IMG/VR virus record: IMGVR_UViG_3300045135_002654
Coordinates: 1-45,958 of that record
DNA length: 45,958 nucleotides
Reading direction: 5' to 3' (one strand)
From: a virus
Shown here: positions 1-45,958 of the stretch, in pieces
Position numbering within the stretch: position 1 is the first letter of the stretch
Layout: every line of letters begins with the position of its first letter
Made by a program: the position numbers and the translations under genes
The notes under the pieces: generated by a model
Told to the model about the DNA's origin: nothing
The model's database searches: none
Seen by the model: only the letters and a program-made list of their open reading frames with translations

Positions 1-247
1 CATCTGGTTTAGTTCGTTTAACTTCGTTATAAAGTTCGGTTACTCTCTCCCAATTAAATTTTGGTTCGGTTACAACTTTATATGGTTTAATACCTAAGTT
101 TACCACTTCTTCCAATATACCATCCAATTCATGTTGTCTATAAACAACTACATGAATTTCATCTACGATATCTTCGTAGTGTTTAATCATATGTGGAAGG
201 AGCGTTGTGTTGTGACCAACAACCGTAACCAAGTTTAGTTTTTGCAT
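1..247 (-). CDS. N-terminal part of a putative glycosyltransferase; runs off the window
   Basis: An open frame begins with ATG at 247 and continues without a stop to base 1, so only about 82 residues are visible. The protein starts MQKLNLVTVVGHNTTLLPHM and goes on with a segment like DEIHVVVYRQHE. A first beta strand, then HNTTLLPHMIKHY, then a strand rich in V is the usual start of GT-A-type glycosyltransferases that open with LVTVVGHNxxxLPHMLKHY, so that is my best guess. Its start overlaps the end of the methyltransferase gene (235-1014) by 13 bases, so the two are translationally close and belong to the same set as the GT-B gene upstream. The catalytic region (a DxD motif) would lie outside the window, so the function is only inferred. 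Confidence 0.55.
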   Translation of the reverse strand, partial: MQKLNLVTVVGHNTTLLPHMIKHYEDIVDEIHVVVYRQHELDGILEEVVNLGIKPYKVVTEPKFNWERVTELYNEVKRTKPD

Positions 248-1014
248 CTCTGAAGAATTGTTAGACCTGTTGATGCTGGTTTAGTTTTAAATATACCATT
301 ATTAAAAAAGTTGAAAATTTCCCATTCTTTATTTTCTTTTAACTCGTTTACCAACTTAGAAGGCCCATTTGTAATTTCTTGATGGTCATTTGTTTTAATA
401 TCATCTGTAACAATATATTCTTTTTCAAATGATTCATCTGTATCGTGTATTGAAACGATACCATTTGGTGAAAGTAATTTTGTATATAATTCAAAATCTT
501 TTTTTACATCTTCATACGAATGTCCTGCATCAATATGAAGATAATCAATCTTAATATCTTCTTTTACAAAAAATTTATAGTATGCATTTTCAGTAGTATC
601 TAAAATAACTCGTGGGTGAAAGTTTTCTCTAAGAAAACTTTTTTCATCAACCCAATCAGTATTACCACCTATTCCATTATTAGCATCTACAAGATAAGTA
701 ACACCAATATCTCCCCAATTATAATCTCTATTTCCTTCAAAGATTTCTGAATCGTATAAATCTACTCTTGCTTGTGTCATTATTCTTGGAATAAATCCTC
801 CACCACTTCCTAAACATACACAAGTTTTTGCTCTCATGTAGTTAATAATCGAATAAACTAATAATCCATCTCCAAGAGTTAAATCAGTTGCTCCATGTGT
901 CCATCTATAAGGAACTTTTTTTAATTCTACAAAATCATTACCATTAGAATCTTTTTGGTTTGATTGATTGTGAGTAAAAAAATCTTTAATAAAATCTAAA
1001 TTAAATAATGTCAT
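235..1014 (-). CDS. Class I SAM-dependent methyltransferase (Methyltransf_24-like)
   Basis: The 259-residue protein has a glycine-rich SAM-binding loop, CVCLGSGGGFIPRIM, near residues 66-80. Near residues 155-193 it has the block IDYLHIDAGHSYEDVKKDF followed by LLSPNGIVSIHDTD. That D..H.Y..V..D....LL.P.G....HDT pattern is typical of the Methyltransf_24 group, often found with sugar-modifying genes. It starts with ATG at 1014, in a 4-base ATGA overlap with the stop of the glycosyltransferase gene upstream (1011-2216), so the two are probably co-translated. The likely role is methylation of a sugar or glycan made or carried by neighbouring transferases. A DNA methyltransferase is less likely because no NPPY/DPPY-type motif is visible. 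A phage MetK (end of the window) could supply its SAM. Confidence 0.75.
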   Translation of the reverse strand: MTLFNLDFIKDFFTHNQSNQKDSNGNDFVELKKVPYRWTHGATDLTLGDGLLVYSIINYMRAKTCVCLGSGGGFIPRIMTQARVDLYDSEIFEGNRDYNWGDIGVTYLVDANNGIGGNTDWVDEKSFLRENFHPRVILDTTENAYYKFFVKEDIKIDYLHIDAGHSYEDVKKDFELYTKLLSPNGIVSIHDTDESFEKEYIVTDDIKTNDHQEITNGPSKLVNELKENKEWEIFNFFNNGIFKTKPASTGLTILQRCKN

Positions 1015-2216
1015 TTTGTTCTTTCTAATAAATCTTGAATAATTTTAGACCATTTTTTTTCATAATCATATTTTTTCATGTATGATTTTATTTTATTAAA
1101 TTCTTGTAATCTAACTTCATGAGAATCAAATAAAATTTTCTTAATACATTTATCAAATTCATTTTTTGAACTCGCTCTATATTTGTAATCTAATTCTATT
1201 GCCCAATCTGTGTGTATGATAGGGAGTTTACCATAATCAACGGCTTGAAATATTGAATATCCAAATGGTTCTTTAAAATATGCTCCATGAAAAATACCAA
1301 AATCTTTTATCATAAAAGTATGATGTATCGATGGATTCCATTGAAAGTATTTTACATTTGGAAAAGTATATCCTGTACTTTCTTTTAGATTTACAAAATC
1401 ATATTTACCTGTTAAAATATATCCTTCATATCCATGCATCCAATGAATACATTTTCTTGATTCACATCTTGAAGCAAATCCTAATTTCCCATTATCTATC
1501 AAATCATTTTGTAGTTCAAAATTATGTTTGAATGTATAATAGTTTGGAACTTTATAAGTATAATTTGGAAAATCTTTAATAACATCTGATGTATTGTTTC
1601 CAATCCAAACTCTTTCTTTAAATGTTGCGATATAATCATTACAAAATTCTTCATCAACTAAAGTATTAAATTGTAATCTTTTTAATTCAGGTATTGCATC
1701 TACAACTTGTTTCATTTCTTTTGGATATGCATGAATAAAAATCATTTCAAATTTATCTTCATATTTCCATATATGTTCTCTTTTATAATAATGAGAATGA
1801 AGTGAATAGATACCACTACATTTTTCTAACCATTCTTTTGTTTTATTTGGGTCATCTCCATGAAAATGATAATCCAATCCTTTTGGTAAAGAAGATGGTT
1901 TAAAGTTTGTTGGTCTTTTTGAATCTATTAGTAATTTCCAATTTGTCCTTTTTTCTAAATTAGGCCATACTTCTTTTAAGAAATTATTTACCCATATATC
2001 TGCACCACCTTGTATGGTATTTCCTGCACCAGTACAAATCATAACTTTTGTACTTTGTGGTTTAGCTTGATTGAAATAAGTTAAATGTTTATCTTTTGGT
2101 AATTCTCTATTTACAATAGAAATTATTTCATCTACATCAAAAGTATCTCCCATATCGGTAAGATAAGTAAATAACCTTTTTTTAATATTTTTTGCTGGAA
2201 CTCCTTTTATTATCAT
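1011..2216 (-). CDS. GT-B-fold glycosyltransferase (GT4-like)
   Basis: The 401-residue protein has the layout of a GT-B enzyme. An N-terminal acceptor domain begins near residue 57 with VMICTGAGNTIQGGADIWVN (a glycine-rich loop after a strand). A C-terminal nucleotide-sugar domain carries EPFGYSIFQAVDYGKLPII near residues 316-334, the counterpart of the EPFG..xxEA.A.G.PVI motif of GT4 enzymes; the second Glu is replaced by Gln here. The first 55 residues are an extension with no recognised domain. It follows the 311-aa protein by 5 bases and overlaps the methyltransferase gene by 4 bases. Its position just downstream of the tail-fiber genes suggests glycosylation of a virion protein, or alteration of host surface glycans, but the substrate cannot be read from the sequence. 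Confidence 0.7.
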   Translation of the reverse strand: MIIKGVPAKNIKKRLFTYLTDMGDTFDVDEIISIVNRELPKDKHLTYFNQAKPQSTKVMICTGAGNTIQGGADIWVNNFLKEVWPNLEKRTNWKLLIDSKRPTNFKPSSLPKGLDYHFHGDDPNKTKEWLEKCSGIYSLHSHYYKREHIWKYEDKFEMIFIHAYPKEMKQVVDAIPELKRLQFNTLVDEEFCNDYIATFKERVWIGNNTSDVIKDFPNYTYKVPNYYTFKHNFELQNDLIDNGKLGFASRCESRKCIHWMHGYEGYILTGKYDFVNLKESTGYTFPNVKYFQWNPSIHHTFMIKDFGIFHGAYFKEPFGYSIFQAVDYGKLPIIHTDWAIELDYKYRASSKNEFDKCIKKILFDSHEVRLQEFNKIKSYMKKYDYEKKWSKIIQDLLERTK

Positions 2217-2221
2217 AACAT

Positions 2222-3157
2222 TTAACTAAAATAACTTTCGTTTAATATTTGTACTGAATTATTTGATAATCCATATGTATTTAAAATATAGTTTTTTGTA
2301 AACAAAGATGTATCTCTAAAATACTGATTATCGTTTGTTTTTATTTTTATATAAGATGGAACCCTATCACCTTCTATAAATTGTATTTCTACATAACATT
2401 CACCAATTCCAAGTTCTTTTACTTCATTTATTGCTAACTTTCTTGCTAATTGGTTTCCATAATTTGAAACAAATGTATTTGATGTACCATACACTTGAAC
2501 CCTATCATCAGATAAAGATTTTCCATACATTTTTATATGATGATTAAATTTTGATGAAAAAGTTTTTTTATTGGTAACATCTACATAACCTACCAAACCT
2601 GTATCTAATAATGATTGAGAACAAAAAGATTCCACTAATGTTGTATCGAAACTTGATGAGTTTATATACACATCACAATTTAATTCATTATTATTTATTT
2701 CAACATCTATTTCTTGAATAAAGTTTGTATTCTTTTTTAAATTATTTAACAATGATTTAGAAGTTACTAAATCTTTTGAATTAAATCCATTTAAAGAACC
2801 TGTCGATGCATATCCAATACACTTTGTTGTTTCATCAATTAAATCATTATCTAAATAATATAAACTTTGTGATGAAAAAGATGATGTGGTGAAAGTTAAT
2901 CCATCAGTATCAAAAGAAGAACTATATGTATAACTATTGTGAATAATATTTTTTACTAAACTTTCAACCAATGTATCATTTCGTTGTTCTTCATTTAAAT
3001 TAGTAATCCAATTAATATTAGGTTTGCCATCACTACCACTTATTTCAAATTTATTATACGATGATGAATATCCACTCGAATCCACCCACCATTGAAGTTC
3101 TGAACAAAGTGATAAACTAATAATATCTAAATTTTTCCAATTTTTAACTTTATACAT
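2222..3157 (-). CDS. Unrecognised protein following the Hint-domain tail protein
   Basis: This 311-residue protein is not recognised. It is rich in Ser, Asn, Thr and aromatic residues (for example SSGYSSSYNKFEISGSDG near the start), has no evident signal peptide or membrane segment, and has a mixed alpha/beta look. It begins 2 bases after the stop of the 800-aa BACON/Hint protein and ends 5 bases before the glycosyltransferase gene, so it is co-transcribed with them. Position and composition (polar, Asn/Ser-rich, predicted beta) fit an accessory virion or fiber protein, or a partner of the Hint protein. This is inference from context only. Confidence 0.6.
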   Translation of the reverse strand: MYKVKNWKNLDIISLSLCSELQWWVDSSGYSSSYNKFEISGSDGKPNINWITNLNEEQRNDTLVESLVKNIIHNSYTYSSSFDTDGLTFTTSSFSSQSLYYLDNDLIDETTKCIGYASTGSLNGFNSKDLVTSKSLLNNLKKNTNFIQEIDVEINNNELNCDVYINSSSFDTTLVESFCSQSLLDTGLVGYVDVTNKKTFSSKFNHHIKMYGKSLSDDRVQVYGTSNTFVSNYGNQLARKLAINEVKELGIGECYVEIQFIEGDRVPSYIKIKTNDNQYFRDTSLFTKNYILNTYGLSNNSVQILNESYFS

Positions 3158-3159
3158 AA

Positions 3160-5562
3160 TTAAAATATTTTTTTTGCATAATCACCACTTACTATCCAAT
3201 GTTTTGTTTCATCCGAAGAATAAGTGTTGAACTCACCATTTTCTGTTTCTATATATACCGTATCTACTTCTTCTTTTATATATTTTTTATCTCCAATATA
3301 TTCATCTGCCCTTACCCATTCATTATTTACTTTTATAGGGTGGTCATTTGTAATTTTAAGACCTTCTTCTATTATATAATATCCTTCTCGTTTATGTTCT
3401 GTAATAACTTTTGTAACTTTTGATAATCCTAAATTAGTTTCTAATAAATCTCCAACAATTACATCGTTTACATTAATAAATTTATTATCAGAAGTTAAAA
3501 CTTTCATTTCGTAAAGTAAACATAATATCGCAGGATTATTACCACCACCTCCACCACTACTACCACCCATATATTGATAATAAGTTACAGAATCAGAATT
3601 CATATTATTATAATTTTGACGAACAGTAATTGAAGTATATTGAGTAGATGATGGTGCTGTACCAGGTGCACTAACAGTATTTTTTATTTGAAGTTCTAAT
3701 AAATAATCATAACCACTTGCTGGTTGTCCTAATGTTGTGTTTGTCCAATCACTCGGACTTCCACCAAATACTGTTGTATTATTTCGTAAATCAACATATG
3801 ATGTTGATGATGCAGTTAAAAGTTTTACTTCTGATGTAGCATTTGATAAAGCAGATGCACCACATTTAACACCAACACCATTATCTTTTGCCCAAACTTG
3901 AAGTACTTCATCTTGTCCTGCATTAAGAGCATAGGTTTGAGAAGAAGGATTATTAGTACTTTCCCATTTTATTTGAAAATCTAGCAGTGCCTTTGTTTGT
4001 TTTATTGTTACAGTTTCACTATAATTACTTGGATAGGAACTTGAACGAAATCTGTAATATGGATATACCATATTATATTGATAACTTGACCACGCTCTAC
4101 CATTTAAAGTATCTGAGTTTTGCACTTGTATTGTTGCATTACCTGTACCTGTTAATGCTGTTGTAATAGGACTCCACGAACTATCAGTTGATTTTTTGTG
4201 TTCATATTTTGAAGTATCATAAAATGCAGTAGATGTATATGAATTACTACCAGCAACTGTACCTTGTATTTCCCAATCATCATCAAATCCTGAATTTGCT
4301 GTTACTTGTAGAGTATATGTACCAACTGGAAAACTTTTAGTGGGGAGTGTTAAAATGTGTGGGTCGGTTTCTCCACTATCTATATCAAATGTTGATAATT
4401 CTTGTACGGGTTGACTAATACTAAGAGTTTTTGTAATACCACTTGTTGTATCTTCTAAAACATAACTTGCAGTACGAGTTGCTGATGTATTATTTGTTGT
4501 AAAAGTAAATGTTGTATCATCAATTCCTATATCACTTGCACCTCCTCCTACTTTACTATCTCCACCGGGATGATAATTACCACTACTTGCACTTACACTT
4601 GATATCCAACTATAAGGTCCACCACTTGCCGTAATTGTCCAAGGATGACCACCAGGTGGTGTTTGTGTTGAATTATAAGGAATAGATGTTGCACCACCAA
4701 ATTGAATAGTTTGGGTACCTCCAACAGAATTAAACTCAATACTACTTATTTCAGATAAATTTCCCCATCGTATGGTATCATAAGCTTCTTGTGTAAATAA
4801 TATTGATGTGATTACAGTTTGTCCTTGTGTGAAACTACCTGTTGCTGAAAGGTTAGCACCAGCGGATGAAGTATTATATCTTAAGTTTCTACTTAATCTT
4901 ACTGTATATGTATTTGGGTCCGAACTTGTGTTTGAACTAACCACACTTGGTGTCATTATATTAGTATTGGATGAATTAAATGTCATTGTAAATCCTGGTG
5001 TTGCAGAAAAGGTTACATCCGTATTACCTGCAGCATAATTAGCACTAACACTTGTTACACTAAATTGAAAAGTAATAGGATTACCTGGTTGACTAACTGG
5101 TAGTGTATCAAGAACAGAATTACTACTACCTAATAATTGAATACTGACTGAACTATTATTAGCACTACCTAAGGCCGAGTTATCTGCAGCAGAAATATTT
5201 ACTGTTGCACTTCCATTCCCATATACTTGGTCAACAGATACAAAACTTGGTATGTTTGATAATCTCCACACACCTGATGTACTGATATTAACATTTTGAT
5301 TACCACCTGTATTTGCAAAGGTTACAGAAGATAGATTAAAACTACCAGCAGTTGCAGTAAGGTTAAAATCTTGACCAAGAAATTCACAAGTTGGATTTGA
5401 ATTTCTACCAGATAATATTACTGAATTTCCATCTCCAAGGCCTGATGTTGCACCTACAACTATACCTAAACCAATAAGGTCTGCAGGTTCAAAAATCGGA
5501 GCATTTGTATCCGAAAGAATTTCTCTTATTCCTAACCTACCTTCGGTACTTCTAATTGCCAT
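3160..5562 (-). CDS. Tail-type protein with BACON/Ig-like repeats and a C-terminal Hint domain
   Basis: The 800-residue protein opens with a short virion-type segment (MAIRSTEGRLGIREILSDT) and then has a series of roughly 90-130-residue beta-rich modules. Most close with a strand of the form VSQPGN, FTQEAYD, ISQPVQ, IKQTKA or VRQNYN. These endings, and cores such as WRLSNIPSFVSVDQVYGNGS, are typical of BACON domains, which are common in Bacteroidetes proteins and their phages. A Gly/Ser linker near residues 667-676 (SSGGGGG) leads into a C-terminal Hint-like domain from Cys681. The start at 5562 overlaps the end of the giant fiber gene by 11 bases. The likely role is a tail or fiber-associated adhesin binding cell-surface carbohydrate. 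The gene call is firm; which virion part it forms is unknown. Confidence 0.8.
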   Translation of the reverse strand: MAIRSTEGRLGIREILSDTNAPIFEPADLIGLGIVVGATSGLGDGNSVILSGRNSNPTCEFLGQDFNLTATAGSFNLSSVTFANTGGNQNVNISTSGVWRLSNIPSFVSVDQVYGNGSATVNISAADNSALGSANNSSVSIQLLGSSNSVLDTLPVSQPGNPITFQFSVTSVSANYAAGNTDVTFSATPGFTMTFNSSNTNIMTPSVVSSNTSSDPNTYTVRLSRNLRYNTSSAGANLSATGSFTQGQTVITSILFTQEAYDTIRWGNLSEISSIEFNSVGGTQTIQFGGATSIPYNSTQTPPGGHPWTITASGGPYSWISSVSASSGNYHPGGDSKVGGGASDIGIDDTTFTFTTNNTSATRTASYVLEDTTSGITKTLSISQPVQELSTFDIDSGETDPHILTLPTKSFPVGTYTLQVTANSGFDDDWEIQGTVAGSNSYTSTAFYDTSKYEHKKSTDSSWSPITTALTGTGNATIQVQNSDTLNGRAWSSYQYNMVYPYYRFRSSSYPSNYSETVTIKQTKALLDFQIKWESTNNPSSQTYALNAGQDEVLQVWAKDNGVGVKCGASALSNATSEVKLLTASSTSYVDLRNNTTVFGGSPSDWTNTTLGQPASGYDYLLELQIKNTVSAPGTAPSSTQYTSITVRQNYNNMNSDSVTYYQYMGGSSGGGGGNNPAILCLLYEMKVLTSDNKFINVNDVIVGDLLETNLGLSKVTKVITEHKREGYYIIEEGLKITNDHPIKVNNEWVRADEYIGDKKYIKEEVDTVYIETENGEFNTYSSDETKHWIVSGDYAKKIF
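3163..3522 (-). other. C-terminal Hint (intein-like autoprocessing) domain, residues 681-800
   Basis: Residues 681-800 of the BACON-repeat protein start with Cys681 in CLLYEMKVLTSD, followed by FINVNDVIVGDLLETN. This matches intein/Hint block A (a nucleophilic Cys, then K-V-L, then the ..V..GD. strand). A block-B-like T-x-x-H is present as KITNDHPI (Thr738, His741), followed by NEWVRADEYIGD. The last strand, KHWIVSGDYAKKIF, resembles the final Hint strand but lacks the terminal His-Asn of splicing inteins. That suggests N-terminal thioester cleavage or ligation rather than splicing. The Gly-rich linker just before Cys681 would suit release or transfer of the adhesin part. Confidence 0.75.
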
Positions 5563-8500
5563 CTTCTAACCTTTTGTTTTGTTCTTCTAATCTTTCTACT
5601 TTCTTTGATAATTCTTTTATTGATTCTACTAATAATGGTACTAATTTTTCATACCATATTGTAAGATAGTTGTGATTATCATCATTTTTACCTATTGGTG
5701 ATTTTTTTACAACTTGTGGTAATACTTTTTGAACATCTTGTGCAATTAATCCAATATGTTCTTCATCCATTTTATGAGCAGCTAATTCATTTGCGATTTG
5801 ATTCCAAGTAAACCGTACTCCTTTTAATTCTTTTAATTTATCTAATGGATTTTCTATTAAACCTAATATATTTTTTAATCTTATATCCGATGCATTAGCA
5901 GTAACATTACCAGTTGCCTCGATACTACCACCAACATCTAACATTACAGAGTTTGCCGATAAACCACTGGTGTTCCGTTCCATCTTTACATAGTTATCAG
6001 TAGAACTTACAACTTGTAAACCTCCACCACATATTTCTGTTCTATCCACAGGTGCAGATAAAGTTAATGAAGAGTTTGCGATTCGTGGTGTTTTAAAAGT
6101 TGTAGTAACATCAAGTAAATAAAAATCATGTTCAATTTCTGTTCTGTAATCAAGTAAAGCGGTATGAACATAATAGGTTTGATTATTTGCAGTATTGTTA
6201 AAACTACCTTGTACCGTTGCAGTATAATCATTTAAATCATGGTCATATGGTAAATAAAATGTTTCAGTAGAAGGGTTTAAATCAGTATGTTGTAATAGTT
6301 TTGTTAATTTAAATGGTTGGTTGTTCCAAGAACTTAAAGATGTTGGAGATGCCGCTGATGTTGATAAACACATTCCAAGATAAACTCTTGAATAAAATTC
6401 ATCAGGTTCATCTGCTCCTCCAATATCTGAGTTTTCTATTACTGTTTTTGCAGTTGCATTTGATAATCCACCCGGTACCGTAAATGTACAAGTTACAGTA
6501 AATAAACCTTCACTTAAAGAATTTATAGACATATTTGATGAGGATGGTCCTCTAAGATATGCTTCTGTAAATACCGATGTAATTGTACCAACATTATTTT
6601 GTCCTGCAGAATAATATTTTGTATAACTTGTCATTGATGTAATTGAATTATTTGGACTTGCACTACCAGCATCCAAATTACTTAAAGTTGTTCCTGAGTT
6701 TATTACAACATTTGCTACACCATTTGAGTCATTAATTGAAATATTTGGAGAACTTCCTGCATTAATCTCCATTCGTTTAGCACCACTTGTTGGTGAATAA
6801 AATTGTGATGTTCCCACTTTCCAACCACCAATTTCACCAGAAGTTGCAGTTACTGTACCTGTAATATCTGCATCGGTTGCTGTCATTGCTCCTGTGGAAC
6901 CAACAGTAAATTTTGGAGATGTAGTTGGGACATTTATTTGAGCACCACCTATTGTACCCCCTATTACTGAAGAACCACTTACTGTACCTTGTAGTGTTAA
7001 ACCTGTACTATCTATTTTTAAATTAGGAGTAATTAAATCTCCATTTGATAAATCAAAGAAACTTCCTGCATCTGAAAATATTTCACTTCCATCTGGTCCA
7101 TCATAGTTTGTTGATTTTATTGCATCGGTTGATAATTCACTCGTGGTAATTGTGTTTGCAGCAATATTACCAGCAACGATTGTATTAGCAGCTATGAGTC
7201 CAGATACAATCGCATTTGAACCTATGTATGTTGATGCATTACCAGTGGTTATTTGGTCAATTCCTGCCATATTACCAGCATCACTAATCAAAGATAATGT
7301 TGCGGTATCTAATGTTGCAAAGGCCCCAGCATCACTAAAGTTATCTATACCACTACCACCAGTTATAGTTATATCACCTTTAATTTCTAAACCTGTACCA
7401 GTCCATTTTAGATAACCAGTTGTACCATTTACTAAAGATAATTTTTGTCCATTTGAACCATCATTACCAATGAATATACCATTACTACCATATCCTTGAG
7501 ATGATTGACCTAATGAGAAATATGGATAATCATTTATACCTGTTAAAGTAATGTGTGCATTACCTGTTGTATCAGTACCAATATTTAAAGTATTCTGTAT
7601 ATAAGATTCTTCAAAAATAGAAATTTTAGCAGCAACAAAGAAATCACCTGTTCCTAATTCTTCCCAAAACGAGGTTTGAGTATCAGGTTGTTTGTTTAAG
7701 TTTGTAGTAGAGTTTGTTTTTGTAGCATAATAAACACCATCATATAAGACAGCATCTCTACGAGTTTCAAAATCATCAGTATCGTAATAAGTTGTACTAC
7801 TATTCCAAGGTCCTCTAAATACTACACCAGGACCTGAAGCACCTGGGTCCCCATCACCACCTTGAACGGCAACACCAACACTAAAATCTATTGTTTTACC
7901 AGTAAAGGCAGTTCCTTCAGAATTTGTATAAGAAAAAGTTACAGTACCACTTGTACCAGTTGCACTACTCGGTGTAGTTGGCGTAATAACACCTGTTGAT
8001 GAATTAAAAGTACCACCTGTTACACCCGTTACTCTAAACTTTTCTGTACCTACAGCACCAGATGAATCATATCCATAATTACCAGTTCCTCCCTCATTAA
8101 CAGTAAGTGTAATTGCAGATGGAGCAGTTACAGTTGAAAAATCTGAATTTGAATCTACTGTTTGTACTTGTGGGTCTAAAGCAGCAACTATAACAGGTGC
8201 AGAATTTTTAACTCTTGTTATTGAACAAACTATATCTTGTGTTGCAGTTGTACCTGCAGTATCAGTATAAGTAACTGTTATTGTAACAGTTTCAGTATCA
8301 GAAGTCATATCTGATGCAGTATCTGTAAAAGTAATTGTATTAGTTGATACAGTACCACTTATTCCTCCACTATATGATACAGTCATTGAATCAAAAACAT
8401 CTGTATCACCTTCAAGTGCAGTTACAGTAATAGTTGTTGGAGATTGTGTTCCATTTCCTTGAGAATCTGATGCAAGTGTTTGTGCAATAGGAGTTGCTGC

Positions 8501-11500
8501 TACTGATACAACAGGTGCAGAATCTCGTACTCTTGCAACAGTTGCTTGTAATGATTTTGTTACCGTTGTTCCTTCTGTATTTGTTGTTGATGCAGAAATA
8601 GTAATTGTACCTGTATCCGATGTCATATCTGTTGCATCTGAACCAATAACAATAATACCTGTTGATGCTGTTGATGATGTAATAGTTACTCCACTTGTTG
8701 CTGTTGCTGATAAAGCACTTAAAGTTCTTGATGAACCCCCTTCATTTGCAGTAACAGTTAAATTACCAGGTGTTTGTGAACCACTACCAGCCGCATCTGC
8801 TTGAATAGTTTGTGAAACTGGTGTAACTTGAAATTCTACATTTGGTGCAGAAGCATTAGTTTTGGAAAGAGATATTGTATCTTGTGTTGTTCTTGATTCA
8901 CCCTCACTATCTGTTACAGTTGCCGTTAATCCAACTTGAGTAGAGTTGGTACCATTTGGTAAATTACCAAATGATAAAGTTAAACCACTTCGAGTAACTA
9001 AAGGATTTCCACTTGAATCATTAGAACCAGATGTTATTGATAAAGAAACATTACCTGAACTAAAAGTAGTAACTGAACCTGTATAAAATTCCCTTATAGT
9101 AATTGTTGAATCATCAAAAGAAGTTAACTGTACACCTGTTGATTTCGCATCTACATTTTGAGTTTTGTTTGTTGTATCAAAAGTAAGTGAAGGTGATGCT
9201 ATTCTGTTTTTTGTGTAATTGACCTTTTTCTGAAAAGATTGTGAGGTTGAGTTATCACCTGCTAAATATTTTATGTTAAGAAGTAAAGAACCACTATCTT
9301 GAGACATTGCAGATATACCATATTCATTTGTTAGATAAGATGAATATGCCTCTGTTACATTTGTAGCAGTTGCAGAAATTATATCAAATCTATTTGGGGA
9401 TGATAATCCATTACTATGGGCTATTTCTTTATTTGCTATTCTTACTTCAACTACTCCATCACCCGATGATACATCATCTAAAATTACTCCTTGTCCATTA
9501 GACCTAAAAGAAGTTGATTCGTTTGAAAGTGTAATTGAAACTCCATCAAAGTTAACAACCTTAGATAAAGTAATCTCATCTGATTGATTATTTCCAAATA
9601 CATCTGAACCTGTAAAGGAGTAGGTAACTTCATCAAAAGAGTTATCTGAAAAAGATGATGAGAACTGAGTTGCTGATATTGAATAAGTATCTATTCCTCC
9701 TTCTGTACCCACATATGTAAGTTCTGGTTTATTACTACCACTATTTACCTCAATAGGTGTAACTAAAGATGCTAAATTTTTTCTTTGTGCTCTTACTAAT
9801 ATTGTTTGTCCACTTGGCTTTGGTTCTAATGCAGTTGGTTCATAAGTAAATTGATTTGCGTTTGATGTTACAATCAATTGTGGTGCATTATCACCATCTT
9901 CTAATCTATATACAGTTTCAAATTCTTGTAAATTTTCTAAAGATGCAGTATATACAATCGAACCAACATATGGTGTTTGTAAACCATCTGTTCTTGAACC
10001 TGTAAAATTTGATAAGGTTACCAATCCACCTGCCGTTGTAACATTTGTAAGTTTACCAGGATACTGATTGTAATCACTTGGGTCTAAGTAATTACCATCA
10101 ACATCAAAGGCAGATGATGCATAAGTAACAGAACCCGTAAGGTTATTTCTTGTAAGTGAAAATTTAATTGTTTGGTTATATGGATTCGCAATAGAACCCG
10201 TAGTAAATCTAAAAGCATTTCTATCTGATTCAAATGTTAGTAATTTACCACTTGTTGGGAAATCATTACCACCATCAAATACTCCAACTGCCGTTACAAT
10301 TACTGGTATGAAATTATTATTTATATCATAAAATTCAAAAATAAAATCAAAAGTTTCTGATGCTGTTTTTCGTGGAATATCTTGTATCAATAAAAATTCA
10401 TCAGGTGAAAATGAAGTTTCTTGTGCATTTTTAAGTGATGCATTTGAAATGTACCAATCATCTCCTTTTACTTCAAATACTAACTTAGCATTACCTGTAT
10501 TTTCTGATAATATATTTTTTGATACATTTTGTCTTGTTCTATAAATAGCCGAACCACTAATAGTTAAAAAATTTTGAGTGAAATTAGATGAACTAAAGAA
10601 GGCTCTTATACTTTTACCTGTATCACTTAATGAACCACTTAATATCGTTCTAAAGTTTAAAGTATATTCTACATCTTTTGAAATTGATATTGATTCTGAA
10701 GTTATTAACTGTTGTACACCTCCTGCCGTTGTGTTGTAATCAAATTTTACTGCCTGTGATAATACTGAAGAATCAATTGTTACAGGATGTTGAACCGATG
10801 AAGTTTCCCAATATGTACTTAAATTTGTTTCATCAAATCTACCATATGATAATTCTGTATCTGAAGTAGTTGTAATATCTCTGAGTAATTCTGATGATTC
10901 TAATTTTGATTCTTGTACAAATTGAAAATCACCAACTGCATTTCTTGATTTTCTAAATACCTTTACTCTTGCAACATCACCAACAAATGTTTTAAGTTGT
11001 GTAATATTAATTTTAGCGAATGAACCTGTAAGTGTGGTTTCTCCTATTATTTCGTTTTGAAAATCAGAATAAGTTACTGAGTATGAACCTGATGTAAAGT
11101 TTGATACAAAATTATTTGAAGTATATGGTACATCTATTAATACCTCACTATCATTTAATACCTCTATGATTTTTGCAGTATGAGATGGTGATGATATTGT
11201 GATTGTATTTTCATCAACATCTTTATCCCAACTTCCACTTGTTAGTTGTAATTTATAAAGAGTACCTGCTCTCCAAGTACGAATATCTGTACCATCATTT
11301 GGTACTTCTGATATACCATGAACATATCCTGTTTTAGTTACTGTGGGAACGGTTTTTGAAAATATAGGTTTTACAAGTTCTGTGATTGTAACCTCGGGTC
11401 TTTTATAAAATCTTACAATATCCTCATTACTTAAGTTTTTATTTATATTAAATGTTCTTTCCCACTTTAAATTATATATACCCTTCCACTCATCTGGTAC

Positions 11501-11872
11501 AGGTACGATTGCACCAGTATCATCCACATAATTTTTTAATTCACCAAGTATTGTTATTTTACCAGTTCCAATTGGTGTATCATCGTACACATGAACAGAA
11601 ACTAATTTTGAAATTCCTTCATAATATTCAGGTATACCCTCACCTGGCTCAAAATATACAGGATTACCCTCTACATCAAGAACTTCAATTTTGATTTCAG
11701 TTGATTCTTTTAAAAACTCAGAACCTTCAATAAGAAACCCATTTTTACCACCTGTAAGAGTATCTTTAAATTCTGTTATTTTAAAATACTGTGATGTTCG
11801 TTGGGTATCGTTAAGAAATACTTGAAAACTTGATAAGTTTTGAAAGGGTGAAAATTTTTTAATTATAGCCAT
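5552..11872 (-). CDS. Giant tail fiber/spike protein with Ig-like repeats and C-terminal S74 chaperone
   Basis: This 2106-residue protein is the largest in the window. The N-terminal half is beta-rich with many Thr/Ser-rich modules. Residues of about 1000-1330 hold three tandem Ig/cadherin-like repeats, each introduced by (A/D/N)SAP-V and containing TVTALEG or TVNEGG. A short GDPGASGPG stretch then leads to a small aromatic module (RGPWNSSTTYYDTDDF...VLYDGVYYATK) that resembles chitin-type carbohydrate-binding modules. The C-terminal 115 residues are an S74 intramolecular chaperone: NASDIRLKNI with the Ser-Asp cleavage dyad, EHIGLIAQDVQKVLP, and a closing coiled coil (ELSKKVERLEEQNKRLED). Members of this family trimerise and then cut themselves free. 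The motif TATATTTATA lies about 20 bases before the ATG at 11872. It is probably the main host-recognition fiber. Confidence 0.85.
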   Translation of the reverse strand: MAIIKKFSPFQNLSSFQVFLNDTQRTSQYFKITEFKDTLTGGKNGFLIEGSEFLKESTEIKIEVLDVEGNPVYFEPGEGIPEYYEGISKLVSVHVYDDTPIGTGKITILGELKNYVDDTGAIVPVPDEWKGIYNLKWERTFNINKNLSNEDIVRFYKRPEVTITELVKPIFSKTVPTVTKTGYVHGISEVPNDGTDIRTWRAGTLYKLQLTSGSWDKDVDENTITISSPSHTAKIIEVLNDSEVLIDVPYTSNNFVSNFTSGSYSVTYSDFQNEIIGETTLTGSFAKINITQLKTFVGDVARVKVFRKSRNAVGDFQFVQESKLESSELLRDITTTSDTELSYGRFDETNLSTYWETSSVQHPVTIDSSVLSQAVKFDYNTTAGGVQQLITSESISISKDVEYTLNFRTILSGSLSDTGKSIRAFFSSSNFTQNFLTISGSAIYRTRQNVSKNILSENTGNAKLVFEVKGDDWYISNASLKNAQETSFSPDEFLLIQDIPRKTASETFDFIFEFYDINNNFIPVIVTAVGVFDGGNDFPTSGKLLTFESDRNAFRFTTGSIANPYNQTIKFSLTRNNLTGSVTYASSAFDVDGNYLDPSDYNQYPGKLTNVTTAGGLVTLSNFTGSRTDGLQTPYVGSIVYTASLENLQEFETVYRLEDGDNAPQLIVTSNANQFTYEPTALEPKPSGQTILVRAQRKNLASLVTPIEVNSGSNKPELTYVGTEGGIDTYSISATQFSSSFSDNSFDEVTYSFTGSDVFGNNQSDEITLSKVVNFDGVSITLSNESTSFRSNGQGVILDDVSSGDGVVEVRIANKEIAHSNGLSSPNRFDIISATATNVTEAYSSYLTNEYGISAMSQDSGSLLLNIKYLAGDNSTSQSFQKKVNYTKNRIASPSLTFDTTNKTQNVDAKSTGVQLTSFDDSTITIREFYTGSVTTFSSGNVSLSITSGSNDSSGNPLVTRSGLTLSFGNLPNGTNSTQVGLTATVTDSEGESRTTQDTISLSKTNASAPNVEFQVTPVSQTIQADAAGSGSQTPGNLTVTANEGGSSRTLSALSATATSGVTITSSTASTGIIVIGSDATDMTSDTGTITISASTTNTEGTTVTKSLQATVARVRDSAPVVSVAATPIAQTLASDSQGNGTQSPTTITVTALEGDTDVFDSMTVSYSGGISGTVSTNTITFTDTASDMTSDTETVTITVTYTDTAGTTATQDIVCSITRVKNSAPVIVAALDPQVQTVDSNSDFSTVTAPSAITLTVNEGGTGNYGYDSSGAVGTEKFRVTGVTGGTFNSSTGVITPTTPSSATGTSGTVTFSYTNSEGTAFTGKTIDFSVGVAVQGGDGDPGASGPGVVFRGPWNSSTTYYDTDDFETRRDAVLYDGVYYATKTNSTTNLNKQPDTQTSFWEELGTGDFFVAAKISIFEESYIQNTLNIGTDTTGNAHITLTGINDYPYFSLGQSSQGYGSNGIFIGNDGSNGQKLSLVNGTTGYLKWTGTGLEIKGDITITGGSGIDNFSDAGAFATLDTATLSLISDAGNMAGIDQITTGNASTYIGSNAIVSGLIAANTIVAGNIAANTITTSELSTDAIKSTNYDGPDGSEIFSDAGSFFDLSNGDLITPNLKIDSTGLTLQGTVSGSSVIGGTIGGAQINVPTTSPKFTVGSTGAMTATDADITGTVTATSGEIGGWKVGTSQFYSPTSGAKRMEINAGSSPNISINDSNGVANVVINSGTTLSNLDAGSASPNNSITSMTSYTKYYSAGQNNVGTITSVFTEAYLRGPSSSNMSINSLSEGLFTVTCTFTVPGGLSNATAKTVIENSDIGGADEPDEFYSRVYLGMCLSTSAASPTSLSSWNNQPFKLTKLLQHTDLNPSTETFYLPYDHDLNDYTATVQGSFNNTANNQTYYVHTALLDYRTEIEHDFYLLDVTTTFKTPRIANSSLTLSAPVDRTEICGGGLQVVSSTDNYVKMERNTSGLSANSVMLDVGGSIEATGNVTANASDIRLKNILGLIENPLDKLKELKGVRFTWNQIANELAAHKMDEEHIGLIAQDVQKVLPQVVKKSPIGKNDDNHNYLTIWYEKLVPLLVESIKELSKKVERLEEQNKRLEDGN
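7860..8870 (-). repeat. Three tandem Ig/cadherin-like protein repeats inside the giant fiber
   Basis: Three modules of about 108 residues (about 324 bases apart) begin with ASAPNVEF, DSAPVVSV and NSAPVIVA. Each is preceded by a Gln/Arg-rich strand and contains LTVTANEGG, ITVTALEGD or ITLTVNEGG followed by a Ser/Thr-rich strand. In the DNA, the start of each is seen as the recurring plus-strand word ggtgcagaa near 8205, 8515 and 8845. The repeats are diverged enough not to be a recent DNA duplication. Boundaries are approximate. Confidence 0.7.
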
Positions 11873-11892
11873 ATAGATTTTCCAATTACTAA

Positions 11893-11902
11893 TATAAATA
11901 TA
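11893..11902 (-). promoter_or_regulatory. Putative late promoter for the giant fiber gene
   Basis: The minus strand reads TATATTTATA here, 20 bases before the ATG at 11872. The same ten-base word occurs before several other virion genes in the window. No TTTG lies 19-21 bases upstream, so it looks like a single-element late promoter for a gp55-type sigma factor rather than a host-type promoter. The spacing leaves a leader of only about ten bases. Confidence 0.55.
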
Positions 11903-11928
11903 TTAAACTTTTTTTTGTTAATATATAT

Positions 11929-11946
11929 TATATAGAAATCTATATA
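11929..11946. promoter_or_regulatory. Inverted repeat just before the RHH gene; candidate operator
   Basis: The 7-base arms TATATAG and CTATATA are separated by AAAT and end two bases before the ATG of the plus-strand ribbon-helix-helix gene. RHH proteins of the Arc/CopG type usually bind short inverted repeats over their own promoters, so this is a plausible autoregulatory operator. It is also only 27 bases from the fiber promoter motif (11893-11902) that fires the other way. The AT-rich setting makes a chance match possible. Confidence 0.35.
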
Positions 11947-11948
11947 TT

Positions 11949-12110
11949 ATGGGAAAATATACTACAATACAAATAAAAAGGGAATTGTATAAGGATTTAC
12001 ACGAGTATTGCTGTGAACATGGATATTCGAAAAGTGGGTTGATTGAAAGGTTAATTAAACAAAGAATCGAACAACCTAAACCTCAAAATGTTTTAAGAGT
12101 TAAAACTTAA
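11949..12110 (+). CDS. Small ribbon-helix-helix (Arc/CopG/MetJ-type) DNA-binding protein
   Basis: This 53-residue ORF (ATG 11949, TAA 12108-12110) fills most of the gap between two minus-strand genes and is the only convincing plus-strand gene. Residues 1-40 fit a ribbon-helix-helix repressor: a short beta strand (YTTIQIKREL), helix 1 (YKDLHEYCCEHG), the turn YSKSG, and helix 2 (LIERLIKQRIEQ), with the usual K-x-x-L and S-x-S-x-LI spacing. The basic tail ends VLRVKT. It converges on the nuclease fusion gene and overlaps its 3' end by 11 bases. There is no clear Shine-Dalgarno sequence; an inverted repeat (11929-11946) sits just upstream. It probably acts as a transcription regulator, perhaps of the divergent fiber gene or of itself. 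Confidence 0.7.
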   Translation: MGKYTTIQIKRELYKDLHEYCCEHGYSKSGLIERLIKQRIEQPKPQNVLRVKT

Positions 12111-15100
12111 CTTGAGAGAATCCTTTTTCTTTCTTTATTTCAATAAGACCATCTACAACATCTCTCATTGAATCGATGTGTGATATTACCATTACGAAAT
12201 CAAACTGAGTTTTAAGATATGTAAACAACATAAATAGAGATTGTAGGTTCTCACTATCTAATGTACCAAATCCTTCATCTATCACAAGGAAATTAGGTCT
12301 TGGTAGGTTACATACATTGATTAGAGCAACTCTAATTGCTAAACCACTAATAAACCTTTCCATACCACTACACATTTCCAAACTCCATCTTTGGTCTCCA
12401 TATACAAGATACGCATTGATGTTCTTACCATCAATCTCTAATTGCATTCCAAACTCTACGATTTGTGCAAGGATATTATTTACCTCACCTTCAATCATTG
12501 GTAGAGATTTTTCAATCAACTCATACGATACACCATCTTTAGATAAAGCATTTAAGTAAAAATCAAATAATTTAGATTGTTGTTCTAAATCTTTAACTTC
12601 TTGTATCCTATCTTCAATGGTTTCTTTTTGGTTTTGAAGTGCAGAAACCGTACCGTTTAATTTAAGTATATCAGTATTTACTGTCTTTAATTCATCTTTG
12701 ACAATTGATAACTTTTCTCTAACTCCACTTATTTCGGTTCTTATTTCTTTATTCTTATTGATTTGTTTTTCATTCTTATAATATTCTTCGATAAGTTGTT
12801 CTTGTTGAGTAAGTTGCTGTGAATTTCGTAATTCTTCGGTTTCAATTGTTGATAACTTGTTGATAAGTCCACCAATCTCTCTATCTATTTTATCTTCTTT
12901 ATCTTTTGCATCTTGAAAATTACTCCATTCTTTTTCATAATCTTTTAAAGAATCAATCTGAATTTGTAAATCTAATTTTTCTTTTTCGAATGTTTGTAAT
13001 TCTGATTCTTTCTGTTTTATTTCAGATTCTACTTTTTCTTTTGTTTCTAAAATAGATTTAGAATTATCCATACAGATATCACAATCTTCATTATACTTGT
13101 GAGAATCTAAATGTTCTTTTCTTTCGTATAAAGATTCTAATTTTATATTTACTTTTTCTATTTCACTTTGAGTACTTGTAATCTTTCTTTTTAGTTCTTT
13201 TAATTTACTAATTCCTTCTTCCAAATCTTCTTCATCAAATTGGTCAAGAATTTCTTCTAAAGTGATTTGCTGTTCCTCTCTAAATGTAATTCTATCTTGT
13301 ATAGATTCTTTTTGAGTCTGAATATCCTCTTTCTTGTTTTCAAGGTTTTTCAATCTTTTTTCTAACTCACCAATCGATACACCACTATCTGAATTTAACT
13401 TTACGATTTTCTCATTAAGTTTAATGATTTGCCTATTTAATAAATCTTCTTCTTCTTTTAACGCCTTTTGATTTAATTCAGATAACTTATAAAGGTTTTT
13501 GTTTTCTTTTAAATCAGTGTCGATTTTCGCTAATTTTGTCGTAAAATCATCGGACTTGAATTTTCTGATAAGTGTTGCATTATCTCTATTTTCATCTGCA
13601 GCCTTTTGATATAATTTATCAAAGATATCTACTCCAATAAATTGAGAAAGGATTTCTTTTCTTTCCGATTGTGATTTATCAATAAAGAGTGCATTATTTC
13701 CTTGTAGTGAAAGAGCAGTTAGAACGAAATCTTCAAACTTACCTAAGTATTTTTCAATGTTCTTGTTTGTATCTTTTCTTTGTTCACCATTAAGAGATTC
13801 TACTACTCCAGCATCTTCTTTCCAAAAATCTACATCTACTTTAACAGAGGTTTTCTTTCTAACATATCTAGCTCTTCTTTCTATGAAGTAATCTACTCCA
13901 TCTATCTCGAAGTTAAACTTACAATAAAACTTATCCTTACGATTGTTTAAAACATTCTTAGCAAAGGTTGTACGAGAAGTCTTATCATAGATACAGAAAG
14001 AAAGTGCATCCCACATAGAAGATTTACCACTTGCATTAGGAGCAAAGATACCCATGATACCTTGTGCTTTATCGAATCTGATGAGATTTCCTTCTCCATA
14101 TGAAAACATATTAGAAAACTCAAATGACTTTGGTGTCCATAGAATATTACCTGCTACATCTGATGTATCTATCTGTCCATTAAGTTCTGTATTGATTTGT
14201 TCTATCTTATCTAACTCATCTGATTCTAATAGATATTGTCTTTCTAAGTAATCTCTAATGAGTGAGTTTTGGAAAGTTTCGTTTTTAACATCACCAACAA
14301 TGTTTTTGTTTACCTTTTGATTTGTTTTTAATTGTCCTATCGTATCAGTTCTTGTTACCGTAACTTCAGCTACCTTAAATAATTTCTTAAGTTCGGTGAT
14401 ACATCTTTTCATATCACTTGCTTCTGTATTGGTGAATCTTAATCGTAAACGAGGATACTTTGGAAGTTTTGTACCAACTTCATCGTACACCCATTGGGGT
14501 ATCTTACCATTAACTACATCAACCGTAAGGAACCCATAATCATTATGAATGTGATGTTCTGTAAAAGTTCTTGTTGGAATATCCCAAAGTAGATATCCAT
14601 GATTTTCTAATAACTCACCATGGTTTTGTTGAATCATAGAACCAGCATAAGCAATGTGTTCATAACCAGGTCCAAATGTTTGTCTCTTATGAATATCACC
14701 CAACATGGCCATATCGTATCCATCGAACATATCCACTTGGAATGAGTTTGAAGAAACGGTATAGCCGATATCTGTTTGAGCTTTGTTTACTGGTCCATGA
14801 AATAAAACGATTTTATTTTCTCCATCAACGGTATCTCCTTTAGGCCAATTTTCCTTGTTATCCAATATAGAATAGACAACGAAAGTAAGATTATGGATAT
14901 TATAGATACCAGTATCACGAAGATAATGAATTCGATTATTTCCAAGATTTTCGATAATTGGTGTGAGTACATCTAATCTGTGGGAATTATTTAAATTACA
15001 ATCGTGGTTACCTGTGATTAACACAGTTTCTCTTAACTTCGCACACTCGGTGAGAAACCAACTGATTTCGTGTACGAGTTCGGGTGACATCTCAGTTTTA

Positions 15101-15258
15101 GCATGAGCAATATCACCAGCAATATAAATGAGGGAATCCTCAATTTTATCTTCTTTAACCTGTTTTAAGAATTTTTTGAATACTTGTTTGTATTCCTTGT
15201 GTCTTTGGAGATTACGAATATGTAAATCTGCCAAATGGTAAACTTTATTTATTATCAT
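12100..15258 (-). CDS. Fused Mre11/SbcD-Rad50/SbcC nuclease-ATPase (T4 gp47-gp46 in one chain)
   Basis: The 1052-residue protein joins two usually separate subunits. Residues 1 to about 330 are an Mre11/SbcD/gp47 phosphoesterase, with ADLHIR (Asp11, His13), AGDIAH (Asp49), TGNHD (Asn84, His85), LFHGP (His154) and LGDIHKRQ (188-190). From about residue 373 comes a Rad50/SbcC/gp46 ATPase: Walker A FAPNASGKSS (405-414), two long coiled coils, a zinc-hook CDIC in the middle (near residue 725), the ABC signature CSGMERFISGL, and Walker B NFLVIDEGFGTLD near the end. Both halves keep their catalytic residues. In T4, gp46/47 resects double-strand ends for recombination-dependent replication and host DNA breakdown. 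It starts in a 4-base ATGA overlap with the primase stop. Confidence 0.95.
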   Translation of the reverse strand: MIINKVYHLADLHIRNLQRHKEYKQVFKKFLKQVKEDKIEDSLIYIAGDIAHAKTEMSPELVHEISWFLTECAKLRETVLITGNHDCNLNNSHRLDVLTPIIENLGNNRIHYLRDTGIYNIHNLTFVVYSILDNKENWPKGDTVDGENKIVLFHGPVNKAQTDIGYTVSSNSFQVDMFDGYDMAMLGDIHKRQTFGPGYEHIAYAGSMIQQNHGELLENHGYLLWDIPTRTFTEHHIHNDYGFLTVDVVNGKIPQWVYDEVGTKLPKYPRLRLRFTNTEASDMKRCITELKKLFKVAEVTVTRTDTIGQLKTNQKVNKNIVGDVKNETFQNSLIRDYLERQYLLESDELDKIEQINTELNGQIDTSDVAGNILWTPKSFEFSNMFSYGEGNLIRFDKAQGIMGIFAPNASGKSSMWDALSFCIYDKTSRTTFAKNVLNNRKDKFYCKFNFEIDGVDYFIERRARYVRKKTSVKVDVDFWKEDAGVVESLNGEQRKDTNKNIEKYLGKFEDFVLTALSLQGNNALFIDKSQSERKEILSQFIGVDIFDKLYQKAADENRDNATLIRKFKSDDFTTKLAKIDTDLKENKNLYKLSELNQKALKEEEDLLNRQIIKLNEKIVKLNSDSGVSIGELEKRLKNLENKKEDIQTQKESIQDRITFREEQQITLEEILDQFDEEDLEEGISKLKELKRKITSTQSEIEKVNIKLESLYERKEHLDSHKYNEDCDICMDNSKSILETKEKVESEIKQKESELQTFEKEKLDLQIQIDSLKDYEKEWSNFQDAKDKEDKIDREIGGLINKLSTIETEELRNSQQLTQQEQLIEEYYKNEKQINKNKEIRTEISGVREKLSIVKDELKTVNTDILKLNGTVSALQNQKETIEDRIQEVKDLEQQSKLFDFYLNALSKDGVSYELIEKSLPMIEGEVNNILAQIVEFGMQLEIDGKNINAYLVYGDQRWSLEMCSGMERFISGLAIRVALINVCNLPRPNFLVIDEGFGTLDSENLQSLFMLFTYLKTQFDFVMVISHIDSMRDVVDGLIEIKKEKGFSQVKF

Positions 15259-16196
15259 AAACCTTTTAATTTTTGTGATATAATATCACCGAATCCAGTC
15301 TCTTCTGTTTCTTTAAGTTTTGAATTAATTTTAGAGAATCCCATATCAGATGCATCTTTATCTGATGGTTTAATATTTTTTGTAGTTATTCCTTGATTTT
15401 GGAATTGCATAGTGTAATATAACGCCTGTTCTTGTGCATCTTCATCTAATAGAATATTAATACTTGATACACCCTTTTTATATATAGTATCATTTAAACT
15501 TTTTGGTACGAACTTACCAAGTAGAGGGATTACATTTCGCTTCACTGCCATAGCATCAAATACTCCCTCTACTAAGGTAATAGGTTCATTCCAATTTATT
15601 TGGTTTTCGAAGATGATAACATTCTTCGAAACTGGTGGATTTTTGTATTTAAACTTTTCCTCATCAAATACAGACCGTGCGATGAAGTAATTGAGTCTAT
15701 TATCAGAATCATAAGATGGAATAATAATACGATTGGCATAATGGCCAGAATCACAATACCCGATATTATATCTTCTAATATCCTCTTTGGTAATACCTCT
15801 TTGTTTTGCATAATCCCAAACCTTTCTGAACAAAGGATTTAATCCCTTTGGTTCTTTTAGTAGTGATTGAAACTCATTTGGTAACCTAAGTTCTACCTTT
15901 TCTTCTTCGGTATCTTTTGAATATACAACATAATCATCACCATAGATTTCGTATATTTTCTTTAATTTACGAGAATCTACATGAAGTCTTTTTAATAACC
16001 GTTGTATTTTTCTACCTTTTGCATCACAAACCCAACAATGCCAATATTGGGTTTTTAAGTTAATTTGTAACTTTTTCTTGTGGTGATGACAAAATGGACA
16101 ATAGTGAGCCTGTTCATCGTTTTTCATTGATGTACCAACTCCCAACACCTCATCTAATATTGTTATAACCTGTTGTTTATCGTGGTGTGATAGCAT
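15255..16196 (-). CDS. DNA primase (zinc ribbon plus TOPRIM; gp61/DnaG-like)
   Basis: The 313-residue protein has an N-terminal zinc ribbon, HYCPFC (Cys33, Cys36) and WHCWVC (Cys54, Cys57). A middle region with RGITKEDIRRYNIGYC and IIIPSYDSDNRLNYFIAR matches the DnaG catalytic N-terminal part. The TOPRIM core has ITLVEGVFDAMAV (the catalytic Glu motif) and SINILLDEDAQ (the DxD-like motif). There is no helicase domain, so the replicative helicase must be another protein. At 313 residues it is about the size of T4 gp61 rather than cellular DnaG. A host-type promoter lies 20-50 bases upstream and there is no Shine-Dalgarno. It heads an operon with the gp47-gp46 fusion. Confidence 0.9.
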   Translation of the reverse strand: MLSHHDKQQVITILDEVLGVGTSMKNDEQAHYCPFCHHHKKKLQINLKTQYWHCWVCDAKGRKIQRLLKRLHVDSRKLKKIYEIYGDDYVVYSKDTEEEKVELRLPNEFQSLLKEPKGLNPLFRKVWDYAKQRGITKEDIRRYNIGYCDSGHYANRIIIPSYDSDNRLNYFIARSVFDEEKFKYKNPPVSKNVIIFENQINWNEPITLVEGVFDAMAVKRNVIPLLGKFVPKSLNDTIYKKGVSSINILLDEDAQEQALYYTMQFQNQGITTKNIKPSDKDASDMGFSKINSKLKETEETGFGDIISQKLKGL

Positions 16197-16215
16197 ATTT
16201 TTCTTATAAACACTA

Positions 16216-16246
16216 CAAATATACGAAATATTTATTAATTATACAA
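16216..16246 (-). promoter_or_regulatory. Bacteroidetes-type promoter for the primase/nuclease operon
   Basis: Read on the minus strand, TTG (16246-16244) is followed by exactly 20 bases and then TATATTTG (16223-16216). This is the -33/-7 arrangement known for Bacteroidetes sigma-70-type promoters (TTTG, about 19 bases, TAnnTTTG). CG directly precedes the TA. Transcription would begin near 16209, leaving a leader of only about 13 bases before the ATG at 16196. The -33 part lies in the 3' end of the preceding gene. Confidence 0.65.
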
Positions 16247-16769
16247 GCTTTTTTTCATTTTTTTTTCTTAATCTTTTATTTAAATCAGGTTCGAATTTTA
16301 ACCCCTTTAAATCAACTTTTTCGGTGTTATAATATAAATCCTCATAATATATTATATCTTCTCTTAAACCCTCTGAAATCTTCTCTAATTTAGTTGTTTG
16401 TCTATTTAACCAATCAATATAATATTTTTTATCTCTTTTGGAATTTTCTTTATCAAACATCGAATCATCCCACACATAAGAATTATCCATATCATTTGAA
16501 TATTCATATAAATGAAATACTGCTATTAGTTGTTCTTCTTTATCTCGTCTATCAAGTATAAAAACTTTATCAAAACTTCTTGTATAATTTTTTAATTCTT
16601 CGTATTTTAATACAGGATTATAATTTAATAATTTTACAATAGTATTAGTATCAAAAGTTTTATCTAATGATTTTGGTTCATGAATAAATTTTAGATTATA
16701 ATTTTTTGAAATTTCTTTACAAAAATATTTACCACCACACCTAATCGAAGATATTACTAAAATTCTCAC
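16239..16769 (-). CDS. Putative sulfotransferase-like P-loop protein
   Basis: The 176-residue protein opens with a strand and loop, RILVISSIRCGGKYFCKEI, in the place where sulfotransferases carry the 5'-phosphosulfate loop (SxRSGSTxL in Stf0-type enzymes). HEP follows at 30-32. Near residues 69-85 is KVFILDRRDKEEQLIAVFHL, resembling the 3'-phosphate-binding LxRRDxxxQAVS segment of the Stf0 group. The start codon is GTG at 16769, in a 4-base GTGA overlap with the stop of the GIY-YIG gene. It is short for the family (Stf0 enzymes are usually above 240 residues). The substrate is unknown. A different P-loop kinase-like role is possible, since the loop GGK also fits a loose Walker A. Confidence 0.5.
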   Translation of the reverse strand: MRILVISSIRCGGKYFCKEISKNYNLKFIHEPKSLDKTFDTNTIVKLLNYNPVLKYEELKNYTRSFDKVFILDRRDKEEQLIAVFHLYEYSNDMDNSYVWDDSMFDKENSKRDKKYYIDWLNRQTTKLEKISEGLREDIIYYEDLYYNTEKVDLKGLKFEPDLNKRLRKKNEKKLV

Positions 16770-17230
16770 AATAAATCTTTTCTAAAAAACTTTCCTAATA
16801 TATTATCATTTAAGGATAATTCATCCTCCAAAACCCTATTATTAAACAACTCTTCTACTTCGTAGTAGGTAAGAGATTTAGGTGTACTACAAAATCGTAA
16901 TATTTTTAGTTGTAAACTATCGTTAATTTTATCTAAATTTTCTTGTTGTTTTGCAGCTTCTGATTCATGAAACCATAATTGAACTGTTGTATTAGAAGAA
17001 CGATAATCTTTCCATTTAGATTCTTTTACCACTTTTCTTTTTCGTTTATATCCTTTTAGTGGTGGTAATGTTCTATGTGAATATAGGGATTTTTTTCCTA
17101 TATAATATTCACCTGTTTGGTGATTTGTAATTTTGTATATAAATCCGATAGTCCCCTCGGGCATATCGGAAATTTCTGTTATCGGTCTACCTTGGTAAGT
17201 CCATCCCATAGTTAAAAATCTTAAAGTCAT
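16766..17230 (-). CDS. GIY-YIG nuclease-domain protein (Seg-like, possibly homing)
   Basis: The 154-residue protein has the GIY-YIG signature: GFIYKITNHQTGEYYIGKKS at residues 29-48 (IY at 31-32, YIG at 43-45), then a basic stretch with Arg53 and WKDYRSS near residue 72, the usual layout in T4-like phage nucleases. The C-terminal part has an Asn/Leu-rich segment but no obvious DNA-binding repeat. ATG at 17230 is chosen because AAAGG lies 7 bases before it. The start lies 44 bases inside the end of the upstream sulfotransferase gene, in another frame, and the 3' end overlaps the next gene by 4 bases. It may be a free-standing homing endonuclease that moved into the sulfotransferase pair, or a repair/recombination nuclease. 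Confidence 0.75.
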   Translation of the reverse strand: MTLRFLTMGWTYQGRPITEISDMPEGTIGFIYKITNHQTGEYYIGKKSLYSHRTLPPLKGYKRKRKVVKESKWKDYRSSNTTVQLWFHESEAAKQQENLDKINDSLQLKILRFCSTPKSLTYYEVEELFNNRVLEDELSLNDNILGKFFRKDLL

Positions 17231-17768
17231 TTTTGTACCTTTCTTTTACCCAATCAATCATCCAATCTTCAGTATAAAAAGTTCTGTAATAACTTTCTTG
17301 TTTCAAAGATGGATGTCTATCGTATATTGGATTTTTGTTTAAATGAGGTAACTTGTAATTATTTAAATTTATTTTTTTAAAAACATATTCCAAATCTTTA
17401 GTAAAATTTTCATACTTTCCTATAAATGAAATATTTTTATTTTCACTACTTCCTGCCTTTGTAAAAAAATATTGAGGCATTAACCATATATCACTTTTAC
17501 TTTCCTTTGACAACAAATCTGAAAAAGTTGAATTATAAATGCCTTTTCTTATGCCGTGTTCATATACAGAACCTAATCTTGTATAAGGATTTCGTACAAA
17601 AGTAAATATAAAATAATCTGATACATCATCGAAAGCTCTAATAGAATCGTGTGATTGAAGAATATTGGTATCAGGTATTTTTGATAGTACATTTGTTATA
17701 CTTGTACCACCAGTTTTAGGTATGTGAATAAAGGCCCATTTCTGAGCATGATTTATGAGTAAACTCAA
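17187..17768 (-). CDS. Sulfotransferase family protein (Sulfotransfer_2-like)
   Basis: The 193-residue protein has the PAPS-binding motifs of the family. AFIHIPKTGGTSI at residues 12-24 is the 5'-phosphosulfate loop, with Lys18. FTFVRNPYTRLGSVYEHG (Arg59, Ser67) is the 3'-phosphate site. A later segment, FIGKYENFTKDLEYVFKKI, is typical of HNK-1/Sulfotransfer_2 enzymes. The only start that keeps the loop is TTG at 17768; no in-frame ATG precedes it before the region of the previous gene's stop. It is compact but has all core motifs. It would transfer sulfate from PAPS to a glycan or other hydroxyl group; the acceptor is unknown. It is separated from a second, weaker sulfotransferase-like gene by the GIY-YIG gene. 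Confidence 0.8.
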   Translation of the reverse strand: MSLLINHAQKWAFIHIPKTGGTSITNVLSKIPDTNILQSHDSIRAFDDVSDYFIFTFVRNPYTRLGSVYEHGIRKGIYNSTFSDLLSKESKSDIWLMPQYFFTKAGSSENKNISFIGKYENFTKDLEYVFKKINLNNYKLPHLNKNPIYDRHPSLKQESYYRTFYTEDWMIDWVKERYKNDFKIFNYGMDLPR

Positions 17769-17778
17769 AATAAAAAAT

Positions 17779-17961
17779 TTATCGTGATACTGAATCTGAG
17801 TATTTACTCAAGTTTAAATTTCCACCTCTTGCTTGTTTTAAAGCTTTATCATCTTTATGAAGTTTGTTTCCTTCATCTGCAGATATAGGTGTTTTATCTT
17901 TTGACTTATCAGCCAATTTAGAAAATTCTGATTTGTTGTATAATTCTTCTATTGAAGCCAT
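17779..17961 (-). CDS. Small polar protein of unknown function behind a late-type promoter
   Basis: A 60-residue, highly charged and probably largely unfolded protein (ASIEELYNKSEFSKLADKSK at the start, a Gly-Gly near residue 47, ending SDSVSR). No known domain. It has the clearest translation signals in the region: AAAGGAGAA about 9 bases before the ATG at 17961, and TATATTTATA 22 bases before the ATG. The strong signals suggest an abundant late product, perhaps a minor virion protein, scaffold-like or internal protein. That is inference from regulation, not from sequence similarity. Confidence 0.6.
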   Translation of the reverse strand: MASIEELYNKSEFSKLADKSKDKTPISADEGNKLHKDDKALKQARGGNLNLSKYSDSVSR

Positions 17962-17982
17962 AATTAATTCTCCTTTGTATTA

Positions 17983-17992
17983 TATAAATATA
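17983..17992 (-). promoter_or_regulatory. Putative late promoter before the 60-aa gene
   Basis: The minus strand reads TATATTTATA, 22 bases before the ATG at 17961 and directly after the stop of the preceding gene (17995). A TTG occurs 19 bases upstream, inside the 3' end of the 376-aa gene, so a host-type reading cannot be ruled out. The ten-base word itself matches the other late-type sites. Confidence 0.55.
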
Positions 17993-17994
17993 GA

Positions 17995-19125
17995 TTATGT
18001 ATCAAAACGAACAATAAAGTTCACATCATAATCTGGTAAATTTTTAATTGGTTGTGGTAATTTAGCAACAGCAACCATATCACCATCAACATCATAAATA
18101 CCAATGGTTGTTATATAGGTTGTTAAATATGAACCTGTTGGGTCTGTTGATGCTGATACAAAGTAATCATCCCATGTACCTTGTGCAGAACCAGTTGAAC
18201 CACCATAAGTTTCTTTTCTTTTTATATCTTGTACTTCTTTAATTTTCTTGGTTTGTGCAGAAGTTACATTTGTAATCGCAGTTGTTGTAAAATCATAAGA
18301 ACCACTTAGAGTAACTTCCACTGCCGATGGATTTTGAGAATAGTTAAATTCTCCTGCCTTACTTGAAATTAAAATTTCAGTTTCATGTATTGTTTTAGTT
18401 GACCTAAATGTACAACGATATTGTCTTAGTGATGATAAATTTGTAAATACAAGTAAACCATCAGAATAAAAAATATTACCATAAGCAAGTTGGTCAATTT
18501 CTAATCCATCAAAATCTAAGGGCTCTGCAGCAAGAAGTGTGTTATTTTCAAAATCAATTCGTGTTAAAACAACACTATCAGTATCACTACCAAATGTTAT
18601 TACTGTAACACCTGTACTAAAATCCATACTTGTTATTGTACCTGTAAATTCTTCATTATCATTATCTTTTATAACAATACTCGAATCCGATAAATCAATT
18701 GATACCAAAGTATATAGAGGTGTGGTTGAAACAATTTGTCCTTGACTATCAGCATATGTAACATCATTATCTAAATCACTAAACTGAACACTTCCTTCTT
18801 TTATTTTTGTACCAAATTTGTTTTGTGGTATTGGAATTACATAAATCGTATCACTTATATTTCTTGTATTAGAAATATTTGCTATATTATCGGTAGAACC
18901 AAATAAATTAAAAATATTATCTTGATTTTGAAAATATTTTGATTTTATGGAAGAATAAAGTGAGTGAGTTATGATACCATTCTGAGATGTAAAGGTTTCA
19001 CTATCAAAGGCACCTGTTTCTAATGAAGCAGATAATACTTCATGGTCAGAGTTTGTTACTGTCCATTTTTTATGAACATCAAAACTTCTACGATTAATAC
19101 TCGATTTTGGTATTGTTTTTAACAT
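17995..19125 (-). CDS. Virion-type protein, paralogue of the 410-aa neighbour
   Basis: The 376-residue protein is beta-rich and has no evident signal or membrane segment. Its C-terminal part, YLTTYITTIGIYDVDGDMVAVAKLPQPIKN, is closely matched in the neighbour at 19212-20444 (FITTVGLYNDSNEMIAVAKTSQPIAK). Both also share a segment of the type (E)FN(Y/F)S(Q)NP about 75 residues from the end. This C-terminal pattern is common in structural proteins of marine T4-like phages. The N-terminal parts differ. It has its own late-type promoter (19141-19150), an AAAGGAATT ribosome site and a terminator just upstream, so it can be expressed separately from its paralogue. Location in the virion is unknown. 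Confidence 0.65.
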   Translation of the reverse strand: MLKTIPKSSINRRSFDVHKKWTVTNSDHEVLSASLETGAFDSETFTSQNGIITHSLYSSIKSKYFQNQDNIFNLFGSTDNIANISNTRNISDTIYVIPIPQNKFGTKIKEGSVQFSDLDNDVTYADSQGQIVSTTPLYTLVSIDLSDSSIVIKDNDNEEFTGTITSMDFSTGVTVITFGSDTDSVVLTRIDFENNTLLAAEPLDFDGLEIDQLAYGNIFYSDGLLVFTNLSSLRQYRCTFRSTKTIHETEILISSKAGEFNYSQNPSAVEVTLSGSYDFTTTAITNVTSAQTKKIKEVQDIKRKETYGGSTGSAQGTWDDYFVSASTDPTGSYLTTYITTIGIYDVDGDMVAVAKLPQPIKNLPDYDVNFIVRFDT

Positions 19126-19140
19126 AGTGTAATTCCTTTA

Positions 19141-19150
19141 TATAAATATA
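19141..19150 (-). promoter_or_regulatory. Putative late promoter between terminator and the 376-aa gene
   Basis: TATATTTATA on the minus strand, 16 bases before the ATG at 19125. It begins 10 bases after the stem of an intrinsic terminator (19161-19183), so upstream transcripts end and a new one starts at the same boundary. No TTTG lies at the -33 position because the terminator tail is there. Confidence 0.6.
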
Positions 19151-19155
19151 TGGAA

Positions 19156-19188
19156 ATAAAAAACCCCATACTCGATGGGGTTTGTTTA
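19156..19188 (-). terminator. Intrinsic terminator after the 410-aa gene
   Basis: A 9-base perfect stem, AAACCCCAT/ATGGGGTTT (19161-19169 with 19175-19183), has a 5-base loop. In the minus direction it ends in GGGGTTTTTTATTT, the run of T expected for a rho-independent terminator. It would end transcripts of the 19212-20444 gene. Confidence 0.9.
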
Positions 19189-19211
19189 TGTTTGAAATGT
19201 GTACCTACGGT

Positions 19212-20444
19212 TTAGAAATCAAGTTTTACTTTGATTAATACTTCTTTATCAAATGATTTAGCGATTGGTTGTGAAGTTTTAGCTACTGCAATCATTTCGT
19301 TTGAATCATTATATAAACCAACAGTTGTAATGAATGTTTTTGGGTCTCTTTCAAAAGTTGATTCTGCAAAGGTACCATCTGTTCCTGTTACATATGTTGG
19401 ATTGTTTGAGAAGTTAAATTCTCTATTTGTTGCTCTTACAAAGTAATGTGATGTAGAAACATTTTCTGTTCTTCTTGCTTCGAAATCAGCACCACCTGAA
19501 ATAGCGTTATGTAATAAGAAATGGTTCTTACCTTCAACTGATATTGAAGTTGATATTGATGCTCCACCTGCCGAATTTTTATCAATTGATGTACCAATTG
19601 TATCGTGTATTGCACTTGGGTTTAAAACGATTAAACCTTGGTCTGGATAAAATAATCCAAATCCTTGTCCATTATTATGTGAATAACTTGAACTAAATGT
19701 TGCTTCTGATTCAGAACCTAAGTTTAATGAACCCGTTCCAACATTAAATACTCTACCTGCCTTTCCTACTGTATCTGAAAATTTCTTTCCACTATCATCG
19801 ATTAAAGTTGTTATACCATTTGAACCAGAAAGTTTTAATGACCAGTTTCCAGCATCCATTTTCTCTTTGTATCTGGCACGAGATACATTGATTACATAGA
19901 TATCTTCTGAATCATGTGTTCCAGCCGATGAAGATGAAGTAAATGTAAACTTAGTATCATCTTGGTCTAAAAGAATTGAACGATATTGTGCATAGGTTGC
20001 CTTTGTTGCTAATGTTGATGAATCTGAGTTTGCAAGTGATACCGAACCACTTCCACCTCTGTGACCATATGATACTGCGTATTGTACTGCAGCCGATGTA
20101 TCAGTTGATGGATTAGCGTTATAAACATTTAGATAGTAATTTGAACTTGCTGCTGATGCTTGTGTAGATGAAGTAAAGAAAGATGTTAAACTTCCTGTAT
20201 CACCACTCCAAAGACCAGTTGTTACAACTTCAACCTTACCACTAATTTGGTCAAATTCTGTAAATCTTTTATAAATTCCCGTAGTAACTTGTCCACCTTG
20301 TCCTGCTAACTTATCACCACCAACAAGATATTGGTTAATGATTGAGGCTAACTGTTCTGAGGTTAGGTTACCTTGCTGAGCAGATAAATAATTTGCTAAC
20401 TCTTGGGTTAAGTTTGCTCCTGCTTGTCCTGTTATTTGTGCCAT
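19212..20444 (-). CDS. Virion-type protein (410 aa), paralogue of the 376-aa neighbour
   Basis: The 410-residue protein opens with an Ala/Gln-rich helical segment, AQITGQAGANLTQELANYLS, ending near a KLAGQGGQVTTGIYKRF turn. The rest is Ser/Gly/Thr-rich with beta character. The C-terminus (FITTVGLYNDSNEMIAVAKT) is shared with the 17995-19125 protein. The N-terminal helical part could be an anchor or oligomerisation region. Ribosome site AAGAGGAAATT precedes the ATG at 20444. The gene is 19 bases after the 207-aa gene and both probably share the promoter at 21119. A strong terminator follows. The likely role is a tail or neck structural protein, judged from its neighbours and its abundance-type signals. 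Confidence 0.65.
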   Translation of the reverse strand: MAQITGQAGANLTQELANYLSAQQGNLTSEQLASIINQYLVGGDKLAGQGGQVTTGIYKRFTEFDQISGKVEVVTTGLWSGDTGSLTSFFTSSTQASAASSNYYLNVYNANPSTDTSAAVQYAVSYGHRGGSGSVSLANSDSSTLATKATYAQYRSILLDQDDTKFTFTSSSSAGTHDSEDIYVINVSRARYKEKMDAGNWSLKLSGSNGITTLIDDSGKKFSDTVGKAGRVFNVGTGSLNLGSESEATFSSSYSHNNGQGFGLFYPDQGLIVLNPSAIHDTIGTSIDKNSAGGASISTSISVEGKNHFLLHNAISGGADFEARRTENVSTSHYFVRATNREFNFSNNPTYVTGTDGTFAESTFERDPKTFITTVGLYNDSNEMIAVAKTSQPIAKSFDKEVLIKVKLDF

Positions 20445-20463
20445 TTTTTAATTTCCTCTTTTA

Positions 20464-21087
20464 TTAACTTGGTTGAACATAAGTTATCGTTACCGGAATT
20501 GATTGTGAACCACCAGTTTCATTACCATAAACAGTTAAAGTAGTTTTAATTGTTTGAGTAATATTAGGATTAGGAATGAAAGTAAATTCAAGTCCTGTCT
20601 CAACTGCTGCCGTTGCAGTTAGTTCATCACCTAAGAATGTTGGTGTTGTTCCGTTTTCTATACCACTACCTACAATAGAACCTGCGTTTTTGTTAGCAAG
20701 TATAATTGTATATCCACTTTGAGTGTTTCCACTTGGTGAAGTTGTTGGTGATAAGTTCACCTGTCCACCATTTTGAGTTGTAGAAATCGAAGGGACTCCA
20801 AACTCAACTTTAGGAATCTTAGTTGTACCTTTTGGAAGGGTAACTAATTTATACCTAAGAACTTGTGTTTCATCTGGTGAAGCTTCAGTTACAGGTATTG
20901 CTCTAATAGAAGCATCATAATAAGCACTTCCTTTTGGATGTGCTGGTTCGTAAAGGGTATAATCAATTTCATCATCACCCAAAGCGAACTTTGTGATGTT
21001 TAAACCTTGTCCAGCTGCTAATTTCTCTCTACCCTTCTTAGTAAGAATAGCATCTACTGTGATTTCGGTGTTATCTAAATAAGCCAT
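20464..21087 (-). CDS. Conserved phage virion protein (207 aa)
   Basis: The protein begins AYLDNTEITVDAILTKKGRE followed by KLAAGQGLNITKFALGDDEIDY. That start, with an ILTKKGRE.LA.G segment followed by ..KFALGDDEI.Y, is typical of a conserved structural protein found among tail genes of T4-like phages of marine bacteria. The C-terminal half is beta-rich and Thr/Gly-rich. A late-type promoter word is 32 bases upstream and AAGGAATTT serves as ribosome site. It heads a two-gene unit with the 410-aa gene that ends at the terminator 19156-19188. The exact structural role is not known to me. Confidence 0.7.
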   Translation of the reverse strand: MAYLDNTEITVDAILTKKGREKLAAGQGLNITKFALGDDEIDYTLYEPAHPKGSAYYDASIRAIPVTEASPDETQVLRYKLVTLPKGTTKIPKVEFGVPSISTTQNGGQVNLSPTTSPSGNTQSGYTIILANKNAGSIVGSGIENGTTPTFLGDELTATAAVETGLEFTFIPNPNITQTIKTTLTVYGNETGGSQSIPVTITYVQPS

Positions 21088-21118
21088 AATTTAAATTCCT
21101 TGTTATTGTTATTCAATA

Positions 21119-21128
21119 TATAAATATA
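21119..21128 (-). promoter_or_regulatory. Putative late promoter before the 207-aa gene
   Basis: TATATTTATA on the minus strand, 32 bases before the ATG at 21087, in the 71-base gap after the 1831-aa gene. No TTTG is found 19-21 bases upstream. It is one of the nine sites of the same word. Confidence 0.55.
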
Positions 21129-21158
21129 ACATTTATTATTTTTAGTTATTTTTAATTT

Positions 21159-24100
21159 CTAATCTACTTCTAATATTGGTTCTCCACTACCCCTACCACT
21201 ATCAGATACTCTTAATGTATTTGGATTAGTAGTAAATATTTGTACAGGTGAACCACCATCAGTAGTAGTTGCACTTGTTTGTCTTGAACCATTGTGGAAT
21301 GAATTTTCCATACCACTTGTTAAATCTCCAACATTTCTGTAATGAGTTGGGAAGTATCCATCTAAAGGAGTGGCAGATACTATATCACCTCCACTTGGAG
21401 TTGAGGTTTCTAAACCATCTGAACCAGTGAATGGTAGTATTGTTACTTTTTTTCTATACTTTGTTACAGTTTCAAGTTCAGTTCCTAATGATGAATCATT
21501 TGAATTTATATTTTTTGGTACATCTTCAGTATAAGATTGATTTATTAAAAATATTTTTACTCTTTCTTTTACAACATTACCATAAACATCAATATAAGTT
21601 CTATTTGAATGTGAAGCACTTGCATATAATCCAAATCCTAATCTTGATAACCCATCAGGGTCCATTCCAATTTGTTCATATTTAGATGAGTCATACATAC
21701 CACTTAATGAACCTGTAATTTTTGCATCAATATTAAATACAATACCTCCCATTGTTGAATCTTTATCTCTTGTAATACTTCCAAATAAATTTACATCTGA
21801 TTCAGCATCTATGCTTGATGAGTAAAAAGGTGCCGTACCAACTAAATTTACATCTGTTTCAGCATCTATACTTGTAGAATAGAATGGAGTAGTACCAACT
21901 AAATTTACATCTGCCTCCGCATCAATAGTGGTAGTGTATGTTGGTTTTTCTGTTGAAAGGTTTACATCTTCTTCAACATTTATTGAAGTTTCATAATCAC
22001 CTTTTAAAGAAGTTGGTCTGTTCCATTTAGTTTTACTTCTTTCTAATATATGTGGTTCAATCAATAAACCACTTGAAGTTGCAGCTCTGTGTGGTACTAA
22101 TGATTCTAATGTTTCAAATAAAGATTTATCAATATATCTAACTAATTGAATATATTCTTGGAAGTTAAGAGAAAATCTATCAAAGTAATAATTTCTAAGT
22201 GTTCTTAAATCTCTATATTCTTCAGAGTATTCATCTGATGGGTTTCCTATATAATTATCTATTTCAAATTCACCCAATCCTTTTAGTATATCTAAATTAA
22301 TTTCTTTTATTGGTGAAAAGAACAATCCTAATCTGTTTGAATCAACAGGTGATTGGTCAAATGATTTTTTAGTTGCTCTTGTTCTATAAGATAAATCTAA
22401 TATTTTTGTTTGAGTTTCAAATCTTACTTTGTTACCAAAAGAAAATCCTGTTGATGGTACAGTTGCAGTTACATCTCTATTATATGGTGTATATTGATAT
22501 GGATATGTTGTATCGTTTTCAAAACTAATTGCTACCGAAGATGTACAATATGTAGTTACAAGGGCAACATTTTTTATATCAACATCACCACTCGTGTGTC
22601 TATTTTTTGGATACTCAAAATCATTTCTAAATATTAAATCATGAGTAGATGCAGAAATATGGTTACCATCAATTGCATCTGGAAATAATGTATGATTATC
22701 AACTCTTGATTCTGATAATGGTGTTCTCCACAATCTAAATTCATCAACTGAAGCTGTAAGTGATGTACCACCTAATTTTATATAATTACCATTTGTCCAA
22801 TCACTTCCTCCTGTTACTGTTAAACTTCCACTAACATTAGTTCTAATTCTTTCTTGGAATCCTTCTTTAGCATAGAATGTAAATACATCATCACTTCCAT
22901 CAGTATCTTTATTAACAACGATTTGAGTATATCCATCGTTAAATAAAGGAGCAGTATCTGAAGATGCCGAGTATAAGGTACCACTACCACTTACTCTTAG
23001 TTCAAGTTTTCCTAATGAACCTGTATCTTTTAATAAATGTAAAGACCAATCTGAACCACTTAATATTTCTTGGTCTTGTCTCTGGTCTGTATTTAATCTT
23101 ACTTCAACAGAATTAGGATAATCTGTACTTAATGTATTACTAAATTGTTTCCAAGGTACTCGTATAGCAGATGAACCACTTACATTAATAGATGCCGTTC
23201 TATCTTCGAATGTGTATTTTGTTGTACCACTTTTTGTTACATCTTTAGGGCCACCAAATTCCATTACAGTCAAAAGTGATTGAGGAATACCATAACAACT
23301 CATTGCTGCATGTAATGCTCTTTTAGTACCTTTGTGCTTGTAAAGGTATGGTAAATTGTTTAAGATTCTTCTCCAAATTTCTTGTTGTCTATCTTTACCA
23401 CTCATTTCTGATACAACAGTACCATCAGAATGTTTACCAAATGCATATTCCCATAAAAACTGTGATTGTGCTCCCATATCAGCATTAAAGCCGAGAGATT
23501 CTAACATATGATAGATTAAATCATTTGTTATTCCACTTTCATATTTGTGTTCTAATTTTTTTGATTGTGATGTACCTTTTATGTGAGTCCATAATACATC
23601 GAAATGTTGTCCAACCATATCAAAGAATAATATAAAATCAGAATTATTACTATCATCTTTAATGTGTTGTGGTAAATTATATGTTAATCTTGATGTATTT
23701 AATTCATCGTAAGTTTCAGCGGAATCAATAGCACCATTATACCAATCAAGTGCAGATGAACTAAGTGGATGAATTATACTGCCGGTATTATTTGTTTTAG
23801 GATATGGAAATCCATCAGCAGATGATGATTCGTATAAGAATTTTTCAAAAGCATCAAATCCTTTTTTAACATCATTTATTTTTTTAAGTTGTGTTTTAGC
23901 TTCATTAGTAACTGCAACAGAACCAGTCCAATCTGTACCTGTTGTTAATGAATTATACTTTGTATCGTATGTGTTTATTAATTTTATTTTATAATAAAAG
24001 TTTTCTACTCGTTCAACTGCAGATGAGTATTTTACAAAATCTTTCCAATTATAATCAACATTACCATCAACAAGTATATCATCTACATATGATGTTGATG

Positions 24101-26654
24101 AAGATATAAAATTAATATTTAAGTTTTCTAATGAAAAGTTAGATGATGATACAAATTCATTTACAACTTCGGTTGATGAAGTAGAACCTGAGGAAATTAA
24201 ATCATCAAGTATTTGATAACCAATGGCATCACCAACTTCTAATTCAAAGTTTGGTCTAAGTGGTGTACACTTAGAACTTATATCATCAATTATTGTTATT
24301 TCATCAATTAAAGGAATTGAATGTACCTTTGATAACCAAACAGTATCATTTGGTTGTATATCTCTTGGTAGTGGTTCATATAATTTTAATACAAGTGATT
24401 TTTCAACATTTCTGTATTTAATTTCGTTTGTATTTTCATCTCTGTATTGTTCTGAAAATGTTATATCATCAATACCCCATGTTGAAATTAGTTTATTATC
24501 ACCATCTCCTGTATGTAAATAATGAGTAAGTAGTGGTGAAATAAAATCATCAAATTCTGAATCATCTGCGTTTGATAAAAATGCATTTTTAAAATCATTT
24601 AAAACTTTTCCTCTTCTTAATCTTAAATCACCTTTATCAAATGTAATTTTTACTTCTTCAGTTTTACCTGCAGTTAATTCATCTCCTTCTTCATTATATG
24701 GTATAAATAAAAGTTTAAATACAGTAACATCTCTATCTATATCTAATGTTTCACCAGCTAACCTAAGTATTTGTGATACATTTAATTTTTGTTTTCCTGC
24801 CTTAGCTACTTTAGTTAATAGTGTACTATCAGATTCTTTACCAACAAATATTTTTATGTAGTTTGTATTAATTGATTGCCACGAAATATCAAAATCAACA
24901 TCAAATTCTTTAAAATCTGCTCCTTTAATATTTTGTGGATAATTAATATGAGTAATATCAGGACCAGGTAAATAAGCCTTACTTAATACATTTACTAATA
25001 CCTTTTTGAGTTTTCCACTTCCACTTCTTTTAGATACAGGTTGTAAGTATAATGTATATTTTCCTACACCATTTGTAAAATCTTCGTTTTTAAGAGTAAT
25101 AGTACCACTACTACCAAGTTCTCTTACAAGTGTTCCTAATGTGAATATTACCTTATCAGCATATTGTGTCTTATATGATATCTGAGTACTATCTGAACTT
25201 GCTATATTAAAAATAATGTTTTCGTTTTCAACAGTAATATTAGGAGTATCTACTTTTGGAGGTATTCCAATCTTAGATGCCGTTACTTTAATTTTATTAC
25301 TACCAACTGAAAGTGATATTTGTTGTTCAAGACCAGTTATTGTTTGTAATTTTTTTTCAGAAAAATTACTATATTGATAACTTACTTTGTGTGTATAATC
25401 ACTTATTCCCTTTGATTCAAATCTTATAAAACATGGTTGTATTCTTTTTTTACCATATGATTGTTGTTTTGCAATAGTAATTTTATTAATTCCATTTTGT
25501 ACAATACCTGTCTGTCCATCACTTGTTGTATATTGAATAAACTGATTAGGTAACGAAGTTGAAATATCACCTGTAAGTTCGATATCATATAAACTTACTC
25601 TTGGTAGTGGAGTATATCTTTGAAATGAAAATGATAAAGGTACTGTCGTAGTGCCAAGTTTATTTTTAAAATCTTTATTTTGTGATGGAATAGGTACTTT
25701 TATAGTTTCTCCATTGGAAATCTTTTCAATTACAATTTCATACGAAGTAAACGAAACATTACCAAAAGTAATTGGTGGTTTGGTAAATGTAGTTTGTGGT
25801 ATGTAAGGTGCTATACCAAAAGTAGGTCTTGTTGTGGGCCTATTGTAATCAATTTCAGGAATCGCTTGATTTCCAAATCCACCTAATCTAAATAAACCAG
25901 GATTTTGTCTTTGAAGTTCTATATTATAATCAACTGTTTCAGGTATAGGTCTGTAATCAATATCAGCTGAAAATTTTATTCTATCTTCAAAATCTCTTAT
26001 AACAACATCATCATCAAAATCTAAAGGTAAAACAGGTTTAATTTTTTTATTAATTTTTCTTTGAACTGCCTTAACTTTGTACACCTCTTGTGATTTATCA
26101 CCAGTACTTGATACAACAGTTATTGTTCTTCCACTTAGTAATTCTTTTTCAGTATATATTAATCTGTTTTCAGGTGATGGTATTTGTCTACCATCAACAA
26201 TTGTAGTAAAGTTTCTTTTATCTTCTGTTCTAAGGTTAAGGACTACCTTATTTGTTTTATCAAGTACAACAGGTAAAGCAGGTGGGTTGTAAATACAACT
26301 CCCATCATCTCTTGTTGCGTTTTTATTATAGTTTCTTGCAGTAGGGTCTGTACAACCCCCAATAAAAGTAGAACCAGGTCCACCATTTACAATTAAATCA
26401 TTTGGGTTAAATCTATTTGTACCATTACCAAATTCTTCATCCAATCTTCGAAAGTTTTCAAGATTGTTTTGAGTTTGTAAGTTTCCATCAATTCCAAGAG
26501 TAACAGTTCCATCCGAGTTGTAGACAGCAGATGATGCAACAACAGTATCACCAGGTAATATTGGTGGTGGAGCTGCACCAGGATTTGAATCTATTACTAC
26601 TCGTGTAGTGCCAGAAACATAATCATCAAACATGTCTTTTTCTCTAATATCCAT
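21159..26654 (-). CDS. Giant tail/baseplate-associated protein with LamG-like module and tandem repeats
   Basis: This 1831-residue protein has several visible parts. A Cys-pair repeat, GCTDPTARNYN..DDGSCIY, lies at residues 100-122. A long beta-rich region follows. A helical part around 900-1120 contains the conserved-looking block EIWRRILNNLPYLYKHKGTK, which resembles T4-like tail proteins that contact the baseplate. A concanavalin/LamG-like module lies around 1150-1330 (DEFRLWRTPLSESRV near its end). Four 19-residue tandem repeats (IDAE.DVNLVGT..FYS) lie near residues 1555-1625. The ribosome site AAGGAAAATT is 5 bases before the ATG at 26654. It is the last gene of the long baseplate operon, only 10 bases after the 675-aa gene, and is probably a tail-fiber-linked or long adhesin protein. 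Confidence 0.75.
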   Translation of the reverse strand: MDIREKDMFDDYVSGTTRVVIDSNPGAAPPPILPGDTVVASSAVYNSDGTVTLGIDGNLQTQNNLENFRRLDEEFGNGTNRFNPNDLIVNGGPGSTFIGGCTDPTARNYNKNATRDDGSCIYNPPALPVVLDKTNKVVLNLRTEDKRNFTTIVDGRQIPSPENRLIYTEKELLSGRTITVVSSTGDKSQEVYKVKAVQRKINKKIKPVLPLDFDDDVVIRDFEDRIKFSADIDYRPIPETVDYNIELQRQNPGLFRLGGFGNQAIPEIDYNRPTTRPTFGIAPYIPQTTFTKPPITFGNVSFTSYEIVIEKISNGETIKVPIPSQNKDFKNKLGTTTVPLSFSFQRYTPLPRVSLYDIELTGDISTSLPNQFIQYTTSDGQTGIVQNGINKITIAKQQSYGKKRIQPCFIRFESKGISDYTHKVSYQYSNFSEKKLQTITGLEQQISLSVGSNKIKVTASKIGIPPKVDTPNITVENENIIFNIASSDSTQISYKTQYADKVIFTLGTLVRELGSSGTITLKNEDFTNGVGKYTLYLQPVSKRSGSGKLKKVLVNVLSKAYLPGPDITHINYPQNIKGADFKEFDVDFDISWQSINTNYIKIFVGKESDSTLLTKVAKAGKQKLNVSQILRLAGETLDIDRDVTVFKLLFIPYNEEGDELTAGKTEEVKITFDKGDLRLRRGKVLNDFKNAFLSNADDSEFDDFISPLLTHYLHTGDGDNKLISTWGIDDITFSEQYRDENTNEIKYRNVEKSLVLKLYEPLPRDIQPNDTVWLSKVHSIPLIDEITIIDDISSKCTPLRPNFELEVGDAIGYQILDDLISSGSTSSTEVVNEFVSSSNFSLENLNINFISSSTSYVDDILVDGNVDYNWKDFVKYSSAVERVENFYYKIKLINTYDTKYNSLTTGTDWTGSVAVTNEAKTQLKKINDVKKGFDAFEKFLYESSSADGFPYPKTNNTGSIIHPLSSSALDWYNGAIDSAETYDELNTSRLTYNLPQHIKDDSNNSDFILFFDMVGQHFDVLWTHIKGTSQSKKLEHKYESGITNDLIYHMLESLGFNADMGAQSQFLWEYAFGKHSDGTVVSEMSGKDRQQEIWRRILNNLPYLYKHKGTKRALHAAMSCYGIPQSLLTVMEFGGPKDVTKSGTTKYTFEDRTASINVSGSSAIRVPWKQFSNTLSTDYPNSVEVRLNTDQRQDQEILSGSDWSLHLLKDTGSLGKLELRVSGSGTLYSASSDTAPLFNDGYTQIVVNKDTDGSDDVFTFYAKEGFQERIRTNVSGSLTVTGGSDWTNGNYIKLGGTSLTASVDEFRLWRTPLSESRVDNHTLFPDAIDGNHISASTHDLIFRNDFEYPKNRHTSGDVDIKNVALVTTYCTSSVAISFENDTTYPYQYTPYNRDVTATVPSTGFSFGNKVRFETQTKILDLSYRTRATKKSFDQSPVDSNRLGLFFSPIKEINLDILKGLGEFEIDNYIGNPSDEYSEEYRDLRTLRNYYFDRFSLNFQEYIQLVRYIDKSLFETLESLVPHRAATSSGLLIEPHILERSKTKWNRPTSLKGDYETSINVEEDVNLSTEKPTYTTTIDAEADVNLVGTTPFYSTSIDAETDVNLVGTAPFYSSSIDAESDVNLFGSITRDKDSTMGGIVFNIDAKITGSLSGMYDSSKYEQIGMDPDGLSRLGFGLYASASHSNRTYIDVYGNVVKERVKIFLINQSYTEDVPKNINSNDSSLGTELETVTKYRKKVTILPFTGSDGLETSTPSGGDIVSATPLDGYFPTHYRNVGDLTSGMENSFHNGSRQTSATTTDGGSPVQIFTTNPNTLRVSDSGRGSGEPILEVD
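21770..21997 (-). repeat. 57-base tandem repeat (19-residue unit) in the 1831-aa gene
   Basis: Four units spaced exactly 57 bases apart are marked by the plus-strand word aaatttacatct (or ggtttacatct) at 21787, 21844, 21901 and 21958. They encode a 19-residue motif, SIDAETDVNLVGTAPFYSS, with the fourth unit more diverged (INVEEDVNLSTEKPTYTTT). The length is a multiple of three and the motif is well kept, so it is a protein-level repeat, probably a short beta-solenoid or linker. Confidence 0.85.
26289..26357 (-). repeat. GCTDP-type Cys repeat in the 1831-aa protein
   Basis: Residues 100-122 fit the pattern G-C-(T/M)-D-P-x-A-x-N-(Y/F)-N-x2-A-x2-(D/E)-D-G-S-C-x-Y. Two further copies lie in the next gene upstream. 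The motif, with two Cys and several Asp/Asn, looks like a small disulfide- or calcium-stabilised extracellular module common in marine Bacteroidetes secreted proteins. Confidence 0.7.
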
Positions 26655-26664
26655 TTAATTTTCC

Positions 26665-28692
26665 TTAATACTCATCTGTTAACAATCTTGGGTCTGGTCC
26701 TTGATTTTTACCAGGTAAACCAGGACTTAATGAACCACCACTTGTAGGCCCTACACTTCTTTCTGGTTCAGCATTTAATCCATATGGGTCTTGTCTATCT
26801 TCTGCTTCTGCTATTCTTGAATCCATTGCTGAAGTTCCTCCACCACTTACCACTGCTTGATTTCTTCCTCCTAAAACCTCTTCAGTAGTTCTACCTAATC
26901 CTAATTGTATCATTCGATTACGAGAATCTCTTACAGTTGCATTTCTATCATTATCTGGTGATAATGGTACAACAGGACCAGTTGGTACACATGCCCCAAG
27001 TGGAATAATTTCTAAACCAGATGGGCCCTTAACACTACCAAGTTGTGCACATATAATAATATATGAATTTGGTGTTAGTACATCTGATGTTATTAATTTA
27101 CCTGATACATCTTTATATCTAAATGTTAAATCTTGTCCTTCTGTTATTGTGAATGAAACAGATTCTTCTATATCTTGTACTCCAATATATCTTTCTTTTT
27201 CTATTTGATGGCCATATGATAATCCAAATTCTTCACCTGGTCTTTGATAAGGTCTATCATCAAATCTTACAATAGGTTTACCAGTATGCCTTCTTTTACG
27301 AGATAAGTTAACTACTCTATAACTTCCCATTTTTACTGGCATTACTCTAAGTTTTGGTACTGTTCGTATATCACCCTTAAATACAATTGTATTATTATCA
27401 TCATGTGTTATTTCAAACATATCATATTCAATACCATTTCTCGTATCAACAACACCATTAAGTTCAAATTTTATATCTCCTCTTTCAGACCACACATAAT
27501 ATTTTTGTGTTTTTGTAGCAATACCATATTGACAACTTCCATCATCAATTGTTGCCTTTTCGTTATAGTTTGATGCATTAATATCAGTACATCCTTTGAT
27601 TTCTAATTTTTCATCTTCATAAAAACAACTTCCATCTTCTTCTTGTGCTGCAGGATTAAAGTTTTTAGCATTAGGGTCCATACATCCTCTTACTAATCCA
27701 TCAACCTTATCAGGTATTGTAGAATCATACAAGTTATCTGAAACTGCTGATTTAAGTATTTGTTTAACTTCATCAAAAGTCACTTGTTCTTCTGGTGTTA
27801 ATTCATTATCTTCCTGAATTGTTCTTTTTGGTAAAAGATTATTTAAAATATTTTTTAGAGATGTTTCCATTATCTGATTTATTGTATCAATCGATAATTC
27901 AATTACATCTAAATCATTTTTTGGTTTACCGTAATTTAAACTTAAAATATCCCACTCTCGATTATCAATAAAATAATTTATCGATTCTATAAATTTATCT
28001 CTTACAGTATTAACAAAAATTTCAATACTTTCTATTTTAAATTCTTTTCTAATTAAACCATGATATGTTTCTGTATCTTTTTGTGTTCCCTTTATTGTAG
28101 AAAAAGTATCTAATACTCTTTGAGTTGTTATATTTTGTATGTATTGTTTAGCATAGTATATAGTATCATCTCTAAAATTTTTGTTTTCAGTAAATACTTC
28201 ATACCTTTTATCTAAGTCTGCATTAGGTTGTTTTTCTTTTTTTATTGGTAAGATTCTCATTTCTGTTCTTGATGGTGAAATTTCATGTACCCATAATTTA
28301 TCTATTTCACTATTTTCTGAACCCGCTCTTCTGTTTAATAATGTTACTTGTGTTTTAAAAATACCATTATCATATCCTGCCTCTCTTACCAATCGTTCTA
28401 TATCTACAATAAATTCTGCAGAACCATTAAGTTTTTTTGTAAAGTTATTATTAGATATTAAAAAATAATCTTTTATATTAGTATCATTTAAATGAATATA
28501 TCTAACAAGTTTTCCATCTTCTCCTTGTGGTAATTGATTTTCATTTGAATCAAATAAAATAAATTCAATCATATCCGCATTACCAAGGCCGAAATAGGAC
28601 TTACCAATTTCTCTCTCAAAGATTTTTCTATCTTCAGATTCTACTTTGTATCCTCTTCTATCGACTATATCTTTAAATCCGTCTATTGCCAT
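26665..28692 (-). CDS. Baseplate-operon structural protein with two GCxDP Cys repeats
   Basis: The 675-residue protein opens with a segment of about 150 residues (SYFGLGNADMIEFILFDSNE and so on) of mixed structure, then a helical region (150-320) and two Cys repeats at residues 336-358 and 367-389. A beta-rich C-terminal half ends in a Gly/Pro-rich, probably flexible tail (GPTSGGSLSPGLPGKNQGPD). The ATG at 28692 is 2 bases after the stop of the 405-aa gene. It shares the Cys repeat with the next gene, which suggests the two proteins lie near each other in the particle. It is not a T4 gene I can name; the operon position suggests a baseplate or fiber-attachment component. Confidence 0.65.
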   Translation of the reverse strand: MAIDGFKDIVDRRGYKVESEDRKIFEREIGKSYFGLGNADMIEFILFDSNENQLPQGEDGKLVRYIHLNDTNIKDYFLISNNNFTKKLNGSAEFIVDIERLVREAGYDNGIFKTQVTLLNRRAGSENSEIDKLWVHEISPSRTEMRILPIKKEKQPNADLDKRYEVFTENKNFRDDTIYYAKQYIQNITTQRVLDTFSTIKGTQKDTETYHGLIRKEFKIESIEIFVNTVRDKFIESINYFIDNREWDILSLNYGKPKNDLDVIELSIDTINQIMETSLKNILNNLLPKRTIQEDNELTPEEQVTFDEVKQILKSAVSDNLYDSTIPDKVDGLVRGCMDPNAKNFNPAAQEEDGSCFYEDEKLEIKGCTDINASNYNEKATIDDGSCQYGIATKTQKYYVWSERGDIKFELNGVVDTRNGIEYDMFEITHDDNNTIVFKGDIRTVPKLRVMPVKMGSYRVVNLSRKRRHTGKPIVRFDDRPYQRPGEEFGLSYGHQIEKERYIGVQDIEESVSFTITEGQDLTFRYKDVSGKLITSDVLTPNSYIIICAQLGSVKGPSGLEIIPLGACVPTGPVVPLSPDNDRNATVRDSRNRMIQLGLGRTTEEVLGGRNQAVVSGGGTSAMDSRIAEAEDRQDPYGLNAEPERSVGPTSGGSLSPGLPGKNQGPDPRLLTDEY
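27526..27687 (-). repeat. Pair of GCxDP-type Cys repeats in the 675-aa protein
   Basis: Residues 336-358 (GCMDPNAKNFN..EEDGSCFY) and 367-389 (GCTDINASNYN..IDDGSCQY) are two copies separated by 8 residues. With the copy at 26289-26357 they make three copies in two adjacent genes. The DNA copies are diverged, so this is not a recent duplication. Confidence 0.75.
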
Positions 28693-28694
28693 TA

Positions 28695-29912
28695 TTAACC
28701 TATTTTATTTACTCTACTTAATAATTTTTCAAATTCGTTACCATACATAGTATAAACTAAATTTGAAAACTGCCATCCAATTTTCATCGTTAACCAACCA
28801 AACGGATGTGTTTTATCCACAACTCCCATTTGATATGCCATTTGTTGTGTCCATGGTTTTAGAAACTTATAAATATACTTTGTATATTGTGGTTTTCTTT
28901 GCATAAAGTTAACCACTTTTCTCGCCCATATTGTATATCCAATTGCAGTTGTTCTATGGTTTTCCCATAACCAATCACCAAAGTTTTCATCCGCAATCCA
29001 AATTTCTTTTGAAAGATATCCTTGGTGGTAAAGTTCATTACAAATAATTTTTTTCTTTTTAGAATTTGCTGCTGCAGTTGCAGTATTTTGAGCCTGTATT
29101 GTTCTTTGATTTGCTGCTCTAATTTGTTCTTCTGCAACTTTTTGATTTGCGGTTATAACTCCATTCAAAGTTTTAATATTTTCTGTAAGGTTTTCTACTA
29201 TATCCTTTTGTGTTGTTAATTGTGATGCTAAAGTTTCTTTTTGTGCACCTAAACCTGTTACTTGAGCAGTTAATGAAACTCTCTCTATACCTTCTCGTGT
29301 ACCTTTTAGAATAGCACTTTGGAAATCATCTAAAAGAACTTCATATCTTGCCTGTAATTCTTTGAATTGTTCATCTCTTTGAATTACCTCTGATGTTTTT
29401 GCGATTAACTGATTTGTTAAATCTTCAATTTGAGTTTGTAAATCATTTACTAATCCTAAAGCATCATCTCGTTCTTTTGAAACATCTCTTAAATCTTTAC
29501 TTAAATCTCTATTTGTTTTTTTTAATGTATCATATTTTTCTAATCGAACAAACTTTCCTTGTATCTCTTGTTTTTCACCTATTAACTCATCTATAGCAAT
29601 ATCTACTGCCTTCTTTAGTTGTTCTTCATCATAATAAGGTCTTTCAATATTAGAAACAGTTTCACCACTAAAAGAAGTTTGCTCTTCATTTGTAATTGTA
29701 TCTGGTTCTAATAAATCAGTTTTTATTTTAGGATTACTTTGTTTACCTCGTATTGGTTCTTGTCCAAATGGTTTTTCTGTTTTTTTAGTTGATGGTTTTA
29801 TTTCTTTTCCATCTAATCTTCGGACAATAATACCTTTAGAAGAATCTTTTTCTACTGCCTTCGAACCCTTTTTCACAAGTTCATCAATTCTAAATTTATC
29901 TCGTAAACTCAT
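28695..29912 (-). CDS. Coiled-coil structural protein with a conserved phage C-terminal domain
   Basis: The 405-residue protein has a charged, flexible N-terminus (about 1-95), a long coiled coil (about 95-290, with DLSKDLRDVSKERDDALG and LVNDLQTQIEDLTNQLIAKT heptads) and a compact aromatic C-terminal domain of about 110 residues. That domain starts IICNELYHQGYLSKEIWIAD and contains LKPWTQQMAYQMG. The C-terminal domain type (CNELYxQGYL.. IW.AD..FG) is widespread in tail-associated proteins of marine phages. The ATG at 29912 lies 3 bases after the previous stop. It is probably a fibrous tail or baseplate protein whose C-terminal domain makes the contact. It is not a known enzyme. Confidence 0.7.
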   Translation of the reverse strand: MSLRDKFRIDELVKKGSKAVEKDSSKGIIVRRLDGKEIKPSTKKTEKPFGQEPIRGKQSNPKIKTDLLEPDTITNEEQTSFSGETVSNIERPYYDEEQLKKAVDIAIDELIGEKQEIQGKFVRLEKYDTLKKTNRDLSKDLRDVSKERDDALGLVNDLQTQIEDLTNQLIAKTSEVIQRDEQFKELQARYEVLLDDFQSAILKGTREGIERVSLTAQVTGLGAQKETLASQLTTQKDIVENLTENIKTLNGVITANQKVAEEQIRAANQRTIQAQNTATAAANSKKKKIICNELYHQGYLSKEIWIADENFGDWLWENHRTTAIGYTIWARKVVNFMQRKPQYTKYIYKFLKPWTQQMAYQMGVVDKTHPFGWLTMKIGWQFSNLVYTMYGNEFEKLLSRVNKIG

Positions 29913-29915
29913 TTT

Positions 29916-30977
29916 TTACTTCTCTACGGTGAAAGTTAAATCCTTATCTGCAAAGTATTCAATTACACCACTTCTATTTACTTTTATTTCTATATAGTAA
30001 TCTCTGTTATATTCAAAGTTACTTAAATTTAATTTAAAATAATTTCCATTTGAATCACAACTAACTTTTGTATAATCATCACTAAATGGAACCACCACTT
30101 CATCTGTTACTATATCTTTAATTTGGTAGTAAGTAGTTGATGGTAAATAATATACATCTGTATAAGAATATGTGTTGGTGTAAGTTTTAAGAGGATATTT
30201 TTCTCTTCCAAAAACTCTGATTGTAGGTTTACTTCCTCGTTTGTATCTTACTTTTAATCTCTTAAATGTGATATGAATATCATCGGCAGTTAATGCACTA
30301 AGAGAACCAGTAGAGAAAGAAGAATCATCCCAACCAATTCTTAACTTCGGTTGGTATATAGTATTTGTTTCTTTTGAAAAGAACTTTAATTGTCCGTAAT
30401 CTGTTGTATTGTTTTCTAATGAAGATGCGTGTTTAATTATCCAACCTTCATTTGGTATAGAACCACTAATCCAAGAATTAAGTGGAGTTAAAACATTCAT
30501 TTCTATATCAGATGATTGATAAGAAAAAGATTGTGAAGCGGCTGAACCTGTGTACCATGTTCCACCTTTTCCATTAAAGGAACCTGTTGTTCCTGTTGTG
30601 TATCCACCAATTAACCAATTAGATGTAGTTCTTTTTTCCCAAGAACAACCATCTACCGATATATTATCAAATCGAGTTCCTATACCCATATCCCATGATT
30701 GAGAAACGGGATATGCATAGATTGTATAATCTGTTGGGATTTCATTTGCTGCTTCAGTTTCTTTTAAAATTAATTCAGCAGAACTCATAGTAATTTCACC
30801 ACTTGCTATCGACTCTGATATAGAGTTTGTATCAAATTTGATTAAACTTCTCGCAATATCTTTTAAATTACCATAATAAGTTTTAGATACTTCTAATACT
30901 TCATCCAATCCAGTATTCTGAGTTGGTTGTTGTAAGTAAATCGATGTGTCTTTAGATGCTGTTACAAAGTAATACAT
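29916..30977 (-). CDS. DNRLRE-domain-like structural protein in the baseplate operon
   Basis: The 353-residue protein begins YYFVTASKDTSIYLQQPTQN, then GLDEVLEVSKTYYGNLKDIARSLIKFD. This resembles the DNRLRE module (D..I....P..N.G....L.V.......R.LIKFD), a beta-sandwich common in extracellular and phage structural proteins. The second half (about 220-353) is another beta domain with KRLKVRYKRGSKPTIRVFG. The start overlaps the gp6-like stop by one base (TAATG), so translation is coupled. The operon places it in the baseplate wedge or a short-fiber attachment site. Confidence 0.65.
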   Translation of the reverse strand: MYYFVTASKDTSIYLQQPTQNTGLDEVLEVSKTYYGNLKDIARSLIKFDTNSISESIASGEITMSSAELILKETEAANEIPTDYTIYAYPVSQSWDMGIGTRFDNISVDGCSWEKRTTSNWLIGGYTTGTTGSFNGKGGTWYTGSAASQSFSYQSSDIEMNVLTPLNSWISGSIPNEGWIIKHASSLENNTTDYGQLKFFSKETNTIYQPKLRIGWDDSSFSTGSLSALTADDIHITFKRLKVRYKRGSKPTIRVFGREKYPLKTYTNTYSYTDVYYLPSTTYYQIKDIVTDEVVVPFSDDYTKVSCDSNGNYFKLNLSNFEYNRDYYIEIKVNRSGVIEYFADKDLTFTVEK

Positions 30978-32995
30978 TATACAACCCTCCCTTTTATATC
31001 CTTATTAGGAAATTTAACTTCAAATACAGATGGGTCTAAAGATGGATAAACCATTTTGTTTTTAGTAGCATCTAATATATTATATGAGTGTGATGAATAG
31101 TTACCTAAACATTTATTTACAATTTCACACTTTGGTACTGATTGAACACCCTCAACACTTGCTATTAATAATTCAATTTCAGAAATATTAATCGGCATAT
31201 TAAATGTCCAATTATCAATATTAAAATATTCTTTCAGTTCAGTAATACATTTTGTAAGAATTTCTCTTTTGTTATATCCACCAAATACTCTTATTTCAAA
31301 ATCTAATCCTATATTGATAATAAATCCATCTATTATATTAATACCATCGGTTAACATTCGGTATTCTCCTAAATATGTTTTTAAATTTTCTTTTATCGCT
31401 CTGTTTAATGTTGATAGATATTTATTTGAATTGTATCCAAGAACATATAAATTTATAGCAAATGGATTGTTTTTTTCATTTTGATTATTTTTCTTACTTT
31501 GTAAAAATGTTTTAAGTTCATCTTTAATTTCTTGTTCAGTAAGTGTTCTTTCTCCTATCGATTGTATTAAACCTGCAAATTCTTCCAATGAATCAGGATT
31601 ATTTAAAATAGATGATGGTGAGTTATTATCTAATTCTCCATCTGGTGCACAATATGCCTTTGCTATACCACCATATTTTGATGGTAATGATAATGCTCTA
31701 ACTTGATAATCTTTTCTTGTTACTGCTCTGTTTTGTGAACCAAAGTTTGCCAGTGAATTTTCTCTAATCTCTTCAATTGTTTCTGCACCTCTACCACCAG
31801 TTGCTGGTGTTTCGTTTTCTACTGCAACTGATGCCTTACCTCTATTATATAAAGATAATTCATCTCGTGTAAATACCGATGTATCTTCATCATATACCAC
31901 AGAATTTATAGTAGTAATAGTGTTTGATGGTACATTTGAGGCAACTCCTCCTCCAACTAAATATGAAACTGTAAATTCACCTGTTGGTGCCTGTCCATAT
32001 GAAGTTGTTTTTAAAAAGTTTGATGGGTCAAATGAAGAACCTAATCTATCAATGGAGTTTCTTAATCCTAAACCTACATTTTTAAAATTTGGTATTAAAG
32101 TTTCATCCGAAGCAGTTGAGTTTCCTCCACCAAATACAATAGAAGTAGTATTATCATCATTAATTTTTTTTGTAAATCTTCTTGATGTTTTTATTAACTT
32201 TAACACACTTGGTACAGAATCTTTAAATTGTGAAAGGTCTTTATCAGTTTGTTCTGATGTTGGGTAATCTAAATAAACCATTTCTTGTGCAAGATATGGT
32301 ACTTCATACCACTTGTTTCCATTTGAATCTCTCACATCGTAGATATCAATTACATTATCTTGACCTATTGTTATACTTGAAAATTGTTGAGGGGTAGTAC
32401 CAAAATCAAATGTTATAGTTTTAATTTCTGCTGAAATAGCATTCACATATTTTTTTAATAGATATTGTGTTGGTTCATTTGTAGATGGGTTTCTTGTATA
32501 AACACTCACTTCTCTATCAGAACCATCATTAAAATCTAATAATTCTGTTGTTCTAAATGCAACACCATTATTTGATTCACAAATCATACCCTCTTTGATT
32601 CTTAAAGAATATTCATAATCAGGCTCAACATCAACACCACTTCCTTTTGATGGTACGAGTTGATATACTGAAAGTTGTACTACTGATGGAGAAGTTACTT
32701 TTGGTTTATATCCTAAATAAGAAGATAAAGCTAAAACATTTTGTTTATCCTCAGCATATAACATTAGAGATTCCTTTAAAGAATCATCTGTATAATATGA
32801 AAGAACATCTCCTACATAAGATGCCATTTCAATAAACATCATACCTGGTGATGATTCATTAAAATCAGAATAAGTTTTAGGAAAATATGTTTTTGCATAC
32901 TCAATTAGATTTTGTCTAAATTGTCCAAAATCTTTGTTAAGATATTTTATATCTCTTCCTTTATTACTTTTAAAATTTGCTGAGTTTAACGCCAT
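30977..32995 (-). CDS. Baseplate wedge protein gp6-like (Baseplate_J family)
   Basis: The 672-residue protein opens with the typical marine T4-like gp6 start: IKYLNKDFGQFRQNLIEYAK, TYFPKTYSDFNESSPGMMFI, then EMASYVGDVLSYYTDDSLKE. The middle part has the Baseplate_J-like region (ETIEEIRENSLANFGSQNRA, VTRKDYQVRALSLPSKYGGI) and the C-terminal part contains INISEIELLIASVEGVQSVP. In T4, gp6 forms the wedge ring that ties six wedges together. It is near the length of T4 gp6. It lies 3 bases after the gp25-like gene, the gene order expected for the baseplate operon of T4-like phages. Confidence 0.93.
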   Translation of the reverse strand: MALNSANFKSNKGRDIKYLNKDFGQFRQNLIEYAKTYFPKTYSDFNESSPGMMFIEMASYVGDVLSYYTDDSLKESLMLYAEDKQNVLALSSYLGYKPKVTSPSVVQLSVYQLVPSKGSGVDVEPDYEYSLRIKEGMICESNNGVAFRTTELLDFNDGSDREVSVYTRNPSTNEPTQYLLKKYVNAISAEIKTITFDFGTTPQQFSSITIGQDNVIDIYDVRDSNGNKWYEVPYLAQEMVYLDYPTSEQTDKDLSQFKDSVPSVLKLIKTSRRFTKKINDDNTTSIVFGGGNSTASDETLIPNFKNVGLGLRNSIDRLGSSFDPSNFLKTTSYGQAPTGEFTVSYLVGGGVASNVPSNTITTINSVVYDEDTSVFTRDELSLYNRGKASVAVENETPATGGRGAETIEEIRENSLANFGSQNRAVTRKDYQVRALSLPSKYGGIAKAYCAPDGELDNNSPSSILNNPDSLEEFAGLIQSIGERTLTEQEIKDELKTFLQSKKNNQNEKNNPFAINLYVLGYNSNKYLSTLNRAIKENLKTYLGEYRMLTDGINIIDGFIINIGLDFEIRVFGGYNKREILTKCITELKEYFNIDNWTFNMPINISEIELLIASVEGVQSVPKCEIVNKCLGNYSSHSYNILDATKNKMVYPSLDPSVFEVKFPNKDIKGRVV

Positions 32996-32998
32996 TTA

Positions 32999-33430
32999 TT
33001 ATTCTCCTACTGTAAATGTTATTTCTTGTAAATCTATTTGGTTTCCAACTGTAAATTTGACACTCATCTCGGCCCTATTCATATCTTTCATTTCATCCGT
33101 CATCTTAACATCAATTTCTTCTATGGTAATATAAGGTAACCAAAAATTAACACTTTTTGTTATAGTATCAGTTAAATCTTCTTCTAAATTTTCTGTCAAT
33201 TGTTCAAATAAAAGAGAATGTAAACCAGTACCAAAGTTTGGTTGCATAACTCTTTCACCTTGTTTTGTTAACAAAAGATTTTTAAGATTTGTTTTAGCTT
33301 GTTCAAATGAAGAAAAAGATTGTGCAAAGAAACCTGTTTCACCACGCTGAAGTGGTAATGTTATACCATAGGCATAATCATTAAATTCTTTAGTATCCTT
33401 TACTACTTTTCTATCAAGAATGTAAGCCAT
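32999..33430 (-). CDS. Baseplate wedge protein gp25-like (GPW_gp25 family)
   Basis: The 143-residue protein has the family core: QAKTNLKNLLLTKQGERVMQ, then PNFGTGLHSLLFEQ (residues 44-77), with the invariant GER (58-60) and QPNFG (63-67). In T4, gp25 is part of the wedge core bundle with gp6 and gp53 and helps start sheath assembly. The length is close to T4 gp25 (132 residues). It lies 10 bases after the 192-aa gene and directly before the gp6-like gene. Confidence 0.95.
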   Translation of the reverse strand: MAYILDRKVVKDTKEFNDYAYGITLPLQRGETGFFAQSFSSFEQAKTNLKNLLLTKQGERVMQPNFGTGLHSLLFEQLTENLEEDLTDTITKSVNFWLPYITIEEIDVKMTDEMKDMNRAEMSVKFTVGNQIDLQEITFTVGE

Positions 33431-33440
33431 TCAAACTCTC

Positions 33441-34019
33441 CTATCTTTTAAACTTTTTTACAAGTTCAGAATTATCTCTATTTAGAATCCTATCTAAACC
33501 AGGTAATCCTGTTTGAACACCAAGTCCTGTTTTTCTAACACTACTTGATTTCATATCACCATAACCCATTTGTGCTGCCATATTAGCTCTCATTCCATCT
33601 AATCCTGCACCAGCACCTTGTTGGTTAAATGTAACTGTCTTATCCATATTCTCATTTACAGGTTGTTTAAACGAATCTAAAACAGATTTAGTTTGTGTAC
33701 CACCTGCTCTTTGTTCTTTTGAAAATGGTTTTGTATTATTTAAAACCTCATTTAAAACAGAATTTTTTGTAAACTGTCTTTTAGGTTGTTGTCTTTCTTC
33801 TTGTAAAGCAAGTTCTGCTTGTTCAAAAGGGTCTACTACATCATCTTCTACTAATTGAGTAGAGGATGGCACAATACCCCCCTTCACCTCTTTTAATCTT
33901 TTATTAACTTCTTCCTCTAATATTTTAGGAAAAGTTTTAGTTAGAAACTTCTCATGGTTTTTAGCCACTTCAGCTTCTACTATTGTTTTAATTACTTTGA
34001 CTAATTGTTTTGAATCCAT
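33441..34019 (-). CDS. Conserved protein at the head of the baseplate operon, unknown role
   Basis: The 192-residue protein has an N-terminal helix pair (about 1-47, VKVIKTIVEAEVAKNHEKFL), a long polar linker rich in Gln, Ser and Val, and a short Arg/Lys-rich end (LPGLDRILNRDNSELVKKFKR). No enzymatic motif is visible. A late-type promoter word lies 24 bases before the ATG at 34019 and AAGGAAAAT is the ribosome site. It is the first gene of a compact run down to 21159 with gaps of 0-11 bases. It may be a small assembly or hub-associated protein; this is a guess from position. Confidence 0.6.
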   Translation of the reverse strand: MDSKQLVKVIKTIVEAEVAKNHEKFLTKTFPKILEEEVNKRLKEVKGGIVPSSTQLVEDDVVDPFEQAELALQEERQQPKRQFTKNSVLNEVLNNTKPFSKEQRAGGTQTKSVLDSFKQPVNENMDKTVTFNQQGAGAGLDGMRANMAAQMGYGDMKSSSVRKTGLGVQTGLPGLDRILNRDNSELVKKFKR

Positions 34020-34042
34020 TGTATTTTATTTTCCTTGTCTTA

Positions 34043-34052
34043 TATAAATATA
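34043..34052 (-). promoter_or_regulatory. Putative late promoter for the baseplate/tail operon (34019-21159)
   Basis: TATATTTATA on the minus strand, 24 bases before the ATG at 34019, in the 51-base gap after the CHAP-domain gene. No other promoter word is seen in the next 12.8 kb, so it probably drives the whole gp25/gp6/fiber run. No TTTG at the -33 position. Confidence 0.6.
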
Positions 34053-34070
34053 TTGTTTATGATTTTATGG

Positions 34071-35510
34071 TTATGAACAATCAGGTGGGTTTACAAATCC
34101 TACAACTCTTTTCATATTTGCCGCTTTTTGAAAAGCACCAACTCCATTTCTACTAAATCCTCCACCACTTGTATTTCCTTCAATAGAAATAATAGTACCA
34201 TCTGCTAATATACCAGAAACAACACCGATATGATTAGCATCGTAAGATGTTCCATATAAAATAGCTGCTCCTATTTTTGGTTTTGTACTCCAATATCCTT
34301 TTTGTTTACCCCACTTCATCCAATTATCACAACTTGCTCCTCCACTTGGTGTTTCTAATCCTGCTTCTTGCCACCAAGTAGCAACAGCAGCGGCACACCA
34401 ATAATATCCACTACCTGTTGACCTTACTTTTGCCTGATTATCTAAACCTACATTAGAAAACATTTCATCAATTCTTCCTGGTTTTCTTTCTTGTACACCA
34501 CCAGGAAATCCACCATAGTTTAGACCAGGTGGTGTACCTGTTTCTAAAATACCAATATCTCTTTTAGCAATCGCAACAATTTTAGTACCTTGTTCACATT
34601 TTGCATCTTCAGGTGTAGATTTTTCTATTTCAGCTAATTCTTCATCACTTAATTCTACCACAGCAGCATTTCGTTCTCCACTACTAATTTCACTATTTCT
34701 TAAACTTGAGTATTCACTTGCAGAACTTCTACCACTTTGTGGTAATGTAGTATCATTGGCTACCTTATCTGCCTCTTCTGCTTCTTTTCTTGCCTCTTCT
34801 TTATCCGCATCATTCATTTTTAATCCTTCTAAAATTGCATTACCAATTTTCATAAGAGCATTCATAAAGTTATTACCGTTTATTAAATTTTGTGATTGTA
34901 AATTATCAGAATCAATATCCGTAGATGGTGCACTTGGTTTTGCTGGTGGGATTGTCCATCCTGTCCAAAATAATATACCAGGTGCAGGTGGTACTAATGG
35001 AAAACCAGGATACAAAGATATTGTCATGTATAATCCTTCGATTGTTGTTGCATGTTGTTGCATTGCCCCAATTAATCTATCTAAAAAAACATTAGTATCA
35101 TTTGTTGGTGGAATGGGTCCTACAACTGGAAATATACCAGGTTTAGTTACTGTTGCATATACAGAAGTAATATTTAGAAAAGAACCTATTGCTGGTATAA
35201 TTGGGGGTACACCAGTTATAAGTGAAGCTCCTGTCCAATATCCTATAACTGCCTTTCCTAAATCATCTATAAATGTATGTTGGTCAGGTCCCTTTTTTGT
35301 TAACGAAGTGGAACATGCTAAATTAGCTAGTTGTTCCATTGATACTTTATTATCTACCGAAAGTGGAATATTATTTATTGTTTGAAATCCTCTACGCACT
35401 GCTAAATCATATTCAGTAACGAACTTCTTAGCAAAATCACGATAACTATTTATACCACCTTGATTTTGCATATAACTCAACATATTTTGTTTGAATATAG
35501 CAAATGACAT
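34071..35510 (-). CDS. Tail-associated cell-wall hydrolase with C-terminal CHAP-type domain
   Basis: The 479-residue protein has two parts. Residues 1-230 contain Pro/Gly/Ile-rich hydrophobic stretches (95-135 and 160-195) and helices. Residues 235-305 are a charged linker. Residues 305-479 are a CHAP/NlpC-P60-like hydrolase: the nucleophile region SGYYWCAAAVATWWQE (Cys372), the His region YDANHIGVVSG (His427), and an acidic/Asn position in SIEGNTSGGG (Glu444, Asn446). Such domains cut peptidoglycan peptides. It follows the gp5-like gene by 2 bases, so it probably replaces the lysozyme domain of T4 gp5 as a separate baseplate hub enzyme. The alternative is a free endolysin, but position and the long N-terminal part argue for a virion location. 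Confidence 0.8.
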   Translation of the reverse strand: MSFAIFKQNMLSYMQNQGGINSYRDFAKKFVTEYDLAVRRGFQTINNIPLSVDNKVSMEQLANLACSTSLTKKGPDQHTFIDDLGKAVIGYWTGASLITGVPPIIPAIGSFLNITSVYATVTKPGIFPVVGPIPPTNDTNVFLDRLIGAMQQHATTIEGLYMTISLYPGFPLVPPAPGILFWTGWTIPPAKPSAPSTDIDSDNLQSQNLINGNNFMNALMKIGNAILEGLKMNDADKEEARKEAEEADKVANDTTLPQSGRSSASEYSSLRNSEISSGERNAAVVELSDEELAEIEKSTPEDAKCEQGTKIVAIAKRDIGILETGTPPGLNYGGFPGGVQERKPGRIDEMFSNVGLDNQAKVRSTGSGYYWCAAAVATWWQEAGLETPSGGASCDNWMKWGKQKGYWSTKPKIGAAILYGTSYDANHIGVVSGILADGTIISIEGNTSGGGFSRNGVGAFQKAANMKRVVGFVNPPDCS

Positions 35511-35512
35511 TT

Positions 35513-36778
35513 TTATTCTGTGTAGTTATAATCAGAAAGAAAATCTGATAATCTTCCTTTTAAATCTTTAAAATCTCCATTATTGTTTGGTCCAACTTTA
35601 GTTGGGCCAGAAGGTGTTGAAAAGATTTGTGCATTAATTAAATCTATAAGTTCTTCTAATAAACCTTTTAATGTTTCTCCTCGTACAAGTGGTTCAACTT
35701 GACCAGTTGATGGAGATTCTCCTTGTGAATTTGTATTTAATCGTATTTGACCTTCACCTGTGTTTACCCAAACATTTGAAGAATTTCTATCAGTTGTTAA
35801 CAATACTTCATTACCAAAGTCTAATTTAGCACCACCAGTTATATTATCAACTGTTAAAGTTCCTTCATCAGATACAAAAGAATAATTTCCTTTTGAAAAA
35901 AACATCATTTCTGATTCTTTTGATGATATGATAATTCTACCACTATTAATTAATATTTGGTCTCCATCAAGTTTATTAGGATTTTCAAAGTATAAAGTAT
36001 CTTTAAGTTTTATTTGATTTTTTTCCGTACCAGGTATAAATGGTAATTCATACTTTTCACTTGATAAAACAATAATAGAACCATCTTCAACAATATTTTC
36101 TTCTATTAAATCTCCTTCTAATTTTTCAGAATCAGTAGTATCATTTTGTCTATTACGAATTATTATAGTAGGAGAAAATTCTTTTTCTTCATTATTGTAT
36201 GCACTAAATCTAATAGATTGTCCAAATCTTGATTGTAATACTTTATCACCTTCATACAATTTTAATTTATTAATTTTATTTTGTAAAAAGTAATCTCCAA
36301 AAACATATTCCTTATCATTTTTTTCTTCAGAAGCAGGTGTTCCTGTCTGAGATACGGTTGAATAGTTATCAGTTTTATTTGAAGGTTCTTCTTGGGTGTA
36401 TGTTGTTTCTGCTCCATCAGGTGTGGCAACACCTTTATTTAAAAATGGACCAGGTATTCTTTCGTAAAGTTTTCTTGAACCTTTATTAATTAGAACTACA
36501 TCTTCTCCTATAAGTGGTAAATCATAATCACCACCTGTACTATTAGGCATATAGATAGGTAATTTTTCAACAGGTGTATGTTTATCATCAAGAGTTCTTA
36601 TAATAGCACCTCCTATACTTAAAGCACCTGATTTACCATCTGTAAAAAATGGTTTAATTTCTGAGTCATCATCTTCATAAATTCTTACTCTTGGATGATT
36701 TTCATCAAGTATTATATCAACTACTGTACCTGTGAGTATTGATTTAGGTCTTAGGTCTCTACTAAATTGTTTTCTCAT
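35513..36778 (-). CDS. Baseplate hub/spike protein with gp5-type OB-fold
   Basis: The 421-residue protein has an N-terminal OB-like beta-barrel (about 8-120): SILTGTVVDIILDENHPRVR, then DLPLIGEDVVLINKGSRKLY. This is the arrangement in gp5 and VgrG-like hub proteins. A Glu/Asp/Asn-rich linker (about 120-170) follows, then a repetitive beta region (VILSSEKYELPF, INSGRIIISSKESEMMFF, SDEGTLTVDNITGG) that fits a spike stalk, and a helical end. Unlike T4 gp5, no lysozyme domain is inserted; that activity seems to be in the next gene. The start overlaps the 140-aa gene by 17 bases. Confidence 0.8.
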   Translation of the reverse strand: MRKQFSRDLRPKSILTGTVVDIILDENHPRVRIYEDDDSEIKPFFTDGKSGALSIGGAIIRTLDDKHTPVEKLPIYMPNSTGGDYDLPLIGEDVVLINKGSRKLYERIPGPFLNKGVATPDGAETTYTQEEPSNKTDNYSTVSQTGTPASEEKNDKEYVFGDYFLQNKINKLKLYEGDKVLQSRFGQSIRFSAYNNEEKEFSPTIIIRNRQNDTTDSEKLEGDLIEENIVEDGSIIVLSSEKYELPFIPGTEKNQIKLKDTLYFENPNKLDGDQILINSGRIIISSKESEMMFFSKGNYSFVSDEGTLTVDNITGGAKLDFGNEVLLTTDRNSSNVWVNTGEGQIRLNTNSQGESPSTGQVEPLVRGETLKGLLEELIDLINAQIFSTPSGPTKVGPNNNGDFKDLKGRLSDFLSDYNYTE

Positions 36779-37184
36779 TACTATTAACTTTGTGTTTTAA
36801 TTCTTCAACCTCATTAGTTAATTCATCAACTTTTGTTTTTTCGTTTTCTACTTCGTAAACCGTATCTTCTAATTGTTGTAATAGTTGTTCTTTTTCTTTA
36901 TCAGTAAGGAAACCAGTATCTCCTTCTGATTTATCCTTTGAGGCAATCATTCTTTGTGCTATTGCGGCCATCTTTAATAATGCTTCATCGTTTCTTACTG
37001 AAGTATCAACTAAATCTTTTATGATTGGACCAATCACCGCCATATCACCAGAATGTCTAATCACCTTTTTCATTTCAGCAATTAATTCTGATATCCTTTG
37101 TTTCTTGTTTTGTTGATTCTCATAGATATCTTTAAACAATCCACTTAAGTTCTTGCCAGGAAATAATTCAAAATTTGTACTCAT
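36762..37184 (-). CDS. Conserved helical phage protein near the baseplate hub
   Basis: The 140-residue protein begins NFELFPGKNLSGLFKDIYEN and is almost wholly helical, with a C-terminal coiled coil (LEDTVYEVENEKTKVDELTN). Residues 40-70 contain RHSGDMAVIGPIIKDLVDTS. Proteins with this FPGK.L..LF.DIY.N start lie next to the gp5-like gene in marine T4-like phages; I do not know a tested function. It is the first gene of the hub unit, with TATATTTATA-like DNA 23 bases before the ATG and no clear Shine-Dalgarno. It ends 17 bases inside the gp5-like gene. Confidence 0.65.
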   Translation of the reverse strand: MSTNFELFPGKNLSGLFKDIYENQQNKKQRISELIAEMKKVIRHSGDMAVIGPIIKDLVDTSVRNDEALLKMAAIAQRMIASKDKSEGDTGFLTDKEKEQLLQQLEDTVYEVENEKTKVDELTNEVEELKHKVNSNEKTI

Positions 37185-37206
37185 GATTATACCATATTAT
37201 GTTGTA

Positions 37207-37216
37207 TATAAATATG
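37207..37216 (-). promoter_or_regulatory. Putative late promoter for the baseplate hub unit
   Basis: The minus strand reads CATATTTATA (one change from TATATTTATA), 23 bases before the ATG at 37184 and 11 bases after the stem of the UUCG terminator. It has the same terminator-then-promoter layout as 19141-19188 and 39122-39158. Confidence 0.5.
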
Positions 37217-37219
37217 GTA

Positions 37220-37247
37220 AAACAAAAAACCTCTCCGAAGAGAGGTT
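37220..37247 (-). terminator. Intrinsic terminator with a cUUCGg loop
   Basis: An 8-base perfect stem (37228-37235 with 37240-37247). In the minus direction it reads AACCTCTC-TTCG-GAGAGGTT followed by TTTTGTTTT. The C(UUCG)G loop is an extra-stable RNA tetraloop. It closes the small unit that contains the 26-residue ORF, 6 bases after that ORF's stop. Confidence 0.92.
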
Positions 37248-37253
37248 CAGTCT

Positions 37254-37334
37254 CTATTTCTTCTTCTCTTCTTGGAGAGCTTGAAGATGGCCTTGGTTTG
37301 GTTCAAGTGCCATTAATAATTCATCTTTGCTCAT
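37254..37334 (-). CDS. Tiny ORF (26 aa) in its own promoter-terminator unit
   Basis: ATG at 37334 and TAG at 37254-37256 give a 26-residue peptide, MSKDELLMALEPNQGHLQAL plus a Lys-rich end. The ribosome site AAAGAAAGGA lies 6-7 bases before the ATG. An intrinsic terminator follows at once, and a late-type promoter word (37435-37444) lies 100 bases upstream. The peptide looks like a single amphipathic helix with a basic tail. No homologue is known to me. The unit could equally be a small RNA of about 190 bases with a short reading frame. Confidence 0.5.
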   Translation of the reverse strand: MSKDELLMALEPNQGHLQALQEEKKK

Positions 37335-37434
37335 ATCAAATCCTTTCTTTAAGGTTCAACATATGCAACGATTGTTTCGGATGCGTTCACTCCACCCGCG
37401 ACTGTATTATCAAGACCAGTCCACACGGTCTATC

Positions 37435-37444
37435 TATAAATATT
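37435..37444 (-). promoter_or_regulatory. Putative late promoter of the tiny-ORF unit
   Basis: The minus strand reads AATATTTATA (one change from TATATTTATA), overlapping the last two bases of the polymerase gene. Transcription would begin near 37427 and leave an untranslated leader of about 90 bases before the 26-residue ORF. The leader can form a small hairpin, agacc/ggtct (37413-37417 with 37427-37431). Confidence 0.45.
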
Positions 37445-39104
37445 ATTTAAAGAATTTTTCCATCTTGTGTTCTGTACTACCATGTAGGTTGTAACATCTG
37501 AAATCTTGAACTTCTATATGTGTAGAATTATGTTCGGTTTTTTCAAATCCCCATCCTTCAATACAAGTATAATATCCAAAAGGAAACTTTTGATTTATAA
37601 TCAAATCAAGGTATTTACCATTATCAACACCAACTGTCATTAGAACACAACTCCATTTCCCTCTACGAAGTTTTCTAAAGTTACCAACGATTCCATTAAA
37701 CCAAACTTGGTTACCTTCTTTTTCTGCTCCCATCTTTGGTAGAAATGAATATGAATCCCACCAACCTGTTTTAGTAAATTGGTCATATGAGTTTCCTCTT
37801 TCTTTGTTTCTAATCCACACTCCCGCATCTAATGCCTCTCTACGATGAACCCACTTCTTATAAGATGATTGATTGTGTTTCAAAGTTGATTCCCAAAACT
37901 CTCTTGGTCTACGAGCTTTGTGATATGCAAGAGCCCACACCATCTGTCCATAGGCAAGTGAGTGTCCTTTTGCAAAAGAATATTTACGAAGATGAGTTAG
38001 TTCTTTCCAAATAGATTCATCTTTGATTTTAGATTTAAACTCATCCATAATTTTTTTATTACAATTTTTAAATCCTCTTCTGTATCTATCTGCTTGTGAA
38101 AGAGAACAATCAAGTGTTGATGATATAAAGGTTAGTGCATCTTCATCGTATATAAACTTTGCTTTACCTTCTCTGAAGTAACTTGCCTTTCTACCACCAT
38201 CAGCTGCTGCTGGTCTAATTAGAGCAAGAGCAAGTGCAACATCATACATTGTTTTGGGTTGTAGAGCAAGAATGGTTTTTCTCATCGTTCTACTTTCTGA
38301 TTGTGTTAATCCTAATACATCACCTTTACATAAAAGTTCTGATGTAAGTTCATCATCAATTGGATAATCACATAGTTTTGTTTCTCCATCTAATTCTCTT
38401 AGTTGTGCTAAACCTCGATTACAAAGTAAATCAATCTTAATCCAATTGTTATCTTCTACATCGTACTTATCAACTGCAATCTGATTATCTTTTAAAATTA
38501 GATTCTCTGGTATTCCATCTTTCCATATTACAATACCACCACAATGTTTAGACCAGTTTCTTTGTTTACCCATAAGTTGTTCTGCAATCTCATAACACTT
38601 CTTTTGGGTTTCTTTATCTTTGAATATTTTTTCTACCTTAAAATATTTGGGTACAAACTTTCTATAACCACATTGTCTGATTGCTTCTCGTAGTGCGGTT
38701 TTTTCTGAATACATAACTCTGTTTGAAATCCTACTTACCATATTTGGATATTCTTCACCCACTTGTTCTAAAATAGAATCTCTGATATCATATGGAACAT
38801 CGATATCAAAATCAGGTTGGTCCTCTCGTGTCCAATTTAAAAATCTTTCTAATGGTATGTTTTCTTTGATTGGGTCTATATCATGAATACCCATAAGGTA
38901 AGCAACAAGAGATGATGCACCACTACCACGAAGTAACCAAAGTGAATTGTTTCTTTTTATAATCTGTATGATTGTGTGAACTTGTCTGTAAGTTTCTTCA
39001 AAGTTTTTAGCCTTGATAATTTGAAGTTCTTCTTTTAATCTTTTAACATACTTTGGTTCGGTAGGATATGGTCTTTCGAATAACCAAGTAAGTGGATGTT
39101 GCAT
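37443..39104 (-). CDS. Compact C-family DNA polymerase (DnaE-like), lacking the PHP domain
   Basis: The 553-residue protein is a DnaE/PolIII-alpha-type polymerase core. The palm has LLRGSGASSLVAYLMGIHDI, DPIKENIPLERFLN, then QPDFDIDV with catalytic-type Asp100 and Asp102, and the third Asp in WIKIDLLCNRGLAQL (Asp225). HCGGIVIW (187-194) is the counterpart of HAGGVVI. Fingers motifs are LIRPAAADGGRK and the FAKGHSLAYGQMVWALAYHK region. After about residue 450 comes a small beta domain (GNFRKLRRGKWSCVLMTVGV) that could be an OB-fold. Cellular DnaE has about 1100-1200 residues with an N-terminal PHP domain of about 270; this one begins only 58 residues before the RGSGA motif. The ribosome site AAAGG is 9 bases before the ATG. 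It is probably the phage replicative polymerase. Confidence 0.93.
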   Translation of the reverse strand: MQHPLTWLFERPYPTEPKYVKRLKEELQIIKAKNFEETYRQVHTIIQIIKRNNSLWLLRGSGASSLVAYLMGIHDIDPIKENIPLERFLNWTREDQPDFDIDVPYDIRDSILEQVGEEYPNMVSRISNRVMYSEKTALREAIRQCGYRKFVPKYFKVEKIFKDKETQKKCYEIAEQLMGKQRNWSKHCGGIVIWKDGIPENLILKDNQIAVDKYDVEDNNWIKIDLLCNRGLAQLRELDGETKLCDYPIDDELTSELLCKGDVLGLTQSESRTMRKTILALQPKTMYDVALALALIRPAAADGGRKASYFREGKAKFIYDEDALTFISSTLDCSLSQADRYRRGFKNCNKKIMDEFKSKIKDESIWKELTHLRKYSFAKGHSLAYGQMVWALAYHKARRPREFWESTLKHNQSSYKKWVHRREALDAGVWIRNKERGNSYDQFTKTGWWDSYSFLPKMGAEKEGNQVWFNGIVGNFRKLRRGKWSCVLMTVGVDNGKYLDLIINQKFPFGYYTCIEGWGFEKTEHNSTHIEVQDFRCYNLHGSTEHKMEKFFK

Positions 39105-39121
39105 ATAATATAACCTTTATA

Positions 39122-39131
39122 TATAAATATA
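39122..39131 (-). promoter_or_regulatory. Putative late-type promoter before the DNA polymerase
   Basis: TATATTTATA on the minus strand, 18 bases before the ATG at 39104 and directly after a terminator stem (39134-39158). A late-type word before a replication gene is unexpected; the word may also work with the host enzyme, since it contains TATATTTA. No TTTG at the right distance, because the terminator occupies that place. Confidence 0.5.
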
Positions 39132-39158
39132 AAAAACCCCACAAAAAATGTGGGGTTT
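39131..39158 (-). terminator. Intrinsic terminator after the 76-aa membrane-protein gene
   Basis: A 10-base perfect stem, AAACCCCACA/TGTGGGGTTT (39134-39143 with 39149-39158), has a 5-base A loop on the plus strand. In the minus direction it ends in GGGGTTTTTTATA. It closes transcripts of the 39195-39425 gene and separates them from the polymerase gene. Confidence 0.92.
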
Positions 39159-39194
39159 AGTTCTTAACGCGTTTTGAAAATTATTAAGTAAATC

Positions 39195-39425
39195 TTACTT
39201 CTTAATAATGTGGTAAAGTACGAAAGCACCAACCAGTCCTAATAGACCTTCAGCACTCAAACTTCCTAAAATGCCCATGATGTTATCAACTACTGATACT
39301 TCTGGCCAAAATGGAATGTTTGCACCTTTGAATAATACTTCAAGTACAACTCCCAAGGCAACGATACTAATACCGATTTTTGTTAGTTCATCAGCCCATG
39401 TGCCGATTTTCTTTAAAAAATCCAT
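39195..39425 (-). CDS. Small two-helix membrane protein, holin candidate
   Basis: The 76-residue protein has two hydrophobic segments, IGISIVALGVVLEVLF (about 17-32) and LLGLVGAFVLYHII (about 60-74). They are joined by a loop with NIPFWPEVSVVDNIMGILGS, and the ends are Lys-rich. This FWP.VSVVDN.MG loop is seen in small conserved proteins of marine T4-like phages. Size and topology fit a class II-type holin, and it has a strong ribosome site (AAAGGAGAA) and its own terminator. Holin function is not shown by sequence alone. The lysozyme-like gene (42940-43527) is 3.5 kb away. Confidence 0.55.
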   Translation of the reverse strand: MDFLKKIGTWADELTKIGISIVALGVVLEVLFKGANIPFWPEVSVVDNIMGILGSLSAEGLLGLVGAFVLYHIIKK

Positions 39426-39627
39426 ATTGTTTCTCCTTTGTTTTAATTAAGAATAATAACTTTTTCATATTCCAAAACATCGGACTTGTCCACAAATAAC
39501 TATTGTATATATGAAATAAAAAGTTAAGTTTTGATTTTCACACCCAACTGGTGAACTCTATTGGGTATCAATAAAAAAACCCCACTAAATGTGGGGTTGA
39601 AACTGTACTAATCACTTTGAATTACGA
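39426..39627. other. 202-base gap: leader, possible promoter region and a terminator
   Basis: No reading frame with start and ribosome site was found here on either strand. The lower part holds the AAAGGAGAA ribosome site of the 76-aa gene. At 39482-39491 is the palindrome GGACTTGTCC. The upper part is the terminator at 39571-39598. I see no clear promoter word of either type, although the 76-aa gene must be transcribed from somewhere between the two terminators. Confidence 0.5.
39571..39598 (-). terminator. Intrinsic terminator after the 123-aa secreted-protein gene
   Basis: An 8-base perfect stem, AACCCCAC/GTGGGGTT (39578-39585 with 39591-39598), has a 5-base loop. The minus direction ends in GTGGGGTTTTTTTATTG. 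The stem is nearly the same as at 39134-39158 and 19161-19183. Confidence 0.92.
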
Positions 39628-39999
39628 TTAGGGCATATAACTTGCCAGTTTATTTTCTAAGAACTCGATACGAGCTTTCATTTTTTCAAACTCTATCTGT
39701 TCATAAGTATAACGAGGTTGTCCTTTAGGTTTAATCCAAACTAACTTTCCTTTGTTATACAGTCCTTTTGTTCCTACATCATCACTCCAATAAGAATGAG
39801 GTAAATATTCCCCATCTTCTGATTTGATGTACATTCCTTTTTGCTGTATAGAACCATCTTCGTTGAAGGCTCTATATTCGTAAAGGTTGGTATCCACTTG
39901 TTCTAATACTTTGGTTTGTCCAAAGACAGGAATGGTAAATGATAAAAACAAGATGAATATTAATTGAACAACCCTTACATAAAATAGTTGTTTGTTCAT
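39628..39999 (-). CDS. Secreted protein with signal peptide, unknown function
   Basis: The 123-residue protein has a classic Sec signal peptide: MNKQLFYVRVV, a hydrophobic core QLIFILFLSFTIPVFG, and a likely cut before QTK. Cleavage just before Gln (FG-Q) is characteristic of Flavobacteriia. The mature part has short MORN/YwqK-like beta hairpins (LYEYRAFNEDGSIQQKGMYI, KGLYNKGKLVWI) and a C-terminal helix (FEKMKARIEFLENKLAS). The ribosome site AAGGT lies 8-9 bases upstream; the 34-residue ORF ends 11 bases before. It could be acquired from the host and act in the envelope, for example in exclusion of other phages or in lysis. Confidence 0.65.
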   Translation of the reverse strand: MNKQLFYVRVVQLIFILFLSFTIPVFGQTKVLEQVDTNLYEYRAFNEDGSIQQKGMYIKSEDGEYLPHSYWSDDVGTKGLYNKGKLVWIKPKGQPRYTYEQIEFEKMKARIEFLENKLASYMP

Positions 40000-40010
40000 A
40001 ATATGTTACC

Positions 40011-40115
40011 TTATATTAAATTTAAGGTTAAAAATATTATTGAAATAAGTAATCCCCCTAAAACTCGGTATAGCGTTTTCTGTTTAGTAGAGGATTTGAG
40101 TGTTGGTATATACAT
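40011..40115 (-). CDS. 34-residue single-pass membrane peptide
   Basis: ATG at 40115 and TAA at 40011-40013. The peptide has a basic N-terminal half (TLKSSTKQKTLYR) and one hydrophobic helix (VLGGLLISIIFLTLNLI). It has the strongest ribosome site in the window (AAAGGAGGA, 7 bases before the ATG) and the promoter word TATATTTATA 17 bases before the ATG. It is followed after 11 bases by the secreted-protein gene, so the two form a small membrane/envelope unit ending at the terminator 39571-39598. It may be a lysis or membrane-remodelling peptide; function is unknown. Confidence 0.65.
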   Translation of the reverse strand: MYIPTLKSSTKQKTLYRVLGGLLISIIFLTLNLI

Positions 40116-40132
40116 AATATTTCCTCCTTTAG

Positions 40133-40142
40133 TATAAATATA
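40133..40142 (-). promoter_or_regulatory. Promoter of the 34-aa/123-aa membrane unit
   Basis: TATATTTATA on the minus strand, 17 bases before the ATG at 40115. Unlike most of the other sites it also has TTTG 21 bases upstream (40167-40164), so it could serve the late sigma, the host enzyme or both. Confidence 0.55.
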
Positions 40143-40181
40143 CCAATGTTAAGAAATTGTTACCAAAATATTATGGGGAAG

Positions 40182-41906
40182 TTAAAGAATTTTCTTTTTT
40201 ACAACATAAGAACCAAGAATCAAAATATCCATTTCACAATTTAGAAATGTTTTAATTGCATCTTCTGGTGTTAAAACCATTGTTTGGTCTTTAAGATTAA
40301 ATGAAGTATTGATTACGATAGGAAATTTATTTACTTTTTGTAATTCTCCTAATAATAAAGAAATATATCTATTAGAATTGTGGGTTACTGTTTGTACTCT
40401 TGCTGAACCATCTACATGAGTTATAGAAGGAAGTTTATCTTTAAATCTTTCTTTTACTTTAACAACTTGATTCATATAAGGAATTTCGGAATCATAATTA
40501 AAGTAAGTTGTTAAAGAATCAAAAGTACAGATTGGTGCAAAAGGTCTAAATCCTTCTCTCTTTTTTATAACTCTATTTAAACGAGATTTCATTTGAGGGT
40601 CACATGGATTTGCTAAAATAGAACGATTACCCAATGCTCTTGCTCCAAATTCAATTCTATCTTGAAATAAACCAATAATATTATTTTCTGTAATTTGTTC
40701 TGCAATAAATGGAATCATAGTTTCTCTTGGTTTCCATTCATAATAAACATCTTTAGAATAATCATTAAGTGATTTTAAAATATCTTCTTTTGTATAAAAA
40801 GGTCCTAAAAATGGATTTGTGTTAACAACCCTTTTTACATTTTTGTTTTTATATACTTCATTAAGTGCAGCTCCAATACAAGAACCAGCATCAGATGGTG
40901 CAGGTGGTATCCAAACATTTTGGAATTTTGTTTTTTCTTTTATCTTTCCATTTGCCGTTCCATTATATGCACAACCCCCACTTAAACATAAGTTTGGTGA
41001 TTCTGTAATTTTGTATAATCTATCTAATAATTTAAAGAAATATTTTTCGTATTGAAATTGTACAGATGCCGCTAAATCTTTATAATCTTGAGTAAGTGGT
41101 TCCTCAGGTAATCTATTTGTGATACCTAATTGTTCTCCTAATTTTTCATTAAACATATGAGTATCAGAATATTCATATGTAAAATATTTCATGTTTAATT
41201 TATATTCTCCTTTTTCTGATTCTTGTATTATATCTTCAAACTTTAAATTAAACTTAGTTGGATTACCATAAGGGGCTAATCCCATTACTTTGTACTCACC
41301 TTCATTTGGTTTAAATCCAAGAAAGGCCGTCATAGTAGAATAAAACATTCCTAATGAATGAGGAAAGTTTACACTTTGTAATTCTTTTATTTTATTATCT
41401 TTACCAATTCCAAGCGAAGTTGTTTTCCATTCTCCAACTCCATCTACCGAAAGAATCGCAGATGAATCAAATGGTGAAGTGTAATATGAATATGCTAAGT
41501 GAGAGGAGTGGTGGTCTGTAAAAGATACTTTTGTTTTCTTTCCTTTAATATTTTCTATATCTTTTAATAAAGATTTATAAGATTCTTTATTTCTATTGAG
41601 TATTAAATTGTTATTTTTCTTCGAAAAAAATTCATACCATCTTTTAGGTTTTTTAGAAGTACTTTCTTCTATCCTATTTAATTTTTGTTCAGGACTTTCA
41701 TAAAAACAAATTATATCAATATCTTCTTTTGTAATTGAATTAGTTTCTAATATCCAATTAATTGTATTGTGAGGAAATGAAAAGTCATGTTTAATACCTG
41801 TAAATCTTTCTTCTTCACAGGCAGATATTACCTTACCATCTTTAACTAAACAAGCAGCACTATCATGAAATCCACAACTTATTCCTAAAACATATTGATT
41901 TTTCAT
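40182..41906 (-). CDS. O-carbamoyltransferase of the NodU/CmcH/TobZ family
   Basis: The 574-residue protein has the full two-domain layout. The N-terminal Kae1/TobZ-like domain has GISCGFHDSAACLV (His14, Asp15), ACEEERFTGIKHDFSFP, DHHSSHLAYSYY, SSAILSVDGVGEW and NLCLSGGCAYNGTANGKI. The C-terminal YrdC-like domain has GLFQDRIEFGARALGNRSIL, REGFRPFAPIC and VINTSFNLKDQ. These enzymes use carbamoyl phosphate and ATP through carbamoyl-adenylate and put a carbamoyl group on a hydroxyl of a sugar or other small molecule. The length matches TobZ (about 570), so it should be active. It is 2 bases after the gp55-like gene, at the end of that operon. Likely targets are a phage glycan, an unusual nucleotide or a cell-wall molecule. 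Confidence 0.9.
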   Translation of the reverse strand: MKNQYVLGISCGFHDSAACLVKDGKVISACEEERFTGIKHDFSFPHNTINWILETNSITKEDIDIICFYESPEQKLNRIEESTSKKPKRWYEFFSKKNNNLILNRNKESYKSLLKDIENIKGKKTKVSFTDHHSSHLAYSYYTSPFDSSAILSVDGVGEWKTTSLGIGKDNKIKELQSVNFPHSLGMFYSTMTAFLGFKPNEGEYKVMGLAPYGNPTKFNLKFEDIIQESEKGEYKLNMKYFTYEYSDTHMFNEKLGEQLGITNRLPEEPLTQDYKDLAASVQFQYEKYFFKLLDRLYKITESPNLCLSGGCAYNGTANGKIKEKTKFQNVWIPPAPSDAGSCIGAALNEVYKNKNVKRVVNTNPFLGPFYTKEDILKSLNDYSKDVYYEWKPRETMIPFIAEQITENNIIGLFQDRIEFGARALGNRSILANPCDPQMKSRLNRVIKKREGFRPFAPICTFDSLTTYFNYDSEIPYMNQVVKVKERFKDKLPSITHVDGSARVQTVTHNSNRYISLLLGELQKVNKFPIVINTSFNLKDQTMVLTPEDAIKTFLNCEMDILILGSYVVKKKIL

Positions 41907-41908
41907 AA

Positions 41909-42661
41909 CTATAAATAATCAGTATCTATAAATCTTGAATCATTATTATAAAAAGAATTTTGTTTTGATTTTTTAACTTCTCCAAATTCTAAATAATCAT
42001 TTAACATTCTTTTCTGATGTTGTTTCATTACATTTACAACTTTGGTAATATAATGAGTTTTACAATCTGTCATTTCTCTTATAAGAAGATATAAATGTTT
42101 TTTATTAAAGTTTTCGATATGTTCACTTCTTCTAAATAGTTCTAATACCGCATCTGCTATTTGTAAATCTCTTTTTTTATTGAATACAAAGTTTAAATTT
42201 TCATCCCAATATTCTAACATCATTCTTTTGAATTCTTTAAACTCATTATTTTCTTGTTCTTCATAATGGTCATTTTCAGGATTCCAAGTTTCTGGCATTT
42301 GTGATAAAAGAGAATTTTGTTTCCACCTTTTGTAGTTACCATTATTCTTTAGAATCAAGTGGTTCTTTGCAATAATAGTAAAGTAAGAAAAGGCTCTACC
42401 CTTACCTTCTCTAAACATATGCATTTTTTCTACCATAACAGATACTACTTCCATCTGAATATCTTTTTTAGGTACATCAAAATATGTAAACTTAAATGTA
42501 TTTAAAACATTTTCTGCTAGTTTTTCAAAAGGAAACTTAATTCTTTCTTCATAAATTTTAGACCTCTCAGCTGGGTCTTTGGATTTGTTATACTCGATAA
42601 TTGCTTCTTGAGCTGGAGTACCGAAATAAATTTTAGATTTTTTTCTTCTTTTTCTTGGCAT
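41909..42661 (-). CDS. Late-transcription sigma factor, T4 gp55-like
   Basis: The 250-residue protein has a very basic start (MPRKRRKKSK), then a helical core with FPFEKLAENVLNTFKFTYFD, VMVEKMHMFREGKGRAFSYF and TIIAKNHLILKNN (about 50-113). That corresponds to the sigma-2-like region of gp55, whose signature is the ..GKG.AFSYF..IA.N... segment. The C-terminal helices (LYLLIREMTDCKTHYITKVV) may be a DNA-contacting part. In T4, gp55 binds host RNA polymerase and, with the sliding clamp, recognises the single TATAAATA element of late promoters. The repeated TATATTTATA word in this window is the candidate target. It is 1 base after the 91-aa gene. Confidence 0.85.
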   Translation of the reverse strand: MPRKRRKKSKIYFGTPAQEAIIEYNKSKDPAERSKIYEERIKFPFEKLAENVLNTFKFTYFDVPKKDIQMEVVSVMVEKMHMFREGKGRAFSYFTIIAKNHLILKNNGNYKRWKQNSLLSQMPETWNPENDHYEEQENNEFKEFKRMMLEYWDENLNFVFNKKRDLQIADAVLELFRRSEHIENFNKKHLYLLIREMTDCKTHYITKVVNVMKQHQKRMLNDYLEFGEVKKSKQNSFYNNDSRFIDTDYL

Positions 42662-42662
42662 A

Positions 42663-42938
42663 TTATAATTCGTTATCGAGGTCCTCTACTATTTTTTTCA
42701 TCTCACTAAATGTAACTCCCACTTCATCATCTTTTTCAAAAACTTCTCTGTTATCTAATCTTCTCATGTTACTGAGAGCAGTTACTACTTTTTCTCTTGT
42801 AGTGTTAACGATATCAACTAATCTATCTTCAAGTTGTTCGTTCTGTCTTAAAAGGTTTCTAACACCAACTAATAAGACAATATTCAGTATTACTGAAACT
42901 CCTATAATGATATTATAGGTTGTAAAAATTTCCCACAT
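42663..42938 (-). CDS. Small membrane-anchored protein with cytoplasmic coiled coil
   Basis: The 91-residue protein has one N-terminal membrane helix (YNIIIGVSVILNIVLLVGV, about 8-26). A charged coiled-coil segment (LLRQNEQLEDRLVDIVNTTR) and an acidic end (EVFEKDDEVGVTFSEMKKIV) follow. The FE.DDEVG..F..... segment recurs in small proteins next to gp55 in marine T4-like phages, as far as I recall. It lies between the lysozyme-like gene (1 base) and the gp55-like gene (1 base). An inner-membrane spanin or anchoring role is possible but not shown. Confidence 0.6.
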   Translation of the reverse strand: MWEIFTTYNIIIGVSVILNIVLLVGVRNLLRQNEQLEDRLVDIVNTTREKVVTALSNMRRLDNREVFEKDDEVGVTFSEMKKIVEDLDNEL

Positions 42939-42939
42939 A

Positions 42940-43527
42940 TTAATCTAAGTTTAATTTGTATCCACTAAAATTTATAAGATACGAGGTAAGTTTTGTTCCA
43001 TTACCATCTTTAAAGTCCTCACCTTTTTTTAAGAATCTTTTAACATTACCAGGTCCTGCTAAATGAGCCGCTGCAAGTATTCCACTTTCGGTAATTGTTT
43101 TACCTTTGATAGTTTTACCATCCCAATAGTCAATATACTTTTGAAGTATTTTTTTATTGTGATTAAGTAAGTCTAACATTGCCTGTTCTTGTAAGTAAGG
43201 TGAATTAAGGAACTCTTTTTTTGATACATCATATCCGAGTGATTTAAGAGTTCGTTTACCAAACTGATACTTTCCCATATATCCCCATCCATTCACTACA
43301 TCGTATCTATTTGATGATTCTCGGTGTCCTATTGCATCTAAAAACATATCGTGTTGATTTATTTCTATTTCAATAGGTTCTATTTCAATTTCAATCAGTT
43401 CAACTGGTTTGATATCTAATACCTCTGATACTGGTTGAACTTTTGGTATTATGTAGTTAGTTGTAAAACCAACTAATCCTAAAGTGGTAAACATCGAGAT
43501 GATTACCGTTAATATTTGTTTTCTCAT
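42940..43527 (-). CDS. Membrane-anchored lysozyme-like/transglycosylase protein
   Basis: The 195-residue protein has an uncleaved or signal-type N-terminal membrane helix (ILTVIISMFTTLGLVGFTTN, about 5-24), a repetitive acidic linker (ELIEIEIEPIEIEI, 43-56) and a lysozyme-like domain from about residue 58. AIGHRESSNRYDVVNGWGYM (catalytic-type Glu70), GKYQFGKRTLKSLGYD and ESGILAAAHLAGPGNVKRFL are the pattern of the transglycosylase/lysozyme superfamily with the Y..Q......G motif. It would cut peptidoglycan glycan strands from the periplasmic side of the inner membrane, a signal-anchor endolysin layout. AAAGGAG precedes the ATG and a host-type promoter lies 28-59 bases upstream. It is first in the sigma/carbamoyltransferase operon. 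Confidence 0.75.
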   Translation of the reverse strand: MRKQILTVIISMFTTLGLVGFTTNYIIPKVQPVSEVLDIKPVELIEIEIEPIEIEINQHDMFLDAIGHRESSNRYDVVNGWGYMGKYQFGKRTLKSLGYDVSKKEFLNSPYLQEQAMLDLLNHNKKILQKYIDYWDGKTIKGKTITESGILAAAHLAGPGNVKRFLKKGEDFKDGNGTKLTSYLINFSGYKLNLD

Positions 43528-43554
43528 AGGGATTACTCCTTTTGATTTACTATG

Positions 43555-43586
43555 TAAATATACGAAAAATTTTCGATATATCCAAA
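43555..43586 (-). promoter_or_regulatory. Bacteroidetes-type promoter for the lysozyme/gp55/carbamoyltransferase operon
   Basis: On the minus strand TTTG (43586-43583) is followed by exactly 20 bases and TATATTTA (43562-43555), with CG before the TA. The spacing equals that at 16216-16246 and 45428-45459. The spacer contains the near-palindrome CGAAAAATTTTCG (43563-43575). The late sigma gene being under a host-type promoter fits an early-to-late cascade. Confidence 0.65.
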
Positions 43587-43602
43587 TTTTTAGAGAACTT
43601 TT

Positions 43603-43887
43603 TTAAGCTTCTCCAACTGGTCCATAGTATAAACCACTAAACTCCTCATCTTCCACATCATCTTCTGGTATTCTTTCTAACACCTCATTTGTCATTTTAA
43701 GAAGTTTTTTATTTTCCTTTACTAAATTTTCCCATAACTCCATATTGAAATCTATTTTATCTAAGATTTCTTCCTTAGTAAAAACTTCTTTTTCTATAAG
43801 TAAATCCATTAAACTCTGAGTTACTAAACTCTGAGTAAGTAATTTACTTTGCAATTTCTTTATCATTATTTTTGATGTTAAGTTCAT
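43603..43887 (-). CDS. Small acidic helical protein, unknown function
   Basis: With ATG at 43887 (ribosome site AAGGAA 7 bases upstream) it has 94 residues; a TTG one codon earlier is less well spaced. The N-terminal half is helical and hydrophobic/basic (KKLQSKLLTQSLVTQSLMDL), the middle is charged, and the end is very acidic (EDDVEDEEFSGLYYGPVGEA). Its start lies 44 bases inside the 3' end of the preceding gene. No domain is recognised. It ends a five-gene run led by the cytidylyltransferase-like gene. Confidence 0.55.
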   Translation of the reverse strand: MNLTSKIMIKKLQSKLLTQSLVTQSLMDLLIEKEVFTKEEILDKIDFNMELWENLVKENKKLLKMTNEVLERIPEDDVEDEEFSGLYYGPVGEA

Positions 43888-44113
43888 CAAATAGTTCCTT
43901 TAATTCGTTTTTATCTTCGTTACCAAAAACCAAATCACCAAATGATTTATTTATAGAATTTTCATGATAACCAAGAGCCGATGCTAACCTAACACAAACA
44001 ACTTTGAATTCATTGATATCCATATCATCAGGTACATCAAGTTCAATTTTGTTTATCTCTCTATTGTGTTCGATAAAATCTTTATCTGTATATGTAAATA
44101 TAAGTTTTCCCAT
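43844..44113 (-). CDS. Small conserved-looking protein, unknown function
   Basis: This 89-residue protein begins GKLIFTYTDKDFIEHNREIN and has a beta-strand pair, then helices (INEFKVVCVRLASALGYHEN, SINKSFGDLVFGNEDKNELK). It is acidic overall. No catalytic motif or membrane segment is visible. It starts 12 bases after the peptide deformylase and its 3' end overlaps the next gene by 44 bases. Many T4-like phages have a small protein with a V..VCV.LA.ALGY..... segment near this place; the role is unknown. Confidence 0.55.
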   Translation of the reverse strand: MGKLIFTYTDKDFIEHNREINKIELDVPDDMDINEFKVVCVRLASALGYHENSINKSFGDLVFGNEDKNELKELFDELNIKNNDKEIAK

Positions 44114-44125
44114 GTTTTCGTTTCT

Positions 44126-44734
44126 TTATAAGATTTCGGCACCTTGAGAAAGTAATGGTTCTGCCTTCTTATATTTCATAAATTCAGTTGAACCATCAGC
44201 AAGTTTTACCATTACTCTTTCATTTCTACCATATTTTTTTCCTCGTGTAATTGTTTGTGTATATCTTCTATCTGTTATTAATCTACCTTCAAGGTGGTCA
44301 ATCTCGTGTTGTGCTACAACACATTCTAACATACCTTCATCGTTATAGAATTCTTCAGATGTTTTCCATTCTTCTTTTGAATCGGGTGAAAATAAAACTG
44401 TTCCTAAATTATCACACTCTACTGTTAATGTTTTAAATCTTACTGTTTGAACTGGTTTACGCATTGTCTTAGGCATAGATAAACATTGTTCTACATAAAC
44501 AACTGATTCCTCTGATACTTCTGCAACTCTTGGGTTGATTAGTACCAATGGTTCTTTTACATTGATTACACAGGCTCTTTTATTTATTCCTATTTGATTT
44601 GCCGATAACCCTATACCACCATGTTTCTTTAACTCTTGAAGAAGTGTTACTGATATTTCATCAATCTCTTCTTGAGTGAATGGTGTTGGTTCTATCTTTG
44701 TTTTAAGTTTACTTGGGTCTTGTATTAATTTCAT
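44126..44734 (-). CDS. def: Peptide deformylase
   Basis: The 202-residue protein has the three family motifs: GGIGLSANQIG (39-49, normal GxGLAAxQ), EQCLSMP (82-88, metal ligand Cys84; the family usually has EGCLS) and QHEIDHLEG (142-150, with His143, Glu144, His147 for metal and catalysis). It removes the formyl group from the N-terminal Met of nascent proteins. Phage versions, known from marine phages, are thought to keep up processing of abundant proteins. It is longer than many phage deformylases (about 130-160) because of an extra C-terminal basic segment (RKGKKYGRNERVMVK-like). It overlaps the 66-aa gene by 4 bases (ATGA). Confidence 0.93.
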   Translation of the reverse strand: MKLIQDPSKLKTKIEPTPFTQEEIDEISVTLLQELKKHGGIGLSANQIGINKRACVINVKEPLVLINPRVAEVSEESVVYVEQCLSMPKTMRKPVQTVRFKTLTVECDNLGTVLFSPDSKEEWKTSEEFYNDEGMLECVVAQHEIDHLEGRLITDRRYTQTITRGKKYGRNERVMVKLADGSTEFMKYKKAEPLLSQGAEIL

Positions 44735-44931
44735 TCTTTAACTAATTTCTTTGTTGTATAATCTCCACCAAAAGGTCTTTCATAAACTGTCTTACCTCCA
44801 TCTGGTGATTCATATATTTTTAAATCTTTATATTGTTCTAATGCCTTTTCATTATTCCAATACATTTCTCTTACTTTGGAACCTAACTCCATATCGTTAG
44901 GATACTGTTTAACTAATTGTTCTAAATTCAT
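44731..44931 (-). CDS. Small conserved hypothetical protein
   Basis: The 66-residue protein begins NLEQLVKQYPNDMELGSKVR and ends with GGKTVYERPFGGDYTTKKLV. The first half is helical, the second has a small hairpin. Short proteins of this pattern (K.YPND.ELG..VR followed by ..VY.RPFG) occur in T4-like phages of marine bacteria. It starts and ends in 4-base ATGA overlaps with the cytidylyltransferase-like gene and the deformylase gene, so it is translationally coupled to both. Function unknown. Confidence 0.65.
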   Translation of the reverse strand: MNLEQLVKQYPNDMELGSKVREMYWNNEKALEQYKDLKIYESPDGGKTVYERPFGGDYTTKKLVKE

Positions 44932-45410
44932 TTTAACTCCTTATTTGAAAATTTCTCTAATAACCAAGATGATGATTGAACTTTTTCACCCAACCCCCAA
45001 ATCATATCAATACCATAAGTGTTACACACATCTTCTTCTGTTGATGGAACTCCACCTGGTTTTCTATCCCCACCATTACCAAAAGCAACTACTCCACTTT
45101 CCCAAGTGCCGTTTTCTTGCATATAATGTTTTCTTGCAGCATCTATAAAATCTACTGCGGTATCATCGTTATGAATTTTTGGGTACATTACATATGCCCA
45201 ATCTACATCTCTTAAACTTTCCATTACGAACTTTCTTTCATCTTCGTTCATAAATGGTTTACCTTTTTTTCTTCTTAACCAATCATCGTTGTTAAGTCCT
45301 ATCCAAACTTTATCTGCTAATTTTTTAGCGTTTTGAATACATTCTATATGTCCTTTGTGTACCGGGTCAAACCCACCACTAACTAATATAACTTTATATT
45401 TCTTTTTCAT
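44928..45410 (-). CDS. Cytidylyltransferase-like nucleotidyltransferase
   Basis: The 160-residue protein has the CTP-transferase signature: VILVSGGFDPVHKGHIECIQ (HxGH as His18-His21), WIGLNNDDWLRRKKGKPFMN, then EDERKFVMESLRDVDWAYVM. These are the motifs of the glycerol-3-phosphate cytidylyltransferase/RfaE-C family. A C-terminal part with VVAFGNGGDRKPGGVPSTEE replaces the usual RTEGISTT region. It would activate a phosphorylated sugar, polyol or similar molecule by attaching a nucleotide. That would suit the glycan-type transferases elsewhere in the genome; the substrate is not readable. A host-type promoter lies 18-49 bases upstream. Confidence 0.85.
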   Translation of the reverse strand: MKKKYKVILVSGGFDPVHKGHIECIQNAKKLADKVWIGLNNDDWLRRKKGKPFMNEDERKFVMESLRDVDWAYVMYPKIHNDDTAVDFIDAARKHYMQENGTWESGVVAFGNGGDRKPGGVPSTEEDVCNTYGIDMIWGLGEKVQSSSWLLEKFSNKELK

Positions 45411-45427
45411 TTTAATCTAATCTTTTA

Positions 45428-45459
45428 TAAAGATACGAAAATAATTTTACAATTCCAAA
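45428..45459 (-). promoter_or_regulatory. Bacteroidetes-type promoter for the cytidylyltransferase/deformylase operon
   Basis: On the minus strand TTTG (45459-45456) is followed by 20 bases and TATCTTTA (45435-45428), with CG before the TA. It occupies the 49-base gap after metK. Its shape matches the promoters at 16216-16246 and 43555-43586. Confidence 0.65.
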
Positions 45460-45958
45460 TTATTTCCAAGAAAAATTTGCACCCATGTGTCCAAATTGTG
45501 CTGTATTACTAAATATTGGTTTTCTTAAATCTAAGAAATCAATAATTCCTTTAGGTGATAAATCATATCCTTTGATAAATTCATGTTCACCATCAACGAG
45601 TGCACTTGCTTGAAGTGGTTGGTCATATCCAATTGCATAAGCAAGTTGTACAAATACTTCTTGTACTTCTGGTCTTTCTTCTAAGATATCTACTGCGATT
45701 CTTCTTGCCATGTAAGCTGCACTTCTATCAACCTTAGTACAATCTTTACCACTAAATGCTCCACCACCAAGTGGAACTCTTGGGCCATAATTATCAACTG
45801 CTAACTTTCTACCAGTTAACCCAGCATCGGCAGTAAACCCACCAATGTTCCAATCACCTGCAGGATTACAATGTAATGCCTCAATATGATACTGAGGGTA
45901 ATCTTCAAAGTATTCCATTACTAATTTTTCTAATTCATCTGCTGGTGCGTTCTGAAAT
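45460..45958 (-). CDS. metK: S-adenosylmethionine synthetase, C-terminal part (5' end outside the window)
   Basis: The frame is open from the window edge to the stop at 45460, so about 165 C-terminal residues are seen. HCNPAGDWNIGGFTADAGLT, GRKLAVDNYGPRVPLGGGAF and SGKDCTKVDRSAAYMARRIA are the phosphate-binding and subunit-interface signatures of MetK (in the family, GGGAFSGKDP.KVDRSAAY). PIFSNTAQFGHMGANFSWK is the usual C-terminus. It makes SAM from Met and ATP. The conserved lysine of GGGAFSGKD is present, so it looks functional. The Met at 45918 is internal, not the start. MetK is not a standard T4-like phage gene; it could support methyltransferases such as the one at 235-1014. Confidence 0.93.
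   Translation of the reverse strand, partial: FQNAPADELEKLVMEYFEDYPQYHIEALHCNPAGDWNIGGFTADAGLTGRKLAVDNYGPRVPLGGGAFSGKDCTKVDRSAAYMARRIAVDILEERPEVQEVFVQLAYAIGYDQPLQASALVDGEHEFIKGYDLSPKGIIDFLDLRKPIFSNTAQFGHMGANFSWK

What the first reader, a model, noticed from the sequence alone, without database searches (positions are those of the whole stretch)
3163..3522. Hint (intein-like) domain at the very end of a BACON-repeat tail protein
Cys681 follows a poly-Gly linker; the block-A-like and TxxH motifs are kept, but the terminal His-Asn needed for splicing is absent. This resembles hedgehog or bacterial intein-like domains that cut or transfer the upstream part. On a phage adhesin, a thioester could release the fiber or join it covalently to another virion protein or to the host surface.
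Basis: partly seen in the sequence, partly recalled or inferred. Interest (0 to 1): 0.8.

Follow-up and report, generated by a model that had tools for sequence, protein, structure and literature searches.

The report
Self-cutting-type tail on phage adhesin
A T4-like phage carries, at the very end of a probable cell-binding adhesin, a small protein domain of the kind that inteins and Hedgehog proteins use to cut themselves; relatives and unrelated phages repeat the arrangement, so it is probably a tail that snips itself off during adhesin maturation, but no cutting has been shown.

Summary
ORF 3160-5562(-), 800 aa, ends in a Hint domain (Cys681-Phe800): Pfam Vint at E=2.4e-7, and a predicted fold (moderate confidence) whose 50 listed PDB matches are inteins, BILs, Vint or Hedgehog Hint. 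Block A, Cys1 and TxxH are kept. Best reading of the end: His788-Trp789 in place of His-Asn, then an 11-aa tail, so splicing and Asn cyclisation are out; only N-terminal thioester chemistry remains possible.

New context: the gene sits in the variable adhesin slot behind the S74-chaperone fibre. Hint-free adhesins of that slot often end in poly-Gly, and the Hint starts just after such an end (GGSSGGGGGNNPAIL|C681). One relative (L127) has its own C-terminal Hint on its adhesin in the same slot; 11 contigs carry intein-like Hints inside the fibre, with a Hint-free relative of that site; isolates (NCTB; Erwinia/Dickeya/Yersinia jumbo phages) carry C-terminal Hints on virion or tail proteins.

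Most likely: a B-type-BIL-like domain releasing the adhesin at Leu680/Cys681 (p~0.5). Rivals: decayed or merely structural relic (0.3), covalent transfer (0.1). "BACON repeats" is only partly supported. New variant of a known kind.

The parts
3160..5562 (-). Adhesin gene (800 aa), directly downstream of the long fibre, C-terminal Hint
   Evidence: ORF; residues 52-163 homologous to slot adhesin L121, E=1.4e-8; same slot in relatives
3523..3567 (-). Poly-Gly linker GGSSGGGGGNNPAIL (residues 666-680), resembles natural adhesin C-termini of relatives
   Evidence: L091 ends SGGGGVILGPIN, L117 SSGGGGDGPDPGDQI, L177 SGGGGGI; NCTB has YSGGGGGG just before its Hint
3163..3522 (-). Hint domain, residues 681-800
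   Evidence: Pfam Vint E=2.4e-7; HMM and fold matches
3520..3522 (-). Cys681, position 1 of the Hint (N-S acyl shift nucleophile)
   Evidence: Aligned with Cys1/Ser1 of all other phage Hints
3340..3351 (-). Block B T738-N-D-H741 (TxxH)
   Evidence: Invariant His in alignments
3241..3267 (-). Block F-like VDTVYIETE (766-774), usual Asp F:4 replaced by Tyr
   Evidence: HMM of C-terminal Hints; the Asp-to-Tyr assignment is my reading of the alignment
3196..3201 (-). His788-Trp789, likeliest counterpart of the terminal His-Asn
   Evidence: Pairwise alignment with Yen9-02 Hint; alternative alignments put the last residues of the ORF there; not certain
3163..3195 (-). 11-residue tail IVSGDYAKKIF, comparable to 6-17 aa tails after other C-terminal Hints
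   Evidence: Tails IREEKI, APVDQKH, VDLVSKAEKN, TDIVAKAEKT
5552..11872 (-). Long tail fibre (2106 aa) ending in Peptidase_S74 chaperone; Hint-free here, Hint-bearing in L003/L008/L009/L010 etc.
   Evidence: Pfam PF13884; relatives
2222..3157 (-). Gene of the same cassette (311 aa), a separate gene in L123 too
   Evidence: phmmer E=2.8e-6 to L123 1281-2234

Best explanation
A C-terminal Hint domain that works like a B-type bacterial intein-like (BIL) domain on a phage receptor-binding protein. After folding, Cys681 attacks the Leu680-Cys681 bond (helped by T738/H741) and forms a thioester; hydrolysis or a small thiol then releases the adhesin (1-680, ending ...GGGGGNNPAIL) from the 14-kDa Hint. 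With Asn lost there is no Asn cyclisation, hence no C-terminal cut and no splicing. Shown: domain identity, fold class, position in a variable adhesin slot, kept N-side motifs, recurrence of the architecture. Inferred: that the protein is the tip adhesin, that the Hint is active, that the product is hydrolysed, and that the removed part is a maturation or folding tail.
For: Hint by sequence and fold. Cys1 and TxxH kept, His741 invariant among phage Hints. Slot adhesins without Hint often end in poly-Gly, so cutting at 680/681 restores a normal-looking end. Same-slot adhesin L127 has its own C-terminal Hint with a 6-aa tail. Unrelated isolates repeat it: NCTB (poly-Gly linker then Hint), Erwinia/Dickeya/Yersinia jumbo virion structural proteins. 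With only 6-17 aa behind the Hint, splicing would gain little; N-cleavage is the activity that makes sense. B-type BILs have the intein motifs except the C-terminal one and cleave N-terminally (PMC7765530, PMC4031507).
Against: No cleavage data. Only one sequence of this Hint is known, so constraint on C681/H741 cannot be tested. It is the longest branch of the tree (2.69), F:4 Asp and terminal Asn seem lost, and block A has M and N where relatives have T and G: all fit decay too. The last 23 residues are not confidently modelled.
Confidence: 0.5

Rival explanations
1. Inactive relic or purely structural cap: a former intein/BIL-type Hint that lost its chemistry and stays as a C-terminal domain of the adhesin.
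For: Asn and likely F:4 Asp lost; longest branch in the Hint tree; only adhesin Hint seen without His-Asn.
Against: Cys1, TxxH and VGD kept; no frameshift or stop inside; block A/B still score as Hint.
Confidence: 0.3
2. Covalent transfer: the adhesin thioester is taken by an amine or other nucleophile (another virion protein, host surface, or small molecule), as cholesterol takes the Hedgehog thioester.
For: Chemistry available if the N-S shift works and C-terminal steps are lost; Hedgehog autoprocessing is the precedent.
Against: No SRR-like or partner domain follows the Hint (11 aa only); no candidate nucleophile identified; Hint-free adhesins do without it.
Confidence: 0.1
3. Part of a longer protein: -1 frameshifting at the A AAA AAA heptamer (3168-3175) or trans-splicing with a C-half encoded elsewhere gives the Hint a C-extein (e.g. 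the 311-aa ORF).
For: The -1 frame runs into the 311-aa ORF and would read ...GDYAKKN-ILIMYK; the Hint's best blastp match is a split-intein N-half; the record is a fragment.
Against: 20 such heptamers among 14,337 window codons; no downstream RNA structure (z +0.66); the L123 homologue of the 311-aa protein is a separate gene after a Hint-free adhesin; the domain already has a block F.
Confidence: 0.04

Closest known systems
B-type bacterial intein-like (BIL) domains
   Same: Intein motifs A, B, F without the C-terminal motif; in variable surface-type proteins; expected N-terminal cleavage
   Different: Phage adhesin instead of bacterial secreted protein; at the very C-terminus; activity untested; no BIL-B profile was available to compare with
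Vint domain (PF14623)
   Same: Best Pfam match; solved Vint 8r2c among top fold matches
   Different: No VWA or Vwaint domain; only the first half of the model matches
C-terminal Hints on jumbo-phage virion proteins (NCTB 'large intein domain protein'; 480-aa virion structural protein of Alexandravirus-type phages and Yersinia phage fHe-Yen9-02)
   Same: Hint at the end of a virion/tail protein, short tail; NCTB also has a poly-Gly linker
   Different: They keep His-Asn; only 26-30% local identity to the window Hint; different phage lineages
Intein-like Hints in fibres of close relatives (L003, L008-L010, L101-L111)
   Same: Same genome neighbourhood, receptor-binding protein
   Different: Internal, with His-Asn (+1 M, V, T, I or P) and a 180-280 aa C-extein; separate branch in the tree (88/89)
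Hedgehog Hog domain
   Same: C-terminal Hint with Cys1 and TxxH, no terminal splicing motif
   Different: No sterol-recognition region; weak fold score (1at0, E=0.06)

Membership tests
Hint superfamily | Hint fold | tested here: met
   All 50 listed PDB matches are inteins, BIL, Vint or Hedgehog; moderate model confidence
Hint superfamily | Cys/Ser1 and block B TxxH | tested here: met
   C681, T738-H741
Intein | C-terminal His-Asn and +1 Cys/Ser/Thr | tested here: not met
   H788-W789-I790 at best; no TIGR01443 match
Intein | Inserted in frame inside a host protein with a C-extein | tested here: not met
   ORF ends 11 residues after H788-W789
A-type BIL | C-terminal His-Asn without +1 nucleophile | tested here: not met
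   Asn missing here; met by L127, NCTB and most fibre Hints
B-type BIL | Intein motifs A, B, F but no C-terminal motif | tested here: inconclusive
   Pattern fits, but not compared with a BIL-B profile; block F weak
B-type BIL | N-terminal self-cleavage | not testable with these tools
   Needs expression and mass spectrometry
Vint proteins | VWA-Vwaint-Vint architecture | tested here: not met
   No VWA; only Vint positions 2-90/166 match; definition in PMC2362128
Hedgehog/Hog | Sterol-recognition region after Hint | tested here: not met
   Only 11 residues follow
BACON-repeat adhesin | BACON (PF13004) domains | tested here: inconclusive
   Sub-threshold here (11.4 bits); slot counterparts L091 (above cut-off) and L117 (21.9 bits, below cut-off) match

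The most novel reading that the evidence does not exclude
The Hint creates an activated thioester at the end of a phage adhesin that is passed to a nucleophile on the virion or the host surface, i.e. a phage that bonds covalently through intein chemistry.
Probability: 0.08. Interest if true: 0.9.

Novelty: new variant of a known kind. Interest (0 to 1): 0.55.

Why it matters
Inteins in phages are usually discussed in replication and packaging enzymes. Here Hint domains recur on receptor-binding and other virion proteins, inside fibres or as C-terminal tails, in several unrelated phage groups. If they cut, they are a maturation step for adhesins that can be tested in available isolates; the window is the case with the splicing terminus lost, the cleanest test of N-cleavage only.

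Tried and rejected
Close relatives of the Hint or of the whole adhesin: none in IMG/VR by peptide patterns, in GTDB genomes or in phage records, apart from an RNR intein. Family and protein searches of 40 related records with the genome search: empty, even in records with known Hints, so uninformative. Second AF2 run with more rows was worse (pLDDT 48). hhalign of the single Hint against four fibre Hints was weak (reported probability 0.8, E=0.069). Assembly frameshift or programmed -1 frameshift: considered, little support. Split-intein C-half in the window: not found by HMM. Composition: Hint DNA about 27% G+C against 32-37% upstream, but the following genes are equally low, so no argument. 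Literature: no paper found on C-terminal Hints of phage virion proteins among those held.

Full report
What is there. The window is a linear 45,958-base virus record from IMG/VR. Genes run mostly on the minus strand and resemble T4-like phages: baseplate wedge, tail lysozyme, DNA polymerase, SbcCD, DnaG-like primase, fibre. Its wedge relatives include Microcystis phage Mel-JY01 and Flavobacterium phages immuto (39-44% identity). The flagged domain is residues 681-800 of an 800-aa ORF at 3160-5562.

Is it a Hint domain? Yes. Pfam Vint matches at E=2.4e-7 (31.2 bits, cut-off 27) when the domain is scanned alone, though over the first half of the model only. The nearest sequences are intein N-halves (35% over 80 aa with a split RecA/UvsX-type intein; an RNR intein). 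The AF2 model is moderate (pLDDT 63, pTM 0.57, last 23 residues unmodelled), made with 10 rows, but every PDB match listed is an intein, BIL, Vint or Hedgehog Hint, with 8r2c (Vint) at TMq 0.56/3.0 A and 2lwy (BIL) at TMq 0.60/3.3 A. The rows of the alignment are Hints themselves, so the model is not independent of that assignment; the Pfam match is.

Catalytic anatomy. Cys681 is position 1; V-G-D, T738-N-D-H741 and a block-F stretch VDTVYIETE (766-774) are present. The C-terminal end is ambiguous. Aligned with the fibre Hints the ORF stops about where His-Asn would stand, with other residues there. Aligned with the C-terminal Hint of phage fHe-Yen9-02 the last 40 residues run with small gaps and put His788-Trp789 on His-Asn, followed by an 11-aa tail of the same size as tails in that class. 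I prefer the second, since HMMs of C-terminal Hints place block F at 766-774, but it is an inference, and pairwise alignments to the other C-terminal Hints did not reproduce it. Either way Asn is missing. The other two frames bring no His-Asn at that place.

Where it sits. Behind the fibre and before a glycosyltransferase-like gene and a methyltransferase there is a variable slot. In many relatives with an S74-ended fibre the slot holds a large non-conserved ORF with Ig/BACON-like repeats: L091 (BACON, E=6.7e-8), L117 (BACON 21.9 bits), L121, L122, L124. The window protein is homologous to L121 over residues 52-163 (32%, E=1.4e-8) and weakly to L091 in the BACON region. By position it corresponds to the tip adhesin (gp38-like) of T-even fibres; that function is inferred. 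Several of these ORFs end in poly-Gly: SGGGGVILGPIN, SSGGGGDGPDPGDQI, SGGGGGI. The window Hint starts right after GGSSGGGGGNNPAIL, as if appended to such an end.

Recurrence. (a) L127, a relative with 66% identical methyltransferase, has in the same slot a 567-aa adhesin that ends in a Hint with Cys1, TYEH, His-Asn and a six-residue tail. (b) L061 has a C-terminal Hint, His-Asn and 17-aa tail on another structural gene, the positional counterpart of window 26665-28692 near the baseplate wedge. (c) Eleven IMG/VR contigs carry a complete Hint inside the fibre near its C-end, Cys1 or Ser1, His-Asn, +1 = M, V, T, I or P; those with +1 Thr could splice, the others look A-type BIL-like. A Hint-free fibre (L114) aligns through the junction with the joined flanks of L109, so the fibre Hint is an optional insert. 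(d) Among phage isolates, the L127 and NCTB Hints find C-terminal Hints on a 480-aa virion structural protein of Erwinia jumbo phages (with matches in Dickeya phage AD1) and Yersinia fHe-Yen9-02, on a tail protein of Alcaligenes phage Afa-NA1, and on a 1304-aa protein in the tail-fibre region of NCTB where the Hint follows YSGGGGGG and is followed by APVDQKH. In a small tree the C-terminal Hints and the fibre Hints fall on different sides of a branch with 88/89 support; the window Hint has the longest branch (2.69) and no secure place.

How it most likely works. Reviews state that A-type BILs keep His-Asn and B-type BILs keep the intein motifs except the C-terminal one and cleave without splicing (PMC4031507, PMC7765530). 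The window Hint has that pattern. If active, the only open route is N-S acyl shift at Cys681 and loss of the N-part by hydrolysis or a nucleophile. Cutting there gives an adhesin with the same kind of end as its Hint-free relatives. I give 0.5 to this, 0.3 to an inactive or structural remnant (long branch, lost Asn and F:4 Asp, changed residues in block A), 0.1 to covalent transfer, the rest to fusion or trans schemes. The shown steps are the domain, motifs, position and recurrence; activity, timing and biological purpose are inferred.

Novelty. Hints in phages, and annotated 'intein' proteins in tail regions, are known to databases; the papers I could search describe phage inteins in enzymes and terminases and none treats C-terminal Hints on virion adhesins, but the library lacks most subscription journals. 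The finding is a new variant of a known kind rather than a new kind.

Noticed in passing
L003 10001-17206, L008, L009, L010, L101-L111: Intein-like Hints inside the C-end of long tail fibres in 11 contigs; +1 residue varies (M, V, T, I, P); L008/L111 start with Ser1.
   Followed up: yes
L114 1-2148: Hint-free fibre whose sequence runs through the Hint insertion site of L109/L110 (empty site, C-extein highly similar).
   Followed up: partly
L127 1539-3242: Adhesin in the same slot with its own C-terminal Hint, His-Asn, six-residue tail IREEKI.
   Followed up: yes
L061 4228-6207: Structural gene near the baseplate wedge with C-terminal Hint; also scores to Pfam AXH (E=5.2e-16).
   Followed up: partly
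L192 569-4483; L189 2517-3959; L190 2514-3956: C-terminal Hints on virion or tail proteins of isolated jumbo phages, annotated as virion structural or large intein domain protein.
   Followed up: partly
window 3168-3175: Run of eight A forming an in-frame A AAA AAA heptamer near the adhesin stop; the -1 frame continues into the 311-aa ORF.
   Followed up: yes
L100 1724-3205 and 4098-5676: Two genes with split-intein-like halves (DNA polymerase and RecA/UvsX-like) in one small contig.
   Followed up: no
L099 7764-11924: Portal-like protein of uncultured phage LR756508 with three Hint/intein regions.
   Followed up: no
window 235-2216: Glycosyltransferase-like and methyltransferase genes directly behind the adhesin slot, conserved across relatives; possible surface or adhesin modification.
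   Followed up: no

Follow-up and report, generated by a model that had tools for sequence, protein, structure and literature searches.

A single-chain, PHP-less C-family polymerase core in a T4-like phage, a probable second DNA polymerase

What does a C-family DNA polymerase core that has lost its PHP domain do in a T4-like phage, and does it stand in for the B-family polymerase gp43 or work beside another replicase? The folds of T4 gp43 and of C-family polymerases are unrelated. The question is raised by an open reading frame of 553 codons, here called mini-DnaE, at positions 37443-39104 of a 45,958-base virus record from IMG/VR; this 46-kb fragment is the whole stretch analysed and is referred to as the window. 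The gene lies on the minus strand, as do the motifs, hairpins, small frame and flanking genes described below. The T4-like kinship of the window is apparent from baseplate wedge proteins, a gp46-type nuclease and a primase, and its nearest records are LR756508.1 (484 kb), Microcystis phage Mel-JY01 (190 kb) and Flavobacterium phage immuto (160 kb).

A C-family core and the domains it has lost

A preliminary description, made from the sequence, had given the gene these coordinates, which are correct, and had quoted four motifs, all of which were found in the protein: RGSGASS (residues 59-65; 38910-38930), PDFDID (residues 97-102; 38799-38816), HCGGIVI (residues 187-193) and KGHSLAYG (residues 379-386). 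Two Pfam profiles cover the first part of the chain, namely DNA_pol3_alpha (PF07733; residues 15-227, E 6.5e-43) and DNA_pol3_finger (PF17657; residues 242-324, E 1.7e-15). In a phmmer alignment of the protein with Pol III alpha of E. coli (2hnh), from which the E. coli residue numbers were counted, D98 and D100 of the PDFDID motif and D225 (38430-38432) pair with D401, D403 and D555, which we take to be the catalytic residues. This Asp triad is invariant in all 37 aligned relatives, as are R59, G60, S61, S64 and S65 of the RGSGASS motif.

An AlphaFold2 model built from the alignment of the 37 relatives reached a pLDDT of 87.9 and a pTM of 0.85. In VIA-align, model residues 2-539 superposed on residues 307-1122 of Thermus aquaticus alpha (3e0d_A; 511 of 553 residues, Z 33.2, rmsd 3.7 A). 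The superposition on PolC took in 410 residues (Z 29.7), and Foldseek matched the model to 2hpi (E 4e-23); matches other than Pol III alpha, with either program, were mostly OB-fold proteins. Profiles, alignment and model agree on a single chain with palm, short thumb (alignment gaps near residues 146-175), fingers and OB domain, and the comparisons with Thermus and E. coli that the preliminary description had called for bear out its assignment. Mini-DnaE is a genuine C-family (Pol III alpha) polymerase core in a T4-like genome. It evolves under purifying selection, with a dN/dS of 0.059 both for the window and G002 and for L005 and G001, the two least diverged pairs; values for more distant pairs are near saturation.

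The PHP domain is gone. It is the part N-terminal of residue 307 in T. aquaticus alpha, where the region covered by the model begins, and no Pfam match to PHP was obtained in mini-DnaE. Since the open frame starts just four codons before the ATG (557 codons in all), no in-frame PHP is possible; the upstream stop rules out a hidden N-terminal domain and shows the short N-terminus, as previously described, to be real. A PHP encoded as a split partner gene was likewise ruled out for ten window-clade records, including LR756508.1, in none of which the PHP profile found a match (controls, 14 of 14 positive). Across 16 contigs of the wider clan the same profile gave one match over the cut-off and one under it, the former (G046) being part of a separate, split full-length DnaE and not of mini-DnaE. 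According to PMC12926913, the PHP domain is universal in bacterial C-family enzymes. Because PHP was tested for and is absent, mini-DnaE should not be filed as DnaE1, DnaE2, DnaE3 or PolC.

At the other end, the loss is less complete than the preliminary description had it. The C-terminal tau-binding domain is indeed missing, with everything beyond the OB domain of T. aquaticus alpha lacking in the VIA-align superposition and just a 14-residue tail in its place. However, the model retains an OB-fold domain at about residues 459-540 (37485-37730), of which residues 463-539 superpose on PriB/SSB folds (Z 7.4-8.1) and which is included in the match of residues 2-539 to 3e0d_A; the wording that most of the C-terminal part had been lost was therefore too strong, and a reading without any C-terminal part is corrected. 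The HhH clamp-binding domain was not detected in mini-DnaE (no HHH_6 match), whereas all three PHP-bearing phage DnaEs scanned did match.

A widespread family and a probably mobile cassette

Eleven viral loci encode proteins 76-99% identical to mini-DnaE of the window, and that of LR756508.1 is 53.5% identical. A profile scan returned 80 loci, 48 of which are further relatives at 35-42% identity, called marine here by inference and not from their records; the other 32 are near relatives already known or C-family matches at 23-29% identity. Complete ORFs of 542-583 aa were present in 38 of the 48 marine loci, with the remaining 10 cut by contig ends, and all 38, like the gene in the window, encode the protein as one chain. 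An upstream stop, present in 44 marine loci, limits the part ahead of the match to 67 residues or fewer, which leaves no room for PHP. Mini-DnaE thus belongs to a widespread single-chain PHP-less family. Three other searches returned no relatives: a genome-contig scan with query A1, a search of viral contigs with the LR756508.1 protein, and a tblastn search of loci L056-L185 with query P0001 (0 matches).

These data bear on the view that mini-DnaE is a relic in decay or without catalytic activity, or a decoy that binds replication proteins of the host. Such a fate would be in line with the large domain loss and the sporadic occurrence of the gene, but it is very improbable in view of the triad kept in 37 of 37 relatives, the dN/dS of 0.06, the complete ORFs in 38 of 48 marine loci and the confident full core fold of the model.

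In the window and in G002, mini-DnaE sits between a gene for a small membrane-like protein of 76 aa (39195-39425; holin-like, by eye) and the gene that opens the baseplate cluster (36762-37184). In two relatives, L057 (flanks 99% and 94% identical) and L063 (80% and 79%), these flanking genes adjoin without mini-DnaE, and the stretch between them equals the terminator and promoter-like stretch found after mini-DnaE in the window. This includes the counterpart of a terminator-like hairpin downstream of the gene (37227-37248). A second such hairpin upstream (39134-39158) ends the previous gene and forms the leading edge of the cassette, and a 26-aa ORF (MSKDELLMALEPNQGHLQALQEEKKK; 37254-37334), read by eye, follows mini-DnaE within the inserted segment. 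Around the gene, two terminator-like hairpins were found vs. 0.9 expected in shuffled sequences, while promoter-like matches were not above chance (8 vs. 9.6 expected). Hence, the terminator that had been described right before the gene stands as a terminator-like hairpin (39158-39134), but the promoter does not rise above chance level.

In the window, then, mini-DnaE forms a cassette that close kin lack at the corresponding site, and in this lineage it has probably moved between sites as a promoter-gene-terminator unit. Its location varies: in the G001 group it lies between a 137-aa ORF and the primase, and in G003 it is near tail genes. Mini-DnaE of the window and that of G001 are 78% identical vs. 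24-67% for other shared genes, which points to either transfer or slow evolution of the gene, two causes not told apart by these values. At the same spot, L064 carries a different cassette (1467-1802) with a terminator, a promoter-like stretch and an ORF of about 43 aa, which suggests that the site is an insertion hotspot.

Within the wider clan, the neighbourhood is that of replication genes. Of the 48 marine loci, 44 have a gp41-type helicase within 4 kb of mini-DnaE and 24 have a primase there, the flanks being often cut short; gp46/47 was not found within the flanks of mini-DnaE in this clan. Mini-DnaE directly precedes the primase in all five G001-type loci that extend far enough, in an operon that continues to the primase and a gp47-gp46 nuclease fusion. 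In the window itself, mini-DnaE is among tail genes, away from the primase (15255-16196).

Several further genes of the window were recognized by eye. Genes for gp47 and gp46 (SbcD/SbcC) appear fused at 12100-15258 (1052 aa), likewise in G001 and Mel-JY01. A 574-aa carbamoyltransferase-like protein is encoded at 40182-41906, and 5 of the 48 marine loci have a homolog of it in the vicinity of mini-DnaE. Two sulfotransferase-like ORFs (17187-17768 and 16239-16769; IPKTGGTS-type motif) lie between the primase and the tail genes and are missing from G001 at that place.

Other polymerases in relatives and the proposed role

The implied replacement of gp43 by mini-DnaE did not hold up as the default reading, which was dropped, given that mini-DnaE coexists with another polymerase in two relatives. 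LR756508.1 encodes a PolB as two ORFs (259363-262416 and 265422-267287) with intein-like inserts, after which come an ORF of 262 aa and, by eye, a gp44-like clamp loader. G046 (178 kb) carries a split full-length DnaE comprising a 482-aa ORF (PHP and the start of the palm) and a 901-aa ORF with the rest. The preliminary description had coupled another polymerase elsewhere with a broken active site as grounds for abandoning its claim; another polymerase does exist in these relatives, but the active-site residues of mini-DnaE are intact.

Some details of these genes were also recorded. One of the inserts in the LR756508.1 PolB is internal and one is possibly split across a 3-kb gap holding other genes, and the clamp loader also seems to contain an insert. 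The DnaE ORFs of G046 (54614-56062 and 57290-59995) are interrupted exactly at the PDFD motif, with small ORFs between them. LR756508.1 further gave an RNase_T match and a weak PolA-like match (E 1.4e-5) below the cut-off.

Among the other window-clade records, all fragments, PolB and PolA were each found in 0 of 9, the matches being confined to LR756508.1. Since the window's record is itself a 46-kb fragment and none of the clade's genomes found was complete, the main polymerase of this phage is unseen. Searches for PolA, PolB and C-family enzymes were also empty in the contigs of 37 of 80 baseplate-kin loci, which shows just their absence from fragments.

That mini-DnaE is nevertheless the main replicase in place of gp43, running on a clamp of host or phage and without proofreading of its own, is in our judgement quite improbable. 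Neither PolB nor PolA was found in 16 marine contigs with mini-DnaE, including contigs of 108 kb and 88 kb, both with uvsX beside helicase and primase genes and the larger also with gp46/47, and the gp41-type helicase nearby in 44 of 48 marine loci would suit a replicase. However, these contigs are all classed as linear and many are possibly fragments, a different replicative polymerase is present in LR756508.1 and in G046, and close kin lack mini-DnaE at the window's site. Also against it are the relatives of G048, a mini-DnaE-bearing record akin to PA5oct-like jumbo phages (52-53% identity in helicase and terminase): group 2.2 jumbo phages carry PolB according to PMC7824862, which names Atu_ph07 in the context of that group, and PA5oct, judged from Atu_ph07, would fall in it.

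The C-terminal tail of mini-DnaE, EHKMEKFF (residues 545-552; 37449-37472), is PIP-box-like in sequence and resembles the tails of gp43-type PolB. Compared with the PIP-box pattern Qxxhxxaa it reads ExxMxxFF, with E instead of Q at the first position; in PMC3012046, from which the pattern is taken, a PIP-box tail joins gp43 to gp45. All 11 window-clade loci that include the C-terminus end in [ML]E[KN]FF, several of these being near-identical. The PolB tails of kin are NLSKFFNFK in Mel-JY01 and QAQKFFSM in LR756508.1, T4 gp43 ends in ASLDFLFG, and FF-type tails were counted manually in 18 of the 24 PolB loci read, out of 50 found. Among 1019 ORFs of 100 aa or longer in six genomes, eight had the pattern [LMIVA]xxFFx0-3$, and five of the eight were polymerases. 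The mini-DnaE tail of LR756508.1, NQFFW, misses the hydrophobic position. The FF tail was found in none of 42 marine relatives, 37 of which end in a looser h-polar-x-aromatic tail vs. 30 of 182 background ORFs.

It had been left open whether mini-DnaE recruits the host clamp and epsilon. According to PMC3919608, the epsilon site of E. coli alpha sits on PHP; because this site is lost with the domain and the tail is gp43-like, a phage clamp is the better guess. The candidate clamps beside PolB in LR756508.1 and Mel-JY01 had no Pfam match, and with hhalign their match to T4 gp45 was not significant (E 0.046, probability 1%).

Taken together, we favour, with a probability of about 60%, the reading that mini-DnaE is a complete, active single-chain core that serves the phage as a second polymerase next to its main replicase, tethered to a clamp and without proofreading, perhaps extending primers. 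Its gp43-like C-terminal tail, acting as a PIP box, would tether it to the phage's own T4-type sliding clamp. With neither PHP nor epsilon site it should not proofread, and it would therefore probably make short patches, most likely in primer extension at the helicase-primase and otherwise in repair or lesion bypass. B. subtilis DnaE extends primers for PolC, and the primer-extension role proposed here is modelled by analogy on DnaE3 of that species.

A more specific scheme for a marine T4-type replisome, in which mini-DnaE would extend primosome-made primers on a PCNA-like clamp and hand over to a B-family or other replicase, is put forward tentatively, as a possibility short of a probable one. 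If it were true, mini-DnaE would correspond to eukaryotic Pol alpha, as a bacterial-type enzyme within a replisome of archaeo-eukaryotic type.

Repair or lesion bypass might instead be the principal task, with mini-DnaE acting as a translesion polymerase, DnaE2-like in function, for recombination-dependent replication. The lack of both PHP and epsilon site, the status of second polymerase in two relatives, the G001-type operon that runs on to the primase and the gp47-gp46 fusion, and the sporadic, cassette-like occurrence would all suit such a task. We nonetheless consider it unlikely, as the wider clan tracks helicase and primase and gp46/47 was not found in the same flanks. The widespread single-chain PHP-less family makes it testable whether T4-type phages run two polymerases on one clamp.

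Comparison with known C-family and phage polymerases

Mini-DnaE shares with bacterial DnaE1/Pol III alpha (E. coli, T. aquaticus) the core, the Asp triad, the fingers and the OB fold, but lacks PHP, a detectable HhH and the tau-binding domain and is about half as long. B. subtilis DnaE3 is a chromosomally encoded C-family second polymerase without working proofreading. It keeps a degenerate PHP, in contrast to mini-DnaE, a phage gene with none; the DnaE groups and the reduced PHP of DnaE3 are treated in PMC3919608. With T4 gp43, mini-DnaE has in common the T4-type phage context and, judging by sequence, the tail, but not the 3'-5' exonuclease domain. In Gordonia phage Suzy (gp64 and gp65), the polymerase chain (811 aa) is also without PHP; however, there the PHP is encoded by the adjacent gene (E 8e-37) and HhH is kept, whereas no PHP gene was found in the ten records of the window clade.

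Viral replicases were reportedly surveyed in a 2011 study. In the literature searched, no description of single-chain mini-DnaE was found, and an earlier one may exist. The closest known system comes from group 2.2 jumbo phages, whose phage-specific minimal Pol III alpha is encoded as two separate proteins beside PolB; the authors propose cooperation with PolB, in one strand or in repair (Iyer et al. 2021, PMC7824862). Like mini-DnaE, this enzyme is a PHP-less minimal C-family core in T4-like phages. PolB accompanies it, as it does mini-DnaE in LR756508.1, while none was seen in the fragments. Unlike the group 2.2 form, which is split in two and, in that source, without PHP or other Pol III domains, mini-DnaE consists of one chain of 553 aa that includes an OB domain and ends in a PIP-like tail.

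The profiles of the single-chain and split units matched weakly (hhalign E 1.7e-5, probability 55%), and the clan HMM gave no match below E 0.01 in Paride (1-50 kb) or Atu_ph07 (40-75 kb). G048 holds both forms, a 551-aa mini-DnaE and a 188-aa ultra-small C-family-like unit (76470-77036; MPDIDIDF, KLDFLN, KKAHAIAYA) that is 50% identical to Paride_0017 of a jumbo phage. Because it combines one chain, OB domain and tail, because G048 has both units and because the profiles match weakly, we regard single-chain mini-DnaE as a new form of a known kind of polymerase. With about 550 residues it would serve as a convenient model enzyme, showing what a C-family polymerase can do without the PHP domain reported in PMC12926913 as constant in bacteria, and it may bridge ordinary DnaE and the minimal Pol III alpha that jumbo phages encode in split form.
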